A DNA stretch of 64,000 nucleotides. Origin: an uncultured Schlesneria sp. GTDB taxonomy: Bacteria; Planctomycetota; Planctomycetia; Planctomycetales; Planctomycetaceae. The notes below the pieces were generated by a model. It searched no databases, was not told the DNA's origin, and worked only from the letters and a program-made list of their open reading frames with translations. The position numbers and the translations under genes were made by a program. Below are positions 1 through 64,000 of the stretch, piece by piece. How positions within the stretch are numbered: position 1 is the first letter of the stretch; each line of letters begins with the position of its first letter. The stretch covers positions 1-64,000 of the forward strand of contig CAILLA010000022.1 of assembly GCA_903834925.1 (NCBI GenBank), given 5' to 3'.

Positions 1-108
1 CAACTCGTCGCCGATGAAATCAGCGACACAAAACCAATGGACGAGTTTTGGAGAAATCGATCTCAGACCCAGCCTGGGTACCGCACTTACGCAAAGCACG
101 CTATTTAA
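1..108 (+). CDS. C-terminal end of an unknown protein (partial, enters from the left)
   Basis: Frame 1 is open from the first base to a TAA at 106-108, giving 35 residues ending in the peptide YRTYAKHAI. The composition (mixed charged, aromatic and polar residues, no low complexity) looks like a protein tail, but nothing identifies a family. The gene would start left of the window. An alternative is a chance open frame, because 108 bases is too short to judge. No function is proposed. Confidence 0.35.
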   Translation, partial: QLVADEISDTKPMDEFWRNRSQTQPGYRTYAKHAI

Positions 109-148
109 CACTCAGGATTCGCAATCAGTGTCGTTCACTCCAATTGGG

Positions 149-529
149 CTAGTCCTTTTGCTTCACACCTTCGCGGCTTTCTGCGCTGTAAAACACGTTG
201 GATCGCAGTACGTACTTGGAGCCGGAAATGACGGCTGCTCCCTCGTGCCATCTTTCATGGCGAAAGAGTAACGCCGTGCCGGTGGCTGGAGATACAATAA
301 ATTTTTTGTGTTTGAGCTTTCCATTTGCATCATAAGATTCGCGGAATCGAGTTGCGCCGCCTTCGCAATCGTCGTTCAGATACACCAAATATGACAGTTT
401 GCTTGTTTGTCCGGCTTCATTTGTTACAGCACCGTCTTTGTGGAACTTAAACTGTTGTCCTGAAACATACCGAAGAATCGTAATTAGGCATTTTTTTATG
501 CCTGGCGCGCTACTCGAAGTCATATACAT
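149..529 (-). pseudogene. 5'-truncated 2-oxoglutarate/Fe(II) oxygenase (prolyl-4-hydroxylase-like), C-terminal core only
   Basis: The 126-residue product carries the second half of a 2OG-Fe(II) dioxygenase fold. It has an HxD iron motif (FHKDG, about residue 30), a DCEGGATRF strand-turn, a distal iron histidine in RWHEG and a 2OG-binding arginine in KYVLRSNVF. In this family roughly 60-100 residues of fold normally precede the HxD motif; here only about 28 do. The reading frame overlaps the 3' end of the macro-domain gene by 20 bp, so there is no room for the missing part. A small palindrome (AGGCAT, six T, ATGCCT at 485-502) sits close to the junction. I infer a remnant left by recombination or deletion. 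It may still be translated through coupling to the upstream gene, but a working enzyme is doubtful. Confidence 0.6.
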
Positions 530-986
530 AGACCGCGACGCCGATATTTACCAAGTGACGCTGGATGAGCGGTTCCACCTCGGACCACTCGCCGCCAGCC
601 AGACCGCACCCGATTCGCGGCATATGGACCGACGCCCCCAACTCCTGCGCCTTGGCACCGACTTGTTGGAGGCACTGGGCCACCGCCTCGTACCGGATGG
701 GCGGCCCGGAACTGCCCCGTTTGATGCCGCGCTGGCCGACCATGTTGGCGACCCAGATGTACGGCTCGACCTGGACGAACTGCACAGCCCCGAGGGCGAA
801 CCCGCCGTCTTTGCCCGCCGAATGCCACTTGCGGTACTCGGCCTCTGGCTCCTCCCACCGCTTGGAGATGGCGAGGACGAACCCTTTGCCCCAACCGCCG
901 ACGTCGTTACAGATATGACAGACGATCTTCACCCCTTTTGCCTGGGGAGAAGTGGCATCACCCTGGATGTATGTGATATCCGACAC
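510..986 (-). CDS. Macro domain protein (Poa1/ALC1-like ADP-ribose binding or hydrolase)
   Basis: The 158-residue protein is a single macro domain. The N-terminus has the ADP-ribose-pocket features ITYIQGDAT and ICNDVGGWGKGF, followed by a C-terminal PRIGCGLAGGEW loop that binds the distal ribose in this family. Relatives remove or bind ADP-ribose derivatives such as ADP-ribose-1''-phosphate or O-acetyl-ADP-ribose, or reverse protein ADP-ribosylation. Which applies here cannot be told from sequence. The start is a GTG at 986, since an in-frame stop lies just upstream. It is probably cytosolic, with no signal peptide. Its stop codon lies inside the 5' end of the truncated oxygenase reading frame downstream, so the two may be co-transcribed. 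A 205-codon frame on the opposite strand is a shadow. Confidence 0.75.
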   Translation of the reverse strand: MSDITYIQGDATSPQAKGVKIVCHICNDVGGWGKGFVLAISKRWEEPEAEYRKWHSAGKDGGFALGAVQFVQVEPYIWVANMVGQRGIKRGSSGPPIRYEAVAQCLQQVGAKAQELGASVHMPRIGCGLAGGEWSEVEPLIQRHLVNIGVAVYVYDFE

Positions 987-1098
987 TCGCGTCGCCTTCG
1001 GTCATCGACCATTTGATTTGCTGCCTTTTCTTGCACCATTTGGTAAGAAAAGCCATAAACCATAAAGTAGAATGTTACCTTCTGTTTCGCCCGTACGG

Positions 1099-1338
1099 TC
1101 ACCCACCAGACCTCTTCGGTGTTGATTTTCCGCGTTGTGCGAAATCGAAGATCGCTCCAATTGCTGCACCTGATGCGACACACAGAGCCAAGCTTTGACC
1201 CATGTTCCCCGATGACGCTCCGAACGCGGCTCCAAATGCCGCACCAAGCGCTACGCCGACCCCCGTGCCGTTTCCGGACGAGTTACACAGCGGTCTCTCG
1301 CTCGCCGTTTGTTTTTCAATACTCATTTTCAATCTCAT
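1099..1338 (-). CDS. Small glycine-zipper membrane protein
   Basis: The 79-residue product contains a run of Gly/Ala-rich small-xxx-small repeats (GVALGAAFGAAFGA, then SGAAIGAIFD) separated by a polar GNMGQ turn. This is the pattern of glycine-zipper hairpins that pack in membranes. Small orphan proteins of this kind occur widely in bacteria, but their roles are unknown. ATG codons at 1338 and 1326 are both possible starts. It lies upstream of and codirectional with the macro-domain gene, 112 bp away. That spacer contains no convincing coding sequence. Confidence 0.6.
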   Translation of the reverse strand: MRLKMSIEKQTASERPLCNSSGNGTGVGVALGAAFGAAFGASSGNMGQSLALCVASGAAIGAIFDFAQRGKSTPKRSGG

Positions 1339-2265
1339 AAAAAAAGAATAAACCAGTATGCCGTGCCCCGAACCAAACGCGTAAGGTTTGTCTATTGTGC
1401 CTTCGCCATATTACGTTTCAGACAACGCGGGACTGTGCGTCTCGCTTGGACCAAATTAATGCTTTTCATCACCTCGTGGAACAGTCTTCCTTTTCAGCCT
1501 CCCTGTCTGGAAACTCGCGGACGGAACGATATGCTCGCCAAGCGAACGGCGACACGGCACCGCCCAAGGACGACCAGAGGAGCAATTCCCGTGAAGGCCA
1601 CTGCCCGATCACCGCGAACGGAATCACGACAATTGCAAACGTAGCGATCGAGTTTGCGACCGCCTGGGCCAACAGATAGAAAAACTTCGTTCGAATTGCA
1701 GCCCCCTTTTTTCATATCAACGCGGAACTCCTGACAGCGCCCATTATTCAATTTGTCGGCCTTCAATAATTCGCTTCGTCAGGCAATTTTGAATTTGGAA
1801 CTCCCGCCCCCCTCCCTTCAAAACAGACCGTACCTACGTGACGCGACCGTTCATGCATCGAGTTAACGACAATCACAACGGGTCTTTTTGAATAGTAACG
1901 TCGTCGAACTTGTTTCGGATCACTCGATGGGATTATTTTTGAATACGTGAAAAGTAAAACGACCTATCGTCCTTCCCATGCCGGTCTACGGCAGTCGCTT
2001 GAGGGACTTCGAGGACGCCGCTTTCTTGTCGAAAACGCAGTGTCCCCCGAATCGCCGTCTGTGTTAAATGCCTTGTTTAATTTGAAAAGTAGAATGTCCC
2101 CTTTTTTCAATTCGATCGTGTATCGCTGCGACAACCTCTGGTCATGACGGCCTGGTTTGTCCGGATGGTGGTCGAACTCTATTATGTGAACGGTGTGAAG
2201 CTACTGAACGGGTTGAGAGCGTCGTTCAGCCTCGGCGACTACGCGGTTTCGAATTTCCCTCCACG
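1339..2265. other. Gene-poor stretch, possibly eroded
   Basis: About 930 bp without a gene I can defend. On the minus strand, 1469-1672 encodes a 67-residue hydrophobic peptide (IATFAIVVIPFAVIG, then WSSLGGAVSPFAW) that looks like one or two membrane helices. Its only starts are TTG or internal, with an in-frame stop close upstream, so it may be a fragment of a lost membrane gene. A 12-bp word, AAAGTAGAATGT, occurs at 2086-2097 and also at 1064-1075, in direct orientation. It is too short to define an element. No tRNA or clear promoter was seen. Confidence 0.3.
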
Positions 2266-2283
2266 ATGTTTGTGAGCATTTTT

Positions 2284-3105
2284 ATGAAACTCGGTCTGAT
2301 CAATTCGGCGTGGGCTCAAGCGGGACGTGAGACGGCCTGGGGCATCGAACAAACGAAAAAACTTGGATTCGATACGATCGATATTTTTGCTGATCCGCTC
2401 GACATAGATGTCCGTGAACGTCAGTTGATTCGACGGGAATGTGACCGAGTTGGCTTGCCGATTGTTTCGCTGTGTTGCGTAGCGACAGGACTGATCGACT
2501 TCAATCCGAGCGTGCAACGATTTCATGTTGACCGAGTCGCACAGTACCTGGATCTCGCCTATGAGTTCTCGGCGAATAATGTGTTGCTTGTGCTGGGGGA
2601 ATACATATGGAATCGCGAAGTGATCAGACCGGAAGACCAGTGGGGATTCGCCGTTGAGAACTGTCAGCGGTTGGGTGACTACGCTGCGGAACTGGGATTA
2701 AAAATTGCCCTCGAACTGGAGCCGTTCCCGCTTTCACTGTTAAACAACGTGGACAACATGGTGCGGTTCATCGACGATGTAGACCACGAAGCGGTGCGAG
2801 CCAATATCGATGTGTCACACCTTGTGCTGGCGAATGTTCCTGCCGAGGAAATTCGTAAGCTCGGCGGAAAGGCGATTCACGTTCATATTTCCGATTGCGA
2901 TGGCAAAGTTCACGGTGATCTTCCGCCCGGTCGTGGTGTGGTCCAGTTTGATCCTTATTTGCAGGAAATTGCGAAGCTTGGCATCGACGGGTCGATTTCG
3001 ATCGAACTGGAATACAGCCCGGAACCGGACCAGATTGAAGCGTGGGTTGCCGAAGCGTTTCGTGAAACGCAAAAGTTAATGCAGAAGAATGGACTGTTCA
3101 GTTAA
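2284..3105 (+). CDS. Sugar phosphate isomerase/epimerase-family TIM barrel
   Basis: About 273 residues of the xylose isomerase-like TIM-barrel family (AP endonuclease 2 superfamily), which includes D-tagatose 3-epimerases and inosose dehydratase relatives. Metal-ligand-type residues are visible in order: ALELEPFP (Glu, mid-protein), NIDVSHL (Asp/His), IHVHISDCDGKVHGDLPPGRG (His/Asp, written here as two adjoining motifs of the same loop) and SIELEY (Glu near the C-terminus). The ATG at 2284 gives the usual MKLGLI beginning; a further ATG at 2266 adds six residues of little character. No signal peptide, so the protein is cytosolic. It stands alone. The substrate cannot be predicted, though planctomycetes carry many paralogues serving carbohydrate catabolism. 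Confidence 0.8.
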   Translation: MKLGLINSAWAQAGRETAWGIEQTKKLGFDTIDIFADPLDIDVRERQLIRRECDRVGLPIVSLCCVATGLIDFNPSVQRFHVDRVAQYLDLAYEFSANNVLLVLGEYIWNREVIRPEDQWGFAVENCQRLGDYAAELGLKIALELEPFPLSLLNNVDNMVRFIDDVDHEAVRANIDVSHLVLANVPAEEIRKLGGKAIHVHISDCDGKVHGDLPPGRGVVQFDPYLQEIAKLGIDGSISIELEYSPEPDQIEAWVAEAFRETQKLMQKNGLFS

Positions 3106-3146
3106 TTGGGTCTATGTTTCTCGCAATTGTTAAATGACGAATTCGA

Positions 3147-3241
3147 GTGCCACTGCTTGACCGCCTTCGGTCAAGCAGTGTTCTTGAGTGCTCTTCGAAA
3201 GAGTGCGAAGGCACTGCGTCAAGACTCCGATGCAGTGGCAC
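3147..3241. repeat. Structured intergenic repeat, copy A
   Basis: Bounded by perfect 10-bp inverted ends, GTGCCACTGC (3147-3156) and GCAGTGGCAC (3232-3241). Inside, 3151-3180 forms a perfect 13-bp hairpin with a 4-base loop, followed by a second stem (TCTTGA...TCAAGA, about 3182-3225) with a short CTCTT/AAGAG hairpin inside it. It lies in the 170-bp gap between two convergent genes. The layout matches copies B and C while the stem sequences differ, so pairing rather than sequence seems to be conserved. Confidence 0.7.
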
Positions 3242-3277
3242 AAAACGTGAATTTTCCACGTCGAAAAGGCGATCAGC

Positions 3278-3622
3278 CTACGAACCCACAACTTCTTCTT
3301 TGCCCGTAAAGACAAGCTCAGTCGCTTCTTCTTCATCGGGAATCGATGCATTGATCCCTTGTCGTCCCAACGGCGTTAACTGGTAGCGGATTCCGCCGTC
3401 GCGGCCGGCCAGATCGAATTTGAGAAATCCGAATGCGATGAGTTTTCCGTGGATTCCTGACAATTCAGTCACGGGGATGTCGCCCGCTTGGTGGACTCGT
3501 GGAGTCCATCCGTCAAATTCTTTTGACTGATTACGTTCCTGCTGGTGAAGACGCAGGTAGACGTTCAGAAGGGTTGCCCAATTGGGGTTACGCCGCAACT
3601 GTTCGAGTTCAAATTCATCCAT
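3278..3622 (-). CDS. Hypothetical protein with winged-helix-like C-terminal half
   Basis: From the ATG at 3622 the product has 114 residues (MDEFELEQLRRNP...). The C-terminal half, with HGKLIAFGFLKF followed by GIRYQLTPLGRQGI, has the helix-then-beta-wing character of a small winged-helix domain, and ends in an acidic tail. No catalytic motif or membrane segment is seen. The longer open frame reaches 3706 but its extra N-terminus looks unlike protein. It could be a DNA-binding or protein-interaction module. It is convergent with the sugar-isomerase gene, with repeat copy A between them. No function is assigned. Confidence 0.6.
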   Translation of the reverse strand: MDEFELEQLRRNPNWATLLNVYLRLHQQERNQSKEFDGWTPRVHQAGDIPVTELSGIHGKLIAFGFLKFDLAGRDGGIRYQLTPLGRQGINASIPDEEEATELVFTGKEEVVGS

Positions 3623-3808
3623 ACCCCATCTATCGACGTCTGTTCGGTGACGGAACAAGCTCTGACAGCGTTCATTGCACGACCTGCTTTTGCGGTACGC
3701 ATTCACAGACTGGTACAGTCACGAACTTCGGAACAACCGGTAAATCTTCCCACTACGGGGGCTGTTTGAAGACACTGGCGGCTCAAAGCGGCCGCCAGTG
3801 GCAGACAG

Positions 3809-6214
3809 TCAAAATCCTGGCGCAACGGCTTCAACCAATTCCACGATCCCCACATCGATATATTGGCCTCCACCCGTTTGCTTGCAGTGGACAGCCAGCG
3901 TGTTGATGCCCGCTTTCAATGCCGCAGCGCTCTCGGGAGTCAGACGGAATGTTTGATAATCCGTCGAAAATCCCGCGGCTTTCGATGCCAGCACGCCGTT
4001 GATGTAAACCTCAGCATCTTCGTCGTGGTGCATGATCAGGCGGATTTTGCCGGTTGGCGTCGACTTTAATTCGAATGTCCGTCGAAGCCAAATGTCGTTC
4101 GACTTCCATTCGGTTCGAACGACAGAGCCGGGTGTCGACTTTTCGCCAAAACCTCCAGGTGCCGATTTCCAGGACGCGGCATCGAAGCCTGGTTTTTCCC
4201 AGCCGTCGACCGGCTTTTCGAGTTTGTAACTCCACGTCTGAGGCTCGGTTTTCGACGTTGGAACCAGAGTCTTTGCATGCCGCGCAGGTTGATGAAGTGC
4301 TTCGTGAACTTCCGCAGCAACAACCTGTGGCACCTTCATGACCTTGCGATCGTATGTCATCAGCCCGTTGACTTCGGTCTCGACGTCCGTGGTTTGCGTA
4401 TATACAGCCGCTGATAGGCCGGGTGAGGCGATCATGGGATGCAATTGCTCAAACAAGTCGACATAAGCAGCAGTCAGCGATTTCTGGTCCGTAAAACTGC
4501 GATAACCCCAGTTTTCCTTGCCTTGCCATGTGTGACCTTCAAGCGGCAAGCCGAGTCCACCAAATTCGCCTAGAACGGCAGCTCGTTGCTCAGTCGGAAC
4601 CGGAGCAAATGGCCCGGGGTAGCGATGGACGTCGATCACGTCGCCCACGGGGAAATCGTTTCCGCCAGATGCGCAATTCACCAATCTTGTTGGATCGTAC
4701 TCTTTGGTCCACTTGGTCACGGCAACGGTATCCGACTGTCCCCAACCTTCGTTGAACGGAACCCACATCACGATACAAGGATGATTTCGACGGGCATCAA
4801 TGATCGACTTCCATTCCCGTCGATAGTCGGCTGCCGATTCTGGCGACCGGACAAATTCTTTGTTGTCAAATTTTCCAAACGGATCCCATTCCGCTGATTG
4901 GTCGCCGCTGGGCATATCCTGCCAGACGATCATTCCCAGCTTATCGCAGTGGTAATACCATCGAGCCGGCTCAACCTTGACGTGTTTACGAATCATGTTG
5001 AAGCCGTAATTCTTCGTCTGCTCGATGTCGAACTTTAGGGCTGCATCAGTCGGAGCCGTATAAAGTCCATCCGGCCAGAACCCCTGATCGAGGGGTCCGA
5101 CTTGAAAAAGGGGCTGGTTATTCAGAAGGATTCGGGTGATCCCTTTTTCGTCTTTCCCAAGCGAGATTTTCCGCAAAGCCGTATACGATTTGACAAGGTC
5201 AGCCATCAGAACAGCAGGCCTGGTTTCGGTTCGAGGTTCATTTGACAACCATTCCTGACCGAAGCCCTGCAGGTCTGCCCCCGGATCGGCGACGAGCGCG
5301 ACATTGACATCGATCAGGTGTGGACGATCGGGCGTCCAGTAATTTATAAAAAAGCACTGACCCTCTTTTTTGAACGTGAAAGTAAATGGCTTATCGAGTT
5401 CCGTGTGCCATGCTTTCCCGGAAAACCCACAGGCTGCGGCCTTGGAATTCACGAAAATGCCAAGCTTCCAACCCGGTTGCGGATTGACGACATCAGCTTT
5501 GATCACAAATTGGGTTTGATCGAAATCGGGTGTAATCGAGACACTGCGAATATAGGTTTTGGGAACAGGCTCAAGCCAAACCGTCTGCCAGATCCCGGTC
5601 GTTGGTGTGTAGAAAATTCCGCCCGGTTTTTGAACCTGTTTTCCTCGACCTTGAAAACCAGCATCGCTTGGATCATAGACAGAAACAATCAATTCGTTCG
5701 CTCCGTCGAGCTTGATCAACGACGAAATATCAAAGCTGAATGGGTCGTAGCCCCCTTGATGTGAACCGAGTTCTTTTCCGTTCAACCAGACGGTGGTCTC
5801 CCAGTCGACGGCACCGAAGTGCAGTAGAGTGTTCTTGTCAGCCCAGGCAGGGTTAATTTTTCCATCCTTCGCTGGAACGGTAAATGTCCGGCGATACCAC
5901 AGCTTGTTGTCCGGGCCGACAAACTTCATGACGCCCGACAATGCCGATTCGACGGGAAACGGGACAAGGATTTTGTCCGCTTCCCATTTTTTCGGCGTTC
6001 CGTTGCCTTTCGGTTGGATGGCGTATTCCCATAGGCCGTTCAGATTCAGCCAGTGATCGCGTACCAGTTGCGGTCGCGGATATTCCGGATGGGCATTTTC
6101 TGGCGAAACTTCGGTAGCCCATTTGGTCATCAACGGAGCCGTTTTTGCCTTCCAATCAGCGGCAAACGAGGGAAGGGAACACAAGCAGATGGCCAATAAA
6201 CAAACGCGATACAT
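3809..6214 (-). CDS. Secreted glycoside hydrolase family 2 protein
   Basis: 801 residues with a signal peptide (MYRVCLLAICLCSLPSFAA). A sugar-binding jelly roll lies at about 45-215 (DHWLNLNGLWEYAI, FGAVDWETTVWLNGKELGSH), an immunoglobulin-like domain at about 220-345, and a TIM barrel at about 350-640. The GH2 acid/base Glu is in VPFNEGWG (about E489) and the likely nucleophile Glu in VLGEFGG (about E550). A further jelly-roll-like module follows at about 655-795 (HHDEDAEVYINGVLA). Family members are beta-galactosidases, beta-glucuronidases or beta-mannosidases acting on exported or imported glycans; the substrate is not readable. It stands alone, divergent from sucC across a 328-bp gap. Confidence 0.88.
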   Translation of the reverse strand: MYRVCLLAICLCSLPSFAADWKAKTAPLMTKWATEVSPENAHPEYPRPQLVRDHWLNLNGLWEYAIQPKGNGTPKKWEADKILVPFPVESALSGVMKFVGPDNKLWYRRTFTVPAKDGKINPAWADKNTLLHFGAVDWETTVWLNGKELGSHQGGYDPFSFDISSLIKLDGANELIVSVYDPSDAGFQGRGKQVQKPGGIFYTPTTGIWQTVWLEPVPKTYIRSVSITPDFDQTQFVIKADVVNPQPGWKLGIFVNSKAAACGFSGKAWHTELDKPFTFTFKKEGQCFFINYWTPDRPHLIDVNVALVADPGADLQGFGQEWLSNEPRTETRPAVLMADLVKSYTALRKISLGKDEKGITRILLNNQPLFQVGPLDQGFWPDGLYTAPTDAALKFDIEQTKNYGFNMIRKHVKVEPARWYYHCDKLGMIVWQDMPSGDQSAEWDPFGKFDNKEFVRSPESAADYRREWKSIIDARRNHPCIVMWVPFNEGWGQSDTVAVTKWTKEYDPTRLVNCASGGNDFPVGDVIDVHRYPGPFAPVPTEQRAAVLGEFGGLGLPLEGHTWQGKENWGYRSFTDQKSLTAAYVDLFEQLHPMIASPGLSAAVYTQTTDVETEVNGLMTYDRKVMKVPQVVAAEVHEALHQPARHAKTLVPTSKTEPQTWSYKLEKPVDGWEKPGFDAASWKSAPGGFGEKSTPGSVVRTEWKSNDIWLRRTFELKSTPTGKIRLIMHHDEDAEVYINGVLASKAAGFSTDYQTFRLTPESAAALKAGINTLAVHCKQTGGGQYIDVGIVELVEAVAPGF

Positions 6215-6542
6215 GGGTGAGCGCTTTCAGGAATACCAGAAGTGAGAGATTCGCCGGGAAGTCGCCGCGAAAATCGAGTTAAATTTAAACTACTCGCCAA
6301 ACGGCATTCCAGCAAGGATGACCGGCGACTGAATCAATCTCGGGTGTCAATGCGGGATCGTCACCGGGAAACAATCCGTCAATCCGGAATTTTAAGGGGA
6401 AATTCGCTGGTTTGATACGGGATCACGTAGACGCTATCGCGCCTTGTGGAACAATCTTCTGCACTGAGTTATCATCCACGGAAACCCCGTCGACTCGCTC
6501 GCTGGCGGGCAGATGTTGGTCGTTGCATCCACAGGACAAATT
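6215..6542. promoter_or_regulatory. Divergent promoter region between GH2 and sucC
   Basis: 328 bp between two divergent starts, so it should hold promoters for both. I see no clean -35/-10 pair or operator palindrome. The sucC frame is open from a TTG at 6513, but the conserved MKIHEY start at 6543 is preferred. Nothing else is visible here. Confidence 0.35.
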
Positions 6543-7730
6543 ATGAAGATTCACGAGTATCAAGCCAAGCAATTACTATCCGCCGCAGGCGTCAAAGTCC
6601 CACGAAATGTGGTGGCGAAGACGGCTGCTGAAGCGGCCGAGGGTTATAAAACGCTTGGGGGTGAAGTTGCCGTCGTCAAATCGCAAATCCATGCCGGGGG
6701 ACGGGGCAAGGGAACGTTCAAGCAACATCCCGAGCAACGCGGTGTGGTTCTGGTTAAATCTGCTGATGCTGCGAAGGATAATGCTGCCCGAATGCTGGGA
6801 AGCACACTCGTCACAATCCAGACCGGCCCTGAAGGCAAGCTGGTCAGCGCGTTGCTGATCGAAGAAGGTCTGAAGATCGCTCGCGAACTTTATCTGGGCG
6901 TTGTAGTCGATCGTGAGTCGGGAGGTCCGATTCTCATAGCGTCAACCGAGGGTGGGATGGACATTGAGGTTGTCGCCCACAAGACGCCTGAAAAAATTCT
7001 ACGTGAGCCATTCGATGTCGAAGCGGGACTCCGGCCGTTCCAAGCTCGTAATATCGCGTATCGACTTGGGTTAGAGGGACCATCAATTCGAGCTGCTGAA
7101 AAGATGCTGGCTCAGCTTTGCAAGTTCTTCATCGATCGCGATTGCAACATGGTTGAAATCAACCCGCTGGTCGTGACTGCCGAGGGCGACCTGGTTGTCG
7201 GTGACGCGAAGGTCTCGTTCGATGACAACGCGATGTTTCGACATCAAGACTTGCTTCCATTTCGAGACCTGTCCGAGGAAGAACCAATGGAAGTTCAAGC
7301 TCAAGCTTCAGGACTCAGCTACGTGAAGCTGGATGGAAACATCGGCTGTCTCGTGAATGGTGCAGGGCTGGCCATGAGCACCATGGACATCATCAAGTAC
7401 CACGGCGGTTTCCCGGCGAATTTCCTGGACGTCGGTGGTGGAGCGAACGTCGATCAGGTTACGGAAGCCTTCCGAATCATTCTGGCCGACCCGAACGTCA
7501 AGGCGGTTCTCGTTAATATCTTCGGCGGTATTATGAAGTGCGACACGATCGTGACCGCCCTGTTGACCGCTTATGACAAGATCGGGATCAAGGTTCCTCT
7601 GGTTGTCCGGTTGGAAGGAACCAATGTTGAACTCGCTCGCAAAATGCTGGCTGAAAGCGGCAAGCCAATTATTGTTGGTACCGACTTGACCGATGCAGCC
7701 CAGAAAGCTGTGAAGTCATTGGGTGCCTGA
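6543..7730 (+). CDS. sucC: Succinyl-CoA synthetase beta subunit (ADP-forming type)
   Basis: 395 residues, the usual length for SucC. The N-terminal ATP-grasp domain begins [12 protein letters not shown] and includes the nucleotide-binding [12 protein letters not shown]. The metal and phosphate residues follow ([20 protein letters not shown]), and the C-terminal ligase domain has [11 protein letters not shown] and [11 protein letters not shown]. With SucD it converts succinyl-CoA plus NDP and phosphate to succinate, CoA and NTP in the TCA cycle, in the cytosol. The start at 6543 matches the family's N-terminus. sucD follows after 116 bp on the same strand, so the two are probably co-transcribed. 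Confidence 0.97.
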
Positions 7731-7846
7731 CAGCACCTCGCTAAAAAGTGGTGGCGTAAAACAATCGATTTGCCCAGAGATGAAAAAGCGACTCAACCAA
7801 CTCAATACACGTTTTCATTATCCAAATAAGGCCGGCGACAAACACT

Positions 7847-8746
7847 ATGAGCATTCTTGTCGATAAAAATACGAAGATCATTTGTCAGGGAATTACAGGA
7901 AAGTCCGGGCTGTTTCATTCGCAACAGTGCCGGGCCTACGCCAAGGAACATCGACCGGGCGAAGATGTCTTCGTCGGTGGATGTACTCCCGGTAAAGGGG
8001 GAACCGAAATCGATGGGTTTCCCGTGTTCAATACAGTCGAACAAGCGGTGAAAAAGACCGGAGCCAACTGCTCGTTGATCTTCGTTCCGCCTCCGTTTGC
8101 TGCTGACGCGATTCTTGAGGCAGCCGATGCAGGAATCGGTTTGATCGTTTGCATCACAGAAGGGATTCCGGTTCTCGACATGGCACGAGTCAAACGTGCG
8201 ATGGTCAAGAGCAGCAGCCGACTGATTGGGCCGAACTGTCCAGGAATCATCACACCAGGTGTGGCAAAAATCGGGATCATGCCAGGTTACATTCACAAGA
8301 TTGGTTCGGTCGGCTTGATCAGCAAGAGCGGTACACTGACGTACGAAGCATCATGGCAATTGGGAAATATTGGCATGGGGCAGACAACCGCCGTCGGGAT
8401 CGGTGGCGATCCGATTATCGGCACGACGTATATCGAATTGCTCGCGATGTTCCAAGCCGATCCGAAAACGGAATCGATTTTGATGATCGGTGAAATTGGT
8501 GGAAATGCCGAAATCCAAGCGGCAGAATATATCAAGTCTCATGTAACGAAACCGGTGGCCGCATTCATCGCAGGTGCGACTGCACCACCTGGAAAACGGA
8601 TGGGACATGCCGGGGCAATCATCTCGGGGGGGAGCGGGACCGCAGCGGAAAAGCAGGCGGCACTCGAAGCAGCAGGCGTTATCGTGGCCCAAAGCCCAGC
8701 AGATATGGGAACAGCGGTGAAAAAGGCGATCGAAAAGAGGAAATGA
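7847..8746 (+). CDS. sucD: Succinyl-CoA synthetase alpha subunit
   Basis: 299 residues. The CoA-binding Rossmann domain opens with [20 protein letters not shown]. The phosphohistidine loop [10 protein letters not shown] places the active His at about 254, and [12 protein letters not shown] is the conserved ligase-domain motif. It forms the phosphoenzyme subunit partnering SucC. It is followed after 55 bp by an unrelated secreted-protein gene on the same strand, and an imperfect hairpin (about 8760-8787) lies in that gap. The hairpin could weaken read-through, but no T-run follows it. Confidence 0.97.
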
Positions 8747-8801
8747 TTACCTCAACTCGGGTAAAAGTGGGGATCAACACCTTTTACGGGAGCAGGGTCA
8801 C

Positions 8802-10541
8802 ATGTCGCGACAAATACTCGGTACCGGCCTCCGCCAATTGAGCGTGGCTTTCGTATTGTTGATTTCGTGGCTGTGTGGCCCTGTTCAATCTGCTGACAAG
8901 GTGAAAATCGACGCCGCGATCTTAAAGGCGCAACAATTCCTACTTCAAAGCCGTTTTACAGGGGGCAGCGGTGCGATCGCCGCATTGGCTTATGTGAAAT
9001 CCGGTGGCGACAAACATTCGCCCGAGATCGACCTTCTCGTTGCGGAAATCTCGCGAAAAATTGAAAGCAACACTCGCTATCGACCCACTTCGAATCATAA
9101 CTATGAAGCGGGCGTCGATCTGATGGTGCTGGAGGCCATCGACGCTGAGGCCTATCGCCCCCAAATGGAAGCAATCGTTAACTATTTGATTCAATCGCAG
9201 CAGCCCAACGGATCATGGTTCTACGATCGACAAATTGAGCCGGACTGTGGAGATACCAGTATCACGCAATACTCTCTGATGGCACTTTGGGCTGCGGCCC
9301 GAGCCGGAATTGATGTTCCGACGGAAGTGTGGGAACGCGCGGCTCGGTGGCATATCGACAAACAAAGGGACGATGGCGGGTTTGTGTACCATCCGTTTGA
9401 TCGCAAGCTCTATAACGATCCAGAACATCACAAAACGACCGACACGATGACCGCTGCCGGAACCAGTAGCCTGTTGATCATTCGTCGTATGTTGTTTGAT
9501 GACGTGGAGATCGTTCCCGATGTTCGTCCCGCCGATGCAAAGCGGAGATTCGGGGTTTTGGAGCGATTTATCGACGAAAAGCAGACGGTACAAAAACGAA
9601 CGGTAAAGACTCCCCCTTCAATCAAGCCGGCTGCCATCGACAAGGCACTCAAAGAAAGCATTCGCTGGATCGGTTCACATTTTGGTGAAAGGAATCCGAA
9701 CCATGAACGATGGTTTGCCTACCACATTTATACGATTGAACGAGTTGCAGCGCTCCTGGATGTCGTGAAGTTCGGTAGTCACGATTGGTACGATGAAGGT
9801 GCCGACGAGTTGCTCCCTCGGCAAGCACCTGACGGAAGCTGGATGGACCACGGGGGACCACAGGCATCTACGGCGATGGCACTGATGTTTCTTTCGAAGG
9901 CCACAACGACGATTGTTACTCCCAAGAAGAAAGTCACGCTCGTCGGAGGCGGACTTCAAGCTGGGGGGCGTGGCCTGCCGGACCAGCTGGGGGCCGTCAA
10001 AGTCAAAGAGGACGGTAGCGTTTCAGCACGCAAAATTTTAGGTCCGGTCGACAATCTTTTGATCGAGTTAGAACGATCTTCCGATGCGAAAGTCGCTGAT
10101 GTTCAAGCGGCCGTCGTCGAGGCGGTCCAATTGGACCGCCCCGAGGAATTGATCGGCAAGTCTGATCGGCTTCGTAAACTCGCGGCTGACCCTCGTGGCG
10201 AAGTTCGACGGACTGCCTTTTGGGCGCTGGGGCGTTCTGGCGATATTTCTGCAGCAAAGCTGTTGATTCAGGGACTGACGGATGCTGATCCGTCAATAGT
10301 TCGTGAAGCGAGTCTAGCGCTCTGTATTCTCAGTCGTCGTCCTGATGGCTGTGGGCTGCCGATTGATCCACTCGACGATACGCAGATGGGCTTGACCGAA
10401 GAATCATCGGCTGACGAGCGAAAAGAGAAGCTCGAAAAATGGAAGGCCGAATCGAAAAAGCGATGGTATGACTGGTATATGAAGAATCGACCGTACGACG
10501 AACGAGATGATAGAACCTCACTGAAACAGGGCAGTAAATAG
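8802..10541 (+). CDS. Secreted prenyltransferase/squalene-oxidase-repeat protein with HEAT-like C-terminus
   Basis: 579 residues with a signal peptide ending near PVQSADK. Residues about 30-370 form an alpha/alpha-barrel of terpene-cyclase/prenyltransferase type, with repeats such as QQPNGSWFYDR, DTSITQYSLMALWA, QRDDGGFVY, TDTMTAAGTSSLL and APDGSWMDHGGP. Residues about 440-510 look like HEAT repeats (DPRGEVRRTAFWALGRSGD, then DADPSIVREASLAL). The repeats lack the DXDD motif of squalene-hopene cyclases as far as I can see, so enzymatic cyclisation is unlikely and a binding or scaffold role is more plausible. Such proteins are common in planctomycetes, often beside TolR/ExbB-type genes. Here it begins a four-gene run (8.8-13.7 kb) of otherwise uncharacterised proteins. 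Confidence 0.75.
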   Translation: MSRQILGTGLRQLSVAFVLLISWLCGPVQSADKVKIDAAILKAQQFLLQSRFTGGSGAIAALAYVKSGGDKHSPEIDLLVAEISRKIESNTRYRPTSNHNYEAGVDLMVLEAIDAEAYRPQMEAIVNYLIQSQQPNGSWFYDRQIEPDCGDTSITQYSLMALWAAARAGIDVPTEVWERAARWHIDKQRDDGGFVYHPFDRKLYNDPEHHKTTDTMTAAGTSSLLIIRRMLFDDVEIVPDVRPADAKRRFGVLERFIDEKQTVQKRTVKTPPSIKPAAIDKALKESIRWIGSHFGERNPNHERWFAYHIYTIERVAALLDVVKFGSHDWYDEGADELLPRQAPDGSWMDHGGPQASTAMALMFLSKATTTIVTPKKKVTLVGGGLQAGGRGLPDQLGAVKVKEDGSVSARKILGPVDNLLIELERSSDAKVADVQAAVVEAVQLDRPEELIGKSDRLRKLAADPRGEVRRTAFWALGRSGDISAAKLLIQGLTDADPSIVREASLALCILSRRPDGCGLPIDPLDDTQMGLTEESSADERKEKLEKWKAESKKRWYDWYMKNRPYDERDDRTSLKQGSK

Positions 10542-10595
10542 GAATTCGGCTTCAGCAGCAGCTTGTTTTCCGCTTGAAATACATAAGAAGGCCGC

Positions 10596-11492
10596 ATGTC
10601 GACCAAAACCGTTCGGGTAGCCACCCCCGTCATGCGCGAGACTCTGTATGACCTGGTAAGTTCCTGGACAATCTCATTATTTCTTGCCGTTTTTTTGACC
10701 TGCGGAACCGTGGTCACGGTCTGGGTCACGACTCGACCACCAAAACCGCCCGAGGCGGTTCCCGTGGAACTGGTCGAGTTACCCGGCGGTTTTGCGGATG
10801 GAACGCCCGGTGAAACGTTGAGGGTCGACTCACCAGAGCCTGAAGTGCGCGATGCGATCCCGGCCGAATCCGTTGCGGATCAGGTTGAGATTACCGAGGC
10901 AGTCGACGCCGTTGTGCAAATGTCGGAGGCCGGAACGCGGCAAGTTCAACAGCAGTTTGATACGGGTGGTATCCAAGATGTCGGGAAAGTGGGCAGCGCC
11001 AAAGGGACCGGACGCAGGCCACTCGGTTTCGGCAACGGGACTGGCGGCTTTCCGCGTGAGCAGCGTTGGTTTGTCAAGTTCGGCGAACGCGCATCACAAG
11101 AGGAATATGCAAAACAGCTGGATTTTTTTGGGATTGAGGTCGGGGCACTTCTGCCGGATGGTCGACTCGCATATCTCAAGAATCTGACGAACCCAATGCC
11201 GACGGTCCGATATGTTAACACAGGGTCAGCAGAAGCACGGCTCTACATGACATGGCAGGGAGGCGAACGACGTTCTGCCGATGTGCAGATGTTTGCCAAA
11301 GCCAACATCAACGTAAACGCCGACACAATCATCTTTCACTTCTATCCCAAAGAGACCGAAAACAAGCTGGCACGGCTTGAGCTTGATTACCGCAACCGTA
11401 CCGTCAAGCAAATCCGCCGCACCTATTTTGCGGTCGAACCAGATGGTGGCGGTTACAGGTTTTCCGTTTTTCGCCAGATCCTTTTTCAATGA
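10596..11492 (+). CDS. Uncharacterised single-pass membrane protein
   Basis: 298 residues. A cytosolic stretch of about 23 residues is followed by one transmembrane helix (about 24-46, SLFLAVFLTCGTVVTVWV), then a Pro/Val/Glu-rich linker (TRPPKPPEAVPVELVELPGG) and a periplasm-facing domain. That topology resembles TonB- or TolA-like energy-coupling proteins, although no TonB motif is seen. The C-terminal half (about 155-298) is a compact domain with no recognised family. It starts 54 bp after the HEAT-repeat gene and ends 22 bp before the next gene, so it is probably in one operon. No function is assigned. Confidence 0.65.
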   Translation: MSTKTVRVATPVMRETLYDLVSSWTISLFLAVFLTCGTVVTVWVTTRPPKPPEAVPVELVELPGGFADGTPGETLRVDSPEPEVRDAIPAESVADQVEITEAVDAVVQMSEAGTRQVQQQFDTGGIQDVGKVGSAKGTGRRPLGFGNGTGGFPREQRWFVKFGERASQEEYAKQLDFFGIEVGALLPDGRLAYLKNLTNPMPTVRYVNTGSAEARLYMTWQGGERRSADVQMFAKANINVNADTIIFHFYPKETENKLARLELDYRNRTVKQIRRTYFAVEPDGGGYRFSVFRQILFQ

Positions 11493-11514
11493 GCTTTCGA
11501 AAGTGAAATACACG

Positions 11515-12723
11515 ATGGCCAAAAAAGACTCGGAATCGGTCAGCGAAGATTTTCTGTGCGTTAAAGAAGTCACATGCGAATGGTGTGAAACGGTCTTTCG
11601 ATTTCCATTGAAACTGTCAATCGATGGCTCCGGGCCGAACAAGCTTGCCGCAAGAAAGAATGCCGTTGAAAACGCAAAAATCAAACTTCCGGAAGAGCCG
11701 GGAACAGAACGGTGCCCGAGTTGCGGTGCGTTACAAACTTGCATGGAAGCCAGCGGATCAGCGTTGGGGTTTGGATGCCTGACGGTTCTGATGGCCATCT
11801 GCCTGGGAATCGCCATAACCTTTGGCGTCTTGGTCAACCTGCATTTACTGACGTCAGTTTCACTTCCCGTCGTCGGATGGATACTTGTGGCATTGGCCAT
11901 ACCGATCGTGCTCTTCAATATTTATTTAGCGAGAGTCAATCCAAACTCTGAACTTAACGCCGGATTAGAGGAGGCCAAAACGAAGGTTGCAGAGGGTAAG
12001 ATCACCGTTGTTTCGCAGCCGAAATCAGTGATACCGGAATCCATTCCTCGGTCGACGGGAATCGTTCCACTAATCGCGATCGGTCTCTCCGTCATCGGCC
12101 TTTGCCTGATACCGGCAGCAGAAGTGTTTCGCATGGCATCCGGTTGGACGGCTCACCCGTTTGCGGTGCCGCCTGTTGCCGGCCCCGGTGACGAAGTCAC
12201 ACTCAACTGGCCAAACTCGGTGAATTGCCTGAAAGGGAAATGGAGGGGAATTATCGAAGTTGAAATGACCGACCCAGTCGGCATTCACCCAATGACCAAA
12301 GTGGACGCTTCGTGCTCAACAGAGCAATGGGGCAACTGGAGTGGTGGGCGCGGCAATCGTAATAGGGATACCGCAATCTGGACGAAAGTGAAACTACCTG
12401 ACGACGCAGCCTTGGCGGGAAAAGACGTTTCACTTCACGCAAAAATCTTAGTGACCTATCCGCAGTCGTCGGGCCTCTTGAGATTTGAAAATAAGGAAGC
12501 CGAGTTTGTCCATGACTTTCAAATGAAGCTGTCTTCGCCAAAGTCTTCGACGATGTACTTTGCGGCATGGTGGATCGGCATTGTTGGCGGTGGCGGACTG
12601 ATCGCATTGGCATCCTGGCTCTGTCGTCTTTACCAGTTAAACGTTGTCAAAAACAGCCCACACCCGAAAACCTTGTATACCAAGAACTTCGCAGAGCCAG
12701 ACGATCTCGTCGAACTTCAGTAA
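11515..12723 (+). CDS. Uncharacterised zinc-ribbon membrane protein
   Basis: 402 residues from the ATG at 11515; an open frame further upstream overlaps the preceding gene and is not needed. The N-terminal 75 residues hold two CxxC pairs (TCEWCETVF and RCPSCGAL) that could bind zinc. Two helices follow at about 82-130 (GCLTVLMAICLGIAITFGVLV and a second), a third at about 180-205 (IVPLIAIGLSVIGLCLIPA), an extracytosolic beta-rich domain at about 215-340, and a final helix near 350-370 (AAWWIGIVGGGGLIALASWL). No known family is recognised. It has 22-bp gaps to both neighbours on the same strand. Confidence 0.65.
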   Translation: MAKKDSESVSEDFLCVKEVTCEWCETVFRFPLKLSIDGSGPNKLAARKNAVENAKIKLPEEPGTERCPSCGALQTCMEASGSALGFGCLTVLMAICLGIAITFGVLVNLHLLTSVSLPVVGWILVALAIPIVLFNIYLARVNPNSELNAGLEEAKTKVAEGKITVVSQPKSVIPESIPRSTGIVPLIAIGLSVIGLCLIPAAEVFRMASGWTAHPFAVPPVAGPGDEVTLNWPNSVNCLKGKWRGIIEVEMTDPVGIHPMTKVDASCSTEQWGNWSGGRGNRNRDTAIWTKVKLPDDAALAGKDVSLHAKILVTYPQSSGLLRFENKEAEFVHDFQMKLSSPKSSTMYFAAWWIGIVGGGGLIALASWLCRLYQLNVVKNSPHPKTLYTKNFAEPDDLVELQ

Positions 12724-12745
12724 TTTCCTAAGTCATGGGTGGCTC

Positions 12746-13651
12746 ATGTCCGATCATACCGAGAAACAATCGGATCTACCTCCAGGCAAAGTACGTCCCA
12801 AGATCTTTATCGATGGCCACGGCCGGGTTTACCATTTGATATTTCAGGCATCGGATGGAAGTTACGTCCGAGCACAATACCGCGACATCGGCCGACCTGC
12901 GGATATTACGATCCATCACTATCAGCAGACGCAGCGTCCTTATGACCATACCGAACGGAAGACCAACAAACCCCGACCACGCAACTTCTTTCCCTCAAGA
13001 CGGACCATTGCACGCACGTCCGTGCTTCCCATTGAAATCGAAGGAGGAAGCGGTGCGATCAGGGCCGTTCCCGAGACGGCCAGGCCGACTGTACTGAGTG
13101 TCCGGCAGTTTCATTCCGTATATAACGCCATCGCCAGTGCGAGTGGTTGGTGGCCCTTGGCTGATTCACGCTGGGATTCACGACGCTATTTCGCCAGTCT
13201 CGAAAAGTACGTGATGTACCTGGATGAACTTCCCATTGGTTTTGGGGCATTGGACCGGAATAATGATGGTGACGGGGTCACACGAATCGTCTTTGCCGGA
13301 ATCATCACAGCCATGCAGGGAAGGAAGTTTGGCAATCTGTTGTTCAATCATCTCAATGCCATGGCGTGGAAGGGTGGAGCGTGTCGTGTCGTCCTGAATA
13401 CGGCTCCCGAATACGACGTCATGAAAGGGGCTGGAAAACTTGAAAATAAACCCGCCGCCGAAATGTACAAACGACGCGGCTTTTATCCGACTCGCATGGA
13501 ACGAGTCGACGCTCACCGTGTTGCCGAAGCAGGGCACATCTACAAGCTGAACATGCCAGCCTATTATCGTGACAACCCATCGTTCACAGACGAGACTCTT
13601 TTCAAACGACTGTGCAGCGAATTTTGTTGCCAAATTCCCACACTTCGCTAG
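12746..13651 (+). CDS. GNAT-family N-acetyltransferase-like protein
   Basis: 301 residues from the ATG at 12746, 22 bp after the previous stop. The C-terminal portion (about 125-285) has a GNAT-like order: a strand MYLDELPIGFGALDRN, a core strand with the acetyl-CoA-binding turn (IITAMQGRKFGNLLFNHL), and the closing element AAEMYKRRGFYP. The N-terminal 120 residues are a beta-rich KVRPKIFIDGHGRVYHLIF segment with no known family, then a basic linker. The substrate is unknown and it might modify a small molecule or protein. It ends the four-gene run and is convergent with hisA, only 6 bp from its stop. Confidence 0.6.
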   Translation: MSDHTEKQSDLPPGKVRPKIFIDGHGRVYHLIFQASDGSYVRAQYRDIGRPADITIHHYQQTQRPYDHTERKTNKPRPRNFFPSRRTIARTSVLPIEIEGGSGAIRAVPETARPTVLSVRQFHSVYNAIASASGWWPLADSRWDSRRYFASLEKYVMYLDELPIGFGALDRNNDGDGVTRIVFAGIITAMQGRKFGNLLFNHLNAMAWKGGACRVVLNTAPEYDVMKGAGKLENKPAAEMYKRRGFYPTRMERVDAHRVAEAGHIYKLNMPAYYRDNPSFTDETLFKRLCSEFCCQIPTLR

Positions 13652-13657
13652 CTCAGC

Positions 13658-14395
13658 TCAGCTCGCGATTCGTACGGCGTCTGCGACTTTGATCGTTCCC
13701 TCGTAGATGGCTCGTCCGACGATCGCGCCAATCAACTTGGGCTGCAAACGTGAGGCGACTGTTAAACGCTCGATGTCCGCCAAGGTTGTCACTCCTCCTG
13801 AAGCGATGACCGGCAAACCCAGTTCGGCCAGGCGTAACATGTCTTGAATGGTGGCTTCATCGACACCCTGCATCATCCCGTCGTTCGCGATGTTCGTATA
13901 AATCACCGCCGCGAGATCAAGATCGGCGAATTGGCGGGCCAATTCGAATGCGGACGTTTGCGACACGTCCAGCCACCCTGCGGTAGCCACCATGCCGTTG
14001 CGCGCATCCAGCCCCAGCGCGATCCGACCGGGAAAACGTTTGACCATGGCTCCAAACCAGTCAGGTTGTTTCAGTGCCTGCGTTCCGATGATCGCTCGGT
14101 CGATCCCAACGACATCCAACATTTCGCGGATCGTTTCTTCATCACGAAGACCACCCCCCAATTCACAGGGGATCTTTACCGCGTCGACGATGGCCTTAAT
14201 GGCAGCGACATTCATCGGACGACCCGCTTTTGCGCCATCCAGGTCAACCAGATGCAGCCGCGTTCCCCCTTCTCGTTCCCAGCGAAGCGCCATTTCCGCC
14301 GGATTCTCACCAAACACGGTTTCTTGAGCATAGTCACCTTGCCGCAGCCGAACGCAGCAACCACCCCGAAGATCAATAGCAGGCAAAATTTCCAT
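13658..14395 (-). CDS. hisA: Phosphoribosylformimino-5-aminoimidazole carboxamide ribotide isomerase
   Basis: 246 residues, the normal length for HisA. The (beta/alpha)8 barrel opens with [11 protein letters not shown], whose Asp is the catalytic base. The second half has the catalytic Asp region [13 protein letters not shown] and the phosphate-binding VIASGGVTT and [11 protein letters not shown]. It performs the Amadori rearrangement in the fourth step of histidine synthesis. The start at 14395 matches the family's N-terminus, although the frame remains open to 14491. No other his gene is within the window, so it is not part of a compact his operon. Confidence 0.95.
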
Positions 14396-14554
14396 GTTTT
14401 TTAATGCGCGTCGAATGATGGGTTTAGAATTGGGAAGTCGCTTTCGCGTTGATTTTTCTTTGAAGAATTTCTTTGCGAGGCGGGAAGTCAATTATCTGGG
14501 TCTATAATTCTTTTGGACATCTGCGAATCATAGCAACTGGAGGACAGCGTCACG

Positions 14555-14677
14555 ATGGAGCAGGTCGCCGATTTTACGGAGTCGTGTCATGAAGTTGAGG
14601 CGTTCATTTTTGCGGTTTTCTCTATGATCTGCACTTTCCTGTGCAGTAAGATGAAATCGAAAGAATGGCAAGCGTAA
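14555..14677 (+). CDS. Candidate 40-residue membrane microprotein
   Basis: An ATG at 14555 follows a strong ribosome-binding site (GGAGGA, about 10 bases upstream). It opens a 40-codon frame with an acidic N-terminus, one hydrophobic segment (AFIFAVFSMICTFLC, residues 16-30) and a basic tail (KMKSKEW). This is the usual order of a single-pass small protein with its C-terminus in the cytosol. It lies 28 bp before the large TPR gene on the same strand. A sequence resembling a -10 box (TATAAT, about 14501-14506) precedes it. The frame is short, so chance cannot be excluded. Confidence 0.4.
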   Translation: MEQVADFTESCHEVEAFIFAVFSMICTFLCSKMKSKEWQA

Positions 14678-14705
14678 GCGTCGAGCAGATTTAAAGAAAT
14701 CAATC

Positions 14706-17700
14706 ATGACGAGTTCGAATGGAGAGGGGCATCCCCATTATGTCCGAGGCGAGGTGACGGTGCCTGGAATGGCTCCGCGTATCACCGGACCAGGATTTCC
14801 CCGCGAGGAACGATTCAGTCCGCTTCACCGATACCCATCCTGTGCCAACGATACCTCGGACCCCGCTGAACTTTGGGTCGATATCAAATTACGTGGTCCT
14901 GTCACCGATACTGAGCATAATCTGGTTATTCCGCTTTGCAAAAAATGTGCGGCGGAATTTGGTGTGGAGGCCACTCCGTCAACCGAAAATAATGGTGCGA
15001 CATCCGCATCGTTTGCAAATCGTTTTATCATTAAGCCGGTGAAATGGGCGGTGAGGAAACTGCAATCGATTGGTCGCAGCCTGGACTATTGGTTTGGTCA
15101 ATCGCGGTATCGTGACAAAGTACTTCAGTTCTTGCGGCGCGATCTCAAATTGCAGGAATTGATCGAGAATAATCCCAATCTGCAAATTCGATTCACGGGG
15201 GCGAAGTTGATTCCCCAGCGCCCGACAGGGGCTCTTGATGGGGACTGGTTCGAATACGAAATTCGATTTGGGCAACCGACGGATCTTGTTGATCCCAATG
15301 CAGCGACAGAAATCGAAGTTCATGCACGAACGGCTCGTTTTCTTTTGAGTACTCAGAAGCCAAAAGGGCCTCTTCCCACACAATATTATTTGCGACTCGA
15401 TATTGCGTACTGTTCCGAACAACGAATTTTAATTGATATCTATCAGGAACCATCCCTCCTTGCCGAGGATGTCATTCGTCAACTGGTTGAAGCAATTCGA
15501 CGACTCCCTCGCCCGAATTTCAGCAAGGGGATTTCTGCATTCAGCATGTTTGCGGTATTCGGCTACCAATCGCCAGAATGGGCTGAATACTGGCGTCCCC
15601 CGTTTGCCGGCTTGCCCGAGTCGACGAACCTGGATGCTAACGATACACCTCAGTCTCGATTCGAAGCTCTGTCGGTCTTTGCCGAACGGCCAATGGAAAT
15701 TGACACCAATTCCCCGTGGGGAATCGCGCAGTACTCCGCGTTTCTGAACGTCGCACCTGACAACAATCTGGCAAGAATGTTGCGATCAGGACTTCTCGCG
15801 GAAGCCGGATTATTTGAACAAGCGTCAGAAGATGCGCTTTATGTTGCGACCAGCCCCGGAGAGATGGACCAACAGGGACGGGCCTGGGCGTATTTAAGGC
15901 ATGCATGGATTCAACTTAAGCTGGGACGCGATGCCGTCGGAATTCAAGCCGTTATGCAAGCGACCAACATTAGTCCAGCGAACCTCAAAACAAGGGCGGC
16001 GGCAATCGAGACGTTGCTTGAATTCAATCAACTTACCGCTGCGAAAGATCTGCTGGACGGGGCTGAACGAGCAGGGGCAAAATCTCCTGTTTTGGATGTG
16101 GCACAAGGTCGTTTAAGCTGGCTTGGAGGGGATCACCTCGAGGCCCGCAAATGGTTTAACCGCGCGATTGAACTCGATCCAACTTGTGTCTCAGCCTATT
16201 TCCACCGAGGGTCACTCAACGCAAATGAGTCTCATTGGGCCGATGCCGAAAATGATTTAACTCGTTGCATCAAGTGGTCAGAGAACTCGCCCGTTTCTTT
16301 AGTTGCCGAATTTTACTTGCGACGTGGTCGAATTCGTATGGAACAGCAGCACCATGAGCCGGCAATGTCCGACTTCAATGAGGTGTTACGACTCCAACCC
16401 GATCATGTGGATTGTTTATTCAATCGCGGTCAGCTTTTGCTCGCTGAAGGGAAATTGGCATTGGTTATTGAAGATGCCGACCAGATCATCCGGCTTGCGC
16501 CCGAGATTCCAGGGGGGTGGGGACTTCGAGCCACTGCGAATTTTCAATTGGACCTGTTTGACGACGCGTTACCAGATTTTACCAAGGCGTTTGAGCTTGG
16601 ATTGAAAAGTCCCAGCCTGTTTTGTGAGCGAGCTTCGATCTGGTTGACTCGGCAGCAGTTCGATGAAGCACTTGCGGACGTTGATTCGGCTCTTGAAATC
16701 GATCCTCAACATGCTCGGGCACATGATCTTCGCGGTCTGCTTTACGAAAACGACGGAGAAGAATCGTGGAATTCCGCTGAAGAATCTTACTCACAGGCGA
16801 TTTCGTTATCTCCGGAATGGGCGTTGCCGTGGTTTCATCGAGCCAATCTTTTGGCCATGTCAAAACGAAACCAGGAGGCGCTCGGAGACTACAGGAAGAC
16901 GGTCGAGCTGATTCCAGGTTTCTCCACGGCATGGAAGAATCTGGCGTCATGTCATGTCAGTCGTGAAGAATTCGACGACGCTTTGCACGCGTTCGCACGG
17001 GCTTTGGAAATTGATCCAGAAATGGTCGTGGCTCACCTCGAGCGTGGAATGCTTCTTGGCCGAATGTCACGAATTCACGATGCGATTCTTGACTTCAACG
17101 CAATTTTAACGCGCGAACCCGATAACGAAATCGTTCTTGCACTTCGTGCTCGCTCATTCATCATAACGGAGCAATACGATAAAGCGATCGCTGACTTCGA
17201 CAAATTGATCGAGATCAATCCGAGTGTTCCGGCACTACTTGGGCGAGCAAGCGTCTGGCTGTACAAGAACTGTCCGGAAGAAGCAGAGAAAGATTTCGCT
17301 GAGGCAATTCAACTTCAACCGGAGTCAGCAGAACAGATTCAGATGCAACAGCTGTTTATCGAAGCCGGTGTCGCGCAGCACCGTGAGAACTACCTTGAAG
17401 TGATCGAAAAGGCCGATGCGGCATTGCAGATCGATTCCGATTCCCTGGACGGACTGATGATTCGAGCGGGCGGAAAATGGTATCTGGAGGACTGGGTCGA
17501 AGCGAGCGAAGATTTCTCTCAAGTCCTCCAACGGGATTCTGAACGCCTGGCTGCTTACAGCGGCCTCGGGCAAGTGAGGGTGGAGCTTGGGGAATACGAT
17601 GACGCCATCCTGGATCTTGATCGTGCGGTCGAACTGGCGACGAATGGCGAAGACCAAGAGGATTCGGCGAGAGCCTATGCGCTGAACGGTCGCGCCCTGG

Positions 17701-17975
17701 CAAAAGCCGGATTAGAGAGATGGAACGACGCACTTGAAGACTTTGATCAATCGATTCAACAATGTCCGGAAAACGCGTGGGCTCAATACAATCTGGGAAG
17801 AATGTATGACCTTCGCGGGGACAGGCGAGCCGCTGTCGTCTGTTTTCGAATGGCTTGCGTCCTTCGCCAACCTCGCCTGTCGCCACGACAACGTGAACGA
17901 GCTCAGGCGTATATTGAGCGCAATCGGCAGACCGAAAATCCACTTGGAGACAGTCTTGTTTCCGGGGACCATTAA
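14706..17975 (+). CDS. Large TPR-repeat protein with zinc-knuckle-like N-terminus
   Basis: 1089 residues. Residues about 1-80 contain spaced cysteines (SCAND..., then LCKKC), possibly binding a metal. Residues about 120-310 form an uncharacterised alpha/beta domain. From about 345 to 1065 there is a long array of tetratricopeptide repeats, visible as repeated FNRAIELDPTCVSAYFHRG, SAFEIDPQHARAHDLRGLL-type and RALEIDPEMVVAHLERG units, with at least 15 by eye. There is no signal peptide or clear membrane helix, so it is probably a cytosolic protein scaffold. Planctomycetes encode many TPR giants of unknown partner. The small candidate gene just upstream may be co-transcribed. Confidence 0.8.
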   Translation: MTSSNGEGHPHYVRGEVTVPGMAPRITGPGFPREERFSPLHRYPSCANDTSDPAELWVDIKLRGPVTDTEHNLVIPLCKKCAAEFGVEATPSTENNGATSASFANRFIIKPVKWAVRKLQSIGRSLDYWFGQSRYRDKVLQFLRRDLKLQELIENNPNLQIRFTGAKLIPQRPTGALDGDWFEYEIRFGQPTDLVDPNAATEIEVHARTARFLLSTQKPKGPLPTQYYLRLDIAYCSEQRILIDIYQEPSLLAEDVIRQLVEAIRRLPRPNFSKGISAFSMFAVFGYQSPEWAEYWRPPFAGLPESTNLDANDTPQSRFEALSVFAERPMEIDTNSPWGIAQYSAFLNVAPDNNLARMLRSGLLAEAGLFEQASEDALYVATSPGEMDQQGRAWAYLRHAWIQLKLGRDAVGIQAVMQATNISPANLKTRAAAIETLLEFNQLTAAKDLLDGAERAGAKSPVLDVAQGRLSWLGGDHLEARKWFNRAIELDPTCVSAYFHRGSLNANESHWADAENDLTRCIKWSENSPVSLVAEFYLRRGRIRMEQQHHEPAMSDFNEVLRLQPDHVDCLFNRGQLLLAEGKLALVIEDADQIIRLAPEIPGGWGLRATANFQLDLFDDALPDFTKAFELGLKSPSLFCERASIWLTRQQFDEALADVDSALEIDPQHARAHDLRGLLYENDGEESWNSAEESYSQAISLSPEWALPWFHRANLLAMSKRNQEALGDYRKTVELIPGFSTAWKNLASCHVSREEFDDALHAFARALEIDPEMVVAHLERGMLLGRMSRIHDAILDFNAILTREPDNEIVLALRARSFIITEQYDKAIADFDKLIEINPSVPALLGRASVWLYKNCPEEAEKDFAEAIQLQPESAEQIQMQQLFIEAGVAQHRENYLEVIEKADAALQIDSDSLDGLMIRAGGKWYLEDWVEASEDFSQVLQRDSERLAAYSGLGQVRVELGEYDDAILDLDRAVELATNGEDQEDSARAYALNGRALAKAGLERWNDALEDFDQSIQQCPENAWAQYNLGRMYDLRGDRRAAVVCFRMACVLRQPRLSPRQRERAQAYIERNRQTENPLGDSLVSGDH

Positions 17976-17998
17976 TGGTCCAGAACGCTGGCGCTGTT

Positions 17999-18136
17999 GT
18001 CTCACTGGAGCTTCCGAGGCTACATAACCGCTAAAAATGTGGGTAAAACTGACGGCAGCTCTGTGCCGCCAAAGTCTTTGAAGTGCCCAGAAAAAACGAA
18101 GAGCACGGGCGAGCGAAGACGAACTCCAGTGACACA
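17999..18136. repeat. Possible diverged copy of the structured repeat (copy E)
   Basis: Ends form an inverted pair: GTCTCACTGGAG near 18000-18010 and CTCCAGTGACAC near 18124-18135. A short hairpin (CGGCA...TGCCG, about 18053-18068) lies inside. The right end reads GAAGAC...CTCCAGTGACACACAACCCC, close to the right ends of copies A and D. The gap 17976-18295 (320 bp) holds nothing else I can name. Membership in the family is weaker than for A-C. Confidence 0.35.
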
Positions 18137-18295
18137 CAACCCCACATTGCAGCGTTGCCGGACTACTCGTGAGTGCATCGGTTCCGATTCATCTCAGCTT
18201 TCCAGATTTTCCTGTAACGAATTCTGTGGTAACCGCATCTGAATGGTGTGAAGCTGCAATTATTGCCATCACGTTCTCGCTAAGGGCGTCTTTAA

Positions 18296-18574
18296 ATGAC
18301 TGAACGCGCTGTCATCGCTGAAGTGGAGGATTCGAATCCACAAAGCGCGACTTTGTTTAAGCGAAAATCGTTTACTTGCGCCGGTGGTTGCGAAAACCAC
18401 CGGACCTTAGTCGCTGTATTTTACACTCCGATTGTATTGCTTTTCGGTGGGCTCCTGGCGTTAGCGACGTTCCCGGAAATCACGGAATATGTGGCTCCCT
18501 GGATTGGTGATCCTGTCAGTCAGCATGACTGTCCGTCGGTCGGTCCGACGTCAAAGTGTTTGAATCAGAATTAG
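18296..18574 (+). CDS. Small membrane protein, unknown
   Basis: 92 residues. An N-terminal polar region of about 38 residues with CAGGCENH is followed by one transmembrane helix (LVAVFYTPIVLLFGGLLALATF) and a short cysteine-containing tail. No family is recognised. It ends 7 bp before the next membrane-protein gene on the same strand, so the two are probably co-translated partners. Confidence 0.5.
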   Translation: MTERAVIAEVEDSNPQSATLFKRKSFTCAGGCENHRTLVAVFYTPIVLLFGGLLALATFPEITEYVAPWIGDPVSQHDCPSVGPTSKCLNQN

Positions 18575-18581
18575 GGTTTCC

Positions 18582-19106
18582 ATGTCATTTTCAAGCCTCA
18601 GGATTATGGCGGGAATCGTTGTTTGGGGTGTCGTTTTCCTTGCGACGCTTTCGATCGGTCAGGTGCGAGCCAATTGGGGGCATGGGATTTGTGGACCGTG
18701 GGGATGTGGCTCGTCGCTACAGGCGCTAGTCGCTTGCCATCTTTCTTGGCTTGTCGTACTGGCTCCTCTTGCGTCGATCATTCAATCAAAGATACCCGAG
18801 AGTTTCACGCGATTCTTGGGGGCAACGTTGATCGCTTTTGGTCTCGTAGGGATTGTCGGGATGATAGCGTACGAACTTTTCACCTGGTGGCCATCAGCAA
18901 CAGAGCTTCAGCGGCGATATCTCTGGCAAAGGCTCGGCTTTTCCATCGTCACTCAAATCGATCTTCCCATGATCGAATCAATCATCACCGGATGTCTGAT
19001 CTATGTTCAAACAGGCAATCGTCGGATTCGATTACGGGACTATTTTCCGGGCGTCTCGAAATTGGTCGCTTGCGATGCCGGTTCGGTTTCTCGTCGGCCG
19101 TCATGA
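18582..19106 (+). CDS. Multi-pass membrane protein, unknown
   Basis: 174 residues with about four hydrophobic segments: MAGIVVWGVVFLATLSIGQV near the N-terminus, ALVACHLSWLVVLAPLASII, FLGATLIAFGLVGIVGMIAY, and a weaker one near ESIITGCLIYV. A glycine/cysteine-rich loop (GHGICGPWGCGSS) follows the first helix. There is no recognised domain. Its last 67 bp overlap the 3' end of the convergent small gene on the other strand. Confidence 0.6.
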   Translation: MSFSSLRIMAGIVVWGVVFLATLSIGQVRANWGHGICGPWGCGSSLQALVACHLSWLVVLAPLASIIQSKIPESFTRFLGATLIAFGLVGIVGMIAYELFTWWPSATELQRRYLWQRLGFSIVTQIDLPMIESIITGCLIYVQTGNRRIRLRDYFPGVSKLVACDAGSVSRRPS

Positions 19107-19258
19107 TAACTGGAATCATACTCGTCCATGAGAACTGATGGGCACGTTTCTTCGTGATCGCACTGTTTGCAGACGATCCGAATCAAATCGGCGCTACCCA
19201 ACCGCAACTGGTTTTTTTCGCAGAGTTGGTAAAGTTCACTGAGATGCTGGCACACCAT
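19040..19258 (-). CDS. Small cysteine-containing protein, possible zinc site
   Basis: 72 residues from the ATG at 19258. The sequence has VCQHLSELYQLCEKNQLRLGS, then IRIVCKQCDHEETCPS, giving a CxxC plus CxxxxxC arrangement typical of small zinc-binding folds, and an acidic tail. Its balanced composition suggests a real protein despite the convergent 67-bp overlap with the membrane protein gene. The frame is open further upstream, but the extra residues are basic and unlike the rest. No function is assigned. Confidence 0.55.
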   Translation of the reverse strand: MVCQHLSELYQLCEKNQLRLGSADLIRIVCKQCDHEETCPSVLMDEYDSSYHDGRRETEPASQATNFETPGK

Positions 19259-19387
19259 GGCAATGTTCCTGATTTTCTTACGAGTCGCCGACCGGCGCAA
19301 ACGAAATACGATAAACGGAATTGACTACGACCTACACTTTAGCGGACGAAAAGCCGAACGCGAATGCATCGCTGGCCAAGATCGGCC

Positions 19388-20722
19388 TTACTTTCGAATG
19401 CAATACAATGCATCAGCACCGCGAAAGTAAATCGTACCATCTCCGATGGCAGGAGTGGACCAGAAAATATCATCAAGCTTGCCACCTCCAATGACTTCGA
19501 ATTCGGGGCCGACCTTGATAACGGTCGAATTGCCCGCTTCGTCGATCAACACCAGCTTGTCTCCAACGACGATCGGCGAAGCTGCCACCATTGGCGACGT
19601 CGGCAGTCGGTTCTGATAAAGGCGGTTACCCGATTCGGCGTCGTAACACTTCACAATGTTTTTGTCGACGACGTAAACATAGGCACCCGTTGAAACCGGG
19701 GATGGCATGCCTGGACCACCTTTGGACTCAAGCCACCGGCAAGTTTCAAAAGTCTGGTTTTTCTTTTTTGGTGAGATGTCTCCTGACGCACCGGCCTGCA
19801 TGGCAAATAATGGGCCGGTCGAAAATGGATCCGATCCCCCAAAGTAAATTTGTCGATGATCAGCAGCGATCGAACAAGCGGTTGGAGATTTTACATTTCC
19901 CAATCTCCAGAGCTCGCGACCCGTTTCGGGGTCATAACTGCAAATCAGGTCATTTCCTGACGACAACAGTTCGATCCGCAGATTGTTTTGCCAAATGATT
20001 GGCGAACTCCATGAACTCTCATTCTTCTTGCGATCAGAGCGCCAGACCTCTTCGCCCGTTTTGTGATCAAAGCAGATCAGGATTCCGCTTCCTGCCGTAA
20101 AGTGTTGGACGAAGACTTTTCCGTTGTGGATTGCCATAGAGCTGCCCGTTCCAAACCCGTTGCTCGTCGAAAACGCACCAAGTTCCTTTTGCCACCGAAT
20201 TTGACCCTGGTGATCCAAGCCAGCAACCTTGCCCGTTGCTCCAAAAAACACATAGATGCCGAGAGCATCACCCACGGGTGATTCGGTCGCGTAAGTGTTC
20301 GAAGGGTGGACCGGGAACTTTGGTTTTCCTTCAGAGATTGTTTTATCCCAGATCCGCTCACCAGTATTCGCATCGTAACAGTGAATCTGCCACTGAATAT
20401 TCGTGTCCGGCGCTTTCGTGAACCCTCCTAGACCCATGCTCTGCGGCATCTTGACACCGTCAGAAAAGTCTTTTGGCTTCAGATTTTTTTCTGATACGGC
20501 CGTTGTCAGGTAAAGCTTTTCGCCAATCAAAATTGGTTGCGACCAACCTGCTCCTGGAACTTTCACCTTCCACGCAAGATGATCTGTCATGGACCACGTC
20601 AGCGGAATTGAAGTTGCTTCAGCTACACCGTTTCCGTTAGAGCCTCGAAACTGCGGAAAATCATTCGCTACCAACGAGAGTGGGAGGAAAATCCAGCACG
20701 CTAAGAACACGATTTTCAGCAT
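19388..20722 (-). CDS. Secreted PQQ-binding-like beta-propeller protein
   Basis: About 444 residues from the ATG at 20722, with a signal peptide (IVFLACWIFLPLSLVAN). The mature protein starts DFPQFRGSNGNGVA and runs into propeller blades with the GxxxW and A-x-D-x-x-T-G-x-x-x-W signatures: CYDANTGERIWDKTI, CFDHKTGEEVWRSD, SYDPETGRELWRLG. This is the BamB/quinoprotein-like family, highly expanded in planctomycetes. There is no sign of the dehydrogenase catalytic residues, so it probably serves as a periplasmic scaffold. It is monocistronic and divergent from the lipoprotein gene. Confidence 0.85.
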   Translation of the reverse strand: MLKIVFLACWIFLPLSLVANDFPQFRGSNGNGVAEATSIPLTWSMTDHLAWKVKVPGAGWSQPILIGEKLYLTTAVSEKNLKPKDFSDGVKMPQSMGLGGFTKAPDTNIQWQIHCYDANTGERIWDKTISEGKPKFPVHPSNTYATESPVGDALGIYVFFGATGKVAGLDHQGQIRWQKELGAFSTSNGFGTGSSMAIHNGKVFVQHFTAGSGILICFDHKTGEEVWRSDRKKNESSWSSPIIWQNNLRIELLSSGNDLICSYDPETGRELWRLGNVKSPTACSIAADHRQIYFGGSDPFSTGPLFAMQAGASGDISPKKKNQTFETCRWLESKGGPGMPSPVSTGAYVYVVDKNIVKCYDAESGNRLYQNRLPTSPMVAASPIVVGDKLVLIDEAGNSTVIKVGPEFEVIGGGKLDDIFWSTPAIGDGTIYFRGADALYCIRK

Positions 20723-21283
20723 CAAACTCTTCCTTATGAGTATCCTGATCGCTCGATGGCCCCACTTCATTTCGTCTGCGGGCCTGCCTCAAGTTGGAGT
20801 TTACCCCTTTTGAGATAATTTCCTCTGCCAGATCTGAGATTGCTAAGACGAGCGTCGATTGGAATAGGTAAACTGATTATAGGCGAGAATCCTACATTCG
20901 ACATTCTCAATTTGGCCCGAAAAACATAGTGAACACGCGAATACATTAACTGCGAGCGGTTTACTAGCCGTCGAATTCATCAAGGATTTGTGAGTCCTTC
21001 TCACATCTCAGCGACCTCAATCTGGTAGCTCAGATGCTGTTTCCGGTAGGTTTCTTTTGCAAAAGAGAGCACGGGAGATTTAGGAGGACTGGCGTGTGCA
21101 AACCTCGTCTCGACAGAAATTCGCTAAACCTTTAGACTTTTTTGAAAACCCTTACGGAGGGGAACTTGTCGGTTCATCAAGTCTGAAATCCATCACCTGT
21201 GTCGATCGAATGTCGAAGATTCTGTCGTCGCATTTCCTTGGCAAAAAATCTGTTCAATTCCTCTTTCAACCAGGGACGGTTGA
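20723..21283. other. Intergenic region between divergent PQQ-propeller and TPR-lipoprotein genes
   Basis: 561 bp. A ribosome-binding-site-like GGAGG lies at about 21082 before a 14-codon GTG frame that ends near 21133. This could be a leader peptide or chance. No convincing promoter pair, hairpin terminator or RNA gene is seen. Longer open frames here lack protein-like composition. Confidence 0.3.
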
Positions 21284-23017
21284 ATGTTTAGCAACAAATT
21301 ATGTCTTAATTTTCTCGGAGCGGCAACAATTATCGCATTTGCGATTTCTGGTTGCATGTCGCCCGGTACCAGACTGGCTACAACTCCGAACGACAGCCCC
21401 AAATCGAAGTCACAAACCCAGGAACTTGCTGGCACTCATGACGGTTTAGACCGCAGTGACAAGGGAAGAAAAGACAGCCGAAAAATGATTCCGGTCACAG
21501 GCTCCGGGAAGGATAAGAGGATCACTGAACCGACTAGACAAGTATCGCAAGTTGACGAACTTGTAAAAGAAGGTGATCTTCTCAGAAAGAATAAGCAATA
21601 TGAAGATGCACGTGTCGTTTATCACAAGGCCCTGCTGCTGGCACCTGAAAGTCCGGTCGTAAATCATCGACTGGCGATTATTGCGGACAAACAACGCTTG
21701 TTTTCGGCCGCTGACTATCATTATCAGGCGGCACTGAAAGCACGTCCGCGAGATGTGAATTTACTGAGCGATCTGGGCTTTTCCTATTCTCTGCGTGGCA
21801 ACGAAGAACAAGCCGAAGAGACCTTGAAAAAAGCGCTGGCAATTGACGCGAAGCATAAAGGGGCGATGGCCAACCTCGGATCGCTGTACGCTCAACAAAA
21901 CCGCTATTCCGACGCGGTGGCCATGTTTCGAGCTGGCGCAACGGAAGATGACGCCCAGCGATATCTGGCCGAACTCTTTCCAAAGGGACGCGCAGGTGAC
22001 GAACAAATGGCGTCGACAGAACGAGGAAATCCGACATCGAACCGGGGAACGACTACTTTGCCACCGGAAAATCAAATCAGTATCAGCTCGTTGAGTCTCG
22101 AAGAGCTGGAAGCCGAATTGGGTCGGCGAAAATACGATGCGAACGTCCGTCAACAAATCCAGAACCAGATCCAGGGCCTCCCTTCAAAATCGGAAAGAGG
22201 GCAATCGGATCGGTCGCAGCAACGTATGGCAGCGACCAATGTTCGCTCGCTGGATGGCTTGCAGCCGTCCTGGGATCAGGATGAGGTAATGGGTGCCTCG
22301 GCGACGATGGATTCTACGAAGTCGCATGTTTCTGTCAGTCATACGAACACTTCGCGACAGGCCGATTCGCAGGTTCAAACTGCCTGGGGGCAGTTGAATG
22401 GAACGCCAGCCGATACGAAACAACCAGTCAACAAATCAGACCTGCCGCGGCAGTTGGCAACCCAACTGGGTCTCGGTGCCGGGCCGGGGAATATGTTTCC
22501 AATCTTGTCTGGCATCGAATTGAATCGGCCTGATAGTGATGGTGTTGTGCCCGTCGGAATGACTCTCGATTCAACAACAAATGTAGGACGATCAGGATTC
22601 GCTGGCATCGCGAAAATCGACAAGGGACGAACAGACGGAAACGATGCCAGTATGAGTCAGTCGATTGGCATGACCAACGGGAATATTGCGTCACGTCCCT
22701 ATGATGGAACATGGCCAAATTCGACAAACACTCCCGTAAAACAAGGACTGAGCACCAACCTGAAAGGTGGAGATTCAGAGGTTTTTGAAACATCGGGCGG
22801 CAATGCTCTGGGGCGCAATGGCAGTGGCAGCTTTAACAACTTGAACACTGCGGCATCTCACCAGAAAAGTAATTCTTCATCCGGTTGGGCGTCCAGCCGT
22901 CCATCGGCCGGTCAATCCACTGGTGCGTCAACAGACCAGTGGCCAAATTACGGTTCGACAACGCCTGCCGCACCCAATAATTCGGCCCCTCAATGGCCAT
23001 TTTCTTCGAACCGCTGA
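21284..23017 (+). CDS. TPR-containing outer-envelope lipoprotein
   Basis: 577 residues. The N-terminus has a lipoprotein signal (FLGAATIIAFAISGCMS; the lipobox Cys is at about residue 23). Residues about 95-235 form four or so TPR units (LLRKNKQYEDARVVYHKALL, then DLGFSYSLRGNEEQAEETLKKAL and others). The remaining 330 residues are low-complexity, rich in Ser, Asn, Gln, Gly and Thr, and end in WPFSSNR; they are probably disordered. It is likely anchored to a membrane on the periplasmic side and may be an assembly adaptor. The DUF2760 gene is convergent with it, 20 bp away. Confidence 0.75.
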   Translation: MFSNKLCLNFLGAATIIAFAISGCMSPGTRLATTPNDSPKSKSQTQELAGTHDGLDRSDKGRKDSRKMIPVTGSGKDKRITEPTRQVSQVDELVKEGDLLRKNKQYEDARVVYHKALLLAPESPVVNHRLAIIADKQRLFSAADYHYQAALKARPRDVNLLSDLGFSYSLRGNEEQAEETLKKALAIDAKHKGAMANLGSLYAQQNRYSDAVAMFRAGATEDDAQRYLAELFPKGRAGDEQMASTERGNPTSNRGTTTLPPENQISISSLSLEELEAELGRRKYDANVRQQIQNQIQGLPSKSERGQSDRSQQRMAATNVRSLDGLQPSWDQDEVMGASATMDSTKSHVSVSHTNTSRQADSQVQTAWGQLNGTPADTKQPVNKSDLPRQLATQLGLGAGPGNMFPILSGIELNRPDSDGVVPVGMTLDSTTNVGRSGFAGIAKIDKGRTDGNDASMSQSIGMTNGNIASRPYDGTWPNSTNTPVKQGLSTNLKGGDSEVFETSGGNALGRNGSGSFNNLNTAASHQKSNSSSGWASSRPSAGQSTGASTDQWPNYGSTTPAAPNNSAPQWPFSSNR

Positions 23018-23036
23018 TCCGAAATTGCGTTGCGGT

Positions 23037-23591
23037 CTATCTGACTTCCACCTCAGCGGGCGCGATCGTTCTTGCGGCAGATTCGCTTCCCGTAAATACA
23101 GGAAGTTTGCAACGGGTTGCCTCCCATCCGTGATGTTGCAACGTTCCTTGAAATGGTGCCGTGCCGGTTAACTTTCCTGTCAGTCGATACCGACCTGCAT
23201 CGAATCCCGCTGGTACTTCAATCGTCGCCCCTTCTTCGTCGTCACGAATGGATTTGATTGCAAAGAAACGGTCGAGAACACTCTTGCTTTCACGATGAAT
23301 TTCGCGGACCGCCGCACCAACCTGCTCGTCTGAATAATTGCTTAAATCTTCTTTGAGGAAATCGACGAGCCTCGCTTCCCGTTGCAGGGTTGCTAGAAGC
23401 GTGATCGCCTCACTTTGCAGGGGCTTGCTTTCTACAGGACGCGGTGTCTCTACAGGCTTCTGCGCTGGCTGTTCGCGAGCATCTTCCAAAATAGGACCTG
23501 GGACACTCAAAACTTCCCGCACCTTGGAGGCAATTTCCCTGTTAAACAGAGTTCCGAAAAAGACTCGAAACGCCGTCAAAATTCTTCCCAT
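23037..23591 (-). CDS. DUF2760 family protein
   Basis: 184 residues. The conserved core has ITLLATLQREARLVDFLKED, YSDEQVGAAVREIH, GATIEVPAGFD and YRLTGKLTGTAPFQGTLQHHGW, and matches what I recall of DUF2760. An N-terminal hydrophobic/basic segment is followed by a Pro/Glu-rich linker (about 35-60). Elsewhere this family sits next to Hsp70-like genes; here none is adjacent within the window. The function is unknown. It is convergent with the TPR-lipoprotein gene. Confidence 0.7.
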   Translation of the reverse strand: MGRILTAFRVFFGTLFNREIASKVREVLSVPGPILEDAREQPAQKPVETPRPVESKPLQSEAITLLATLQREARLVDFLKEDLSNYSDEQVGAAVREIHRESKSVLDRFFAIKSIRDDEEGATIEVPAGFDAGRYRLTGKLTGTAPFQGTLQHHGWEATRCKLPVFTGSESAARTIAPAEVEVR

Positions 23592-23675
23592 TCCGCCGCA
23601 CTCCTTGATAACACGCCAAGGGATTGATTTTCAAATCGATTCAGTGGAACAGTAGCGCGGCTGGGACGGAAAATG

Positions 23676-25685
23676 TCAACCAACGGGGAACGGGGCTTCG
23701 CGTCGGAATTCGTTAAAGTGCATGTATTCCCAATGTCGGTAGATGGGTGACTGGGCTACCAGTTTTTCGTGCGGCCCAAACGCCGCAACTTTTCCTTCAT
23801 GCAGAACCAGGACATGGTCCGTTCGACGGACTGTCGACATTCGGGCCGGCAGGAAAATGACGGTCCGCTCGCGACAAATGCGATCATACGCATCGGCAAG
23901 CAAAGTTTTTGTGTCGTCATCGAATTGAACCCAGGGTTCTTCAATAATCAAAAGCGCCGGGTTACGAACAATTGCACGAGCCAGCCCAAGTCGAAATCTC
24001 TGGCCAATATCCAGCGAATCGCCCTCACCTGACAGGACCGTTTCGTAACCGTTGAAAAGTTTCACGATGAAGTTATGCGCATGAGAGATCTTCGCGGCCT
24101 CGGTCACCTGTTGCAGCGTAAGTTCCGACTGCCCTCCGCGAATGTTTTCAAAGACTGTCCCTTCAAAGGGAGGATCATCAGCGGCAACAAAGACGGTTTC
24201 TGCCCGAAGCGATTCCAGCGTCACCCACGCAATATCCTCTCCGTCGATCATCACCCGACCTTCGCGCGGTTCAATAAATCGAGGCAGCATTAACGCCACT
24301 GCTTTTGCTTCCAGGGGATCAGCCGAGACGATTGCATAACATTTATCGACCTCGAATTTGAAATCGACACCGTCCAGAATTTTCTGGCCACTCTGGGAAA
24401 CATATTTGACGTTCTCAAAGTGAAGCGTTTTTCCCATCGGTTGCAAGAATTTGGCTCCGATCGCCTGACTGACTGTCGGAACCCGGTTGAGATAACGCTG
24501 GATTTTCTCAGCGGCAAAGCTAACGTCGTGACGAAATAACGGGAGCTTTTTCAACGCAAGAAGACTTGGGATCGACAAGGCGACAGTAGCAAAGAACGTG
24601 AATCCTTCGGCAACAGTGAATCGATCGAAAGAGGAAGTGACATTTGACGTCAAGACGTTGCTGCAAACGAGAAACACGAGAAATGCCATCAAGCCGGCAC
24701 AAGCGAAGACGACAAAAGTACCCGGATGATTAATGGCGTCTGACGTGAACAGGTAATCATTCAACCGAGAATGGTAACGATTCAGATGCTTTTGAAACTG
24801 TTCGTGCTCGTCACGTTCAATTCCCAGTCCGCGAGTGAGCCTGGCGTTCTTAAAGTTTGCCAATAAAACGTATTGTTCGTCGCGACTGCGATCTTCAGCC
24901 AGACGACTTTTCTGCAATGCGGCACGCCGGACACTATTCATCAATAAAGTACCAAGAACTAGCGCCGCAAGCCACTGAAGGGATAATTGCCAGTTCAGGC
25001 TGAGCAGCACAAACGACAAGCCGAACAGTTCGAGCGGATACCGGCAGATCGTCGAAATCGATTCAAACAGTCCATTTCGCAGGATTTCCACATCATCAAC
25101 AAATAGCTGGTTCGCCAGTTCGTTTCCGGTGCCGTCCAGATCTTCAGGACTGATCCTTAAAATTTGGCGGTGTAGCTGGCGCCTTGCAGCAGTGATACCG
25201 TCGATGGAGGCTCGATGGCTGTGGTATCGGATACGCCCCAGGCAAAAAGATCTCAATACGAACAGCAAGACTCCAATGGATAAAATCCAAATCAAGGCCA
25301 GAATGTTCGTTTGCAACCAGCTTACCTCTCGGTACAGGATCGAAATGGCACTTCCGCACCAATTGTTGCGTGACTGCCAGACCGCAGGGAGAATGCCACG
25401 CTCGTCATAGAAGACATGGGTCGATTCAGGAAATTCCGGCGATTCGGATGTCGCGTCCCGATTGTCAATTGCTATCTGCGAACCGCCCGCGGCTTTCAAT
25501 CCCGTCAATTCTTCAAATTGTGTCGCTTCCGTAGGTGAAAGAACCAGGTCGATCCGGCCCCGATCGACGAGAAGTCCGACCAACAGGCTCAGGTCAAGCA
25601 ACAATAAAACAAGAAAGACCACTGCTGGGATGGACCAAAGTACTGCGAATCGTGCCTGACCATGAATCAAGCTTCGTCGAGACAT
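23676..25685 (-). CDS. ABC-exporter-like protein with degenerate nucleotide-binding domain
   Basis: 669 residues from the ATG at 25685. Residues about 10-380 form the six-helix membrane half of a type-IV exporter. The C-terminal domain (about 415-650) has ABC topology but altered motifs. The P-loop position reads SADPLEAKAVAL instead of GxxGxGK[ST]. The signature reads DSLDIGQRF instead of LSGGQ. Walker B reads LLIIEEP, so the Asp is replaced by Glu. The switch histidine region reads LPARMSTVR, so the His is replaced by Ala. ATP hydrolysis is therefore doubtful. Possible roles are as the degenerate half of a heterodimer or a non-transport membrane scaffold. The ABC-2 permease gene lies 178 bp upstream on the same strand. 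Confidence 0.75.
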   Translation of the reverse strand: MSRRSLIHGQARFAVLWSIPAVVFLVLLLLDLSLLVGLLVDRGRIDLVLSPTEATQFEELTGLKAAGGSQIAIDNRDATSESPEFPESTHVFYDERGILPAVWQSRNNWCGSAISILYREVSWLQTNILALIWILSIGVLLFVLRSFCLGRIRYHSHRASIDGITAARRQLHRQILRISPEDLDGTGNELANQLFVDDVEILRNGLFESISTICRYPLELFGLSFVLLSLNWQLSLQWLAALVLGTLLMNSVRRAALQKSRLAEDRSRDEQYVLLANFKNARLTRGLGIERDEHEQFQKHLNRYHSRLNDYLFTSDAINHPGTFVVFACAGLMAFLVFLVCSNVLTSNVTSSFDRFTVAEGFTFFATVALSIPSLLALKKLPLFRHDVSFAAEKIQRYLNRVPTVSQAIGAKFLQPMGKTLHFENVKYVSQSGQKILDGVDFKFEVDKCYAIVSADPLEAKAVALMLPRFIEPREGRVMIDGEDIAWVTLESLRAETVFVAADDPPFEGTVFENIRGGQSELTLQQVTEAAKISHAHNFIVKLFNGYETVLSGEGDSLDIGQRFRLGLARAIVRNPALLIIEEPWVQFDDDTKTLLADAYDRICRERTVIFLPARMSTVRRTDHVLVLHEGKVAAFGPHEKLVAQSPIYRHWEYMHFNEFRREAPFPVG

Positions 25686-25863
25686 GATCCGTTCAAGCGA
25701 ACTTGGATGAGACACTTCCACGATCGATGCCAATCCGCGAGAGAAACAGCCATCCCCTCCGTGCATTGAGACGACCGCACCGGAACGGTCTTGTAACGAT
25801 CATTATCATCACGAGATTTGGGTCAAAATGAAACTGATCACGTGAGAATCCCAATCTTCACGC

Positions 25864-26811
25864 CTATGCCAGGTCGCGGTCTTCAAACAAAATGAATGCC
25901 ATTAAGATGGCTGCGCAACAATAGCATGCACAATAGATGGCTGAATATCCAAGGTAGATCGGCGGCACAATATCCCCGGTCGCAACAGCCGCGCTGATGT
26001 TAAAAAGATCCAGCGACGGCAGAATTGTTGCGATTAATCGAGCCATAAACTGGACGAATTCCAGTTTCAAGACACCGGCCTGCACCATCAACCCTGTGAG
26101 ATGCCCCACGACGAAAATTGCGAAACAACTCGTCAGATTGACGACCATGGGAAGTCGTGTCGAAATCGCCACGCTCACTGCGGTCAATACGGCAATCTCC
26201 ATTAAAAGCAAACCGATACCAGGAAGAACCTGATAAACTTCATGGATTCGCTCGGCATGTGGAGGAACATCTTTCGAGCCTTCCCGGGCGTCGTAACTGA
26301 CCTTGAAATAAATCAGAACCAGGAAAACCGTTACCACAGGAAGCATGTACCACAGGACCGCTTGAAGGATCCCGATGTACTTCCCAAGCACAAATTGACG
26401 GCGATTGATCGGCTTTGAAAGCAGCGTCATCGCTGTTTTGCCGTCGATTTCTTCCGCCACACTGGTGCTGGCGGTCCAGACAGCGATGAGGAGTCCTGTA
26501 ATCAGCAACGTTGCCAAGCCGCAATCCTTAACCATCTTCACGTCTTCGCCGAGCGAAAAGAATGGAAGGACATAGTTTAGAAGCAGAATCACAATGGCAA
26601 GTGCCATACAGAGCAGGAAAACCGGTTGCCGGACAGCCTCTTTCGTTGTGGCCCGGGCAATAATTCCCGCCTTTGTCGTGTAGTTAAAGCCAATGAGCGC
26701 CAAAAGAAGTACGACGCAGGCCAGAATTGTCGGAATCCAATTCACCGTCCCTTGTTGTGAGACGTCTTCCAAAGCCAGCAGCAAGGAGGGAAAAAGAGTC
26801 GACGGCAGCAT
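25864..26811 (-). CDS. ABC-2-type transporter permease
   Basis: 315 residues from the ATG at 26811 (a TTG at 26817 adds two residues). Six or seven transmembrane helices are visible, with the conserved ABC-2 cytosolic motif [31 protein letters not shown] after the second helix (conserved core EIDGKT...LLSKP). This family forms the membrane part of ATP-driven exporters of glycans, drugs or lipids, or of gliding-type complexes. No matching canonical ATPase gene is adjacent; the nearest ABC-like domain is the degenerate one downstream. The substrate is unknown. Confidence 0.8.
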
Positions 26812-27087
26812 GTACAACCTCGCGGTAACGAAAAAAACACCAATTCTGGGACGGATCTGAGTTTAGACGGATCAGATGCGGTCGCGATGCGTACGTCGAA
26901 ACCTGACGATCCGTTGGACAGAAGCCATGAATGTACCGCCGTTGACGACCGAAGAAAACCGGTCACATCGATTTGTTCACAAATTCCTGTTTCCGGCAGG
27001 AATGCGGAAAACGTGACCTGATGTACAGACAATGATTTTCGCTTGAAGATACTACGGCAGGCCGTATTGCGAAAATGAGAAAAATGT

Positions 27088-27124
27088 GCCTCGGCTGCTC
27101 AACCCACTTTCGAGCAACCGAGGC
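27088..27124 (-). terminator. Rho-independent terminator of the thioredoxin-YHS gene
   Basis: GCCTCGG/CCGAGGC and TGCTC/GAGCA arms with one C-A mismatch and an 11-base loop. On the minus strand the stem is followed by CACATTTTTCTCATTTT. It lies about 60 bp beyond the thioredoxin gene's stop. The rest of 26812-27182 (about 370 bp) holds only this hairpin and, presumably, the permease promoter. Confidence 0.6.
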
Positions 27125-27182
27125 CAGAGGCTTTGCAGTCCCCAGCCCAACTACGGCAATTGAGTAACGAATCGTCTACAGA

Positions 27183-28034
27183 TCAAAGATCGTTAATGTA
27201 ATACAGCGGCGTCTGAATAAATCGCTGTTGCCGTTCCCGATCACTAAACAACCAGATCCGCCCTCTCCATGTCACCGCCATCCGAGGGTCACCCTTCCCC
27301 GCTGACGCACCTTCTCGAGAACTGACCAGACATTGACCGTTTGCCACGGGCCAATATTTCTCAGGATCTGCCAGGAATTTCTGGCGATGTTCATCCGATT
27401 GGAAGCAGATCGTCTGACCACGATGCTCTGCCAGGAATTCCATCGATCCCCTACGAACTCGACTCTCCTCCAATATGCTGACCAGGCAATAACCATCAAA
27501 TCCCAGTGAAATGGCATTGGCGGGTTGCAGGGCAGAAACGGGTTCGTTGGAATCTTTCAACACTTCTTTTTGCGTGCGAATCGAAATCGATGAATTCGAA
27601 AGCGATGACATGTTTGCAATCAGATCCCCAGCCGATTGAAAACCCGACATCCGCTTGAGAATGGACAGATCCGGAGTGACCACCATTGTCGTTGGGAATG
27701 CTTCAACGCCAAACCCTGTAACGAGTTCCGGGTGCTCATCTGCGTCGATCATGTAAGGGACAAAGTTCGATTGAACAAGGTCAACCACACGAGAATCGGT
27801 AAAGGTGAGCTGTTTCATCTGACGGCACGGACCACACCAGGTCGCCGTCACACTGATGATTAACGGCTTTCCATCGCGAGTCGCTTCGTCGACAGCCCGT
27901 CGATATGACGGCCGCCAGTCAATCGACGGAGCTTTTTCGAATCCTCCGTAATCCTGAGCCTCGGCAGGGATCACTCCTAAGGCGATCGCTACCAGGCTGC
28001 TTTTCAGAGCATTCATTAATCGCAGTTTTCGCAT
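27183..28034 (-). CDS. Secreted thioredoxin-fold protein with two YHS-like domains
   Basis: 283 residues from the ATG at 28034, with a signal peptide ending near IPAEAQDYGG. A thioredoxin domain (about 25-130) has the redox motif ATWCGPCRQM and a cis-proline loop (VEAFPTTMVV). After a short linker come two consecutive YHS-like units: GFDGYCLVSI...ICFQSDEHRQKFLADPEKYWP, then NGQCLVSSRE...IWLFSDRERQQRFIQTPLYY. YHS domains are small metal-associated folds named for a Tyr-His-Ser motif. The combination suggests a periplasmic reductase that handles a metal or metalloprotein, which is an inference. It has its own terminator downstream. Confidence 0.75.
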   Translation of the reverse strand: MRKLRLMNALKSSLVAIALGVIPAEAQDYGGFEKAPSIDWRPSYRRAVDEATRDGKPLIISVTATWCGPCRQMKQLTFTDSRVVDLVQSNFVPYMIDADEHPELVTGFGVEAFPTTMVVTPDLSILKRMSGFQSAGDLIANMSSLSNSSISIRTQKEVLKDSNEPVSALQPANAISLGFDGYCLVSILEESRVRRGSMEFLAEHRGQTICFQSDEHRQKFLADPEKYWPVANGQCLVSSREGASAGKGDPRMAVTWRGRIWLFSDRERQQRFIQTPLYYINDL

Positions 28035-28660
28035 ACCAACCTCCTGGGCCGAACCTTCGGTTCTCAAATCCATCCATGTCCTCTGCCTTGGTGGCTCACG
28101 GCCCATTCGTATCGCCACCAAGCTTCAAGGAAGCCCAAAGGATAGTTGCGACTTAGGGGGCGTGCCATCGACTCAAGGATCCCAACCTTTCAGTTTCGCA
28201 AGCTGCAAAAAAAGTGACTTGATTTTGTGAGCCAAATTACTTGCGACTTTCGTCAAAATTCCGCTGATCTCGTCGGCTTGAACAAATTGGCTAAACCACA
28301 TTGGAAACCAAAACAATATCTCTTAAGCGATATGACCACTGGCATAAATTGCCGGTGAAATTTTCCGTAACCTTATATTTTGTAAGTATTTGCGGATCAG
28401 GAAGCTTGTGAGTATTACGACGAAAACTCGCTGACAAAATTTCTCGCTCTGACAGCACGATCAATCAATCCGATAGCCACGACAGACCTGAACTCCTTTA
28501 CGCGCTCGTCTAGGGGGAATGGAAGTCAGTAAGAGCGTCGTGATGCACGCGATTGTGGTTGCCGTACGCCAAGACGGCAGCCGCAAGCTCGGTGGTCGTC
28601 CACGGACGAACAACGAGACGACGCTGAGTTCAGTTGGAATAAAATCACAAGGAGTGGCAG
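28035..28660. other. Long 5' region of the porin gene
   Basis: 626 bp between the divergent thioredoxin and porin starts. It contains the candidate promoter listed separately, an approximately 240-base untranslated leader, and a small GCCGTACGCCAAGACGGC-type hairpin near 28561-28578. An AAGGAG ribosome-binding site lies 7-8 bases before the porin ATG. No gene is supported here. Confidence 0.35.
28390..28418 (+). promoter_or_regulatory. Candidate sigma70-type promoter of the porin gene
   Basis: TTGCGG (28390-28395) and TATTAC (28413-28418) are separated by 17 bp, on the strand of and upstream of a gene that looks highly expressed. The predicted leader is about 240 bases. This is a pattern match only. 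Confidence 0.35.
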
Positions 28661-30190
28661 ATGTTGGGTCTTCGGAAACTTCGATTTGTCGACATCGGGA
28701 CAGGATTGTCCATGATGCTCGGCACAGCGGGCATGCTAGTCGCGGGAGCTCTTTCCGCAGCTGATCCGCAATGTACGACAACAACGAGCTGCACACAGGC
28801 CCAGCCTGCGTGCTGTGATCAAATCTTCGCTGATGCCGCAGCTCGAATCAACGGCCTCTACGCGGGTTTGAATTGTGACACTTGTGCCGCTCCTGCGACG
28901 CCTGCCCCCGCCTGTGCCGCAACTGCTGACGCATGTGGGGCAACCGCCGGTGGATGTGGAGCTGCTGGTGGTGGCGGAGATACTTCGGCCCCTTGGGGTT
29001 TGACCGACCTCTTCGATGAAGAGGGTGGAAAGAACCACCTCAAGGACAATGGCTACAAACTGGGTGGAAACCTGGTTCAAAGCTATACCTGGAACTTTCA
29101 GAACCCCAGCAATCGCTGGAACGGTCCTGTAACATGGCCTGACCGTTCGAACGAATACCAGCTGAACCAGTTCTGGCTGTTCGCTGAAAAAGCGACTGAT
29201 ACCAGCAAGAAAGATTGGGACTTCGGGGGTCGTGCCGACTTCCTGTATGGTACCAACGCCCGTTTGACGACCGAATCAGGTTTGGAAACGCCACACCTGA
29301 ACGGTCCTGGGATTTACGGCCTGGCGATTCCTCAGTTCTACGGGGAAGCCGCTTATAAGAAGTTGAAAGTCAAGGTCGGTCACTTCATCTCGCCGATCGG
29401 TTACTTCACGGTCGACACGACCCAGAACTTCTTCAGCACCATCCCTTACACCTATCAGTGGGGTGAGCCTTTCACTCATACTGGCGCTATGGCAACCTAC
29501 CAGTTCACTGACAATTTTGTCGCCAGTAGCGGTATGATCAAGGGTTGGGATAACTTCGCCGGTGACAACGGTCACCTCGGTTACCTCGGTACATGGGGTT
29601 ACACGTTCCAAGACAAGTCGAACCTGGCTCAGGTTATCGTTCTGTCACAAGAACCTAACTTCTACAACACCTTTACCCAACGATACTACCAATCGCTGGT
29701 TTACACCAAACCGATCAACGACAACCTGACCTACGTAGGACAGAGCGATTTCGGTACTCAACGTGATGCAACGGTCAGTGGCCAGCGAGCCAACTGGTAC
29801 GGTATCAATCAGTACATGTACTACAAAGTCAACGACAAGTGGACCTGGGGTGCAAACTTCGAATGGTGGCGTGACGAAGAAGGTTACCGAGTTCAACAGT
29901 TCCTGCCAGGTACGGCAGCCAGCGGTATTACCGGTAATCCAAACGGCGTGAACAATCTGCCCGGCGGTTACATGGGCAACTTCTACCAGGCAACGTTCGG
30001 ACCACGTTGGTACCCAACCGGCAAACCGAACTTCTTCATTCGTCCTAACTTCCGCTTCGACTGGTTCGAAGGGAATATCAATAATCAGACCCAACAGGCT
30101 GTTACTGGTGCTTCGAACCAGAAGCCTTATGACAATGGTCAAAAGAACCATCAGGGTCTGTTCATTACCGACGTTTGCTGGACGTTCTAA
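28661..30190 (+). CDS. BBP2-type outer-membrane porin with cysteine-rich N-terminus
   Basis: 509 residues with a long signal peptide (to about residue 33, AGALSAAD). Residues about 34-105 are Cys/Ala/Gly-rich (CTQAQPACCDQ, NCDTCAAP, ATAGGCGAAGGGG) with nine cysteines. The rest is a beta-barrel of alternating aromatic strands (VKVGHFISPIGYFTVDTTQNFF, TYVGQSDFGTQ, WTWGANFEWWRDEEGYRV), ending in the C-terminal aromatic CWTF typical of outer-membrane insertion. This matches the BBP2 putative beta-barrel porin family. Codon choice is strongly skewed to C/T-ending codons compared with its neighbours, which suggests high expression. A strong ribosome-binding site, a candidate promoter and a terminator frame it as monocistronic. 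The cysteines may cross-link the protein to the envelope, which is an inference. Confidence 0.82.
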   Translation: MLGLRKLRFVDIGTGLSMMLGTAGMLVAGALSAADPQCTTTTSCTQAQPACCDQIFADAAARINGLYAGLNCDTCAAPATPAPACAATADACGATAGGCGAAGGGGDTSAPWGLTDLFDEEGGKNHLKDNGYKLGGNLVQSYTWNFQNPSNRWNGPVTWPDRSNEYQLNQFWLFAEKATDTSKKDWDFGGRADFLYGTNARLTTESGLETPHLNGPGIYGLAIPQFYGEAAYKKLKVKVGHFISPIGYFTVDTTQNFFSTIPYTYQWGEPFTHTGAMATYQFTDNFVASSGMIKGWDNFAGDNGHLGYLGTWGYTFQDKSNLAQVIVLSQEPNFYNTFTQRYYQSLVYTKPINDNLTYVGQSDFGTQRDATVSGQRANWYGINQYMYYKVNDKWTWGANFEWWRDEEGYRVQQFLPGTAASGITGNPNGVNNLPGGYMGNFYQATFGPRWYPTGKPNFFIRPNFRFDWFEGNINNQTQQAVTGASNQKPYDNGQKNHQGLFITDVCWTF

Positions 30191-30222
30191 ACAGATTGAG
30201 CTGATCGCTTAATAAAGTAGAA

Positions 30223-30253
30223 AGCCGCCCGGAGACTTTGTCTTCGGGCGGCT
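30223..30253 (+). terminator. Terminator of the porin gene
   Basis: A 14-bp stem (AGCCGCCCGGAGAC / GTCTTCGGGCGGCT, with one G-T pair) and a 3-base loop start 33 bp after the stop, followed by CGTACTTTTTCCC. A TTT also follows on the other strand, so it may serve the converging small gene too. Confidence 0.8.
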
Positions 30254-30268
30254 CGTACTTTTTCCCAT

Positions 30269-30520
30269 TTAACGCCCCGAACCGTCCGAATTGATCGCTT
30301 CGTAGGATCGAATGGGTGATTCGTGGTTGACTTTTCCTGCCAGCCTCAAAATCCTCGAAAATTCAAACACAAAGAGGCTCAGAAGTAGCGCAATCGCCAC
30401 GATTCCAAAAACGAGCGATGAATCAACCGTTCGACTTATTCTGTTTTGACTTGAAGCCGGGGTTTCACAAGTCAGGTTGTGACCCGTCATGTTGTGATCA
30501 GATAGCGAATTCATTGACAT
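30269..30520 (-). CDS. Small single-pass membrane protein, unknown
   Basis: 83 residues from the ATG at 30520 (a TTG at 30538 is possible). A polar N-terminus of about 40 residues (LTCETPASSQNRISRTVD) precedes one transmembrane helix (SLVFGIVAIALLLSLFVFEFSRIL) and a 25-residue tail. There is no recognised family. It shares the porin terminator in the convergent direction. Composition and topology suggest a real gene, though it is short. Confidence 0.45.
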   Translation of the reverse strand: MSMNSLSDHNMTGHNLTCETPASSQNRISRTVDSSLVFGIVAIALLLSLFVFEFSRILRLAGKVNHESPIRSYEAINSDGSGR

Positions 30521-30721
30521 TCGGAAAAAACCAATCAATTACGTCGGTCGCGCACCAAACTCTCAATGCCGTTTTGAGTCACCGATTCAAGTCTTAACCG
30601 ATGGTGATCGCGATTGAAATACAAAACTCAGTGATGCAGATACGAATTCATCTCGGTGAAAAAAAATCTTCCATAAGCTTGTAAAGTTTATGACATTCAC
30701 GTCAAAGAAAATGCGATCTTG

Positions 30722-31741
30722 CTATCCTGAGCCCATCATGCGACGCGCATCGACCGGCTGCGCCAGGGCGATGAGGACTTTGCCGAAGACGTTTTCGTTT
30801 AGTTTTTTGAAGGCGGCTGCGGCTTCCTTCAGTGGGAACACTTGGTCGAAGACGGGGCGGGATTGGGTACGGCTCATTAATGTGACGATCTGTTCCCATG
30901 CCGCTTGTGCCTGTTGCGGAGTGTCGTCTGTGACGAGGACTCCGTGGATCGAGGCTCGTTTGAACATCAGGGCCGGAATCGGAATCGTCCCTTCGACGCC
31001 ACCGAGGATCCCTACGACACTAACTCGTCCATGAACTCCCAATAAATGGACTGATGTTGACAATGACGGTCCGCCAACATTTTCGACAACGAGTGAAACT
31101 CCCTTTGACTTAACGGCGTCACAGATTTTTTCCTTGAGATGCGGATCATCAGGAGCAAAGACGTGGTGTGCTCCGATTTGTTGCAGTCGTGACCGCTTGG
31201 CTTCGGAGCGGGAAAGTGCGACGACGATGGCTCCGGCGGAGTTAGCCAGTTGAACGGCGGCAAGCCCGACACCGCCTGAAGCTCCAGTGATGACGACCGA
31301 CTGGCCAGGTTTCAGTCCACCGACATCGAACAGGGCTTTCCAGGAAGTTTGGAACACGAGTGGGGCCGCCGCAGCCTCAGCCTCCGTCCACGCATCCGGT
31401 TTTCGAGCCAGATTTTCGGCGGCGACCCATTGTTTTTCGCAAAGCGTTCCGTTGATGAGGTCAGTGGTTGAGGATTGGAGCACAACCACTGAGTCACCAG
31501 GCTTCCATTTTCCGTCGCCATCACCTCGAATCACGACACCACAGGCGTCACGACCGGGAATAAACGGGGGCTTGGGCCCGCCAGGATATTTTCCTTCGAT
31601 CTGAAAATTGTCTGCGGGATTGAGGCCGACAGCGTGGATCTGAACCAGGACGTCAGTGGGACGTCCTTCTCGTAATTCGATTTCGGTAATGCGAGTATTG
31701 AGCCAGCCGCCGGGTGGTGACGTGACAAGAGCGTGCATCAT
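30722..31741 (-). CDS. Zinc-independent NADPH:quinone reductase-like MDR oxidoreductase
   Basis: 339 residues from the first of two adjacent ATG codons at 31741. The medium-chain dehydrogenase fold shows the N-terminal GroES-like half (IHAVGLNPADNFQIEG, PGRDACGVV), then the cofactor loop VVITGASGGVGLAAVQLA, which is the AxxGxxG form seen in NADPH-using quinone or enoyl reductases. The structural-zinc cysteine cluster of alcohol dehydrogenases is absent. The substrate is probably a quinone or an alpha,beta-unsaturated carbonyl. It follows the GH10-like gene by 14 bp on the same strand, so they may share a transcript, although no functional link is evident. Confidence 0.85.
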   Translation of the reverse strand: MMHALVTSPPGGWLNTRITEIELREGRPTDVLVQIHAVGLNPADNFQIEGKYPGGPKPPFIPGRDACGVVIRGDGDGKWKPGDSVVVLQSSTTDLINGTLCEKQWVAAENLARKPDAWTEAEAAAAPLVFQTSWKALFDVGGLKPGQSVVITGASGGVGLAAVQLANSAGAIVVALSRSEAKRSRLQQIGAHHVFAPDDPHLKEKICDAVKSKGVSLVVENVGGPSLSTSVHLLGVHGRVSVVGILGGVEGTIPIPALMFKRASIHGVLVTDDTPQQAQAAWEQIVTLMSRTQSRPVFDQVFPLKEAAAAFKKLNENVFGKVLIALAQPVDARRMMGSG

Positions 31742-31755
31742 ATAACACCAGTCAT

Positions 31756-33252
31756 TCAGGTTTTGCGATGATGGTTTGATCGTTGGGCAATAATTTGCTC
31801 GACAATCGGTTTTGGGTTTCCATCGGCGCGTAACAGTCCTGTATGGGGAAGGCTGTGCAGATCGGCATCGGAAAACTGAGGGAAAAAGACACCGGCGACC
31901 CGTGGCTTGGCGACCAGTAGTTCCAGCATCAGGTTCAGCCAATTTGCCTGTTGATCTTCGTCGCACGGTCCATCCCAGATTCGCGGATTCACGGCGACTT
32001 GTGAGCGAGCGGCAGGGTCAGGTCTGGACGACGATGGGCATGCCAACGTAACGAAAATCGGGATGTCCAGGATCGTCCACGCATCGATGAGCCGCGAACA
32101 TTCCAGCAGGTCGCGTCTGGCTGATCCAAACGACTTGAAGCCGTTGGCAATTTCAAGATTCACTCCCGATAAGCCAACACCAGATCGGATCAACGCGTCA
32201 ACCACTTGTAATGGCGACAGACGAAGCTGGCCGCGAGACTGGTAATCGCCCCAGGGCTGATCGACCCGGACGACCAGTTGAGCGTCTTCATCGACCTGCC
32301 GGGCGACGTCAAAAACGCGAGCGGCCAACGTGAGGCGACTCTCTTCGGTCAGGTTTAGCACGCCTCCTGTGTTCACTCTGCTGCAGATTTCCCAAACATG
32401 GATGCGACCGAAATACCGGGAAATTGCGGTTTCGACAAAATCGCAAACAAAGCTTTGCAGGTTGAAGATATCGTGCTCCCAGCGAGCCAGCCAGGTTGGC
32501 AAACCGCCGGGGCCAAGGTCAAGCAATGGGCCGCCGCGGACCATCTGCTTCTGCGATTCGCACCATTCGATTTGGCGGTCGGCCAAGTCCCAATTGTACT
32601 CGCCTTCAACTTCCTCAACCGTGGTCCACGGAATCGAAACGGTGGCCGAATTGAACATTTCGTTGAACAGCTCGGAATTCGCCACCGACGGGATCGCGCC
32701 CATCAACTCGCAACCGATCGAGACAGGCAATGTCCCGAACCGCTGCAATCGGCCTGCCAAGGCCTGGGCCGCATAGGATCGAGTCAAGATCTCGGCAGCC
32801 TGACAGGCATAGCGAATGGCATCATTCGCCAATGCACTCGACTCTTCCGGCTGCGATTGAGACGCGGCAGCGCGCGAGAACGCGCGGTGGGCCGCTCGAT
32901 TCGGATCATTAAATTCAGGCGGGATGCGTAAACCCGCTAGTTCCCACTGAGCCGACTGATTTCGTACTTGAACGATCTTTCCGCGAGCGAGTTCGACGGC
33001 TAACAGGTACGGTTCTTCACGTTCAGGCAACGACGCCGTGGGGATGACGATGCGGCCGAAACCCTGAACGGGCCAGGCAACATGAAATTTGGAACTTTCC
33101 GATGTCGTTCGCCTGCATCCGACAACGTTACCGAGAATTTCGATTCGGGTTGGAAAAATACGCCCGTCGGCACCCGTCAAATAGCCCGCATGAACTTCTG
33201 GCCAGTCACTCAGAAGGCTTGTGGGGTAGACAGCAAACCGAATCAACCCCAT
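31756..33252 (-). CDS. GH10-like TIM-barrel protein lacking the usual catalytic glutamates
   Basis: 498 residues. Residues about 1-150 form a beta-rich domain, and residues about 185-490 a barrel resembling family 10 xylanases (IPWTTVEEVEGEYNWDLADRQIEWC, MVRGGPLLDL, SFVCDFVETAISRYFGRIHVWEI, SGVNLEIANG, KPIVEQIIA). In GH10 the acid/base lies in W-D-V-V-N-E and the nucleophile in I-T-E-L-D. The corresponding places here read WEICSRVN and FVTLACP, so neither glutamate appears in its normal position. It may be a non-catalytic binder or may use other residues. There is no signal peptide at the N-terminus. The assignment rests on motif spacing by eye. Confidence 0.6.
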   Translation of the reverse strand: MGLIRFAVYPTSLLSDWPEVHAGYLTGADGRIFPTRIEILGNVVGCRRTTSESSKFHVAWPVQGFGRIVIPTASLPEREEPYLLAVELARGKIVQVRNQSAQWELAGLRIPPEFNDPNRAAHRAFSRAAASQSQPEESSALANDAIRYACQAAEILTRSYAAQALAGRLQRFGTLPVSIGCELMGAIPSVANSELFNEMFNSATVSIPWTTVEEVEGEYNWDLADRQIEWCESQKQMVRGGPLLDLGPGGLPTWLARWEHDIFNLQSFVCDFVETAISRYFGRIHVWEICSRVNTGGVLNLTEESRLTLAARVFDVARQVDEDAQLVVRVDQPWGDYQSRGQLRLSPLQVVDALIRSGVGLSGVNLEIANGFKSFGSARRDLLECSRLIDAWTILDIPIFVTLACPSSSRPDPAARSQVAVNPRIWDGPCDEDQQANWLNLMLELLVAKPRVAGVFFPQFSDADLHSLPHTGLLRADGNPKPIVEQIIAQRSNHHRKT

Positions 33253-33525
33253 CGCTGCACCGGCCTGCTTGAAAAAGAAAGGAAATCGACACCCGGTAGG
33301 TCACACGACCTAAGAGCTTTCGCTTGCAGGGACATCACAATTAAACAAACGGAAGTGGACACGGGATAAACAATCGCGGCGGCTTGGAGGTCCAAATCAC
33401 CAAATATCAGTGTAGTCCTGACTTGCACGTTGTTCAACCGGGCCGACGTCTGGTAGTCTTTTTTGAAAATTCCAATCACAAAACAGTTCCCCTTTCGAAC
33501 GTTCCTCAGAAGATGCCGTCACCCT

Positions 33526-34410
33526 ATGAAACCACTACTGCAAAGTGAAATTCCCAGTCACATTCCCATTCGTGGTAAAGTTCGAGACGTCTACGATTTT
33601 GGCGATCGGCTGCTGATTGTGGCAACCGATCGAATCAGCGCCTTCGATTGGATTCTGCCGACAGGTATACCGGATAAAGGACGTGTGCTGACGCAATTAA
33701 GTCGATTCTGGTTTGACCTGCTGCAAGTGCCACACCATCTGTTAAGCATGAACCCTGCCGAGGTTGCCCTGCCCGAAGGGACGGATGTCGGAGTGCTGGA
33801 AGGCCGCAGCATGGTCGTCCGAAAGACGAAGGTCTTTCCGATCGAATGTGTTGTACGCGGGTATCTGTCGGGTTCAGGCTGGAAGGAATACAAGTCGAGC
33901 CAGACGGTTTGCGGCCTTTCTCTGCCATCCGGTTTGCGCGAAAGCGACCGCCTGCCGGAGCCCATTTTTACTCCAGCCACGAAAGCGGAAACCGGTCATG
34001 ACGAAAATATCTCGTTTGAACGGATGTCGACGATCATTGGAAACCAGCAAGCCGACCGATTGCGTGAGTTCAGTATGCAGGTCTATTCCAAGGCCGCAGA
34101 CTATGCGAAGGCACGCGGGATCATTATCGCCGACACCAAATTCGAGTTCGGTGTTGTTAACGACACCATCATCCTGATCGACGAAGTGCTGACGCCGGAC
34201 AGTTCCCGGTTTTGGCCGGCCGATCAATTTTCGCCTGGAAAGTCACAACCCAGTTTTGACAAGCAGTTCGTCCGTGACTGGCTGGAAACAACCACTTGGG
34301 ACAAGAACAGCCCCCCGCCAGCTCTGCCTGACAATGTTGTGACAGGGACTCGCGACAAATACATCGAAGCTTACGAGCGTCTGACGGGAACGACATTTCC
34401 CTGGAAGTGA
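33526..34410 (+). CDS. purC: Phosphoribosylaminoimidazole-succinocarboxamide synthase
   Basis: 294 residues from the ATG at 33526. SAICAR synthase motifs are in order: [32 protein letters not shown] at the N-terminus (core GKVRDVYD and TDRISAFD), [28 protein letters not shown] and DTKFEFG near the nucleotide site, and [14 protein letters not shown]. It ligates aspartate to CAIR with ATP in purine synthesis, in the cytosol. The length is of the larger, yeast/planctomycete-like type. The 273-bp gap before it, divergent from the GH10-like gene, shows no clear promoter. A membrane-protein gene follows after 9 bp. Confidence 0.96.
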
Positions 34411-34419
34411 GACACCGCC

Positions 34420-34878
34420 GTGAGACGCCTGATCCTATTTTTCGGCCTGCTGTCGTGGTGGATGCGTCTGCAAATCCTGGTAATGACCATATTCATGGCG
34501 TTTCAGATCCGGTTTGATGTTCGCAAAGGAATCTGGCCCGTTGCCGTCGCGATCATCGTGATCACGTGGTTGATCGGCTGGCTGTTGATGCGGTTGATGA
34601 TCGCATATCCTCGAACAGCATTTAAGATCTGGAGTGTACTCGGTCGGGTCATCATGTTTCTGTTTTTAACGATGTACCTTCAGGCAAGAGGCCAGCGATG
34701 GTGGTTCACGTTAGGTGCTCATTTCGGACGGGAAATCGTGATCGGGCTGTACCTGAGTTGCGGATATTGGTTCGTTTCTGAATTGCGTCTTCTGCAGGAC
34801 CGTCCGAAGATAGAGGCTGAACGCGAACAAGACCCTTTCCCGCCTGCTTATGACGAAAGTCGTCTGACGAATGAGTAA
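34420..34878 (+). CDS. Membrane protein of unknown function between purC and pyrF
   Basis: 152 residues, starting with GTG at 34420. Three or four hydrophobic segments are visible ([55 protein letters not shown]), plus a weaker one near [17 protein letters not shown] and a charged tail. No family is recognised. It overlaps pyrF by 8 bp, so translation is probably coupled and purC, this gene and pyrF form one transcription unit. The link to nucleotide synthesis is positional only. Confidence 0.65.
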
Positions 34879-35812
34879 CCACTACGCATCACGATTGCAC
34901 GCCGCGATCAAGGCCAAACAAACTCCCGTTCTGGTTGGCCTTGATCCCAGGCTGGATCAGCTTCCACCGGATGTCTTGCGACATGCGAGAGACGAACACG
35001 ATGACCCCGTGGCACAAGCCGCTGCCGCATTCGAAGAGTTCTGTGTTCGTCTGATCGATGTCATCTCGCCGCTGGTCCCTGCCGTTAAACCACAGGCGGC
35101 GTTTTTCGAAGAATGGGGACCGGATGGCTGTCTCGCGCTGTCGCGAGTCATTCGCTATGCACGATCAAAGGGCTTGATCGTGATCTGTGACGCCAAACGA
35201 GGTGACATCGGCACGACGGCGGAAGCCTATGCCCGAGGTTATCTCGCAGGAGCCGATCCGAAGGCCGCGTTGTGGCAATCCGACGCCTTGACCGTCAATC
35301 CCTATCTTGGACGAGATACGCTGGAACCATTCGTTAAGATCGCGAAAGAACGTGGGGCGGGGATCTATGTGCTGGTCAAAACCAGCAATCCCGGTTCCGC
35401 GTCGTTCCAGGATCAAAATGCGGGTGGAACCACGATTTATCAACACGTTGCGCGGGTGGTTGAAGAACTGGCTCTTGAGACCGCCGAAGACGGATTCGGC
35501 TGTGTTGGAGCGGTCGTCGGAGCCACCTATCCACGTGAGTTGGTCGAACTGCGAGCAGCAATGCCGCATGTTCCGTTACTGATTCCCGGTTATGGAAGCC
35601 AGGGTGGTGCCGCTGCCGACGTTGCTCCGGCATTTCAGGAGAATGGCTTGGGAGCAGTCGTTAACAACTCGCGCGGGATCAACTTCGCCTATAAGTTTGA
35701 ACCGTATGCAGAAGAATTCGGATCCAGAAAATGGGAAGCGGCGGCTGAGGCCGCAACAAAACGGATGATCGCTGATCTGGCAGCGAATACGACGGCAGGA
35801 AAACTTTTATAG
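34871..35812 (+). CDS. pyrF: Orotidine-5'-phosphate decarboxylase
   Basis: 313 residues, matching the longer bacterial (group 2) OMP decarboxylases. The motifs are [11 protein letters not shown] at the N-terminus, VKPQAAFFE, the catalytic Lys/Asp tetrad region [32 protein letters not shown], and the C-terminal phosphate grip IPGYGSQGG with NNSRGI. It makes UMP from OMP in pyrimidine synthesis. The start overlaps the previous gene by 8 bp. The Gfo/Idh/MocA gene follows after 47 bp. Confidence 0.95.
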
Positions 35813-35859
35813 ATCTCATCTCATTGGATTGTTTCGTTCAATTTTCGAAAGGCTCGGTC

Positions 35860-37200
35860 ATGTCACAAGCATCTCGTTCGAATCGTCGGTCATTTCTGAA
35901 GCAAGCGGCCTTGGGGGCATTCGCCGCTCCGGTGTTCATCCGTGACTTGCGAGCCGCTTCGCCGAACGAAGTTGTCCGGCATGCCAGTTTTGGCGCGTCG
36001 GGTATGGCCGGTGCCGACCTATCGGAAATCGTAAGTCATCCAAAAACAAAACTGATCTGCGTCGCAGACGTCGACCTGGGCCGCGCCGAACAGTTGAAGA
36101 AAAGATTCCCAGAGCTTCGCATCTTTCAGGACTGGCGACAGTTGCTCGACAAAGAACACGCCAATCTCGATTCGGTCAATGTTTCGACCCCGGACCACAT
36201 GCACGCGTCACTGGGGATGGCATCGTTGCAGCACGGACTGCACGTCTACGGCCAGAAACCACTGACCCACGATGTCTACGATTCAAGACGATTGGCTGAA
36301 GTCGCTGCGGAAAAGAAGCTGGTGACCCAGATGGGAATCCAGATTCATTCGCATCCTGCCTATCGATCTGCGGTGCAACTGATTCAAGGGGGTGCTATCG
36401 GCAAAGTCCAGAACGTCCATTCGTGGAGCAGCAAGAAATGGGGCGATGAAACGGCGCGGCCCGATCGAACCGATCCTGTACCCGCCAACTTCAATTGGGA
36501 TCAATGGCTGGGTGTTTGTGAAGCTCGACCATTTATCGGTGACGGCTATTACCACCCCGGAAACTGGCGAAAGCGACTCGATTTCGGCACAGGAACCTTC
36601 GGCGACATGGGCTGTCACATCTTCGACCCAGTATTCAAAGCATTGGAGCTAACAGCACCGCTGACTTTGAAGTCAACAGGCCCAGCCCCGACCGCTCACA
36701 ACTGGGCCAACAACGCGCTCGTGCATCTGACCTTCCCACAGACGAAACACACAATTGGTCCCGTGATCCCGATCACCTGGTACGACGGAGACCAGCGGCC
36801 ATCCGCTGAGATCATTTCCAAGCACCTGAAAGATCGACCGCTGCCGGATCAAGGTTCGTTGTTTATCGGCGAAAAAGGGGCCATGTTATTGCCGCACGTC
36901 GACATGCCCATTTTACTTCCTGAAGACCAGTTCAAGGATTATCCAAGACCCAAGCTAAACGACATCAATCACTGGCACCAGTTTGTTGACGCAGTGCAAG
37001 GGAAGGGCTCAACCTCAGCTCACTTCGGATATTCCGGACCACTGACGGAAAGCGTATTACTCGGCGGTGTCGCAACTTTCTTCCCGAACGAGACACTCGA
37101 ATGGAACGCCGCCAATTTACATTTCAACAACAAGCCCGAAGCCGCTCGATTGATTCGCCGACCACCTCGCAAAGGCTGGGAAGTCGCAGGATTGAGCTAA
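35860..37200 (+). CDS. Tat-exported Gfo/Idh/MocA-family oxidoreductase
   Basis: 446 residues from the ATG at 35860. The N-terminus carries a twin-arginine signal (NRRSFLKQAALGAFAAPVF). The Rossmann domain has VRHASFGASGMAG (degenerate glycine motif), VNVSTPDHMHA, and the catalytic-lysine motif VYGQKPLTHDVY at about 130. The GFO/IDH/MocA C-terminal sheet follows (GTFGDMGCHIFDPV). Members oxidise or rearrange sugars and inositols with NAD(P). Exported forms are abundant in planctomycetes, and whether they keep cofactor is not visible here. It is codirectional with pyrF but probably functionally separate. Confidence 0.85.
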   Translation: MSQASRSNRRSFLKQAALGAFAAPVFIRDLRAASPNEVVRHASFGASGMAGADLSEIVSHPKTKLICVADVDLGRAEQLKKRFPELRIFQDWRQLLDKEHANLDSVNVSTPDHMHASLGMASLQHGLHVYGQKPLTHDVYDSRRLAEVAAEKKLVTQMGIQIHSHPAYRSAVQLIQGGAIGKVQNVHSWSSKKWGDETARPDRTDPVPANFNWDQWLGVCEARPFIGDGYYHPGNWRKRLDFGTGTFGDMGCHIFDPVFKALELTAPLTLKSTGPAPTAHNWANNALVHLTFPQTKHTIGPVIPITWYDGDQRPSAEIISKHLKDRPLPDQGSLFIGEKGAMLLPHVDMPILLPEDQFKDYPRPKLNDINHWHQFVDAVQGKGSTSAHFGYSGPLTESVLLGGVATFFPNETLEWNAANLHFNNKPEAARLIRRPPRKGWEVAGLS

Positions 37201-37561
37201 AGGTAGACGGTACGATTGAATCTATGGATTTCGAATAACTTTTTGAAATTCCCATTACAAATGGAAGTTCGAACAGCCATTCCTGTGTCTCTGAAGACTC
37301 CGGTGCAGTGGCACACAACCCGAACATTAAGTCTTGACATCGCACCAAGCGAAATTCGGTTATTTCGACGGTCCCCAGAGCGGTGGGGATAATACTTCGT
37401 TTAAAGCTCGCCTTAATGGGACCTGAAATCGTCTGCTAAGGTTTCAGACTCGTTGTGAGTGATCTCAAGACGTGGATACAATCATCCTCTTCAGCGGCAC
37501 ATTCTGAAATGTGCGATCAGCGTGTTCGATCGTCCGTGTTTTTTGGAATTGGAGAACTGCG
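37201..37561. other. Intergenic region containing a half copy of the structured repeat
   Basis: 361 bp. Its only recognisable content is repeat fragment D (37288-37324). A GGTCCCCAGAGCGGTGGGG-like imperfect hairpin lies near 37371-37388. The downstream part presumably carries the promoter of the small secreted protein. No gene is seen. Confidence 0.35.
37288..37324. repeat. Right-half copy of the structured repeat (copy D)
   Basis: The stretch CTGAAGACTCCGG, then TGCAGTGGCACACAACCCG, matches the right end of copy A (AAGACTCCGATGCAGTGGCAC), but no left arm or first hairpin is present. It looks like a truncated element. Confidence 0.5.
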
Positions 37562-37954
37562 ATGAAACGACGTGAATTCCTGGCGTTTAGTGTTGCGCTT
37601 ATGGGACTGGCCGGGCTGGCTCAAGCTGCGGATAAACCAGATCCAACCGGAACCTGGAAATGGACGGTCACATTTAATGATCAGACCCGTGACATCACGT
37701 TGAAACTGAAACTGGATGGAGACAAACTGACCGGGGCGATTCTTGGCCGCGATAATCAGGAAACGAAAATCGACGACGCAACCTTCAAAGACGGCGAAAT
37801 CGCCTTCTCGGTCACTCGCGAACGAAACGGGCAGAAGAACACGACCAAATATAAGGGCAAATTGGACGGCGACACGATCAAGGGAAAGTCCGAAATGACT
37901 CGTGACGGCAATACAACAGACCGCGATTGGAATGCGAAACGAGAAAAGACCTGA
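37562..37954 (+). CDS. Small secreted beta-rich protein
   Basis: 130 residues with an N-terminal export signal (KRREFLAFSVALMGLAGLAQAAD; the RR is Tat-like but the hydrophobic core would also suit Sec). The mature part is alternating polar and hydrophobic strands (GTWKWTVTFNDQTRDITLKLKLDGDKLTGAI, then FKDGEIAFSVTRERNGQKNTTKYKGKLDGDTIKGKSE), resembling small lipocalin/calycin-like or fatty-acid-binding-type barrels seen as periplasmic DUFs in planctomycetes. There are no catalytic residues. A strong hairpin follows it. Confidence 0.7.
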   Translation: MKRREFLAFSVALMGLAGLAQAADKPDPTGTWKWTVTFNDQTRDITLKLKLDGDKLTGAILGRDNQETKIDDATFKDGEIAFSVTRERNGQKNTTKYKGKLDGDTIKGKSEMTRDGNTTDRDWNAKREKT

Positions 37955-38022
37955 TGCGTCCGTCACCGAGAATAACACAAGAAGTCACTCACGGTGGAAT
38001 TTGGATGATCATCGAAGGTAAG

Positions 38023-38058
38023 AATGGACAGGTTTGGTAGACACCAAACCTGTCCATT
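38023..38058. terminator. Perfect 16-bp hairpin downstream of the small secreted protein
   Basis: AATGGACAGGTTTGGT and its exact inverse flank a 4-base loop (AGAC). It lies 68 bp after the stop. No T-run follows (TGTGTTTG), so it may be a terminator, an RNA-stabilising hairpin or a repeat. Confidence 0.5.
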
Positions 38059-38101
38059 GTGTTTGTCGACGTGTCACAGGTCGAGGCTGTCAATTATCGT
38101 C

Positions 38102-38155
38102 GCATGGGCTTCAGCCCGTGCGACACAAAGCCGTTGCACGGGCTGAAGCCCATGC
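38102..38155. repeat. Perfect 20-bp inverted repeat, each arm self-complementary
   Basis: The left arm GCATGGGCTTCAGCCCGTGC (38102-38121) and the right arm GCACGGGCTGAAGCCCATGC (38136-38155) are exact inverses across a 14-base spacer. Each arm also contains its own GGGCT/AGCCC hairpin, so two alternative structures are possible. It lies 74 bp before the sulfatase start. Confidence 0.7.
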
Positions 38156-38229
38156 AACGGGTTGTAACTCGGCGTTTCAACCTACAAAAACGGACAGCCT
38201 GATCGAATCGCGTCATCGGAGAAAGCTTC

Positions 38230-39810
38230 ATGTCACTACGTCAGTTGGTCGGATTGGGAATATTGTGTCTAGTCGCGATTGCGGTGACGCAATCATTACA
38301 GGCTGCAGAACCGAATCGGCCAAACATTCTGTTTATTTTCTCCGACGATCTCACCTGCCAGGCGATCAGCACTTATGGTGATAACCGCCATTTGCTGGAT
38401 ACGCCGAATATGGATCGGATCGCTCGCGAAGGGATCCGGTTTGATCGCTGTCTCGTGACGAACTCCATCTGCGGACCAAGCCGCGCCTCGATACTGACCG
38501 GCAAATATTCACACCGGAACGGTTTTTACAACAACTCGAACAGCAAATTCGAAAGCACTCAGCAGACATTTCCCAAGTTGATGCAGGCGTCCGGTTACTC
38601 GACCGCCATCATTGGAAAATGGCACCTGGTCAGCGATCCGACGGGGTTTGATCACTGGCACATTCTGCCGGGGCAGGGGATCTACTACAACCCGCCGATG
38701 ATCAAGAATGGTCAGCAGGTCAAGCATACCGGTTACACGACCGACATCATCACCGATCTGTCGATCGAATGGCTGAAAAACCGGGACAAGTCAAAACCTT
38801 TTGTGTTGATGAGTCAACACAAAGCCCCTCACCGCGAATGGGCTCCGGCACTACGTCATTTGGGCTGGGACAAAGATCGTCAATATCCCGAGCCACCAAC
38901 GTTGTTCGACGACTACGCCGGACGAAGCAAGGCGATCAGCGATCATGACATGGGGCTTGATCGGACTTTCACGGATCTGGATGCGAAGTTTGTCTCGTCA
39001 CCCAACTTGACCGAGGAACAGCTCAAAACTTGGAATGCTTATTACGAACCTCGCAACGCGGCGTTTCGCGAGGCAAAACCGACCGGATCGGATCTCGTCC
39101 GCTGGCGTTACAATCGCTACATGCACGACTATCTTGGTTGTGTGAAAGCAGTTGACGAGAGCGTCGGACGGTTGCTTGATTTCCTGGAGAACGAGGGACT
39201 CGCCGAAAACACGGTTGTGGTTTGTTCCTCCGATCAAGGGTTCTTTCTCGGCGAGCATGGCTGGTTCGACAAACGCTGGATCTTCGAAGAATCGGTTCGG
39301 TCACCTCTGATGATCCGATGGCCCCAGGTTGTCACGCCGGGTAGCGTCAATGGTCGCATCGTCTCGTTAATCGATTTTGCTCAAACCTTCCTGGAGATTG
39401 GTAACGTCAAGGCCCCAGCCGACATGCAGGGCCGGAGCATTGTTTCGCTCTGTAAAGGAGAAACGCCCGCCGACTGGCGAACGAGTCTGTATTACCACTA
39501 CTACGAATTCCCCGTCCCCCACCGAGTTCGCCCACACTACGGCGTGATCACTGATCGTTTCAAACTTGTGCATTACTACAAACCTGACATCGACGACTGG
39601 GAATTGCTCGACCGCGAAAAAGACCCGCTTGAACTGAAGAATTTCTATTCTGACCCTGCTTACGCACAGACGGTCAAAGACTTGCATGTGGAAGTGGAAC
39701 GACTACGAAAAGAAGTCGGCGAAACCGTCGAACCGCCACGCGCCGCGTACGGCAATCAGCCATTTGAAAACGAACCGAAACGCCCTTCGGCGATCCTAAA
39801 CAAAAAGTAG
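38230..39810 (+). CDS. Secreted type I sulfatase
   Basis: 526 residues with a signal peptide (QLVGLGILCLVAIAVTQSLQAAE). It has the sulfatase core RPNILFIFSDDLTCQA (metal Asp pair), the formylglycine consensus CGPSRASILTG (C-x-P-S-R, about residue 84), TAIIGKWHL, and the C-terminal SDQGFFLGEHGWFDKRW metal site. The Cys must be converted to formylglycine by a maturase not identified in this window. The best match by eye is the iduronate-2-sulfatase/N-sulfoglucosamine-type group, but the substrate is uncertain. Planctomycetes use large sulfatase sets on marine or plant glycans. It is convergent with a DUF1501 gene. Confidence 0.9.
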   Translation: MSLRQLVGLGILCLVAIAVTQSLQAAEPNRPNILFIFSDDLTCQAISTYGDNRHLLDTPNMDRIAREGIRFDRCLVTNSICGPSRASILTGKYSHRNGFYNNSNSKFESTQQTFPKLMQASGYSTAIIGKWHLVSDPTGFDHWHILPGQGIYYNPPMIKNGQQVKHTGYTTDIITDLSIEWLKNRDKSKPFVLMSQHKAPHREWAPALRHLGWDKDRQYPEPPTLFDDYAGRSKAISDHDMGLDRTFTDLDAKFVSSPNLTEEQLKTWNAYYEPRNAAFREAKPTGSDLVRWRYNRYMHDYLGCVKAVDESVGRLLDFLENEGLAENTVVVCSSDQGFFLGEHGWFDKRWIFEESVRSPLMIRWPQVVTPGSVNGRIVSLIDFAQTFLEIGNVKAPADMQGRSIVSLCKGETPADWRTSLYYHYYEFPVPHRVRPHYGVITDRFKLVHYYKPDIDDWELLDREKDPLELKNFYSDPAYAQTVKDLHVEVERLRKEVGETVEPPRAAYGNQPFENEPKRPSAILNKK

Positions 39811-39829
39811 ATGACCGCCTGAAACGATC

Positions 39830-39894
39830 GCCCGACGAGCAAGCGAGGGATCTTCACTTCAACTCGATAAAGATCCCTCGCTTGCGCGTCGGGC
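39830..39894. terminator. Bidirectional 25-bp inverted repeat between convergent genes
   Basis: GCCCGACGAGCAAGCGAGGG... (39830-39854) pairs with ...CCCTCGCTTGCGCGTCGGGC (39870-39894) at 24 of 25 positions across a 15-base loop. It sits centrally between the sulfatase and DUF1501 stops. No T-run follows, so it may act as a barrier to both transcripts or be a repeat. Confidence 0.55.
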
Positions 39895-39911
39895 TGTCGA
39901 AATAATCCGGA

Positions 39912-41252
39912 TTAGATCAGTTCGGGCATCGCCTTCCAGTTGTCGACGAGGTAATGTGGGCGACTGGACAAATCATTCAAGTGGACCGCCAGTGGATCGA
40001 TGCCGAAGTGATGGTACAGCGAGGCATGAACTTCACCGAAATGGACGGGACGATCGGCGATTTTCGCTCCGTTGCGGTCGGTTGCACCGATGACCTGACC
40101 TGTTCGGAATCCACCGCCTGCGATCAGGCCGTTGCCGACGTCAGGCCAGTGATCTCGGCCAGCTTCCGGATTAATCCGCGGTGTTCTACCAAATTCACCC
40201 CATGCCACGACGGCCACATCTCTATCCATGCCACGTTCGTGAAGGTCGGTGATCAACGCATGCATTCCCTGATCGAACAACGGAAAATGGGTATTCTTAC
40301 ATTCGCTGAAATTGCTTGAGTGAAAATCCCAGCGTCCGAAGTTCAGAGTCACCACGCGAGCACCCGCTTCAACGAGTCGGCGTGCCATCAAAAATTGTTC
40401 GAGGTTCCGAGGTGCTCCGTCGCCGTAATTGTTTGGGTCACCTTTGCCATATCGGGCCAGCAAGGCGGGATCTTCCTTCGAAAGATCCAATGCTTCCGAC
40501 AGCCGACTGGATGTCAGAATCCCCATCGCCTGCTTGTTCAGTGAATCGAGTCCGTCCATCATCCCCTTGGCATCGGCGTCACGACGGAAGTGATCGAAAC
40601 TTGCCAGAAGCTGCTGACGATTGGAAAGTCGGCCCAAATCGATACCGTTCAGCTTCATGTCGTCGCGCGACGGACCGGAGGGACGGAATGCCGCATGGGT
40701 CACTCCTAAAAATCCGGGGTGGCCCGGCGAACCGTACGGAGGATGTCCTGCATTGGGAGCGAGCCCAAAAAACGGGGGAACCGATTGATTGACTGAACCG
40801 AGAACTTTGGAAATTGTCGAACCGATAGACGGCCAACCACCAGCAGGCTGATTCGTCGCTTTACGACCGGTGTAACAGATGAACGAATCGTGATCGCCAC
40901 TGGGTGAACCATAGACCGACCTGAGCGGCACCAGCTTGTCCATGATCGAAGCGAGTTTCGGCAGATGCTCGCAAATCTGGATACCCGGCACATTCGTATC
41001 AATCGGACGAAACTCGCCTCGGATTTCAGCAGGTGCGTCCGGCTTCAGGTCATACATATCCTGATGCGGTGGAGCGCCAACCATGTAAATCATGATGACC
41101 GCTTTATGCGACTTCTTGATTCCCGCAGCTTGTTCAGCGCGCAGCAAACCTGGCAAACTGAGTCCACCCAGCCCCAAAGCACCGATCCGCAAGGCATCGC
41201 GTCGAGTGACGCCGTCACTCAATCGATGAGAGGCACCGGAAATTGTCAGCAT
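39912..41252 (-). CDS. DUF1501 protein (Tat-exported, alkaline-phosphatase/sulfatase superfamily)
   Basis: 446 residues. Twin-arginine-type N-terminus (VTRRDALRIGALGLGGLSLPGLL). The DUF1501 core is visible as AVIMIYMVGAPPHQDMYDLKPDAP, VPLRSVYGSPSGDHDSFICYTGRK, GARVVTLNFGRWDFHS, and the terminal motif VVAWGEFGRTPRINPEAGRDHWPDV. The family keeps the metal-ligand skeleton of alkaline phosphatases but its reaction is unknown. In planctomycetes it is usually paired with a PSD1 cytochrome-like protein; this copy is unpaired in the window. Confidence 0.85.
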   Translation of the reverse strand: MLTISGASHRLSDGVTRRDALRIGALGLGGLSLPGLLRAEQAAGIKKSHKAVIMIYMVGAPPHQDMYDLKPDAPAEIRGEFRPIDTNVPGIQICEHLPKLASIMDKLVPLRSVYGSPSGDHDSFICYTGRKATNQPAGGWPSIGSTISKVLGSVNQSVPPFFGLAPNAGHPPYGSPGHPGFLGVTHAAFRPSGPSRDDMKLNGIDLGRLSNRQQLLASFDHFRRDADAKGMMDGLDSLNKQAMGILTSSRLSEALDLSKEDPALLARYGKGDPNNYGDGAPRNLEQFLMARRLVEAGARVVTLNFGRWDFHSSNFSECKNTHFPLFDQGMHALITDLHERGMDRDVAVVAWGEFGRTPRINPEAGRDHWPDVGNGLIAGGGFRTGQVIGATDRNGAKIADRPVHFGEVHASLYHHFGIDPLAVHLNDLSSRPHYLVDNWKAMPELI

Positions 41253-41920
41253 GGATCGTCCTTATTTGGCAAGACCGCGTTTCGTTGCGGCCAGATCATC
41301 AAGGCAGGAGGTCGGGCAGGTTTTGTCACATTGGAGCTTTGGCCCCCTCATTGGAGCAAGCAAAAGCCAATGTTGATGCGTCATCGTAAGCGAATATCGG
41401 TACTGACGCCAAGCCTTATTCAGGAAAATCAGACACCGATAATTTCGGCAACGCCAAAACCGTACTGCCTTGTACTGATGAAACGAACTGTGGATCAGAA
41501 GTTTGCGTTGCTCGGGACGACCTGCTTTTGGAACAAAACGCTGTGAAATTGGGTGCCACGGGTTTTACCGTCTTCGGTAAAACCCGTGCTCTTCGGACAC
41601 GTTATCGAACGATGAAGACACGGCCTTGTCGAAGACTCCAAAACCTGCCACCCCCAAGATTCGACCGATGTTAAACCAACCGGTGGCAACGGTATTGCCC
41701 TTTGCGAGTTTGGTCGTTTCACTTGGCTAGGACTGCCTCGCACAATCAAACTTGGTTAATCGAACCTTTTGCGGTTCACTCAGGTTATAGTCAAAAAATG
41801 TGTCAGCCGATTCGGGAAACCACACTCCACATGAATGAAAATTGTAGGCTACGATAAATGTTTGATATTTTCACGCCTCGAATCGTCGTGACGTCCGATG
41901 AATGAATAGGATCCTGCTCG
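41253..41920. other. 668-bp intergenic region containing repeat copy B
   Basis: It lies between the divergent DUF1501 and spermidine-synthase-like genes. The right half presumably carries the promoter of the latter. Apart from copy B (41553-41651) I find no hairpin, tRNA or gene. Open frames across the repeat exist but are products of it. Confidence 0.35.
41553..41651. repeat. Structured intergenic repeat, copy B
   Basis: The first hairpin, 41557-41588, has a perfect 14-bp stem (CACGGGTTTTACCG / CGGTAAAACCCGTG) and a TCTT loop. It is followed by the second-stem segments TCTTCGGACA and TGTCGAAGA, and ends AAAACCTGCCAC. The central 60 bases differ from copy C at only three positions. Confidence 0.75.
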
Positions 41921-44083
41921 ATGAGTTCAAAACCTGATGTCTTACGTCATCTCCCTGTGCCGATTCCGATGATGCAGACGGCGGTTTTCCGTGCGACGGT
42001 TTTTGCATCTGCGATTTTTATCAGCGCATTCCTGCTATTTCAGGTCCAGCCACTGTTGGGGAAATTTATACTTCCCTGGTTCGGAGGGAGCCCTGCCGTC
42101 TGGACAACCTGCATGCTGTTTTTCCAGGTCACCTTGTTTCTGGGTTATGCCTACGCTCATGCGATCACTCGCTGGCTCAGTCCCCGTCAGCAACGAAATG
42201 TTCATTTGGGATTAATCGTTTGCGCGATGGCGGTCTTGCCGATTGCACCCAATTCGGCATGGAAGCCAACGGATAACGGGCAGCCTGCCGGTCGGATTCT
42301 CCTGCTGCTGACGGCGACTGTCGGATTGTCATACTTCGTCTTGTCGGCAACAGGACCATTGTTGCAGTCATGGTTCAGCCGAGTCTGTCCGGGTCGTTCG
42401 CCTTATCGGCTGTATTCGCTATCGAATATTGGCTCTTTATTAGCACTGATCAGCTATCCCTTGTTTGTCGAACCGCTTTGGCCAAGTAGAACGCAGGCCA
42501 TCGTCTGGTCTGGCTTGTTTCTTCTTTTTGCCGTCTTGTGTGGCGCATGTACGATCTGGGCTGGAGAAGTTTCAATCCCTTTTGAAAATCGCAAAACCAG
42601 TGCCGCGATTGATGTGGTTCCCCGACTCTGGCAACGTGCATTGTGGCTGCTGCTGCCTGCATGCAGTTGCCTGATGTTGCTCGCTACCACGAACGAAGTG
42701 ACCCAGGACGTCGCACCGATCCCTTTCTTGTGGGTGGTTCCGCTCGGTCTTTACCTGCTTTCGTTTATTATCTGTTTCGATCATGAGGCATGGTATCGAC
42801 GCGAGATTATTGCACCGATCACGGTTGTCGCCCTGGTACTTGTCGCCGGGCTTGTCGACTGGCCCGACTGGATCGGTGTAAGGCTGACAACGGCACAAGA
42901 GTTGATTTTTTACTTTGTGGCGCTGTTTGGCGTCTGCATGGTCTGTCACGGCGAAGTCGTTCGATTGCGGCCATCGCCCAAGTACCTGACCGAGTTCTAT
43001 CTGATGCTGTCGGCTGGAGGCGCGGTTGGCGGGATCTGTGTCAGCCTGATCGCACCGAGTCTATTTACGACCCATCTCGAATGGTCGCTCGGTCTGGTGG
43101 CATCGTTTATGATCGCCGGTGTGGTTGGCACTTGGGCGCTCTATGAACAGGGTTCCAAAACAAACTTCGCTTCAGGCGAGACACGATCAAATCGAAAATG
43201 GTATGCGACTCGTCCCGCCCTGTTCGCTGTTTGTGCAATTCAGTTGATGGCTTTGGCACTCATCTTCACATGGCAATTTAGCTATGGAGAAGCCGTTTAT
43301 CGTGGCCGCAATTTTTATGGAACGGTCCAAGTCCATGACTGGAATACTGAAGAGAATGAACCGTTTCGGGCATTTGTCAGTGGGAATGTGAATCATGGGC
43401 GGCAGTGGATGTCGCCCGAAAAACGGTCGCAGCCGACAACGTACTACGGTGAAGGAACCGCACCCGCGCTGGGGATCGCCTGCGTGCAGTCGCAACCCTC
43501 CGTTCGAATTGGTGTGGTCGGCATGGGGATCGGCACTTTGGCCAGCTATGCACGTCCAGACGACACAGTCCGTTTTTATGAAATCAATCCACAAGTTGAT
43601 CTGATCGCACGTCAATACTTCCATTTTCTTGGTGACTGCCCTGGCCGATGCGATGTTGTGATTGGCGACGCACGGCTGGTCCTTGAGCGAGAAACACCAA
43701 ACGAGTTCGAAATCCTGGTCCTTGATGCCTTCACCAGCGATGCACCTCCCATCCACTTATTAACGAAAGAAGCCTTTGATCAATACGTCAGGCATCTTCG
43801 ACCTGACGGACTGTTGGTTGTCAACGTGACGAATACCTATCTGGAACTGGCGCCCGTCGTTGCGAAACTGGGACACGAACTGGGCTGGAAATCGATCCGC
43901 ATCCGCACTCCAATCGACCCCAGCCGTCTTGCCTATCGAACCGACTATCTCGTCCTGTCACGTCAGGCGTCGCGATTGCCCGAATCGCCTTCATCAGAAA
44001 CGATCCCCGACGAAGTGGTTCGTGCCGCCCCGTTGTGGACTGACCAATACAGCAATTTGTTACAGGTCATTAAGCGCGACTAA
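41921..44083 (+). CDS. Membrane-fused spermidine synthase-like protein
   Basis: 720 residues. Residues about 20-440 contain some ten transmembrane helices of the fused MFS/spermidine-synthase family (FLLFQVQPLLGKFILPWFGGSPAVWTTCML is the conserved opening, seen here as FQVQPLLGKFILPWFGG). The soluble C-terminal domain (about 450-715) resembles aminopropyltransferases: VGVVGMGIGTLASYARPDD binds the cofactor, followed by FYEINPQVD, IGDARLVLERE and ILVLDAFTSDAPPIHLLTKEAF. A genuine polyamine activity is not established for such fusions. It is preceded by repeat copy B and followed by copy C. Confidence 0.8.
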   Translation: MSSKPDVLRHLPVPIPMMQTAVFRATVFASAIFISAFLLFQVQPLLGKFILPWFGGSPAVWTTCMLFFQVTLFLGYAYAHAITRWLSPRQQRNVHLGLIVCAMAVLPIAPNSAWKPTDNGQPAGRILLLLTATVGLSYFVLSATGPLLQSWFSRVCPGRSPYRLYSLSNIGSLLALISYPLFVEPLWPSRTQAIVWSGLFLLFAVLCGACTIWAGEVSIPFENRKTSAAIDVVPRLWQRALWLLLPACSCLMLLATTNEVTQDVAPIPFLWVVPLGLYLLSFIICFDHEAWYRREIIAPITVVALVLVAGLVDWPDWIGVRLTTAQELIFYFVALFGVCMVCHGEVVRLRPSPKYLTEFYLMLSAGGAVGGICVSLIAPSLFTTHLEWSLGLVASFMIAGVVGTWALYEQGSKTNFASGETRSNRKWYATRPALFAVCAIQLMALALIFTWQFSYGEAVYRGRNFYGTVQVHDWNTEENEPFRAFVSGNVNHGRQWMSPEKRSQPTTYYGEGTAPALGIACVQSQPSVRIGVVGMGIGTLASYARPDDTVRFYEINPQVDLIARQYFHFLGDCPGRCDVVIGDARLVLERETPNEFEILVLDAFTSDAPPIHLLTKEAFDQYVRHLRPDGLLVVNVTNTYLELAPVVAKLGHELGWKSIRIRTPIDPSRLAYRTDYLVLSRQASRLPESPSSETIPDEVVRAAPLWTDQYSNLLQVIKRD

Positions 44084-44207
44084 AGCTTCGTCAGTGTTCG
44101 ATCCACAGATCAAGTGCCACTGAATCGGAGTCTTCTCCGACGCAGTGTCTTCGCCATTTTTTTCGGCAGACGGACTGCTTTCGAAACGGAAAGCTGCGAC
44201 AATATCC

Positions 44208-44304
44208 GCCACGGTTTTACCTTCTTCGGTAAGGCCGTTCTCTTCGGACACGTTATCGAACTATGAAAACACGGCCTTGTCGAAGACTCCAAAACCGTGC
44301 CACC
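44208..44304. repeat. Structured intergenic repeat, copy C
   Basis: First stem ACGGTTTTACC / GGTAAGGCCGT (about 44211-44237) is kept by two G-T pairs where copy B has A-T. The central section is nearly identical to copy B. The outer closing CCACGGTTTT...AAAACCGTG is intact. The gap 44084-44408 (325 bp) holds only this element and the start of the next gene. Confidence 0.75.
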
Positions 44305-44408
44305 CTGAGTTCCGCTATCCCGGCCATGAGGCGCAACGGTATGATCCGTTGCCTGCTTGGCACTTTTAACGGATTTCTCCGTCATGAAAAAACATCAGGA
44401 CAATCGAC

Positions 44409-45137
44409 GTGGCGTTGATCGAAATTCGCGATGTCTGCAAAGTCTATAACCTCGGCGAGGTTAAAGTGGATGCGTTAAAGAACGCGCAGTTGACGATCGA
44501 GCAGGGGGAGTACGTTGCGCTGATCGGTCCGTCGGGGTCTGGCAAAAGTACGCTCATGAACACTCTCGGTTGCCTGGATCGACCGACTTCTGGCAGTTAC
44601 AAGCTGGCCGGTGAAGAAATCGCGACGATGTCAAACGACGATCGCGCCCGGATCCGCAACCAGCGGATTGGTTTCGTCTTTCAAAACTTCAATCTGCTGA
44701 ATCGAACGTCCGCCCTGGAAAATGTCGAACTACCGCTCCTTTATGCGAAGGGGATTTCCGCCGCAGAGAGGCACCGGCGCGCCATTGAAAAACTATCTCT
44801 GGTCGGACTGGGAAACCGTCTCGATCATCACCCCAGCCAACTTTCCGGCGGACAGCAGCAGCGAGTTGCAATTGCCCGTGCATTGGTCAACGAGCCGGCG
44901 ATTCTGATGGGTGACGAACCAACGGGAAACCTTGATTCCAAGACAAGCCGGGAAGTCATTGCTCTTTTTCGGGAATTGAACGAATCGGCGGGAATTACGG
45001 TGATTCTCGTGACGCACGATGCGAACGTGGCCAAGAACGCAAAACGGGTCGTTGTGCTTCGAGACGGGGGAATCGTTTGTGATACGACAGACTTTCGCCA
45101 GGCGTTACACGTCCTACAGTCGGGCCTTGAAGAATAA
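44409..45137 (+). CDS. ABC transporter ATP-binding protein (LolD/MacB type)
   Basis: 242 residues, GTG start. All ABC motifs are intact: Walker A LIGPSGSGKSTLMNTLG (about 39-48), Q-loop VFQNFNLL, signature QLSGGQQQRVAIARAL, Walker B ILMGDEPTGNLDS and switch ILVTHD. The TGNLDSKTSREV stretch is typical of the LolD/MacB/FtsE-like subfamily, which drives lipoprotein release or tripartite efflux. The next gene is TolC-like, but no MacB/FtsX-type permease or HlyD adaptor lies between them. Both may be the right part of a larger system elsewhere. Confidence 0.92.
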   Translation: MALIEIRDVCKVYNLGEVKVDALKNAQLTIEQGEYVALIGPSGSGKSTLMNTLGCLDRPTSGSYKLAGEEIATMSNDDRARIRNQRIGFVFQNFNLLNRTSALENVELPLLYAKGISAAERHRRAIEKLSLVGLGNRLDHHPSQLSGGQQQRVAIARALVNEPAILMGDEPTGNLDSKTSREVIALFRELNESAGITVILVTHDANVAKNAKRVVVLRDGGIVCDTTDFRQALHVLQSGLEE

Positions 45138-45209
45138 CCCTCGTCCTGTGCGGTGCTATCCGACGATGAATGTGTGGGATGTTCCATTCGTCGTTGTGAG
45201 TGTTTTGGT

Positions 45210-47273
45210 ATGGATGCCAATCACCGATGTCGCACGGTCGCTATATTAGCGATGTTTCTGCTGCTATCGGCAAAATCTGCCAATGCTCAGCGGCTTCTGC
45301 CGACATTGTTTCCCGAACAACGGTCCATACAAATCCGAGATCCGTCGCAGCTTCCCAAGTACCGGATCAACGATTCTGTTCCTCCGCCGACCGTGTCCAC
45401 AAAAGTCGATCTTGAGCCGTATCCCGTTTCGCTCGATGATGTCATTCGAATTTCGCTTAGCCGCACAGATGTTGTTCGAATTCTTGTCGGTACGACCGCA
45501 ACATCGAGTGGACAGACGATCTACGACACGGCGATTACGAATACAACGATTGACCAGAGCAACGCTCGCTTCGACCCGGTTTTTTCGGCATCCACTGCCG
45601 AGAACAACGTGGAAAGTCCAACCACGAACGGAGCAGCCAAACCCGGTCAGGCGTTGCTTTACGGAATTCGAAGCGACGCGTTCGCCAATTCGACAAGTTT
45701 GACAAAGCTGAATGCCCTCGGTGGGACTTCAGAAATTGGCTGGAATTCGACCACCACTCAGTTTCACCCAGACATTTCCCTTCTGAATCCGCAAACATCG
45801 AGCTCCACGATGTTGAAATATACCCAACCGCTTTTAAAGGGAGCCGGATTCGGGCCGAATCTGGCTCCGATCGTCATTTCCCGAATCAATACCGAGATTT
45901 CGTTTTTCACATTGAAAGACTCGGTCCAGGAGATGGTTCGCGGAGTGATCGAAGCGTACTGGATGCTGGTCTATGCGCGGACGGACGTCTGGTCGAAGCA
46001 GCAGCAGATTGAGCAGTTGGAAGTCGTCGTCAACCGAATCAAATCCCGAGTCAAAGTCGCTTTCGATAACCGGGCGGATCTCTCTCAGGTTCAGGTGACA
46101 TTGGCCAATACGCGAGCCGCATTGGTGACTTCGCGCGCCAATGTGATTCAACGTGAGGATGCATTAAGGAACATCATCGGTATGCCTCCATCAGACGGGA
46201 AACGGCTGATTCCCTATTCTCCTCCAAACGACGAACGGTTTCACCCGAACTGGTCTCAGATTCTCGAAATCGCTTCAGAACGTCGACCTGATCTAGTCGA
46301 GTTGAAGTTGATCATCGAAGCGGACCAACAACAGATTTTGATCGCGAAAAATGCGGCGCTGCCACAGCTCGATGGAGTCGCCCTGTATCGCTGGAATGGT
46401 TTGGAAGGAACGACGCCAGGTGGACAGCAATTCCAAACCGGGACTGGTGCCAACACAGACTGGACACTGGGTGTGAATTTTTCGGTGCCGCTCGGCTTGC
46501 GTCAGTCTCGAGCGGGCTTGCGACAGCGAGAACTGACGATCGTTCGCGATCGAATCAATCTTAACCAGGGGATGCATAACGCGGCCCACCTGCTGGCAAC
46601 AAATATCCGTACCCTGGACCAGAACTACGAACTGTATCTGGCTTATCGCGAAGTTCGCGAGGCGGCCAAGATCAACCTCGACTATCAATTGGCCAAGTAT
46701 CGAACCGGAAGCGCCATTCTCATCAACGTCTTGCAGGCCGTGACCGACTGGGGGAACGCGATTTCTAACGAAGCCAACGCACTTGCGGCGTACAATACAA
46801 CGTTGGCAACCCTCGAACGTCAGACCGGAACGATTCTCGAAACGCATGGCGTCCGATTCTTTGAAGAACGGTTTGGTTCGATTGGTCCCCTGGGCCGATT
46901 CGTGCCGGATGTCTGCTATCCGCTCGACAACCGACCATCCCTAAATGGTGATCGATATCCAACGTCAGACAAACCCTCGGAAGAGAAGTTTGAATTGGAA
47001 CAACCAAAGAATATGCGAACCAAGCCGTTAGACATCGACTACGAAAAAGAGGACTTACCAGGCCTGGAAGAGAGTCTCCCGGATGTCCCGCCAGCTCCAA
47101 AACCAGATTCATTTCAGATACCGGCGCCGTCAACGACGCCCCAATTCCGCAGTTTGGATGACGTACCAATTCCCCCAGTTCCCGAAGGTAAAAAGCCGGA
47201 AATTGAGACTCCATCGGTCTCAGCGAAGCCCAAATCGATCAGACAGCGAGTTCTCAGTTGGTTACCGCGTTGA
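45210..47273 (+). CDS. TolC-family outer-membrane efflux protein
   Basis: 687 residues from the ATG at 45210 (GMDANHR), with a signal peptide (TVAILAMFLLLSAKSANA). The outer-membrane efflux repeats show as long coiled-coil stretches: STTMLKYTQPLLKGAGFG, RGVIEAYWMLVYARTD, QIEQLEVVVNRIKSRVKVA, and the second-half AAKINLDYQLAKYRTGSAILINVLQAVTDWGNA. A long Pro-rich tail (about 570-687) is unusual for TolC and probably disordered. It forms a trimeric exit duct for ABC- or RND-driven efflux. It follows the ABC ATPase gene by about 70 bp. Confidence 0.85.
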   Translation: MDANHRCRTVAILAMFLLLSAKSANAQRLLPTLFPEQRSIQIRDPSQLPKYRINDSVPPPTVSTKVDLEPYPVSLDDVIRISLSRTDVVRILVGTTATSSGQTIYDTAITNTTIDQSNARFDPVFSASTAENNVESPTTNGAAKPGQALLYGIRSDAFANSTSLTKLNALGGTSEIGWNSTTTQFHPDISLLNPQTSSSTMLKYTQPLLKGAGFGPNLAPIVISRINTEISFFTLKDSVQEMVRGVIEAYWMLVYARTDVWSKQQQIEQLEVVVNRIKSRVKVAFDNRADLSQVQVTLANTRAALVTSRANVIQREDALRNIIGMPPSDGKRLIPYSPPNDERFHPNWSQILEIASERRPDLVELKLIIEADQQQILIAKNAALPQLDGVALYRWNGLEGTTPGGQQFQTGTGANTDWTLGVNFSVPLGLRQSRAGLRQRELTIVRDRINLNQGMHNAAHLLATNIRTLDQNYELYLAYREVREAAKINLDYQLAKYRTGSAILINVLQAVTDWGNAISNEANALAAYNTTLATLERQTGTILETHGVRFFEERFGSIGPLGRFVPDVCYPLDNRPSLNGDRYPTSDKPSEEKFELEQPKNMRTKPLDIDYEKEDLPGLEESLPDVPPAPKPDSFQIPAPSTTPQFRSLDDVPIPPVPEGKKPEIETPSVSAKPKSIRQRVLSWLPR

Positions 47274-47395
47274 TTCGGAAAGTCTTAACGGCGTGGCCAC
47301 GCGATTGATTTACTCCTCCGATTTTCGAACCCTTTTCAATGTTCTTGTGTCGTATTTGCGAAACATCCCCTGTTACTGCTATCATGCGGGCTCAT

Positions 47396-47479
47396 GCGAG
47401 AGTGGCGAAACTGGCAGACGCGCTGGATTTAGGATCCTGTACCTTAATCGGTGTGGGGGTTCGACTCCCCCCTCTCGCA
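47396..47479 (+). tRNA. tRNA-Leu (anticodon UAG, reads CUA)
   Basis: A class II tRNA of 84 bases. The 7-bp acceptor stem GCGAGAG/CTCTCGC, D-stem GCG/CGC, anticodon loop TTTAGGA with TAG at 47430-47432, a long variable arm (ACC/GGT) and a T-stem GGGGG/CCCCC with TTCGACT loop are all present. The anticodon stem CTGGA/TCCTG contains one T-T mismatch. CCA is not encoded. A candidate -10 lies near 47372-47380. Confidence 0.95.
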
Positions 47480-47491
47480 TTTTCTGTTTTA

Positions 47492-47524
47492 CGACCCCTT
47501 GTGGATAAGATTCACGAGGGGTCG
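47492..47524 (+). terminator. Hairpin terminator after tRNA-Leu
   Basis: CGACCCCTTGTG and CACGAGGGGTCG (one G-T pair) with a 9-base loop, starting 13 bp after the tRNA. No long T-run follows. Likely an end for the tRNA transcript or a processing signal, immediately upstream of the LOG gene. Confidence 0.5.
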
Positions 47525-47545
47525 CTTCATTCAAAACGAGTGAAT

Positions 47546-48151
47546 ATGGACACAGCGATCAAAAACGAAGAACGGGTTGTCTGCGTTTATTGCGCTTCCA
47601 GCCAGGCCTGTGACCCTGCCTATCATGCCGCCGCGTTTCGTCTGGGCGAACTTCTGGCCGGGGGAGGCTGTTCGATTATCTATGGCGGTGGAGCGATCGG
47701 ATCAATGGGCGCGCTGGCCAATGGAGCACTCAGTCAACAGGGGCGCGTCATTGGAGTCATTCCCGATTTCATGGTAGAGCTGGAATGGGAGCATCCCGGC
47801 ATCACAGAGCTGCGGCGTGTGGAAGACATGCGCACTCGAAAGCATCTCATGTTGTCACAAAGCCATGCGGTCGTGGCGTTGCCGGGAGGAACAGGAACGT
47901 TGGAAGAACTTTTTGAAGCGATCACGCTCAAAAAACTGGGGCTGTACCTTCATCCGATTGTCCTCGTCAACACTCGAGGATTCTTCGATCCGCTGATCCA
48001 GCTTCTTTCATCAATGATCGCCGAACGATTTATGGGTGAGCAACACGAATCAATGTGGCAAGTCGTGGAACAGCCAGAAGACGCCTTGCCTGCCATTTCT
48101 TCAGCGCCGGATTGGCCAGCCAATGCGATCAAATTTGCTGCCCAACATTGA
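47546..48151 (+). CDS. LOG-family protein (cytokinin-nucleoside 5'-monophosphate phosphoribohydrolase type)
   Basis: 201 residues from the ATG at 47546; the longer open frame crosses the tRNA and is not real. The Rossmann-like fold has VCVYCASSQACDP, IIYGGGAIGSMG (ribose-phosphate loop), the catalytic Arg/Glu pair in MRTRKHLM and the PGGTGTLEELFEAIT motif of the LOG family. Family members hydrolyse nucleoside monophosphates to bases and ribose phosphate. The physiological substrate in bacteria is often unclear. Likely cytosolic and monocistronic. Confidence 0.88.
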   Translation: MDTAIKNEERVVCVYCASSQACDPAYHAAAFRLGELLAGGGCSIIYGGGAIGSMGALANGALSQQGRVIGVIPDFMVELEWEHPGITELRRVEDMRTRKHLMLSQSHAVVALPGGTGTLEELFEAITLKKLGLYLHPIVLVNTRGFFDPLIQLLSSMIAERFMGEQHESMWQVVEQPEDALPAISSAPDWPANAIKFAAQH

Positions 48152-48205
48152 ATCCCGCCGTGATTCCGCATTGGCGCTTTTGTTCACTTCGATCGGAAGA
48201 AGTCG

Positions 48206-49600
48206 TCAGGCGATTAACTCTGACACGACGCGTCCCGCGACATCGGTCAGTCGAAAATCCCGACCCTGAAAGCGATAGGTCAGCCGCTTATGGTCGAGAC
48301 CAAGTAAATGCAACATCGTTGCATGCAGATCGTGAACGTGTATCGGCTGAGTGACAGGGAAGCAGCCGAGTTCATCGGTTTCCCCTACGGTTTGCCCTGT
48401 GCGGACGCCACCGCCTGCCATCCACATTGTAAAGGCGGCAATTTGATGGTCGCGTCCGATGTCGGCATTCACCGTCTTTTGCCCGACCGCAGTTCTGCCG
48501 AATTCCCCGCCCCAAACCACAAGCGTGTCTTCCAAAAGACCTCGCTGTTTCAAATCCGCGATCAAGGCCGCACAAGCCTGATCGGTCTGTTGGCACTGGC
48601 TGGCAATCCCCTTGCGAAGGTTCGAATGATGATCCCAGTCGCCGTGACAGAGATGAATGAACCGAACGCCTCGCTCGACCATCCGACGTGCCAGCAGGCA
48701 GTTTCGGGCAAACGACGGCTGAGCCGGATCAACCCCATACGCCGCCAGGGTTGCCGGAGTTTCGCCACCAACGTTGATCGCCTCGGCAGCGGTTTCACCA
48801 AGTCGCTCAGCCAGTCGATAGGAATTGTTGCGAGCCAAAGTCTCAGGTGCGTTCGTCAATTGACTTCGATGCAAATTCATCTGGCGAACGGCATCGATCA
48901 TGTCACGCTGATCTTCGGCAGTCCGTCCTGCGGGCCTGGCGAGGTTCAAGATCGGTTCGGCTCCATCACGCAACGGAACTCCCTGGTAAGCCGCCGAGAG
49001 AAATCCTGACGCGTAGATCGATCCCTTCGTTCGTGGTCGCATCCCTGATTGCAACACAACGTAACCTGGCAAGTCCGAGGACTCAGTTCCCAACCCATAA
49101 TTGACCCACGCACCCAGGCTTGGCCGACCAAAAAACCGAGTCCCCGTATGCATAAACACTTCGGCAGGATGATGAGGGATTTCGTCCGTCTGCATTGTTT
49201 TGATAATCACCAGGTCGTCGACCACCTTGGCCGTAAATGGGAGCAACTCCGAAATTTCTGCTCCCGATTCACCGTAACGAGCAAATTGAACGTGCGTTCC
49301 CAGCAGGCTTGGACGTTGCTCCGTGATCTGAGCGAACTTCATTTTTGTCAGAAGTTCATCGCCAATTGGCTGGCCATCGAGTTCTCGTAGTTTCGGCTTG
49401 TTTTCAAACATTTCAAACTGGCTTGGTGCCCCAAGCATAAATAGAAAGATGACTCGCTTGGCTCGTGCGGGGAAATGTGGCCGCAGCAGCGGCGATATTG
49501 ATTCTTCAGCCTGAACCAGCGAAGGCCCGATACTTGCCGATGACAGTGACGCAAGACCTGCCACACCATAGCGAACGAACTCACGGCGATTCGGCATCAT
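48206..49600 (-). CDS. DUF1501 protein, partner of the first PSD1
   Basis: About 464 residues from the ATG at 49600 (MPNRREFVRYGVAGL; a start at 49618 adds six residues). Tat-type signal (NRREFVRYGVAGLASL). The DUF1501 core has VIFLFMLGAPSQFEMFENKP, VIIKTMQTDEIPHHPAEVFMHTG, GVRFIHLCHGDWDHHSNL, and ends VVWGGEFGRTAVGQKTVNADIGRDH. It lies directly after the PSD1 gene on the same strand, the usual planctomycete pairing, so the two products probably act together at the cell surface. Confidence 0.85.
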   Translation of the reverse strand: MMPNRREFVRYGVAGLASLSSASIGPSLVQAEESISPLLRPHFPARAKRVIFLFMLGAPSQFEMFENKPKLRELDGQPIGDELLTKMKFAQITEQRPSLLGTHVQFARYGESGAEISELLPFTAKVVDDLVIIKTMQTDEIPHHPAEVFMHTGTRFFGRPSLGAWVNYGLGTESSDLPGYVVLQSGMRPRTKGSIYASGFLSAAYQGVPLRDGAEPILNLARPAGRTAEDQRDMIDAVRQMNLHRSQLTNAPETLARNNSYRLAERLGETAAEAINVGGETPATLAAYGVDPAQPSFARNCLLARRMVERGVRFIHLCHGDWDHHSNLRKGIASQCQQTDQACAALIADLKQRGLLEDTLVVWGGEFGRTAVGQKTVNADIGRDHQIAAFTMWMAGGGVRTGQTVGETDELGCFPVTQPIHVHDLHATMLHLLGLDHKRLTYRFQGRDFRLTDVAGRVVSELIA

Positions 49601-49622
49601 CAATTGAGGTTCCCTCATTGCG

Positions 49623-51923
49623 TCATTCCCTCACCACGAATTCTTCAAGATTGAGAATCGTCTGTGCCAATTGAGTCCACGCCAACCGTTCGACATTTTC
49701 AGCAGACCGAGTCTTACCAGATGTTCCTTCGGTCAATGGGGATCTGGCACGATTCAAGACCTGGTTCAATAATTTCCGTTCGTGAGCATCGGGTAATCGG
49801 GTCAAGCAGAGCTGAAACATCCGGTTAACTCTTTGATCATCGTTTTCCAGTCGGCTTGAAACAATCTCCCTGGCAATGGCGTTTGCGGCTTCCGTAAACA
49901 TCGGATCGTTCAGCAGCGTCAGTGCTTGAAGTGGCGTATTCGAGGATTGTCTCCGCGTGCAGGAAGTGATCGCATCGGGAGCATCAAACGTCTGCAACAT
50001 CGGATGGGGTGTAAGCCGCCAATAATACGTGTAAAGCCCGCGCCTGTAACGGTCTTCACCCGGACTAATCTTCCACGGAGCCGGGGTGGCCCGGTTGATC
50101 ATGATGCCATCTGGTTGAAACGGAAAAACGCTCGGTCCACCGATCTTTGTGGACAGCAAGCCGCCTGCCGCTAGTGCCGTATCGCAAATTACTTCGGCCT
50201 CGAGTCGCGGTCGAGATTGTCGAGCCAGCCATCGATTATCGGCGTCGATCGCATCAACATCCAGTCGATGATGCGACGCTTGTCTGTACGTTGACGATAG
50301 GGTGATCTGTCGAATCAGACTCTTCAAACGCCAGCCACGCCTCGGAAGTTCGGAGGCCAGCCAATCCAGCAATTCAGGATGCGTCGGACGCGACCCTTGT
50401 GAGCCGAAATCATTCTCTGTTTCCACCAGTCCGCGACCAAACAAATGTTGCCAGACCCGGTTCACAGTGACTCGCGGAGTCAACGGTTGATCCGCACTCA
50501 CCAGCCATCGCGCGAATTCCAGTCGCGTCCGTGATCCTGGCGGCAATGGTGGCAATATCTGAGGAACATCAGGAGAGACAGGCTCGCCCGGACGGTGAAA
50601 CTCACCGCGAATAAACATTGTCGTCACGCGACCGGGTGTTGCCGGTTGCAGTACCTGCGCACTTTCAAAAGTCGGAATTCGACCGGTCAGCGAATCGATG
50701 TTCGCCGTTCGCTCCAGGTATCCAGGATCGCTTTTGATCCTTTCTGCTGACAGCGTTGCGGCATACGAAGTTCGTTCGGCCGTTAATGACGCAACTTCTG
50801 CAACGAGAGCATCGCGACGAGCAAACTGCTCTGGGGTTGCGAACTCCAACTTCGCTTCATCGGCTGAATTCACAAAGGCGAACAGGGCGTAATATTCCCG
50901 TTGAGTCAGCGGATCGAATTTATGGGAATGACACTGCGCACATCCCACGGTCAACCCGAGAAAAACCGTTCCAATTGTGTTGACGCGATCGACTACGGCA
51001 TCCAGACGTGACGTCTCACTTCCCCCATCCTGTTGACTGTTCAACAAGAACCCTGTGGCAATCCGATTTTGCGGTGAGGCGTCCGGAAGTAGGTCTCCGG
51101 CAAGTTGTTGAACGACGAATTCATCGAAGGGTAGATCGTCATTAATCGCGTTGAGAACCCAGTCACGATATTTCCAGACGACGCGAGGAGGGTCCCCTTC
51201 AAAGCCGCTACTGTCTGCATAACGAGCGGCATCAAGCCAATGGCGACCCCATCGTTCACCAAAATGAGGTGACGCCAGCAACCGATCGATAACACGCTCA
51301 AATGCATCAGGCCTCTCATCAGAAAAAAAATCCCGCTGTGCGTCACGATTCGCTGGAAGCCCAAGCAAATCCAAAGTCACTCGACGCAGTAATGTTTGGT
51401 CATTCGCTTGCACAGAAGGTTTCAGCCCGATTCGTGTCAGGCGATCTAAGATAAAACGATCGATTTCGTTTTGGGGCCAATCGAATCGTTCAACCATCGG
51501 CGGACGTGGCCGGGTTATGACTCGAAACGACCAATGTTCGCTCCAGGCAGCACCGTCATTGATCCATTGTCGCACGACTTCGACATCGCTTTCCGTCAGT
51601 TTCTGTTGAGCGTCAGGCGGAGGCATTTGTTCCTCAGGGTCACGACTGACCAACCGCTGAAAAAGCTTACTTTGCTCAGGCGAGCCGGAAATGACGAGCG
51701 GCTTATCCGTTCGCAAGGCCCCCTCTTTGGTATCAAGTCGCAAGTTCGCCTGACGAGCATTTTCATCGGGACCATGGCATGGAAAACAGGCCCGCGAAAG
51801 AACCGGAAGAACGTCCAAATTGAAATTGATTTGAGCGGTTGGCTGCGCGATTACTTCCCCGACTCGGCTGATCCCGATGAAAATTGCAAGAATAATTGCC
51901 CCGCCAATTCCCACAGGGTTCAT
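49623..51923 (-). CDS. PSCyt1-DUF1549-DUF1553 (PSD1) cytochrome-like protein, first copy
   Basis: 766 residues from the ATG at 51923, with a signal/anchor (GIGGAIILAIFIGISRVGEVIA). PSCyt1 shows RACFPCHGPDENARQANLRLD with a CxxCH heme motif, and a second CAQCHSHKFDPL lies in the DUF1549 region. DUF1549 is visible as LLRRVTLDLLGLPAN and FAVNSADEAK-type surroundings; DUF1553 as LEFARWLVSADQPLTPRVTVNRVWQHLFGRGLVETENDFG. These large proteins are planctomycete hallmarks of unknown function, probably binding c-type heme outside the cytosol. It precedes its DUF1501 partner. Confidence 0.85.
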   Translation of the reverse strand: MNPVGIGGAIILAIFIGISRVGEVIAQPTAQINFNLDVLPVLSRACFPCHGPDENARQANLRLDTKEGALRTDKPLVISGSPEQSKLFQRLVSRDPEEQMPPPDAQQKLTESDVEVVRQWINDGAAWSEHWSFRVITRPRPPMVERFDWPQNEIDRFILDRLTRIGLKPSVQANDQTLLRRVTLDLLGLPANRDAQRDFFSDERPDAFERVIDRLLASPHFGERWGRHWLDAARYADSSGFEGDPPRVVWKYRDWVLNAINDDLPFDEFVVQQLAGDLLPDASPQNRIATGFLLNSQQDGGSETSRLDAVVDRVNTIGTVFLGLTVGCAQCHSHKFDPLTQREYYALFAFVNSADEAKLEFATPEQFARRDALVAEVASLTAERTSYAATLSAERIKSDPGYLERTANIDSLTGRIPTFESAQVLQPATPGRVTTMFIRGEFHRPGEPVSPDVPQILPPLPPGSRTRLEFARWLVSADQPLTPRVTVNRVWQHLFGRGLVETENDFGSQGSRPTHPELLDWLASELPRRGWRLKSLIRQITLSSTYRQASHHRLDVDAIDADNRWLARQSRPRLEAEVICDTALAAGGLLSTKIGGPSVFPFQPDGIMINRATPAPWKISPGEDRYRRGLYTYYWRLTPHPMLQTFDAPDAITSCTRRQSSNTPLQALTLLNDPMFTEAANAIAREIVSSRLENDDQRVNRMFQLCLTRLPDAHERKLLNQVLNRARSPLTEGTSGKTRSAENVERLAWTQLAQTILNLEEFVVRE

Positions 51924-52082
51924 CCTTGGAGAATTCTTTAAAATCAATATCCAGTCAATGCGGACCATTTTTGATAAGGCGATCAAGTAAGCTGGATTCC
52001 CTGCAATACCAACGAGTATTGATACTGATTCTTGATGATTAAGTGCAATCAGCTCGAGTGATCGAAGGACCAATCATTCCGA

Positions 52083-53684
52083 TCACCTGCAACCAAAAGC
52101 CAACGCCTCTCGCATTTCTTCGAGCGTCACGACTCGATCGGGTTTTAAGATGCGAATCAGGCGTACCAGATTGCGAATTTGACGGCCATTCACATCGTGG
52201 TCCGCCAGTTCTTCAAATGTTCCCTGAACAAGCTCTAAACCCGCAGCGGTAAACATGGTCCTCCAAATAGTTGCTCGTGCATTAGCATCCAGATCTGGAT
52301 ATTCCAAACGTAACATGACTCGGCTGCGAATGGCATAATCCAACGTTTCCGGTCGGTTAGTCGTGAGGAACAACAGTCCTTCGTAATAGTCGAGAAGCCT
52401 CAGGAAAATCCCGACAATCGCTGAACGCTCTAAATCGCCTCCACGATGTGACAAGAAAATCTCGCATTCGTCGAATTGAAGTACGGCCTTCCATCGGACC
52501 ACACGAGCAAAGACAGACTGCAAGTTGTGTTCAATGGTTTCCACCGTAGTGCCAAGCTCACCAAACTCCAGAACATAAAGAGGACGATGAGTCATTTCCG
52601 CATAAACTTCCGCCGTGAGAGTCTTTCCCACTCCGGGTTTTCCGCTCGCCAGAATGACGACGCCACCATGCTTTCCCCGTATCAGATCTCCGAACAACTG
52701 GTCAGTTGGCGTCTCGAAGACTTTTTGCAGAACCCCTTTCATCCGGTCCGGCAGGCAAATTCGAGAGAGAGCACTGTCGTCGTATTCGTAAAGCTCAACG
52801 TCATCAATGTCAGCGAAGACGAACGACTTGGTATCAAGGCTGAAGGCACGGACAAACGGCATTCGACTGACGGATTCGGAGTAACGTCGGGCCCCAAATC
52901 CGTAACGGTAATCTCTATCCGAAGAACCGATTTCCGAGTCAATAACGGCTCGCCTCGGGACTTCGACCGTTCCTAAAGGTCGCATTCCCAAACCCGATCC
53001 AAACCAGAACTGCGACGTCAACTCCAACACCGGACCTCGCAACCAGATTTGCTGGCCAGCTTCGGTTGAAAGTCGTTCTGCGCGAACGAGCCGAAGATTG
53101 AATTCACTCGGAGAGATTTGCATCCGGCGGAAACCAAGTTTCTCCAGAACTTCCAGAACTGTTGATTCTGATGGGTCGCCGTCCTCGTTTAGAAAAAGCC
53201 CCGATTCAACCGGCCATGAGAATTCTGGAACGGTAGTCGCTAAACCGAGAATCGCTTTCAGGCTGACTAATTTGGCAAGTCGTTGATCATCTTCTTGAAA
53301 CACAACAGAAAGTATTACTGGATACCAACGACCATTCCACGAAAGTTCGGCATTGGGATTTCGTTGTCCCAGGGTTCCGAAAGCGGACCCGAATTCGACG
53401 GGGCTACTAACACGAAGCGAGTAAACGTCTTCATGGTCGATACCGCCCGCCTGAATCCCGTGAACGTGCAGGGCCAGAATCGCTCGCTGGTTTGGCTTGA
53501 GGGTCGAGCTTTCCAGCAATGAACAGGCCAACGAGCGTGGAAATTGCGACAGTTCAATGGTCATATTGACGTTGCCGGTCGATACCCCAAGCAGTGACTC
53601 AATCTGTTCCTGTTCGTCATTTGTCAGTGAACATCGCTGCCTCGCAGCATCAAGGACACTTCGACTGATGACCAGTTTTGCCAT
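52083..53684 (-). CDS. AAA+ ATPase with large unknown N-terminal region
   Basis: 533 residues from the ATG at 53684 (the frame is open to 53729). Residues about 1-330 are an uncharacterised beta-rich region. The AAA+ module spans about 335-530: Walker A SGKPGVGKTLTAE (about 347-356), Walker B VLQFDECEIF (about 401-410), sensor-1 LFLTTNRPETLD, arginine-finger region AIRSRV, and lid NGRQIRNLVRLIRIL. By eye the ATPase core resembles the AAA family associated with DUF7025-like regions in fungi and some bacteria. The function is unknown; it could be an unfoldase, remodelling factor or phage-related protein. It is codirectional with the PSD1 gene but 160 bp upstream of it. Confidence 0.7.
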   Translation of the reverse strand: MAKLVISRSVLDAARQRCSLTNDEQEQIESLLGVSTGNVNMTIELSQFPRSLACSLLESSTLKPNQRAILALHVHGIQAGGIDHEDVYSLRVSSPVEFGSAFGTLGQRNPNAELSWNGRWYPVILSVVFQEDDQRLAKLVSLKAILGLATTVPEFSWPVESGLFLNEDGDPSESTVLEVLEKLGFRRMQISPSEFNLRLVRAERLSTEAGQQIWLRGPVLELTSQFWFGSGLGMRPLGTVEVPRRAVIDSEIGSSDRDYRYGFGARRYSESVSRMPFVRAFSLDTKSFVFADIDDVELYEYDDSALSRICLPDRMKGVLQKVFETPTDQLFGDLIRGKHGGVVILASGKPGVGKTLTAEVYAEMTHRPLYVLEFGELGTTVETIEHNLQSVFARVVRWKAVLQFDECEIFLSHRGGDLERSAIVGIFLRLLDYYEGLLFLTTNRPETLDYAIRSRVMLRLEYPDLDANARATIWRTMFTAAGLELVQGTFEELADHDVNGRQIRNLVRLIRILKPDRVVTLEEMREALAFGCR

Positions 53685-53747
53685 AGAATTTACTCGCGGA
53701 CCTGAGACGCTTCGGGCGTCGTTCTTCATTGCGACACTGCGACCAGT

Positions 53748-54806
53748 TTAATGGTGTTGTTTTGCACTCACTCCAGAACTGTCGCGTGCAATCCGAAAAC
53801 CGTTGTTAATAATCTGCCATTGAGGCGAATGCCAGTTACGAGCAGCAGAGCGCGCGCGTCCGGCCATACTGACCCAGGCTCCACCCCGCAGAACTCGAAA
53901 TCTGGTGAACTTTGTCACAACCGGATCAGTCGCCGGGGCACCTTCATAAGCGTGTTCATCGTAGGCGTCAAAACACCATTCGCGAACATTTCCGTGCATG
54001 TCGAATAACCCGAACGCGTTCTTCATGTCTGGAAAGGAACCAACCGTTGTCGTTCGCTTCAGGTAGACCCCCGCTTTCGAAGTGCCATACGGCATCGTTC
54101 CATTAACATTCGCTTTGTCGCCGTTCAACTCGTCACCAAAATGAAACGGGGTTGTTGTCGAGGCGCGACACGCGTATTCCCACTCTGCTTCCGTCGGCAA
54201 ACGATAACCGTTTCCGCCGACGATTGTAACGACCGATGATTCAATCCGATGACCCAGGTGCCGAACGTCCGAAAGTTTGTAGTGGGCCTCAAGCCCATCC
54301 TTGACGCTCAACATATTGCAGAATTCGATCGCCTCATACCAGGAAACTCGATCAACCGGAAACCGGCTCGTATCCATGGTGGTCACTTCGTCAAAGATCG
54401 TTTCAAACCCCTCCTCATTCTTTAGCAACTGTCGGGCAAACTCAACATCTTCTCGATCTTTGTCGGTCTTCGAAAACACACTCGGATTCGTCCCTGCCAC
54501 CTGCTGGTATTCGCGTTGAGTGACTTCGTAAACGCCGAGATAGAACGATTTCGAAATCTCAACCGAATGTGCCGGTTGCTCATCCTTTGGATAATCGGGG
54601 TGAAAATTTCTATCGGCTTTACGATACGCTTCCACATCCGCATCAGTTGAACCCATGAGAAATCGGCCTGCAGGGATCAAATTCAGTTTGATACCCGTCG
54701 ATTTTGAAACCACCGACTCTGGCGGACCTTGCGTCTGGCCCTCGGTCAGCTCGGACGCAGCCATAGGAAAACCGATCACAATGGCGAATACTATCGAGCG
54801 ATGCAT
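53748..54806 (-). CDS. Secreted formylglycine-generating-enzyme-fold (SUMF1) protein lacking FGE cysteines
   Basis: 352 residues with a signal peptide (SIVFAIVIGFPMAASELTEG). The FGE-sulfatase fold is clear: LIPAGRFLMGSTDADVEAYR, YLGVYEVTQREYQQVAG, VSWYEAIEFCNMLSVKDG, YRLPTEAEWEYACRA, and the C-terminal VLRGGAWVSMAG...SAARNWHSP...NNGFRIAR. True FGE uses two cysteines in that last segment; here it has none, with Ser and Arg instead. It is therefore more likely a ligand-binding or hercynine-synthase-like relative, or a non-catalytic exported member. It is codirectional with the AAA+ gene. Confidence 0.8.
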   Translation of the reverse strand: MHRSIVFAIVIGFPMAASELTEGQTQGPPESVVSKSTGIKLNLIPAGRFLMGSTDADVEAYRKADRNFHPDYPKDEQPAHSVEISKSFYLGVYEVTQREYQQVAGTNPSVFSKTDKDREDVEFARQLLKNEEGFETIFDEVTTMDTSRFPVDRVSWYEAIEFCNMLSVKDGLEAHYKLSDVRHLGHRIESSVVTIVGGNGYRLPTEAEWEYACRASTTTPFHFGDELNGDKANVNGTMPYGTSKAGVYLKRTTTVGSFPDMKNAFGLFDMHGNVREWCFDAYDEHAYEGAPATDPVVTKFTRFRVLRGGAWVSMAGRARSAARNWHSPQWQIINNGFRIARDSSGVSAKQHH

Positions 54807-54839
54807 CAGTTCCCTTTGGTCTATATCGGCAGTCGATGT

Positions 54840-57533
54840 TCATTCTGCGTTGATCGAATAATACAGTGTGTCCGGTTTCAACCGAATTGACTCTCCTGAC
54901 AAATTTTCCGTATCGATTTTGGCTGGTTCGCCGTATTGATCGCGGGGAGTCACTTTCAAAGCACCCGCATCCGGACGATGAAACTTCACTTGTCCTTCGA
55001 TTTTTTTCACTAACCAAGGCGATTCGCCGATCGAAACGATGCGATTACGCTGGCCCTCAATCGGTTCAGACCGGAATCCTGTCGCCTTTTCTTCCGTCAT
55101 CACTTGCAACAGCATCTTCTTCGATGAGGCGATCGGTTGACCGTCGAGACTGACGACGATTGCGTGAGCCACATCACGCGGAATCGAGATCGTCACATCG
55201 GTTAATTTGATCTCGCCGGCAGCAGCCAGGTTCCCGCTGGCTCCCTGAGCTGCCGGGGCGTTAATCGTCAACAGTCCTTTGCCCCAGTCGAGCTTCAGTT
55301 GGCTGGTGCTGCTGACGACTGTTTTCGCTTTGTGGTCGATCAATTTCGCCAGCGGTTTTAACTTCGTGTAACTTCGTTGTGCTTTGGAGATTGGTGTCGT
55401 GAATGTGACGTGGGTTTTACCGACATAATGAATCAATGGATCAATCCGCTGGCCCTGTTTTACTGTGGTTCCCGTCGGAACATCCTTCAGGCGGAGTTCA
55501 TCAAACGCCGCATCCTGGGGAAGCGGAGTCCCTTGCAGCTTCAGCAGGTCTTCGTAGTGAAGTGTCACCTGGGCCATGTCATCGCCCGTCTGGATCAGGC
55601 CCTGACGATAAATCAATGCGGCGGCAGGAAACTGGCCGAATTGAGTCGGTGCCGTCAGCGTCCAGGGCTGCATGAAATAGCCAGGCTTGACGGACCATTC
55701 CACGGCATCCTTCGCAAAATGGACGATGCAGTCGCTGTCCTGTAATGCCCCGTAGGTCGCCAGATAAAGCGGCGCTTCCCCACGATGTCGATTTGGCCGA
55801 TTCCAGGTGGTCTCGGAAATCATCGAGGGCTTATTATCGTAATGCGGGTCCATCGCAGGATGGACAAACGAAGCCGGCTTGCCAGGTTCCTCACTATCGA
55901 ACTTGAGCGCGCTCCGATCAACATACGTATGACCGTCACGAATCGACCATTCAGCACCGTCACCACCGTTCGCGCACCCAAAGTAACCGTGCCGATCGAT
56001 AAAATCGCCCGGAATATACGTGTACTTCTCCAACGGTCCCAGGACTTCGGGGCTGGCCGTGACCCAGTTCGAGGCCGTGACTAAGCCTTTGAAACCGAGT
56101 CCTTTGATAAACCTCATTGACTCGTCGTAGAAGCGGCGTTGGGTTTCGGTCAGGAATCTGGCCGTGTCCTGATCTCGTGGTGTTCGTTCGTTAGCAATGT
56201 TCCACAAAGGGCGAAATCCGATCCGCCCTTCGGCGGGAACATCACGGGGAATTTTTTGATCTTTCCACGCTGTGAAAGCCTTTTCGAAGGTTCCGTACTT
56301 GGCTTTGACCCAGTCACCGAATTGATGTTCCATCTCACGCAGCGGGACATCCGGAATCCCCTTGTCGTTGAATGTCCAGAAGAACAAAGAATCTTCATTC
56401 ACCAGCTCCACTCCAAAAACCGCTGGCTCGTCAATCAGACGATTTCCCGTCGTCGGGCTGGGGGTTGTCAGCAACGCTTTGAACCAGCCTCGATATTTCT
56501 CCTGGAACTTGGCATTGAAGTACGGAGTCGCGAACGAATGCGTCTTGCCGTCGTAACCGGGCAACCAGTCGAGATCCGCAGGCGGATCGAACCAGAGCGG
56601 AAAGTAGATCGAAAAGTAGGTATAGATCCCTTCTTCCTTCATGGTTTCGACGACATCAAACGCTCGCTGAATCTTCTCAGGATCGACTTCGCCCCGTTTA
56701 TCGAACATCGGGCCGTGCAGTCGAACCATATTGACGCCATACTTTGCAAGCTGTCGAGCTTCCAGTTTCAGTTCGTCGCGAGTCTTCGCAGCCGCGCCAT
56801 TCACGGCCCAGAACCTCAATGGCTTTCGCGTGATACTGTGAACGAACCGGCCGTCATTCCTGGAGATAAACCCATTCTCGCCTGCCTGCTTTTCGTTGAG
56901 GAACCGCAGGTCGATCACCGATGTCGCCTGAAACTTGTCGGCTGACGGATTGAAGGCGAACCAGTCCGCTTCCGTTAAACCAGAATCTTTGGCCGTCTCA
57001 CCCGGTTTCAGAAGTCCACGGGGCGTGAATGGCTCGGTCGAAAGGACAAAACAATCCAATCCACCGTGGTTGCTGTTTTCGCTGTTCATGCGGAACCGAA
57101 GCAGGTTCTTTCCTTTCTTCAAGTCGACGGAGCCAACTTTAACCCAGGCAATAAACCGCAGATCAAGCTTTCCGTCAGCAGCGATATTCACCGCTTCTCG
57201 TGCCGACTTTTCAAAGTCGATCGGACTCCAATCTTTATTGTCATTCAGTCGAAACGACATCGTCGTCAACGTCGGATTGGCACGAACCCAGAATTCGTAT
57301 TTTCCACCCTCTTTTGCCGTGACCGAATATTCCGCCTCACCGATGTTTTTCGGTTCGAAGTTACTGATCCAGTCTCCACCCGAGAGATGTTCTTTCTTGA
57401 CCTGGTCATACCACCAGGGATGACGATTCATAGTGGATTTCGTCGGCTTTTCACCTTCGATCCAGATCGACTCGGCCTGAAGATTCTGGATGAACAACAA
57501 GAACAATGGGGCGATCGCAACAATCGTTCTCAT
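54840..57533 (-). CDS. Large secreted glycosidase-like protein (clan GH-A type barrel)
   Basis: 897 residues from the ATG at 57533, with a signal peptide (VAIAPLFLLFIQNLQAES). Residues about 20-170 form a carbohydrate-binding-like jelly roll (EAEYSVTAKEGGKYEFWVRAN). A TIM-barrel part runs about 230-620: LEARQLAKYGVNMVRLHGP, YTYFSIYFPLW, FGVELVNEDSLFFW (candidate acid/base Glu) and MISETTWNRPNRH (candidate nucleophile Glu). The C-terminal 270 residues are beta-rich. This resembles GH5/GH-A cellulase-like enzymes; the substrate is unknown. It is monocistronic within the - strand block. The open frame extends upstream through a long inverted repeat and is not translated from there. Confidence 0.7.
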   Translation of the reverse strand: MRTIVAIAPLFLLFIQNLQAESIWIEGEKPTKSTMNRHPWWYDQVKKEHLSGGDWISNFEPKNIGEAEYSVTAKEGGKYEFWVRANPTLTTMSFRLNDNKDWSPIDFEKSAREAVNIAADGKLDLRFIAWVKVGSVDLKKGKNLLRFRMNSENSNHGGLDCFVLSTEPFTPRGLLKPGETAKDSGLTEADWFAFNPSADKFQATSVIDLRFLNEKQAGENGFISRNDGRFVHSITRKPLRFWAVNGAAAKTRDELKLEARQLAKYGVNMVRLHGPMFDKRGEVDPEKIQRAFDVVETMKEEGIYTYFSIYFPLWFDPPADLDWLPGYDGKTHSFATPYFNAKFQEKYRGWFKALLTTPSPTTGNRLIDEPAVFGVELVNEDSLFFWTFNDKGIPDVPLREMEHQFGDWVKAKYGTFEKAFTAWKDQKIPRDVPAEGRIGFRPLWNIANERTPRDQDTARFLTETQRRFYDESMRFIKGLGFKGLVTASNWVTASPEVLGPLEKYTYIPGDFIDRHGYFGCANGGDGAEWSIRDGHTYVDRSALKFDSEEPGKPASFVHPAMDPHYDNKPSMISETTWNRPNRHRGEAPLYLATYGALQDSDCIVHFAKDAVEWSVKPGYFMQPWTLTAPTQFGQFPAAALIYRQGLIQTGDDMAQVTLHYEDLLKLQGTPLPQDAAFDELRLKDVPTGTTVKQGQRIDPLIHYVGKTHVTFTTPISKAQRSYTKLKPLAKLIDHKAKTVVSSTSQLKLDWGKGLLTINAPAAQGASGNLAAAGEIKLTDVTISIPRDVAHAIVVSLDGQPIASSKKMLLQVMTEEKATGFRSEPIEGQRNRIVSIGESPWLVKKIEGQVKFHRPDAGALKVTPRDQYGEPAKIDTENLSGESIRLKPDTLYYSINAE

Positions 57534-57557
57534 GGTGAACTCGCAAATAGTGTCATC

Positions 57558-57642
57558 GTAGGGTGGGACAAGTCTTAGAAGTCCCACCATTTTTTCTACC
57601 CAAAACATTTTGGTGGGACTTCGAAGACTTGTCCCACCCTAC
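57558..57642. repeat. 32-bp nested inverted repeat
   Basis: The left arm (57558-57589, GTAGGGTGGGACAAGTCTT...) and the right arm (57611-57642) are inverse at 31 of 32 positions, with a 21-base spacer that is mostly T/A. Each arm folds on itself (GGTGGGAC...GTCCCACC). It lies between the DUF1501 stop and the downstream glycosidase start, both on the minus strand. Confidence 0.75.
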
Positions 57643-57675
57643 AATCTGCTTCGATATCTGAGATTTGGCCACGCA

Positions 57676-59208
57676 CTACGCCAGAATATCCTTCAGCACC
57701 CGACCTTCTTCTGTCGGTCCGACCAGACGCTGATCAAGGCCTTGGTACGTGTAATGGAATTGATACGGATCAAGTCCCAGCACGTGCAGAATTGTTGCCT
57801 GCAGGTCGCGAATGCTCACTTTATTTTCGACCGGGTAATAACCGAATTCATCGGTCTGGCCGTATGCAAGCCCGCCCTTGATGCCGCCCCCCGCCATCCA
57901 CATCGTGAAGGCAAACGGATGATGGTCACGTCCGATGTAACCCTTTTTCAGTTCCGATCGAACGTTGTTCTGCATCATCGGCGTTCGGCCAAACTCGCCA
58001 CCCCAGACGATCAGAGTTTCGTCGAGCAGACCTCGTTGCTTGAGGTCGGTTATCAGCCCTGCGATCGCTCGGTCGGTCTGCTGGCATTTGATCGGCAGCG
58101 TTTCATCAATGCTTTCGCCGAGTGACGATCCGTGATGATCCCATCCCCAGTCATAGAGCTGGACATAACGGACACCGTTTTCGATCAGTCGTCGAGCCAG
58201 CAGGCAATTATTGGCGAACGTCGGATCGTCACCTTTGTAAAGCTGTCGCGGATCGTCGGCACTTTCGGCTTGAGAGACAAAGCCTGGCTTGGCACCGTAC
58301 AGATCGAGCACATGCTGCGGCTCTTGGGAAATATCCATGACTTCGGGTACCGAGACCTGCATGCGACAGGCCAGTTCGTACTGGGCGATTCGAGTGATCG
58401 TCTCCGCGTCTCCGCTTCGCTGGAATTCTGCCTGATTCATTTCTGCGAGTGTATCCAGCATCCGTCGGCGCAGGTCCCGATCCATCCCCGGTGGATCGCC
58501 CAGGTACAGCACCGGATCACCTGTGGTTCGGCATTGCACCCCCTGATAAACGCTCGGCAGGAAGCCTGATCCCCATAGTGATTTTCCCGCGTCAGGTGTC
58601 TTGCCACCGGAGAGCAGCACAACAAACCCAGGCAAATCCTGATTGACGCTCCCCAGTCCGTAGGTCACCCACGAACCGATCGATGCTCCGCCAAGACGTG
58701 GCGAACCCGTATGCGTGAAAAGCTGCGACGGAGCGTGATTGAACTGGTCGGTCGTCACAGTACGAATGACACAGACCTGATCGATCACTTTTGCCAGATT
58801 GGGCAGCAGTTCGCTGACGACCTGGCCGCTCTGGCCGTGTCGAGCGAATTCGAATTGTCCCGCCAGAATCTTGGGGACGCCGCGGATGAAGGCAAACCGT
58901 TTCCCTTCTAGAAACGATGCCGGAGCATCCTGCATGTGCAGCTTCTTCAGTTCGGGTTTGTCGTCAAACAGCTCTAATTGAGACGGCGAACCTGCCATAT
59001 GCAGATAGATCACCCGTTTGGCTCGCGGTGCAATCATCGGCTGCTTGGGGATCAGAGGATTCGCCGTAGGGTTGCTTGCTGCAAAGCCGTCCTTTGCCAG
59101 CATTGACTGAAGCGCCATGGCACCCAATCCCAGTCCGCTGGACTGAAAGAAATGTCGGCGCGTTCCGCTTCGAATCTGATGGAGAGCAGGCGTGATCAAT
59201 TCTGTCAT
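57676..59208 (-). CDS. DUF1501 protein, partner of the second PSD1
   Basis: 510 residues, Tat-like N-terminus (GTRRHFFQSSGLGLGAMALQSML). The core motifs are RAKRVIYLHMAGSPSQLELFDDKP, VIRTVTTDQFNHAPSQLFTHTG, VRYVQLYDWGWDHHG, and the terminal VWGGEFGRTPMMQNNVRSELKKGYIGRDHHP. It is longer than the other two DUF1501 copies in the window. It lies 3 bp after the PSD1 stop on the same strand, so the pair is one operon. Confidence 0.88.
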   Translation of the reverse strand: MTELITPALHQIRSGTRRHFFQSSGLGLGAMALQSMLAKDGFAASNPTANPLIPKQPMIAPRAKRVIYLHMAGSPSQLELFDDKPELKKLHMQDAPASFLEGKRFAFIRGVPKILAGQFEFARHGQSGQVVSELLPNLAKVIDQVCVIRTVTTDQFNHAPSQLFTHTGSPRLGGASIGSWVTYGLGSVNQDLPGFVVLLSGGKTPDAGKSLWGSGFLPSVYQGVQCRTTGDPVLYLGDPPGMDRDLRRRMLDTLAEMNQAEFQRSGDAETITRIAQYELACRMQVSVPEVMDISQEPQHVLDLYGAKPGFVSQAESADDPRQLYKGDDPTFANNCLLARRLIENGVRYVQLYDWGWDHHGSSLGESIDETLPIKCQQTDRAIAGLITDLKQRGLLDETLIVWGGEFGRTPMMQNNVRSELKKGYIGRDHHPFAFTMWMAGGGIKGGLAYGQTDEFGYYPVENKVSIRDLQATILHVLGLDPYQFHYTYQGLDQRLVGPTEEGRVLKDILA

Positions 59209-59211
59209 GAT

Positions 59212-62109
59212 TTATTTCCGAGTTAAAAACTCATCCAGATTCAGGATCGCATTGGCCGTTACGATCCACGATGCGAACTCGGCCGAGTTCATCTCGCCCG
59301 GATTTCCACGACACGATTTGATGATCGCAGCGGCCTGTTCTGGTGACTCCGCAAACTTACTCTTCACTTCGCGTTGAAGTCGTACGAGCGGTTCTGTTTC
59401 GCCTTGATAAAGTGGTCGTATCAAAGCCAGTCGCAGCCCGTAGGTGACGCGAGCATCTGCGTCATCAGACTGATTAACCATTCGCTTTGCGAGTGCCGCA
59501 GCTGCTTCGAGGTAAACGGGGTCATTCAGCGTGACCAGGGCCTGCAGCGGTGTATTTGTGCGGATTCGACGAATCTGGCAGACCTCGCCACTTCCTGCAT
59601 CAAACATCGTGAGTGATGGATAAGGGGTCGTTCGCTTCAGATACGTATAAAGACTGCGACGGAATCGATCTTCCCCTTCAGCATCAACCCAGGTCTTTCC
59701 GTTATAAGTCGATCGCCAAAGTCCTGCGGGCTGAGGCGGCATGACTGAAGGACCGCCAACTTTAGACGACAGCAGTCCAGCAACCGCCAAGGCCTGGTCT
59801 CGCACGACCTCAGCACCAAGTCGAAATCGACCACCGCGTGAAGAAATCGCGTTGCGTGGATCGAGCTCCTGCAAGGATGCAGAAATCTCTGACGACTGGC
59901 GATAGGTGTCACTCAGAACAATCGTCTTCAAAAGTCTCTTGAGTGACCAGCCACCGTCACGGTACTCGGCCGCTAGCAAGTCGAGCAGTTCCGGGTTCGA
60001 TGGTGCGGCACCCAGGGCACCAAAGTCTTCTTCAGTTTCGACGATTCCGATCCCAAACAGCCGTGCCCAGATTCTGTTGGCCCAGACGCGCGGAGTCAGC
60101 GGGTTCTCCTGATTGACCAGCCATTTCGCCACTGACAGGCGACTCAGCGACTCGTCGGGTTTTGCTGGACCGAATCCCGTCAGTAGAGCCACCTGGACAG
60201 GATCACCCTGATCCAGGAAGTTGCCCCGCTTATGGATCTTGGTCACGCGTTTCTTGTCGGTCGGTAGCTCGCGCATGACGGGAACCATCGCGATTTCCAC
60301 ATTGATGTCACTCAGTGATTTTTTCGTGGCGGCAAGTTCATCTCGCAACGCGCGGCATTCCGGCGAGTCGGGCGGCAGGATCAAACTCGTCGGATCAGCC
60401 GCGCTGGTACTCAACCGGAAATTGGCCAGCGTCAGTCGATTGCCGTAGGCCTGCGTCAACGTGATTCGCAGCTTGGTTTCTGCATCCAGTTTCAGCGGTT
60501 CCGCAAAGTCAAAAAACGCGACATGACGTTCGCGGGACCGTGGACTGACCGCCCAGCCGGTTTTTGTATCACCATCGATTGCCGCGGCGACGGGCCATCC
60601 ATCCTGCGAAAAATCGGACCGAGCGTTTTTCAATTTCAGCGCGCGAACTGAGTCTGCATCGACCTGTTCGACAACGATTTCAGACACGACGAAATTGGGG
60701 TCGGCTGGATTTCGCCCAACGCCAAGCCGGCCATCGGCGAATTTCGCAGGAATTGCTTCAAGTCTCAGTGCGGTATAAGTCCCCGCGTTCAACAAAATCG
60801 TCAACGAGTAAACGTCGTCGACTTCTGATTTGCCACTGACAAGAATCGCCTGATCCGGATCTGGAGTGAGCGTTGCCCCATTTGTGGACTTGGCTTCAGT
60901 TACTTGAATTGGCGTCCAAAGAAACCATTTGGTTTTACCGAATGTCTCTGCTTTCCGTTCCGCCACTGCCAAATCGATTTCGAGTTCAGCGACTCTCCCC
61001 TGCAATTCCTCTCGCTGCGACTTCTGTTGTGTTGTCAGCACTTCCAGGCGCGGGGCATCGTCGTAACGATCGGCGTCTTCCGTCTGATTAAAAATCGCGT
61101 AAAAGCGATAGTAGTCGTCATTGGAAATGGGATCATATTTGTGCGAGTGACATTTCGCACACCCCATCGTCAGACCCATCCAGACTTGGATGGTCGTGTC
61201 AACACGATCTTTGACGGCGGCCACGCGAAACTCTTCGTCATCAGTTCCCCCTTCGTCGTTGGCCATCGTATTGCGATGGAAGGCCGTCGCGATGATTTGC
61301 TGCTGAGTCGCGTTTGGCAGCAGATCGCCCGCCAGTTGTTCGGCGGTGAATTGATCCAGCGGCATGTCGGCGTTGAGTGCTTCGACAACCCAGTCCCGGT
61401 AGGGCCACATCGATCGGCCCAAATCTTTTTCGTAGCCTTTGGTGTCGGCATAACGAGCTAGATCAAGCCACATCCGTGCCCAATGTTCGCCGAATTGTGG
61501 GGACTTCAACAGTTGATCGACGTATTGCTTGTACGTCTCGGGAGAAAATGATTCGGCAAATTTGTCGGCCATCTCAGGTGTCGGTGGCAAGCCAATCAAG
61601 TCGAGCGACAGCCGTCGGGCCAATGACTGCGGTGACGCCGCAGGTCGAAGTGCCAATCCTCGCTTCTTCAACGCGTTAACGACAATTGCATCGATCGAGC
61701 CGGCTGGTTTAACGACTGGTTCAAACGACCAATGCCGCTCCCATTTCGCTCCTTCAGCAATCCAGCGGCGGATCGCGTCGATCTGTTCCGGCGTTACCTT
61801 TTTACGTGACTTGGGAGGGGGCATGACAAGATCAGGATCGGTGCTGGTCATACGAGCGATGATCAGGCTTTGGTCGGGCTGGCCCGGTACGATCGCAGCC
61901 TGATCCTTACGAAACTTTTTGGCATCAGCCTGGACATCGAGTCGCAATTCCCCCTGGCGCTCATGTTCGTCGGGGCCGTGGCAGGCAAAACAGTTTGCCG
62001 ACAGTACAGGCAGGACATCGCGAGCAAAATGGACAGGCTCTGCCGCATTGGCTGCGGTCTGGGTAAAAGCCGGCATCAACAATAGAAAAAGACGATTGAA
62101 GAATTTCAT
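59212..62109 (-). CDS. PSCyt1-DUF1549-DUF1553 (PSD1) cytochrome-like protein, second copy
   Basis: 965 residues from the ATG at 62109, with a signal peptide ([23 protein letters not shown]). It has [20 protein letters not shown] (CxxCH) at the N-terminus, a second [17 protein letters not shown]1549 ([17 protein letters not shown]), an inserted beta-rich domain at about 375-600 ([20 protein letters not shown]) not present in the first copy, and DUF1553 ([40 protein letters not shown]). The insertion resembles a discoidin-like carbohydrate-binding fold. Its start codon overlaps the stop of the threonine-synthase-like gene (TGATG). Confidence 0.87.
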
Positions 62110-63209
62110 CAATGGCACTCCGCCTCGACTCGTTGTTCCAATTCCGAAAGATCAATCATAGGGCACGCCGAGCTGCGCGTCATCGCTTCCAGGGACGTCG
62201 GATCTTTAAAAGCAGAACCGCTGATTACACAGACGATATTGGCGTTTGGGTCGAGTTGACCTGTACGGGCCGCCTGTAATACTCCCGCAACTGCGGTCGA
62301 ACCAGCCGGTTCGGCGAAAAGTCCTTCTTCTCTGGCGAGTCTTGACTGGATTTCGAAGACAAATTCATCCGAGACGACGTGCCCAGTTCCACCACTTTTG
62401 CGACAAGCCGCAATCACTTCGTTTCCGTCGATGATCTGAGGAACCTGCAGCCCACTGATCCGGGTCGTGCAGTCGACATTGCGACCAACAATCGCACCCG
62501 ACTTCAGCGGTCCTGAGATCGTGTCGTTACCCTCGGGTTGAACGCACTCCACGCGTGGAAGTCTTTCGATCTTTCCCGCGTGCAGCAGTTGATCAAACCC
62601 GCGAGCAATCGCCAGAACGAAACCACCGCCCCCTGCCATGCAAAAAACATGGTCGATTGGCTCGGCAGTTTGTTCAGCCAGTTCATGCGAAATTCCGCAG
62701 ACACCCGACATGCCGACCGGAGAATAGGCAAACGCACTGATCTGCATTTGAGCCTGTGGTCGAGCGCTCAGTTGTCTTAAACACTCAACCACGCGATCAG
62801 ATGTCCGGCTGTCGACTCCGAAGTTACGGATGCGATACAGCTTCGCACCGTATGCCAGCATTTGCCGAAGCTTTCCTTCCGGAGCTTTTTCAACAATGGC
62901 AATCTCACAAGAGATTCCCGCGAGAGCACAATAGGCAGCAAGCGCGGCACCAGTATTGCCGCTGGATGTGGCAATACATTCAGTCTTCCCGTTGGCTACC
63001 ATGTCCGAGATCGCTGCACAGGCGAATCGATCCTTGTACGAACCAGACGGATTCGTGAACTCCAGCTTGAAGAAAAGATTTTTCAGGCCATCGCTCGGTC
63101 CCAACCTTCGAGACCGCACCAGCGGAGTCCCCCCTTCGCCGAGCGTCAGTCGTGCCGCTGGAGGGATTGAATCAATCCATTCTGAAAACCGCCAGATGCC
63201 CTGATTCAT
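62109..63209 (-). CDS. Threonine synthase-like PLP-dependent enzyme
   Basis: 366 residues. The fold-type II PLP motifs are [17 protein letters not shown] (PLP lysine), [20 protein letters not shown] (phosphate/SxGNTG loop), [20 protein letters not shown] and a C-terminal [11 protein letters not shown]. This suits threonine synthase, making threonine from O-phosphohomoserine, or a related PLP lyase; the sequence alone does not separate them. It has no signal peptide, so it is cytosolic. Its TGA overlaps the PSD1 ATG by one base, suggesting translational coupling with an exported protein. This is odd for a biosynthetic enzyme. Confidence 0.78.
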
Positions 63210-63476
63210 TTTGACTTCCTGTTACTTTCGCTCGCGTCGATCACAACAAATCGACTCGCATGTGGTCCCAGCAATTCGTGTTTATACACAACCCGAGAAT
63301 AAGAGGAAGCGAGGGTTTTCGGAATGCGATCCAGAAAATCTGTCTGAGAATTCTGCAACCCAGATCGCAGAGGACACAAGCATCGCACGAGTGACCTCTC
63401 GTCCATTGATAAGCCACGGATAATTCTTAAAATGCATGACTCCGTCGACTTTAGCCCACCTTTTCTGAAAAACAAC

Positions 63477-64000
63477 ATGAAATACAACTATATCGGCCTT
63501 GCGTGTACCTTTCACGATCCTGCAATTGCCGTCGTCAATTCGTCCGGTCAACTGGTGTTCGCAGAAGCGGCAGAGAGACATTTTCAAACCAAACGAGCAT
63601 TCAATTGTCCTCCCGACACCTACGTTTATATTAATAAAATCATTGAATCTTATTGTGAACCAGACGCGAGCATTGTTGTCGCGCGGAGTTGGTCGCCCCA
63701 GTTTCAAAAGTACTTGAGGCCGACAAACTTCATCGACGTCTGCAGGAACGCGTATTACAAGTTAAGATGGCCTAACACCTCATCCCCATCATTTGAACCG
63801 ATTACGCATTTTATCCTGAAATCGATGGCTAACAGCGTCTCAAATGCATCGGAAGGAGTCAGATACTACCTCAAAAAAACCAAGCAGGCTTCGATTGAAG
63901 TGCTGGGGTTTAATCATCATCTGACACACGCCGCGACGGCGTGTTACACAAGTAAATTCGACGAAGCGGTGTGTGCGATAATTGATGGTTTCGGTGAATG
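63477..64000 (+). CDS. Carbamoyltransferase N-terminal part (runs off the right edge)
   Basis: Open frame without a stop to the last base, 174 codons. The protein begins MKYNYIGLACTFHDPAIAVVN and has SGQLVFAEAAERHFQTKR and FNHHLTHAATACYTSKFDEAVCAIIDGFGE, where the HxxxH pair (HHLTHA) and the DG are metal/phosphate ligands of the NodU/CmcH/TobZ carbamoyltransferases. These transfer carbamoyl to sugars or antibiotics, as in nodulation factors, tobramycin and cephamycin. An ATG at 63432 in the same frame is a possible earlier start. The gene is divergent from the threonine synthase-like gene across 267 bp. The rest of the gene and its neighbours lie outside the window. Confidence 0.75.
   Translation, partial: MKYNYIGLACTFHDPAIAVVNSSGQLVFAEAAERHFQTKRAFNCPPDTYVYINKIIESYCEPDASIVVARSWSPQFQKYLRPTNFIDVCRNAYYKLRWPNTSSPSFEPITHFILKSMANSVSNASEGVRYYLKKTKQASIEVLGFNHHLTHAATACYTSKFDEAVCAIIDGFGE

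Follow-up and report, generated by a model that had tools for sequence, protein, structure and literature searches.

What does an ABC exporter do once it has lost its ATP-binding motifs, and is such a protein still maintained by selection? This question is raised by one gene in a 64,000-nucleotide stretch of DNA from an uncultured Schlesneria sp. (the whole stretch is called the window here), in which an earlier note had pointed out altered ATPase motifs and a neighbouring permease. Here, both genes were followed through their relatives in the same bacterial class.

Gene extent and predicted fold

The gene under study is the following.
23676..25766, minus strand: pseudo-ABC exporter, a degenerate MsbA-like half-transporter with a membrane domain (TMD) and a nucleotide-binding domain (NBD), by Pfam, MsbA model, AF2 and VIA

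The open reading frame encodes 696 aa from the ATG at 25766 and has the layout of a full-length MsbA-like exporter. Position 25685, taken as the boundary in the earlier note, is an internal ATG of this frame and yields 669 aa. Because an N-terminal segment resembling FQRVFPRRELFRG is common to several orthologues and its counterpart in the window, SLERIMSRRSLIHG, starts upstream of ATG 25685, the longer start is the likelier one.

A Pfam scan detected ABC_membrane (57.8 bits) and ABC_tran (35.7 bits), and the alignment of the latter begins at profile position 30, i.e., past the P-loop. The best curated model was that of MsbA (TIGR02203), and the score of 197.4 bits is below the equivalog cut-off of 602. 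In the 72 PF00005 matches of the same genome (E ≤ 1e-5), the pseudo-exporter ranked second lowest, at 39 bits. Modelling with AlphaFold, as the earlier note had proposed, predicted an exporter fold (AF2, pLDDT 80.0, pTM 0.61), and TM287/288, ABCB10 and MsbA were among the Foldseek matches listed for this model. The VIA comparison gave Z 30.9 with TmrA (rmsd 4.1, 571 aligned) and Z 29.4 with an NBD crystal structure (rmsd 2.0, 246 aligned); absence from the Foldseek or VIA-align match lists carries no evidential weight. A six-TM exporter domain and a C-terminal NBD are thus present by Pfam, AF2 model and VIA, and the view that overall length and topology are kept was borne out.

ATPase motifs in the window protein and its relatives

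Alignment placed the ATPase motif sites of the protein as follows.
24300..24326, minus strand: Walker A/P-loop site, SADPLEAKA, acidic, without glycines and without the Lys-Ser/Thr pair
24180..24182, minus strand: Q-loop Gln site, now Ala
24000..24014, minus strand: ABC signature site, LDIGQ versus LSGGQ
23934..23954, minus strand: Walker B site, LLIIEEP, Asp changed to Glu, catalytic Glu retained
23841..23852, minus strand: switch (H-loop) site, LPAR, His absent

In the P-loop, the three glycines are replaced by S, P and E, the Lys by A and the Ser/Thr by K, and the Walker A pattern of an active type IV ABC exporter, GxxGxGK[ST], is not present. The signature has D for Ser and I for the first Gly, the Q-loop Gln and the switch His have both become A, and the Walker B Asp has become E, so that LSGGQ, Walker B Asp, Q-loop Gln and switch His are all four missing. 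The replacement of the P-loop glycines, the signature, the Walker B Asp and the switch His had been read from the letters before, and it was confirmed by alignment, the same motifs being broken in 30 orthologues of the own family. The broader statement that all catalytic elements are altered was correct for Walker A, Q-loop, signature, Walker B Asp and His, but not for the catalytic Glu (the second E of IIEEP) and the D-loop Asp, which are retained.

The motifs were then counted from a MAFFT alignment, in which the P-loop register is possibly one position off, using 80 named loci of the own family (these may overlap the genomes of the 61-genome family search below), 21 degenerate sequences from six other families and 27 canonical exporters. 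In the own family, Walker A Lys, Q-loop Gln and H-loop His were each found in 0/80 loci, and Walker B Asp and signature Ser in 3/80 each; catalytic Glu was retained in 79/80 and D-loop Asp in 68/80. For the other families, the count was 0/21 for the second and third P-loop Gly, for the Ser/Thr and for the Walker B Asp, and the residues still kept were Lys (13/21), Q-loop Gln (16/21), His (14/21) and catalytic Glu (21/21). The canonical exporters had the Walker A Lys in 27/27, and P-loop, Q-loop Gln, Walker B Asp and His were kept in all 27. An acidic residue inside the P-loop was present in 101/101 degenerate sequences versus 1/27 canonical ones, and in 51/80 own-family and 18/21 other-family members the old Lys or Ser/Thr site carried a basic residue while the Walker B Asp site carried an acidic one. 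The P-loop was lost in 30/30 own-family orthologues aligned, and none of the own-family orthologues read had an intact one; in the same alignment, 7/7 paralogues from the same genome keep P-loop, Q-loop, Walker B Asp and His. Two canonical paralogues of this genome, L002 (C138) and L005 (C158), are two residues longer just behind the H-loop His region (THCLTPTL and THAMTPSL).

Distribution, single origin and selection

A search of the own family (E ≤ 1e-60) gave one match in 60/61 genomes, the own genome counted. Two of the 60 matches were short (open frames of 290 and 222 aa), and seven had one or two internal stops, their open frames being 622 aa or longer. G043, the one genome of the family with no match at this threshold, has a single profile match and is also without c1, the permease described below. 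The nearest named records belong to uncultured Schlesneria (family Planctomycetaceae), with 81-82% identity.

In the class sample, the pseudo-exporter was first recognised in 102/148 genomes (36 of the own family and 66 of other families), 100 of them at a profile score of at least 362 bits (with G142 as a fragment); the other two, G066 and G149, scored lower, but their motifs proved degenerate. Outside the own family, the motif reading covered 21 of the 66 genomes. Profile score alone fails to separate degenerate from canonical exporters near 360 bits: G236, from outside the class (369 bits), is a canonical exporter, and so is the second copy of G130 (357 bits). The neighbourhood of c1 was then read in all 42 remaining c1 genomes. 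Ten of them had a strongly diverged exporter-like ORF directly after c1 (77.9-245.5 bits; two in family f5), none with an intact P-loop, and G076 had a degenerate exporter fragment at a contig end. With these diverged copies, the total is 113/148 class genomes, in the own family and seven others. In the remaining 31 c1 genomes, no exporter-like ORF was found directly after c1 at E ≤ 1e-3, and unlinked diverged copies are possible there. Three of the ten diverged copies, with a barely recognisable NBD, still adjoin c1. The NBD is almost unrecognisable (77.9-84.8 bits) in L153:5663-7639 (-), L349:2719-4578 (-) and L356:1498-3378 (+), which are from small f3 genomes.

A tree was calculated with the motif columns removed (62 rows, including 14 of the 30 own-family rows; several long branches were flagged, three of them degenerate rows). 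All 35 degenerate rows fell on one side of a 100/100 branch and the 27 canonical rows on the other. ABC exporters ancestrally have a functional ATPase, and one early loss therefore explains the 35 degenerate rows. Whether the substitutions are fixed among homologues had been raised in the earlier note; in the own family the Walker A Lys is found in 0/80 loci, and degenerate relatives were read in seven other families. Homologues with intact P-loops, which were to speak for a misread or decaying copy, do exist, yet they lie across the 100/100 branch.

Whole-gene dN/dS was 0.077-0.114 in six pairs of close relatives with dS < 1.4 and 0.059-0.095 in four pairs with larger dS; five further pairs were not computable. 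In four pairs, all of pseudo-exporters, dN/dS of the NBD was 0.031-0.044 versus 0.098-0.156 for the TMD, approximate values with dS of the parts at 0.68-1.7. Mean column conservation in the own family agreed with this contrast (NBD 0.67, linker 0.62, segments of the membrane part 0.18-0.51). By these estimates, purifying selection on the dead NBD is stronger than on the membrane part, although canonical exporters, too, have an NBD more conserved than the TMD, which counts against reading the constraint as special. A decaying pseudogene or a local misreading of a normal exporter, for which the broken motifs are all that speaks, is refuted by the same losses across the family, the single clade and a dN/dS of about 0.1, and we assign it practically no probability.

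Pairing with the permease c1

The gene before the pseudo-exporter is the following.
25864..26817, minus strand: c1, an orphan NosY-like ABC-2 (type V) permease, by Pfam, profile and fold; directly upstream, 97 bases from the longer start

The product of c1 has an ABC-2 permease fold and a sequence relation to NosY (profile E 0.0018; fold E 2.1e-4, TM 0.54/0.65). The gene is present in 144/148 class genomes and in 113/113 genomes with the pseudo-exporter, which makes the pseudo-exporter look like an addition to c1. In the genomes first recognised, c1 was upstream on the same strand in 34/36 of the own family and 56/66 of the other families (matches 22-1062 bases apart), and the ten diverged exporter-like genes were 4-66 bases from the c1 frame or overlapped it by 15. 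Overall, c1 was directly upstream on the same strand in 100/113 (34/36 + 56/66 + 10/11), a count that is biased because the search for the last ten, diverged copies was made next to c1. The two genes were not adjacent in the assembly in 13/113 genomes; in G033 and G129, whose genomes are complete, the separation is real, and the pseudo-exporters of G073, G142 and G076 lie at contig ends. By gene order, c1 and the pseudo-exporter are a conserved gene pair, and such adjacency is not complex formation.

That the permease has no ATPase beside it, as noted earlier, was confirmed in the window, and its pairing with the pseudo-exporter proved to be conserved in the class. Of the 79 loci fetched, 73 bear c1 (19 of these come from other classes), and none of the 73 had an ATPase gene immediately beside c1; one was found elsewhere in the fetched stretch in 7/79 loci. 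No candidate ATPase adjoining c1 was found among the 72 PF00005 matches of the own genome or among the 37 and 35 matches of two small class genomes. The c1 relatives from other classes of the phylum (L155-L173) had an ATPase match in the fetched stretch in 0/19 loci. In genomes where no pseudo-exporter was recognised, the c1 open frames of L134, L139, L146, L147 and L150 (f5, f11, f10, f12 and f15) are about 509-566 aa versus the usual 315 or so, which suggests an additional N-terminal portion.

One of the genomes with the genes apart, G129, is Planctopirus limnophila DSM 3776, as 1000 bases matched plasmid NC_014149.1 (37010 bp) at 100%. Both genes are present and unlinked, the pseudo-exporter at about 4247652-4249661 (+) and c1 at about 75858-76766 (-) of the chromosome, and the exporter motifs are degenerate. 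Since this is a laboratory strain and a genome-wide transposon screen of the species has been published (PMC10632474), the proposed role is directly testable.

Other neighbours and a possible link to the envelope

An acylphosphatase gene was upstream of c1 on the same strand in 41/73 c1 loci, with Pfam PF00708 in 4/4 checked. By group, it was found in 9/18 own-family loci, 12/16 other-family loci with the pseudo-exporter, 17/20 other loci of the class and 3/19 c1 loci from other classes of the phylum, and in 4/24 further loci that had been fetched with little upstream sequence. Examples are L118:6940-7278 (+), L049:12002-12298 (-), L136:6040-6330 (+) and L155:1850-2305 (+). No acylphosphatase gene was found in the whole window.

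In 13/79 loci from nine families, c1 was convergent with a whole or partial OmpH-LpxC-LpxA-oxidoreductase cluster, whose genes were identified by NCBIfam and Pfam in three loci. This neighbourhood occurred in 0/20 own-family loci, 2/20 other-family loci with the pseudo-exporter, 11/20 further class loci and 0/19 loci of other classes, so that only 2 of the 13 carry the pseudo-exporter. Because the convergent order is positional and not that of an operon, it only hints at the outer membrane. In L144, a GFO/IDH/MocA oxidoreductase follows LpxA (5494-7029, +), which presumably resembles GnnA, an enzyme serving diamino-sugar lipid A. We considered whether c1 and the pseudo-exporter replace the LPS extractor LptFG, and rejected this as LptF/LptG-family genes were present in 8/8 genomes tested. 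In Planctopirus limnophila, nearly all genes for lipid A synthesis (lpxABCDKL) are essential, according to the part of the screen report consulted (PMC10632474).

On the other side of the pseudo-exporter lies the following gene.
23037-23591, minus strand: DUF2760 protein by Pfam (162 bits), immediately following the pseudo-exporter

This gene was rejected as a part of the module, since the cluster was found in 2/20 own-family loci (the window and L045, the latter by place and length), and its position beside the pseudo-exporter was not conserved in the other genera sampled. The window also encodes a thioredoxin-like protein at 27183-28121 (-), the C-terminal part of which resembles the YHS (seleno)protein domain (49.9 bits versus a cut-off of 70).

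Possible role of the pseudo-exporter

We consider it probable, taking both statements jointly, that this lineage lost its ATP-binding motifs early in the class and has been maintained since, and that the protein is a fixed pseudo-transporter serving the c1 permease as a scaffold or regulator without the use of ATP. The basis is motif loss, one clade of 35 rows, NBD constraint, a predicted exporter fold and frequent pairing with c1, all drawn from sequence. The membrane domain, the coupling-helix regions and the NBD would have been retained after ATP binding was lost, with NBD and coupling helices conserved as a surface rather than an engine. The protein would dimerise as other exporters do, its NBDs would no longer open and close with ATP, and it may hold or regulate c1 through the NBD/coupling-helix surface, the conserved linker QAVGA.F..P and the C-terminal motif YRHWEY..FN; 11/13 of the conserved TMD charges are in intracellular helices. 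The ATPase of c1 itself would be encoded elsewhere. A role of the module in cell-envelope lipid traffic is speculative, and is suggested by the MsbA-like exporter, by the position of c1 next to lpxC/lpxA in nine other families and by the acylphosphatase that often precedes c1. More tentatively, and with considerable doubt, a single conversion early in the history of the class may have made the whole exporter a structural subunit, independent of ATP, of a NosY-like permease. The acidic residues now fixed in the P-loop, accompanied in most members by a basic residue at the original position of Lys or Ser/Thr, would then stand in for the nucleotide and lock the NBD. The result would be a mixed type IV/type V envelope assembly, perhaps including the acylphosphatase, tied to outer-membrane lipid biogenesis. 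If the scaffold or regulator reading is true, selection can act on the assembly of NBD and coupling helices for a function that needs no ATP, and a bacterial class known for its odd cell biology has a new complex in its envelope.

Of the two readings offered in the earlier note, a non-transport membrane scaffold is now better supported, and the inactive half of a heterodimeric exporter, whose ATPase would come from a canonical half encoded elsewhere (e.g., of the L002 or L005 type), is weakened and in our judgement unlikely. The closest folds include TM287/288 and TmrAB among the matches listed, degenerate halves are common in ABC exporters, as described in part of PMC7756269, and canonical exporters are present in the same genome. 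However, such canonical relatives were read also in genomes without a recognised pseudo-exporter, none was directly beside it in 40 loci (in L126, an exporter-like ORF with a strong ATPase score lies about 5 kb away), and the partner conserved next to it is no half-exporter but an ABC-2 permease. A place in an ordinary heterodimer is less likely because a single chain has lost Walker A, Walker B Asp and signature, so that both composite sites formed with a canonical partner would be crippled.

The retained catalytic Glu (79/80 and 21/21) is not accounted for by a pure scaffold, and residual nucleotide contact may persist in the other families, to judge from their Gln (16/21), His (14/21) and Lys (13/21). 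Together with the D-loop Asp kept in 68/80 own-family loci and the strong constraint on the NBD, these residues would suit a SUR-like sensor that binds a nucleotide, or some other ligand from the cytosol, without hydrolysing it and gates c1. We regard this as quite unlikely, since the second and third P-loop Gly are lost in 21/21 other-family sequences and the Lys in 80/80 own-family loci, the acidic P-loop residue of 101/101 should repel phosphates, and the NBD is degraded almost beyond recognition in some members. Exchange of ATP for a proton gradient, as in SbmA/BacA, appears highly improbable: SbmA demonstrates that an exporter TMD can work without an ATPase, but it has lost NBD and coupling helices (available text of PMC13316013), whereas in the pseudo-exporter the stronger constraint is on the NBD, not on the TMD, and the TM segments, as delimited from the AF2 secondary structure, contain no conserved acidic residue.

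Comparison with known systems

The pseudo-exporter shares domain order, length and predicted fold with MsbA and other type IV (ABCB-like) exporters, and differs from MsbA in being without Walker A, Q-loop, signature, Walker B Asp and H-loop. Degenerate ABC exporters are already known as one half of a dimer with a working site. As in the heterodimeric exporters TAP, TM287/288 and TmrAB, and also in Pdr5, in which all motifs of one site are altered (part of PMC7756269), the degenerate motifs were kept over evolution. The TAP, TM287/288 and TmrAB dimers, however, retain one consensus site, whereas the losses of the pseudo-exporter all fall in one chain. What is new here is that exporter architecture and NBD constraint persist after a single chain has lost Walker A, Walker B Asp and signature.

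SbmA/BacA of the SLiPT family likewise has an exporter TMD that is no longer ATP-driven, as is proposed for the pseudo-exporter; it lost the NBD and coupling helices and uses protons with a glutamate ladder in the TMD, according to the portion of PMC13316013 consulted. Unlike the SLiPT proteins, which are defined by having no NBD, the pseudo-exporter retains a strongly constrained one. In NosDFY, NosY is resembled by c1 in profile and fold, but no counterpart of the adjacent ATPase (NosF) was found immediately beside c1, which is paired with the pseudo-exporter instead. Among the matches listed from the open-licence PMC literature, no title or abstract opening was on a planctomycete pseudo-ABC exporter. 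SUR1 and SUR2, eukaryotic ABC proteins that bind nucleotides and regulate KATP channels, have an ABC-exporter fold that regulates another membrane protein, as proposed here for c1, although the partner is unrelated.
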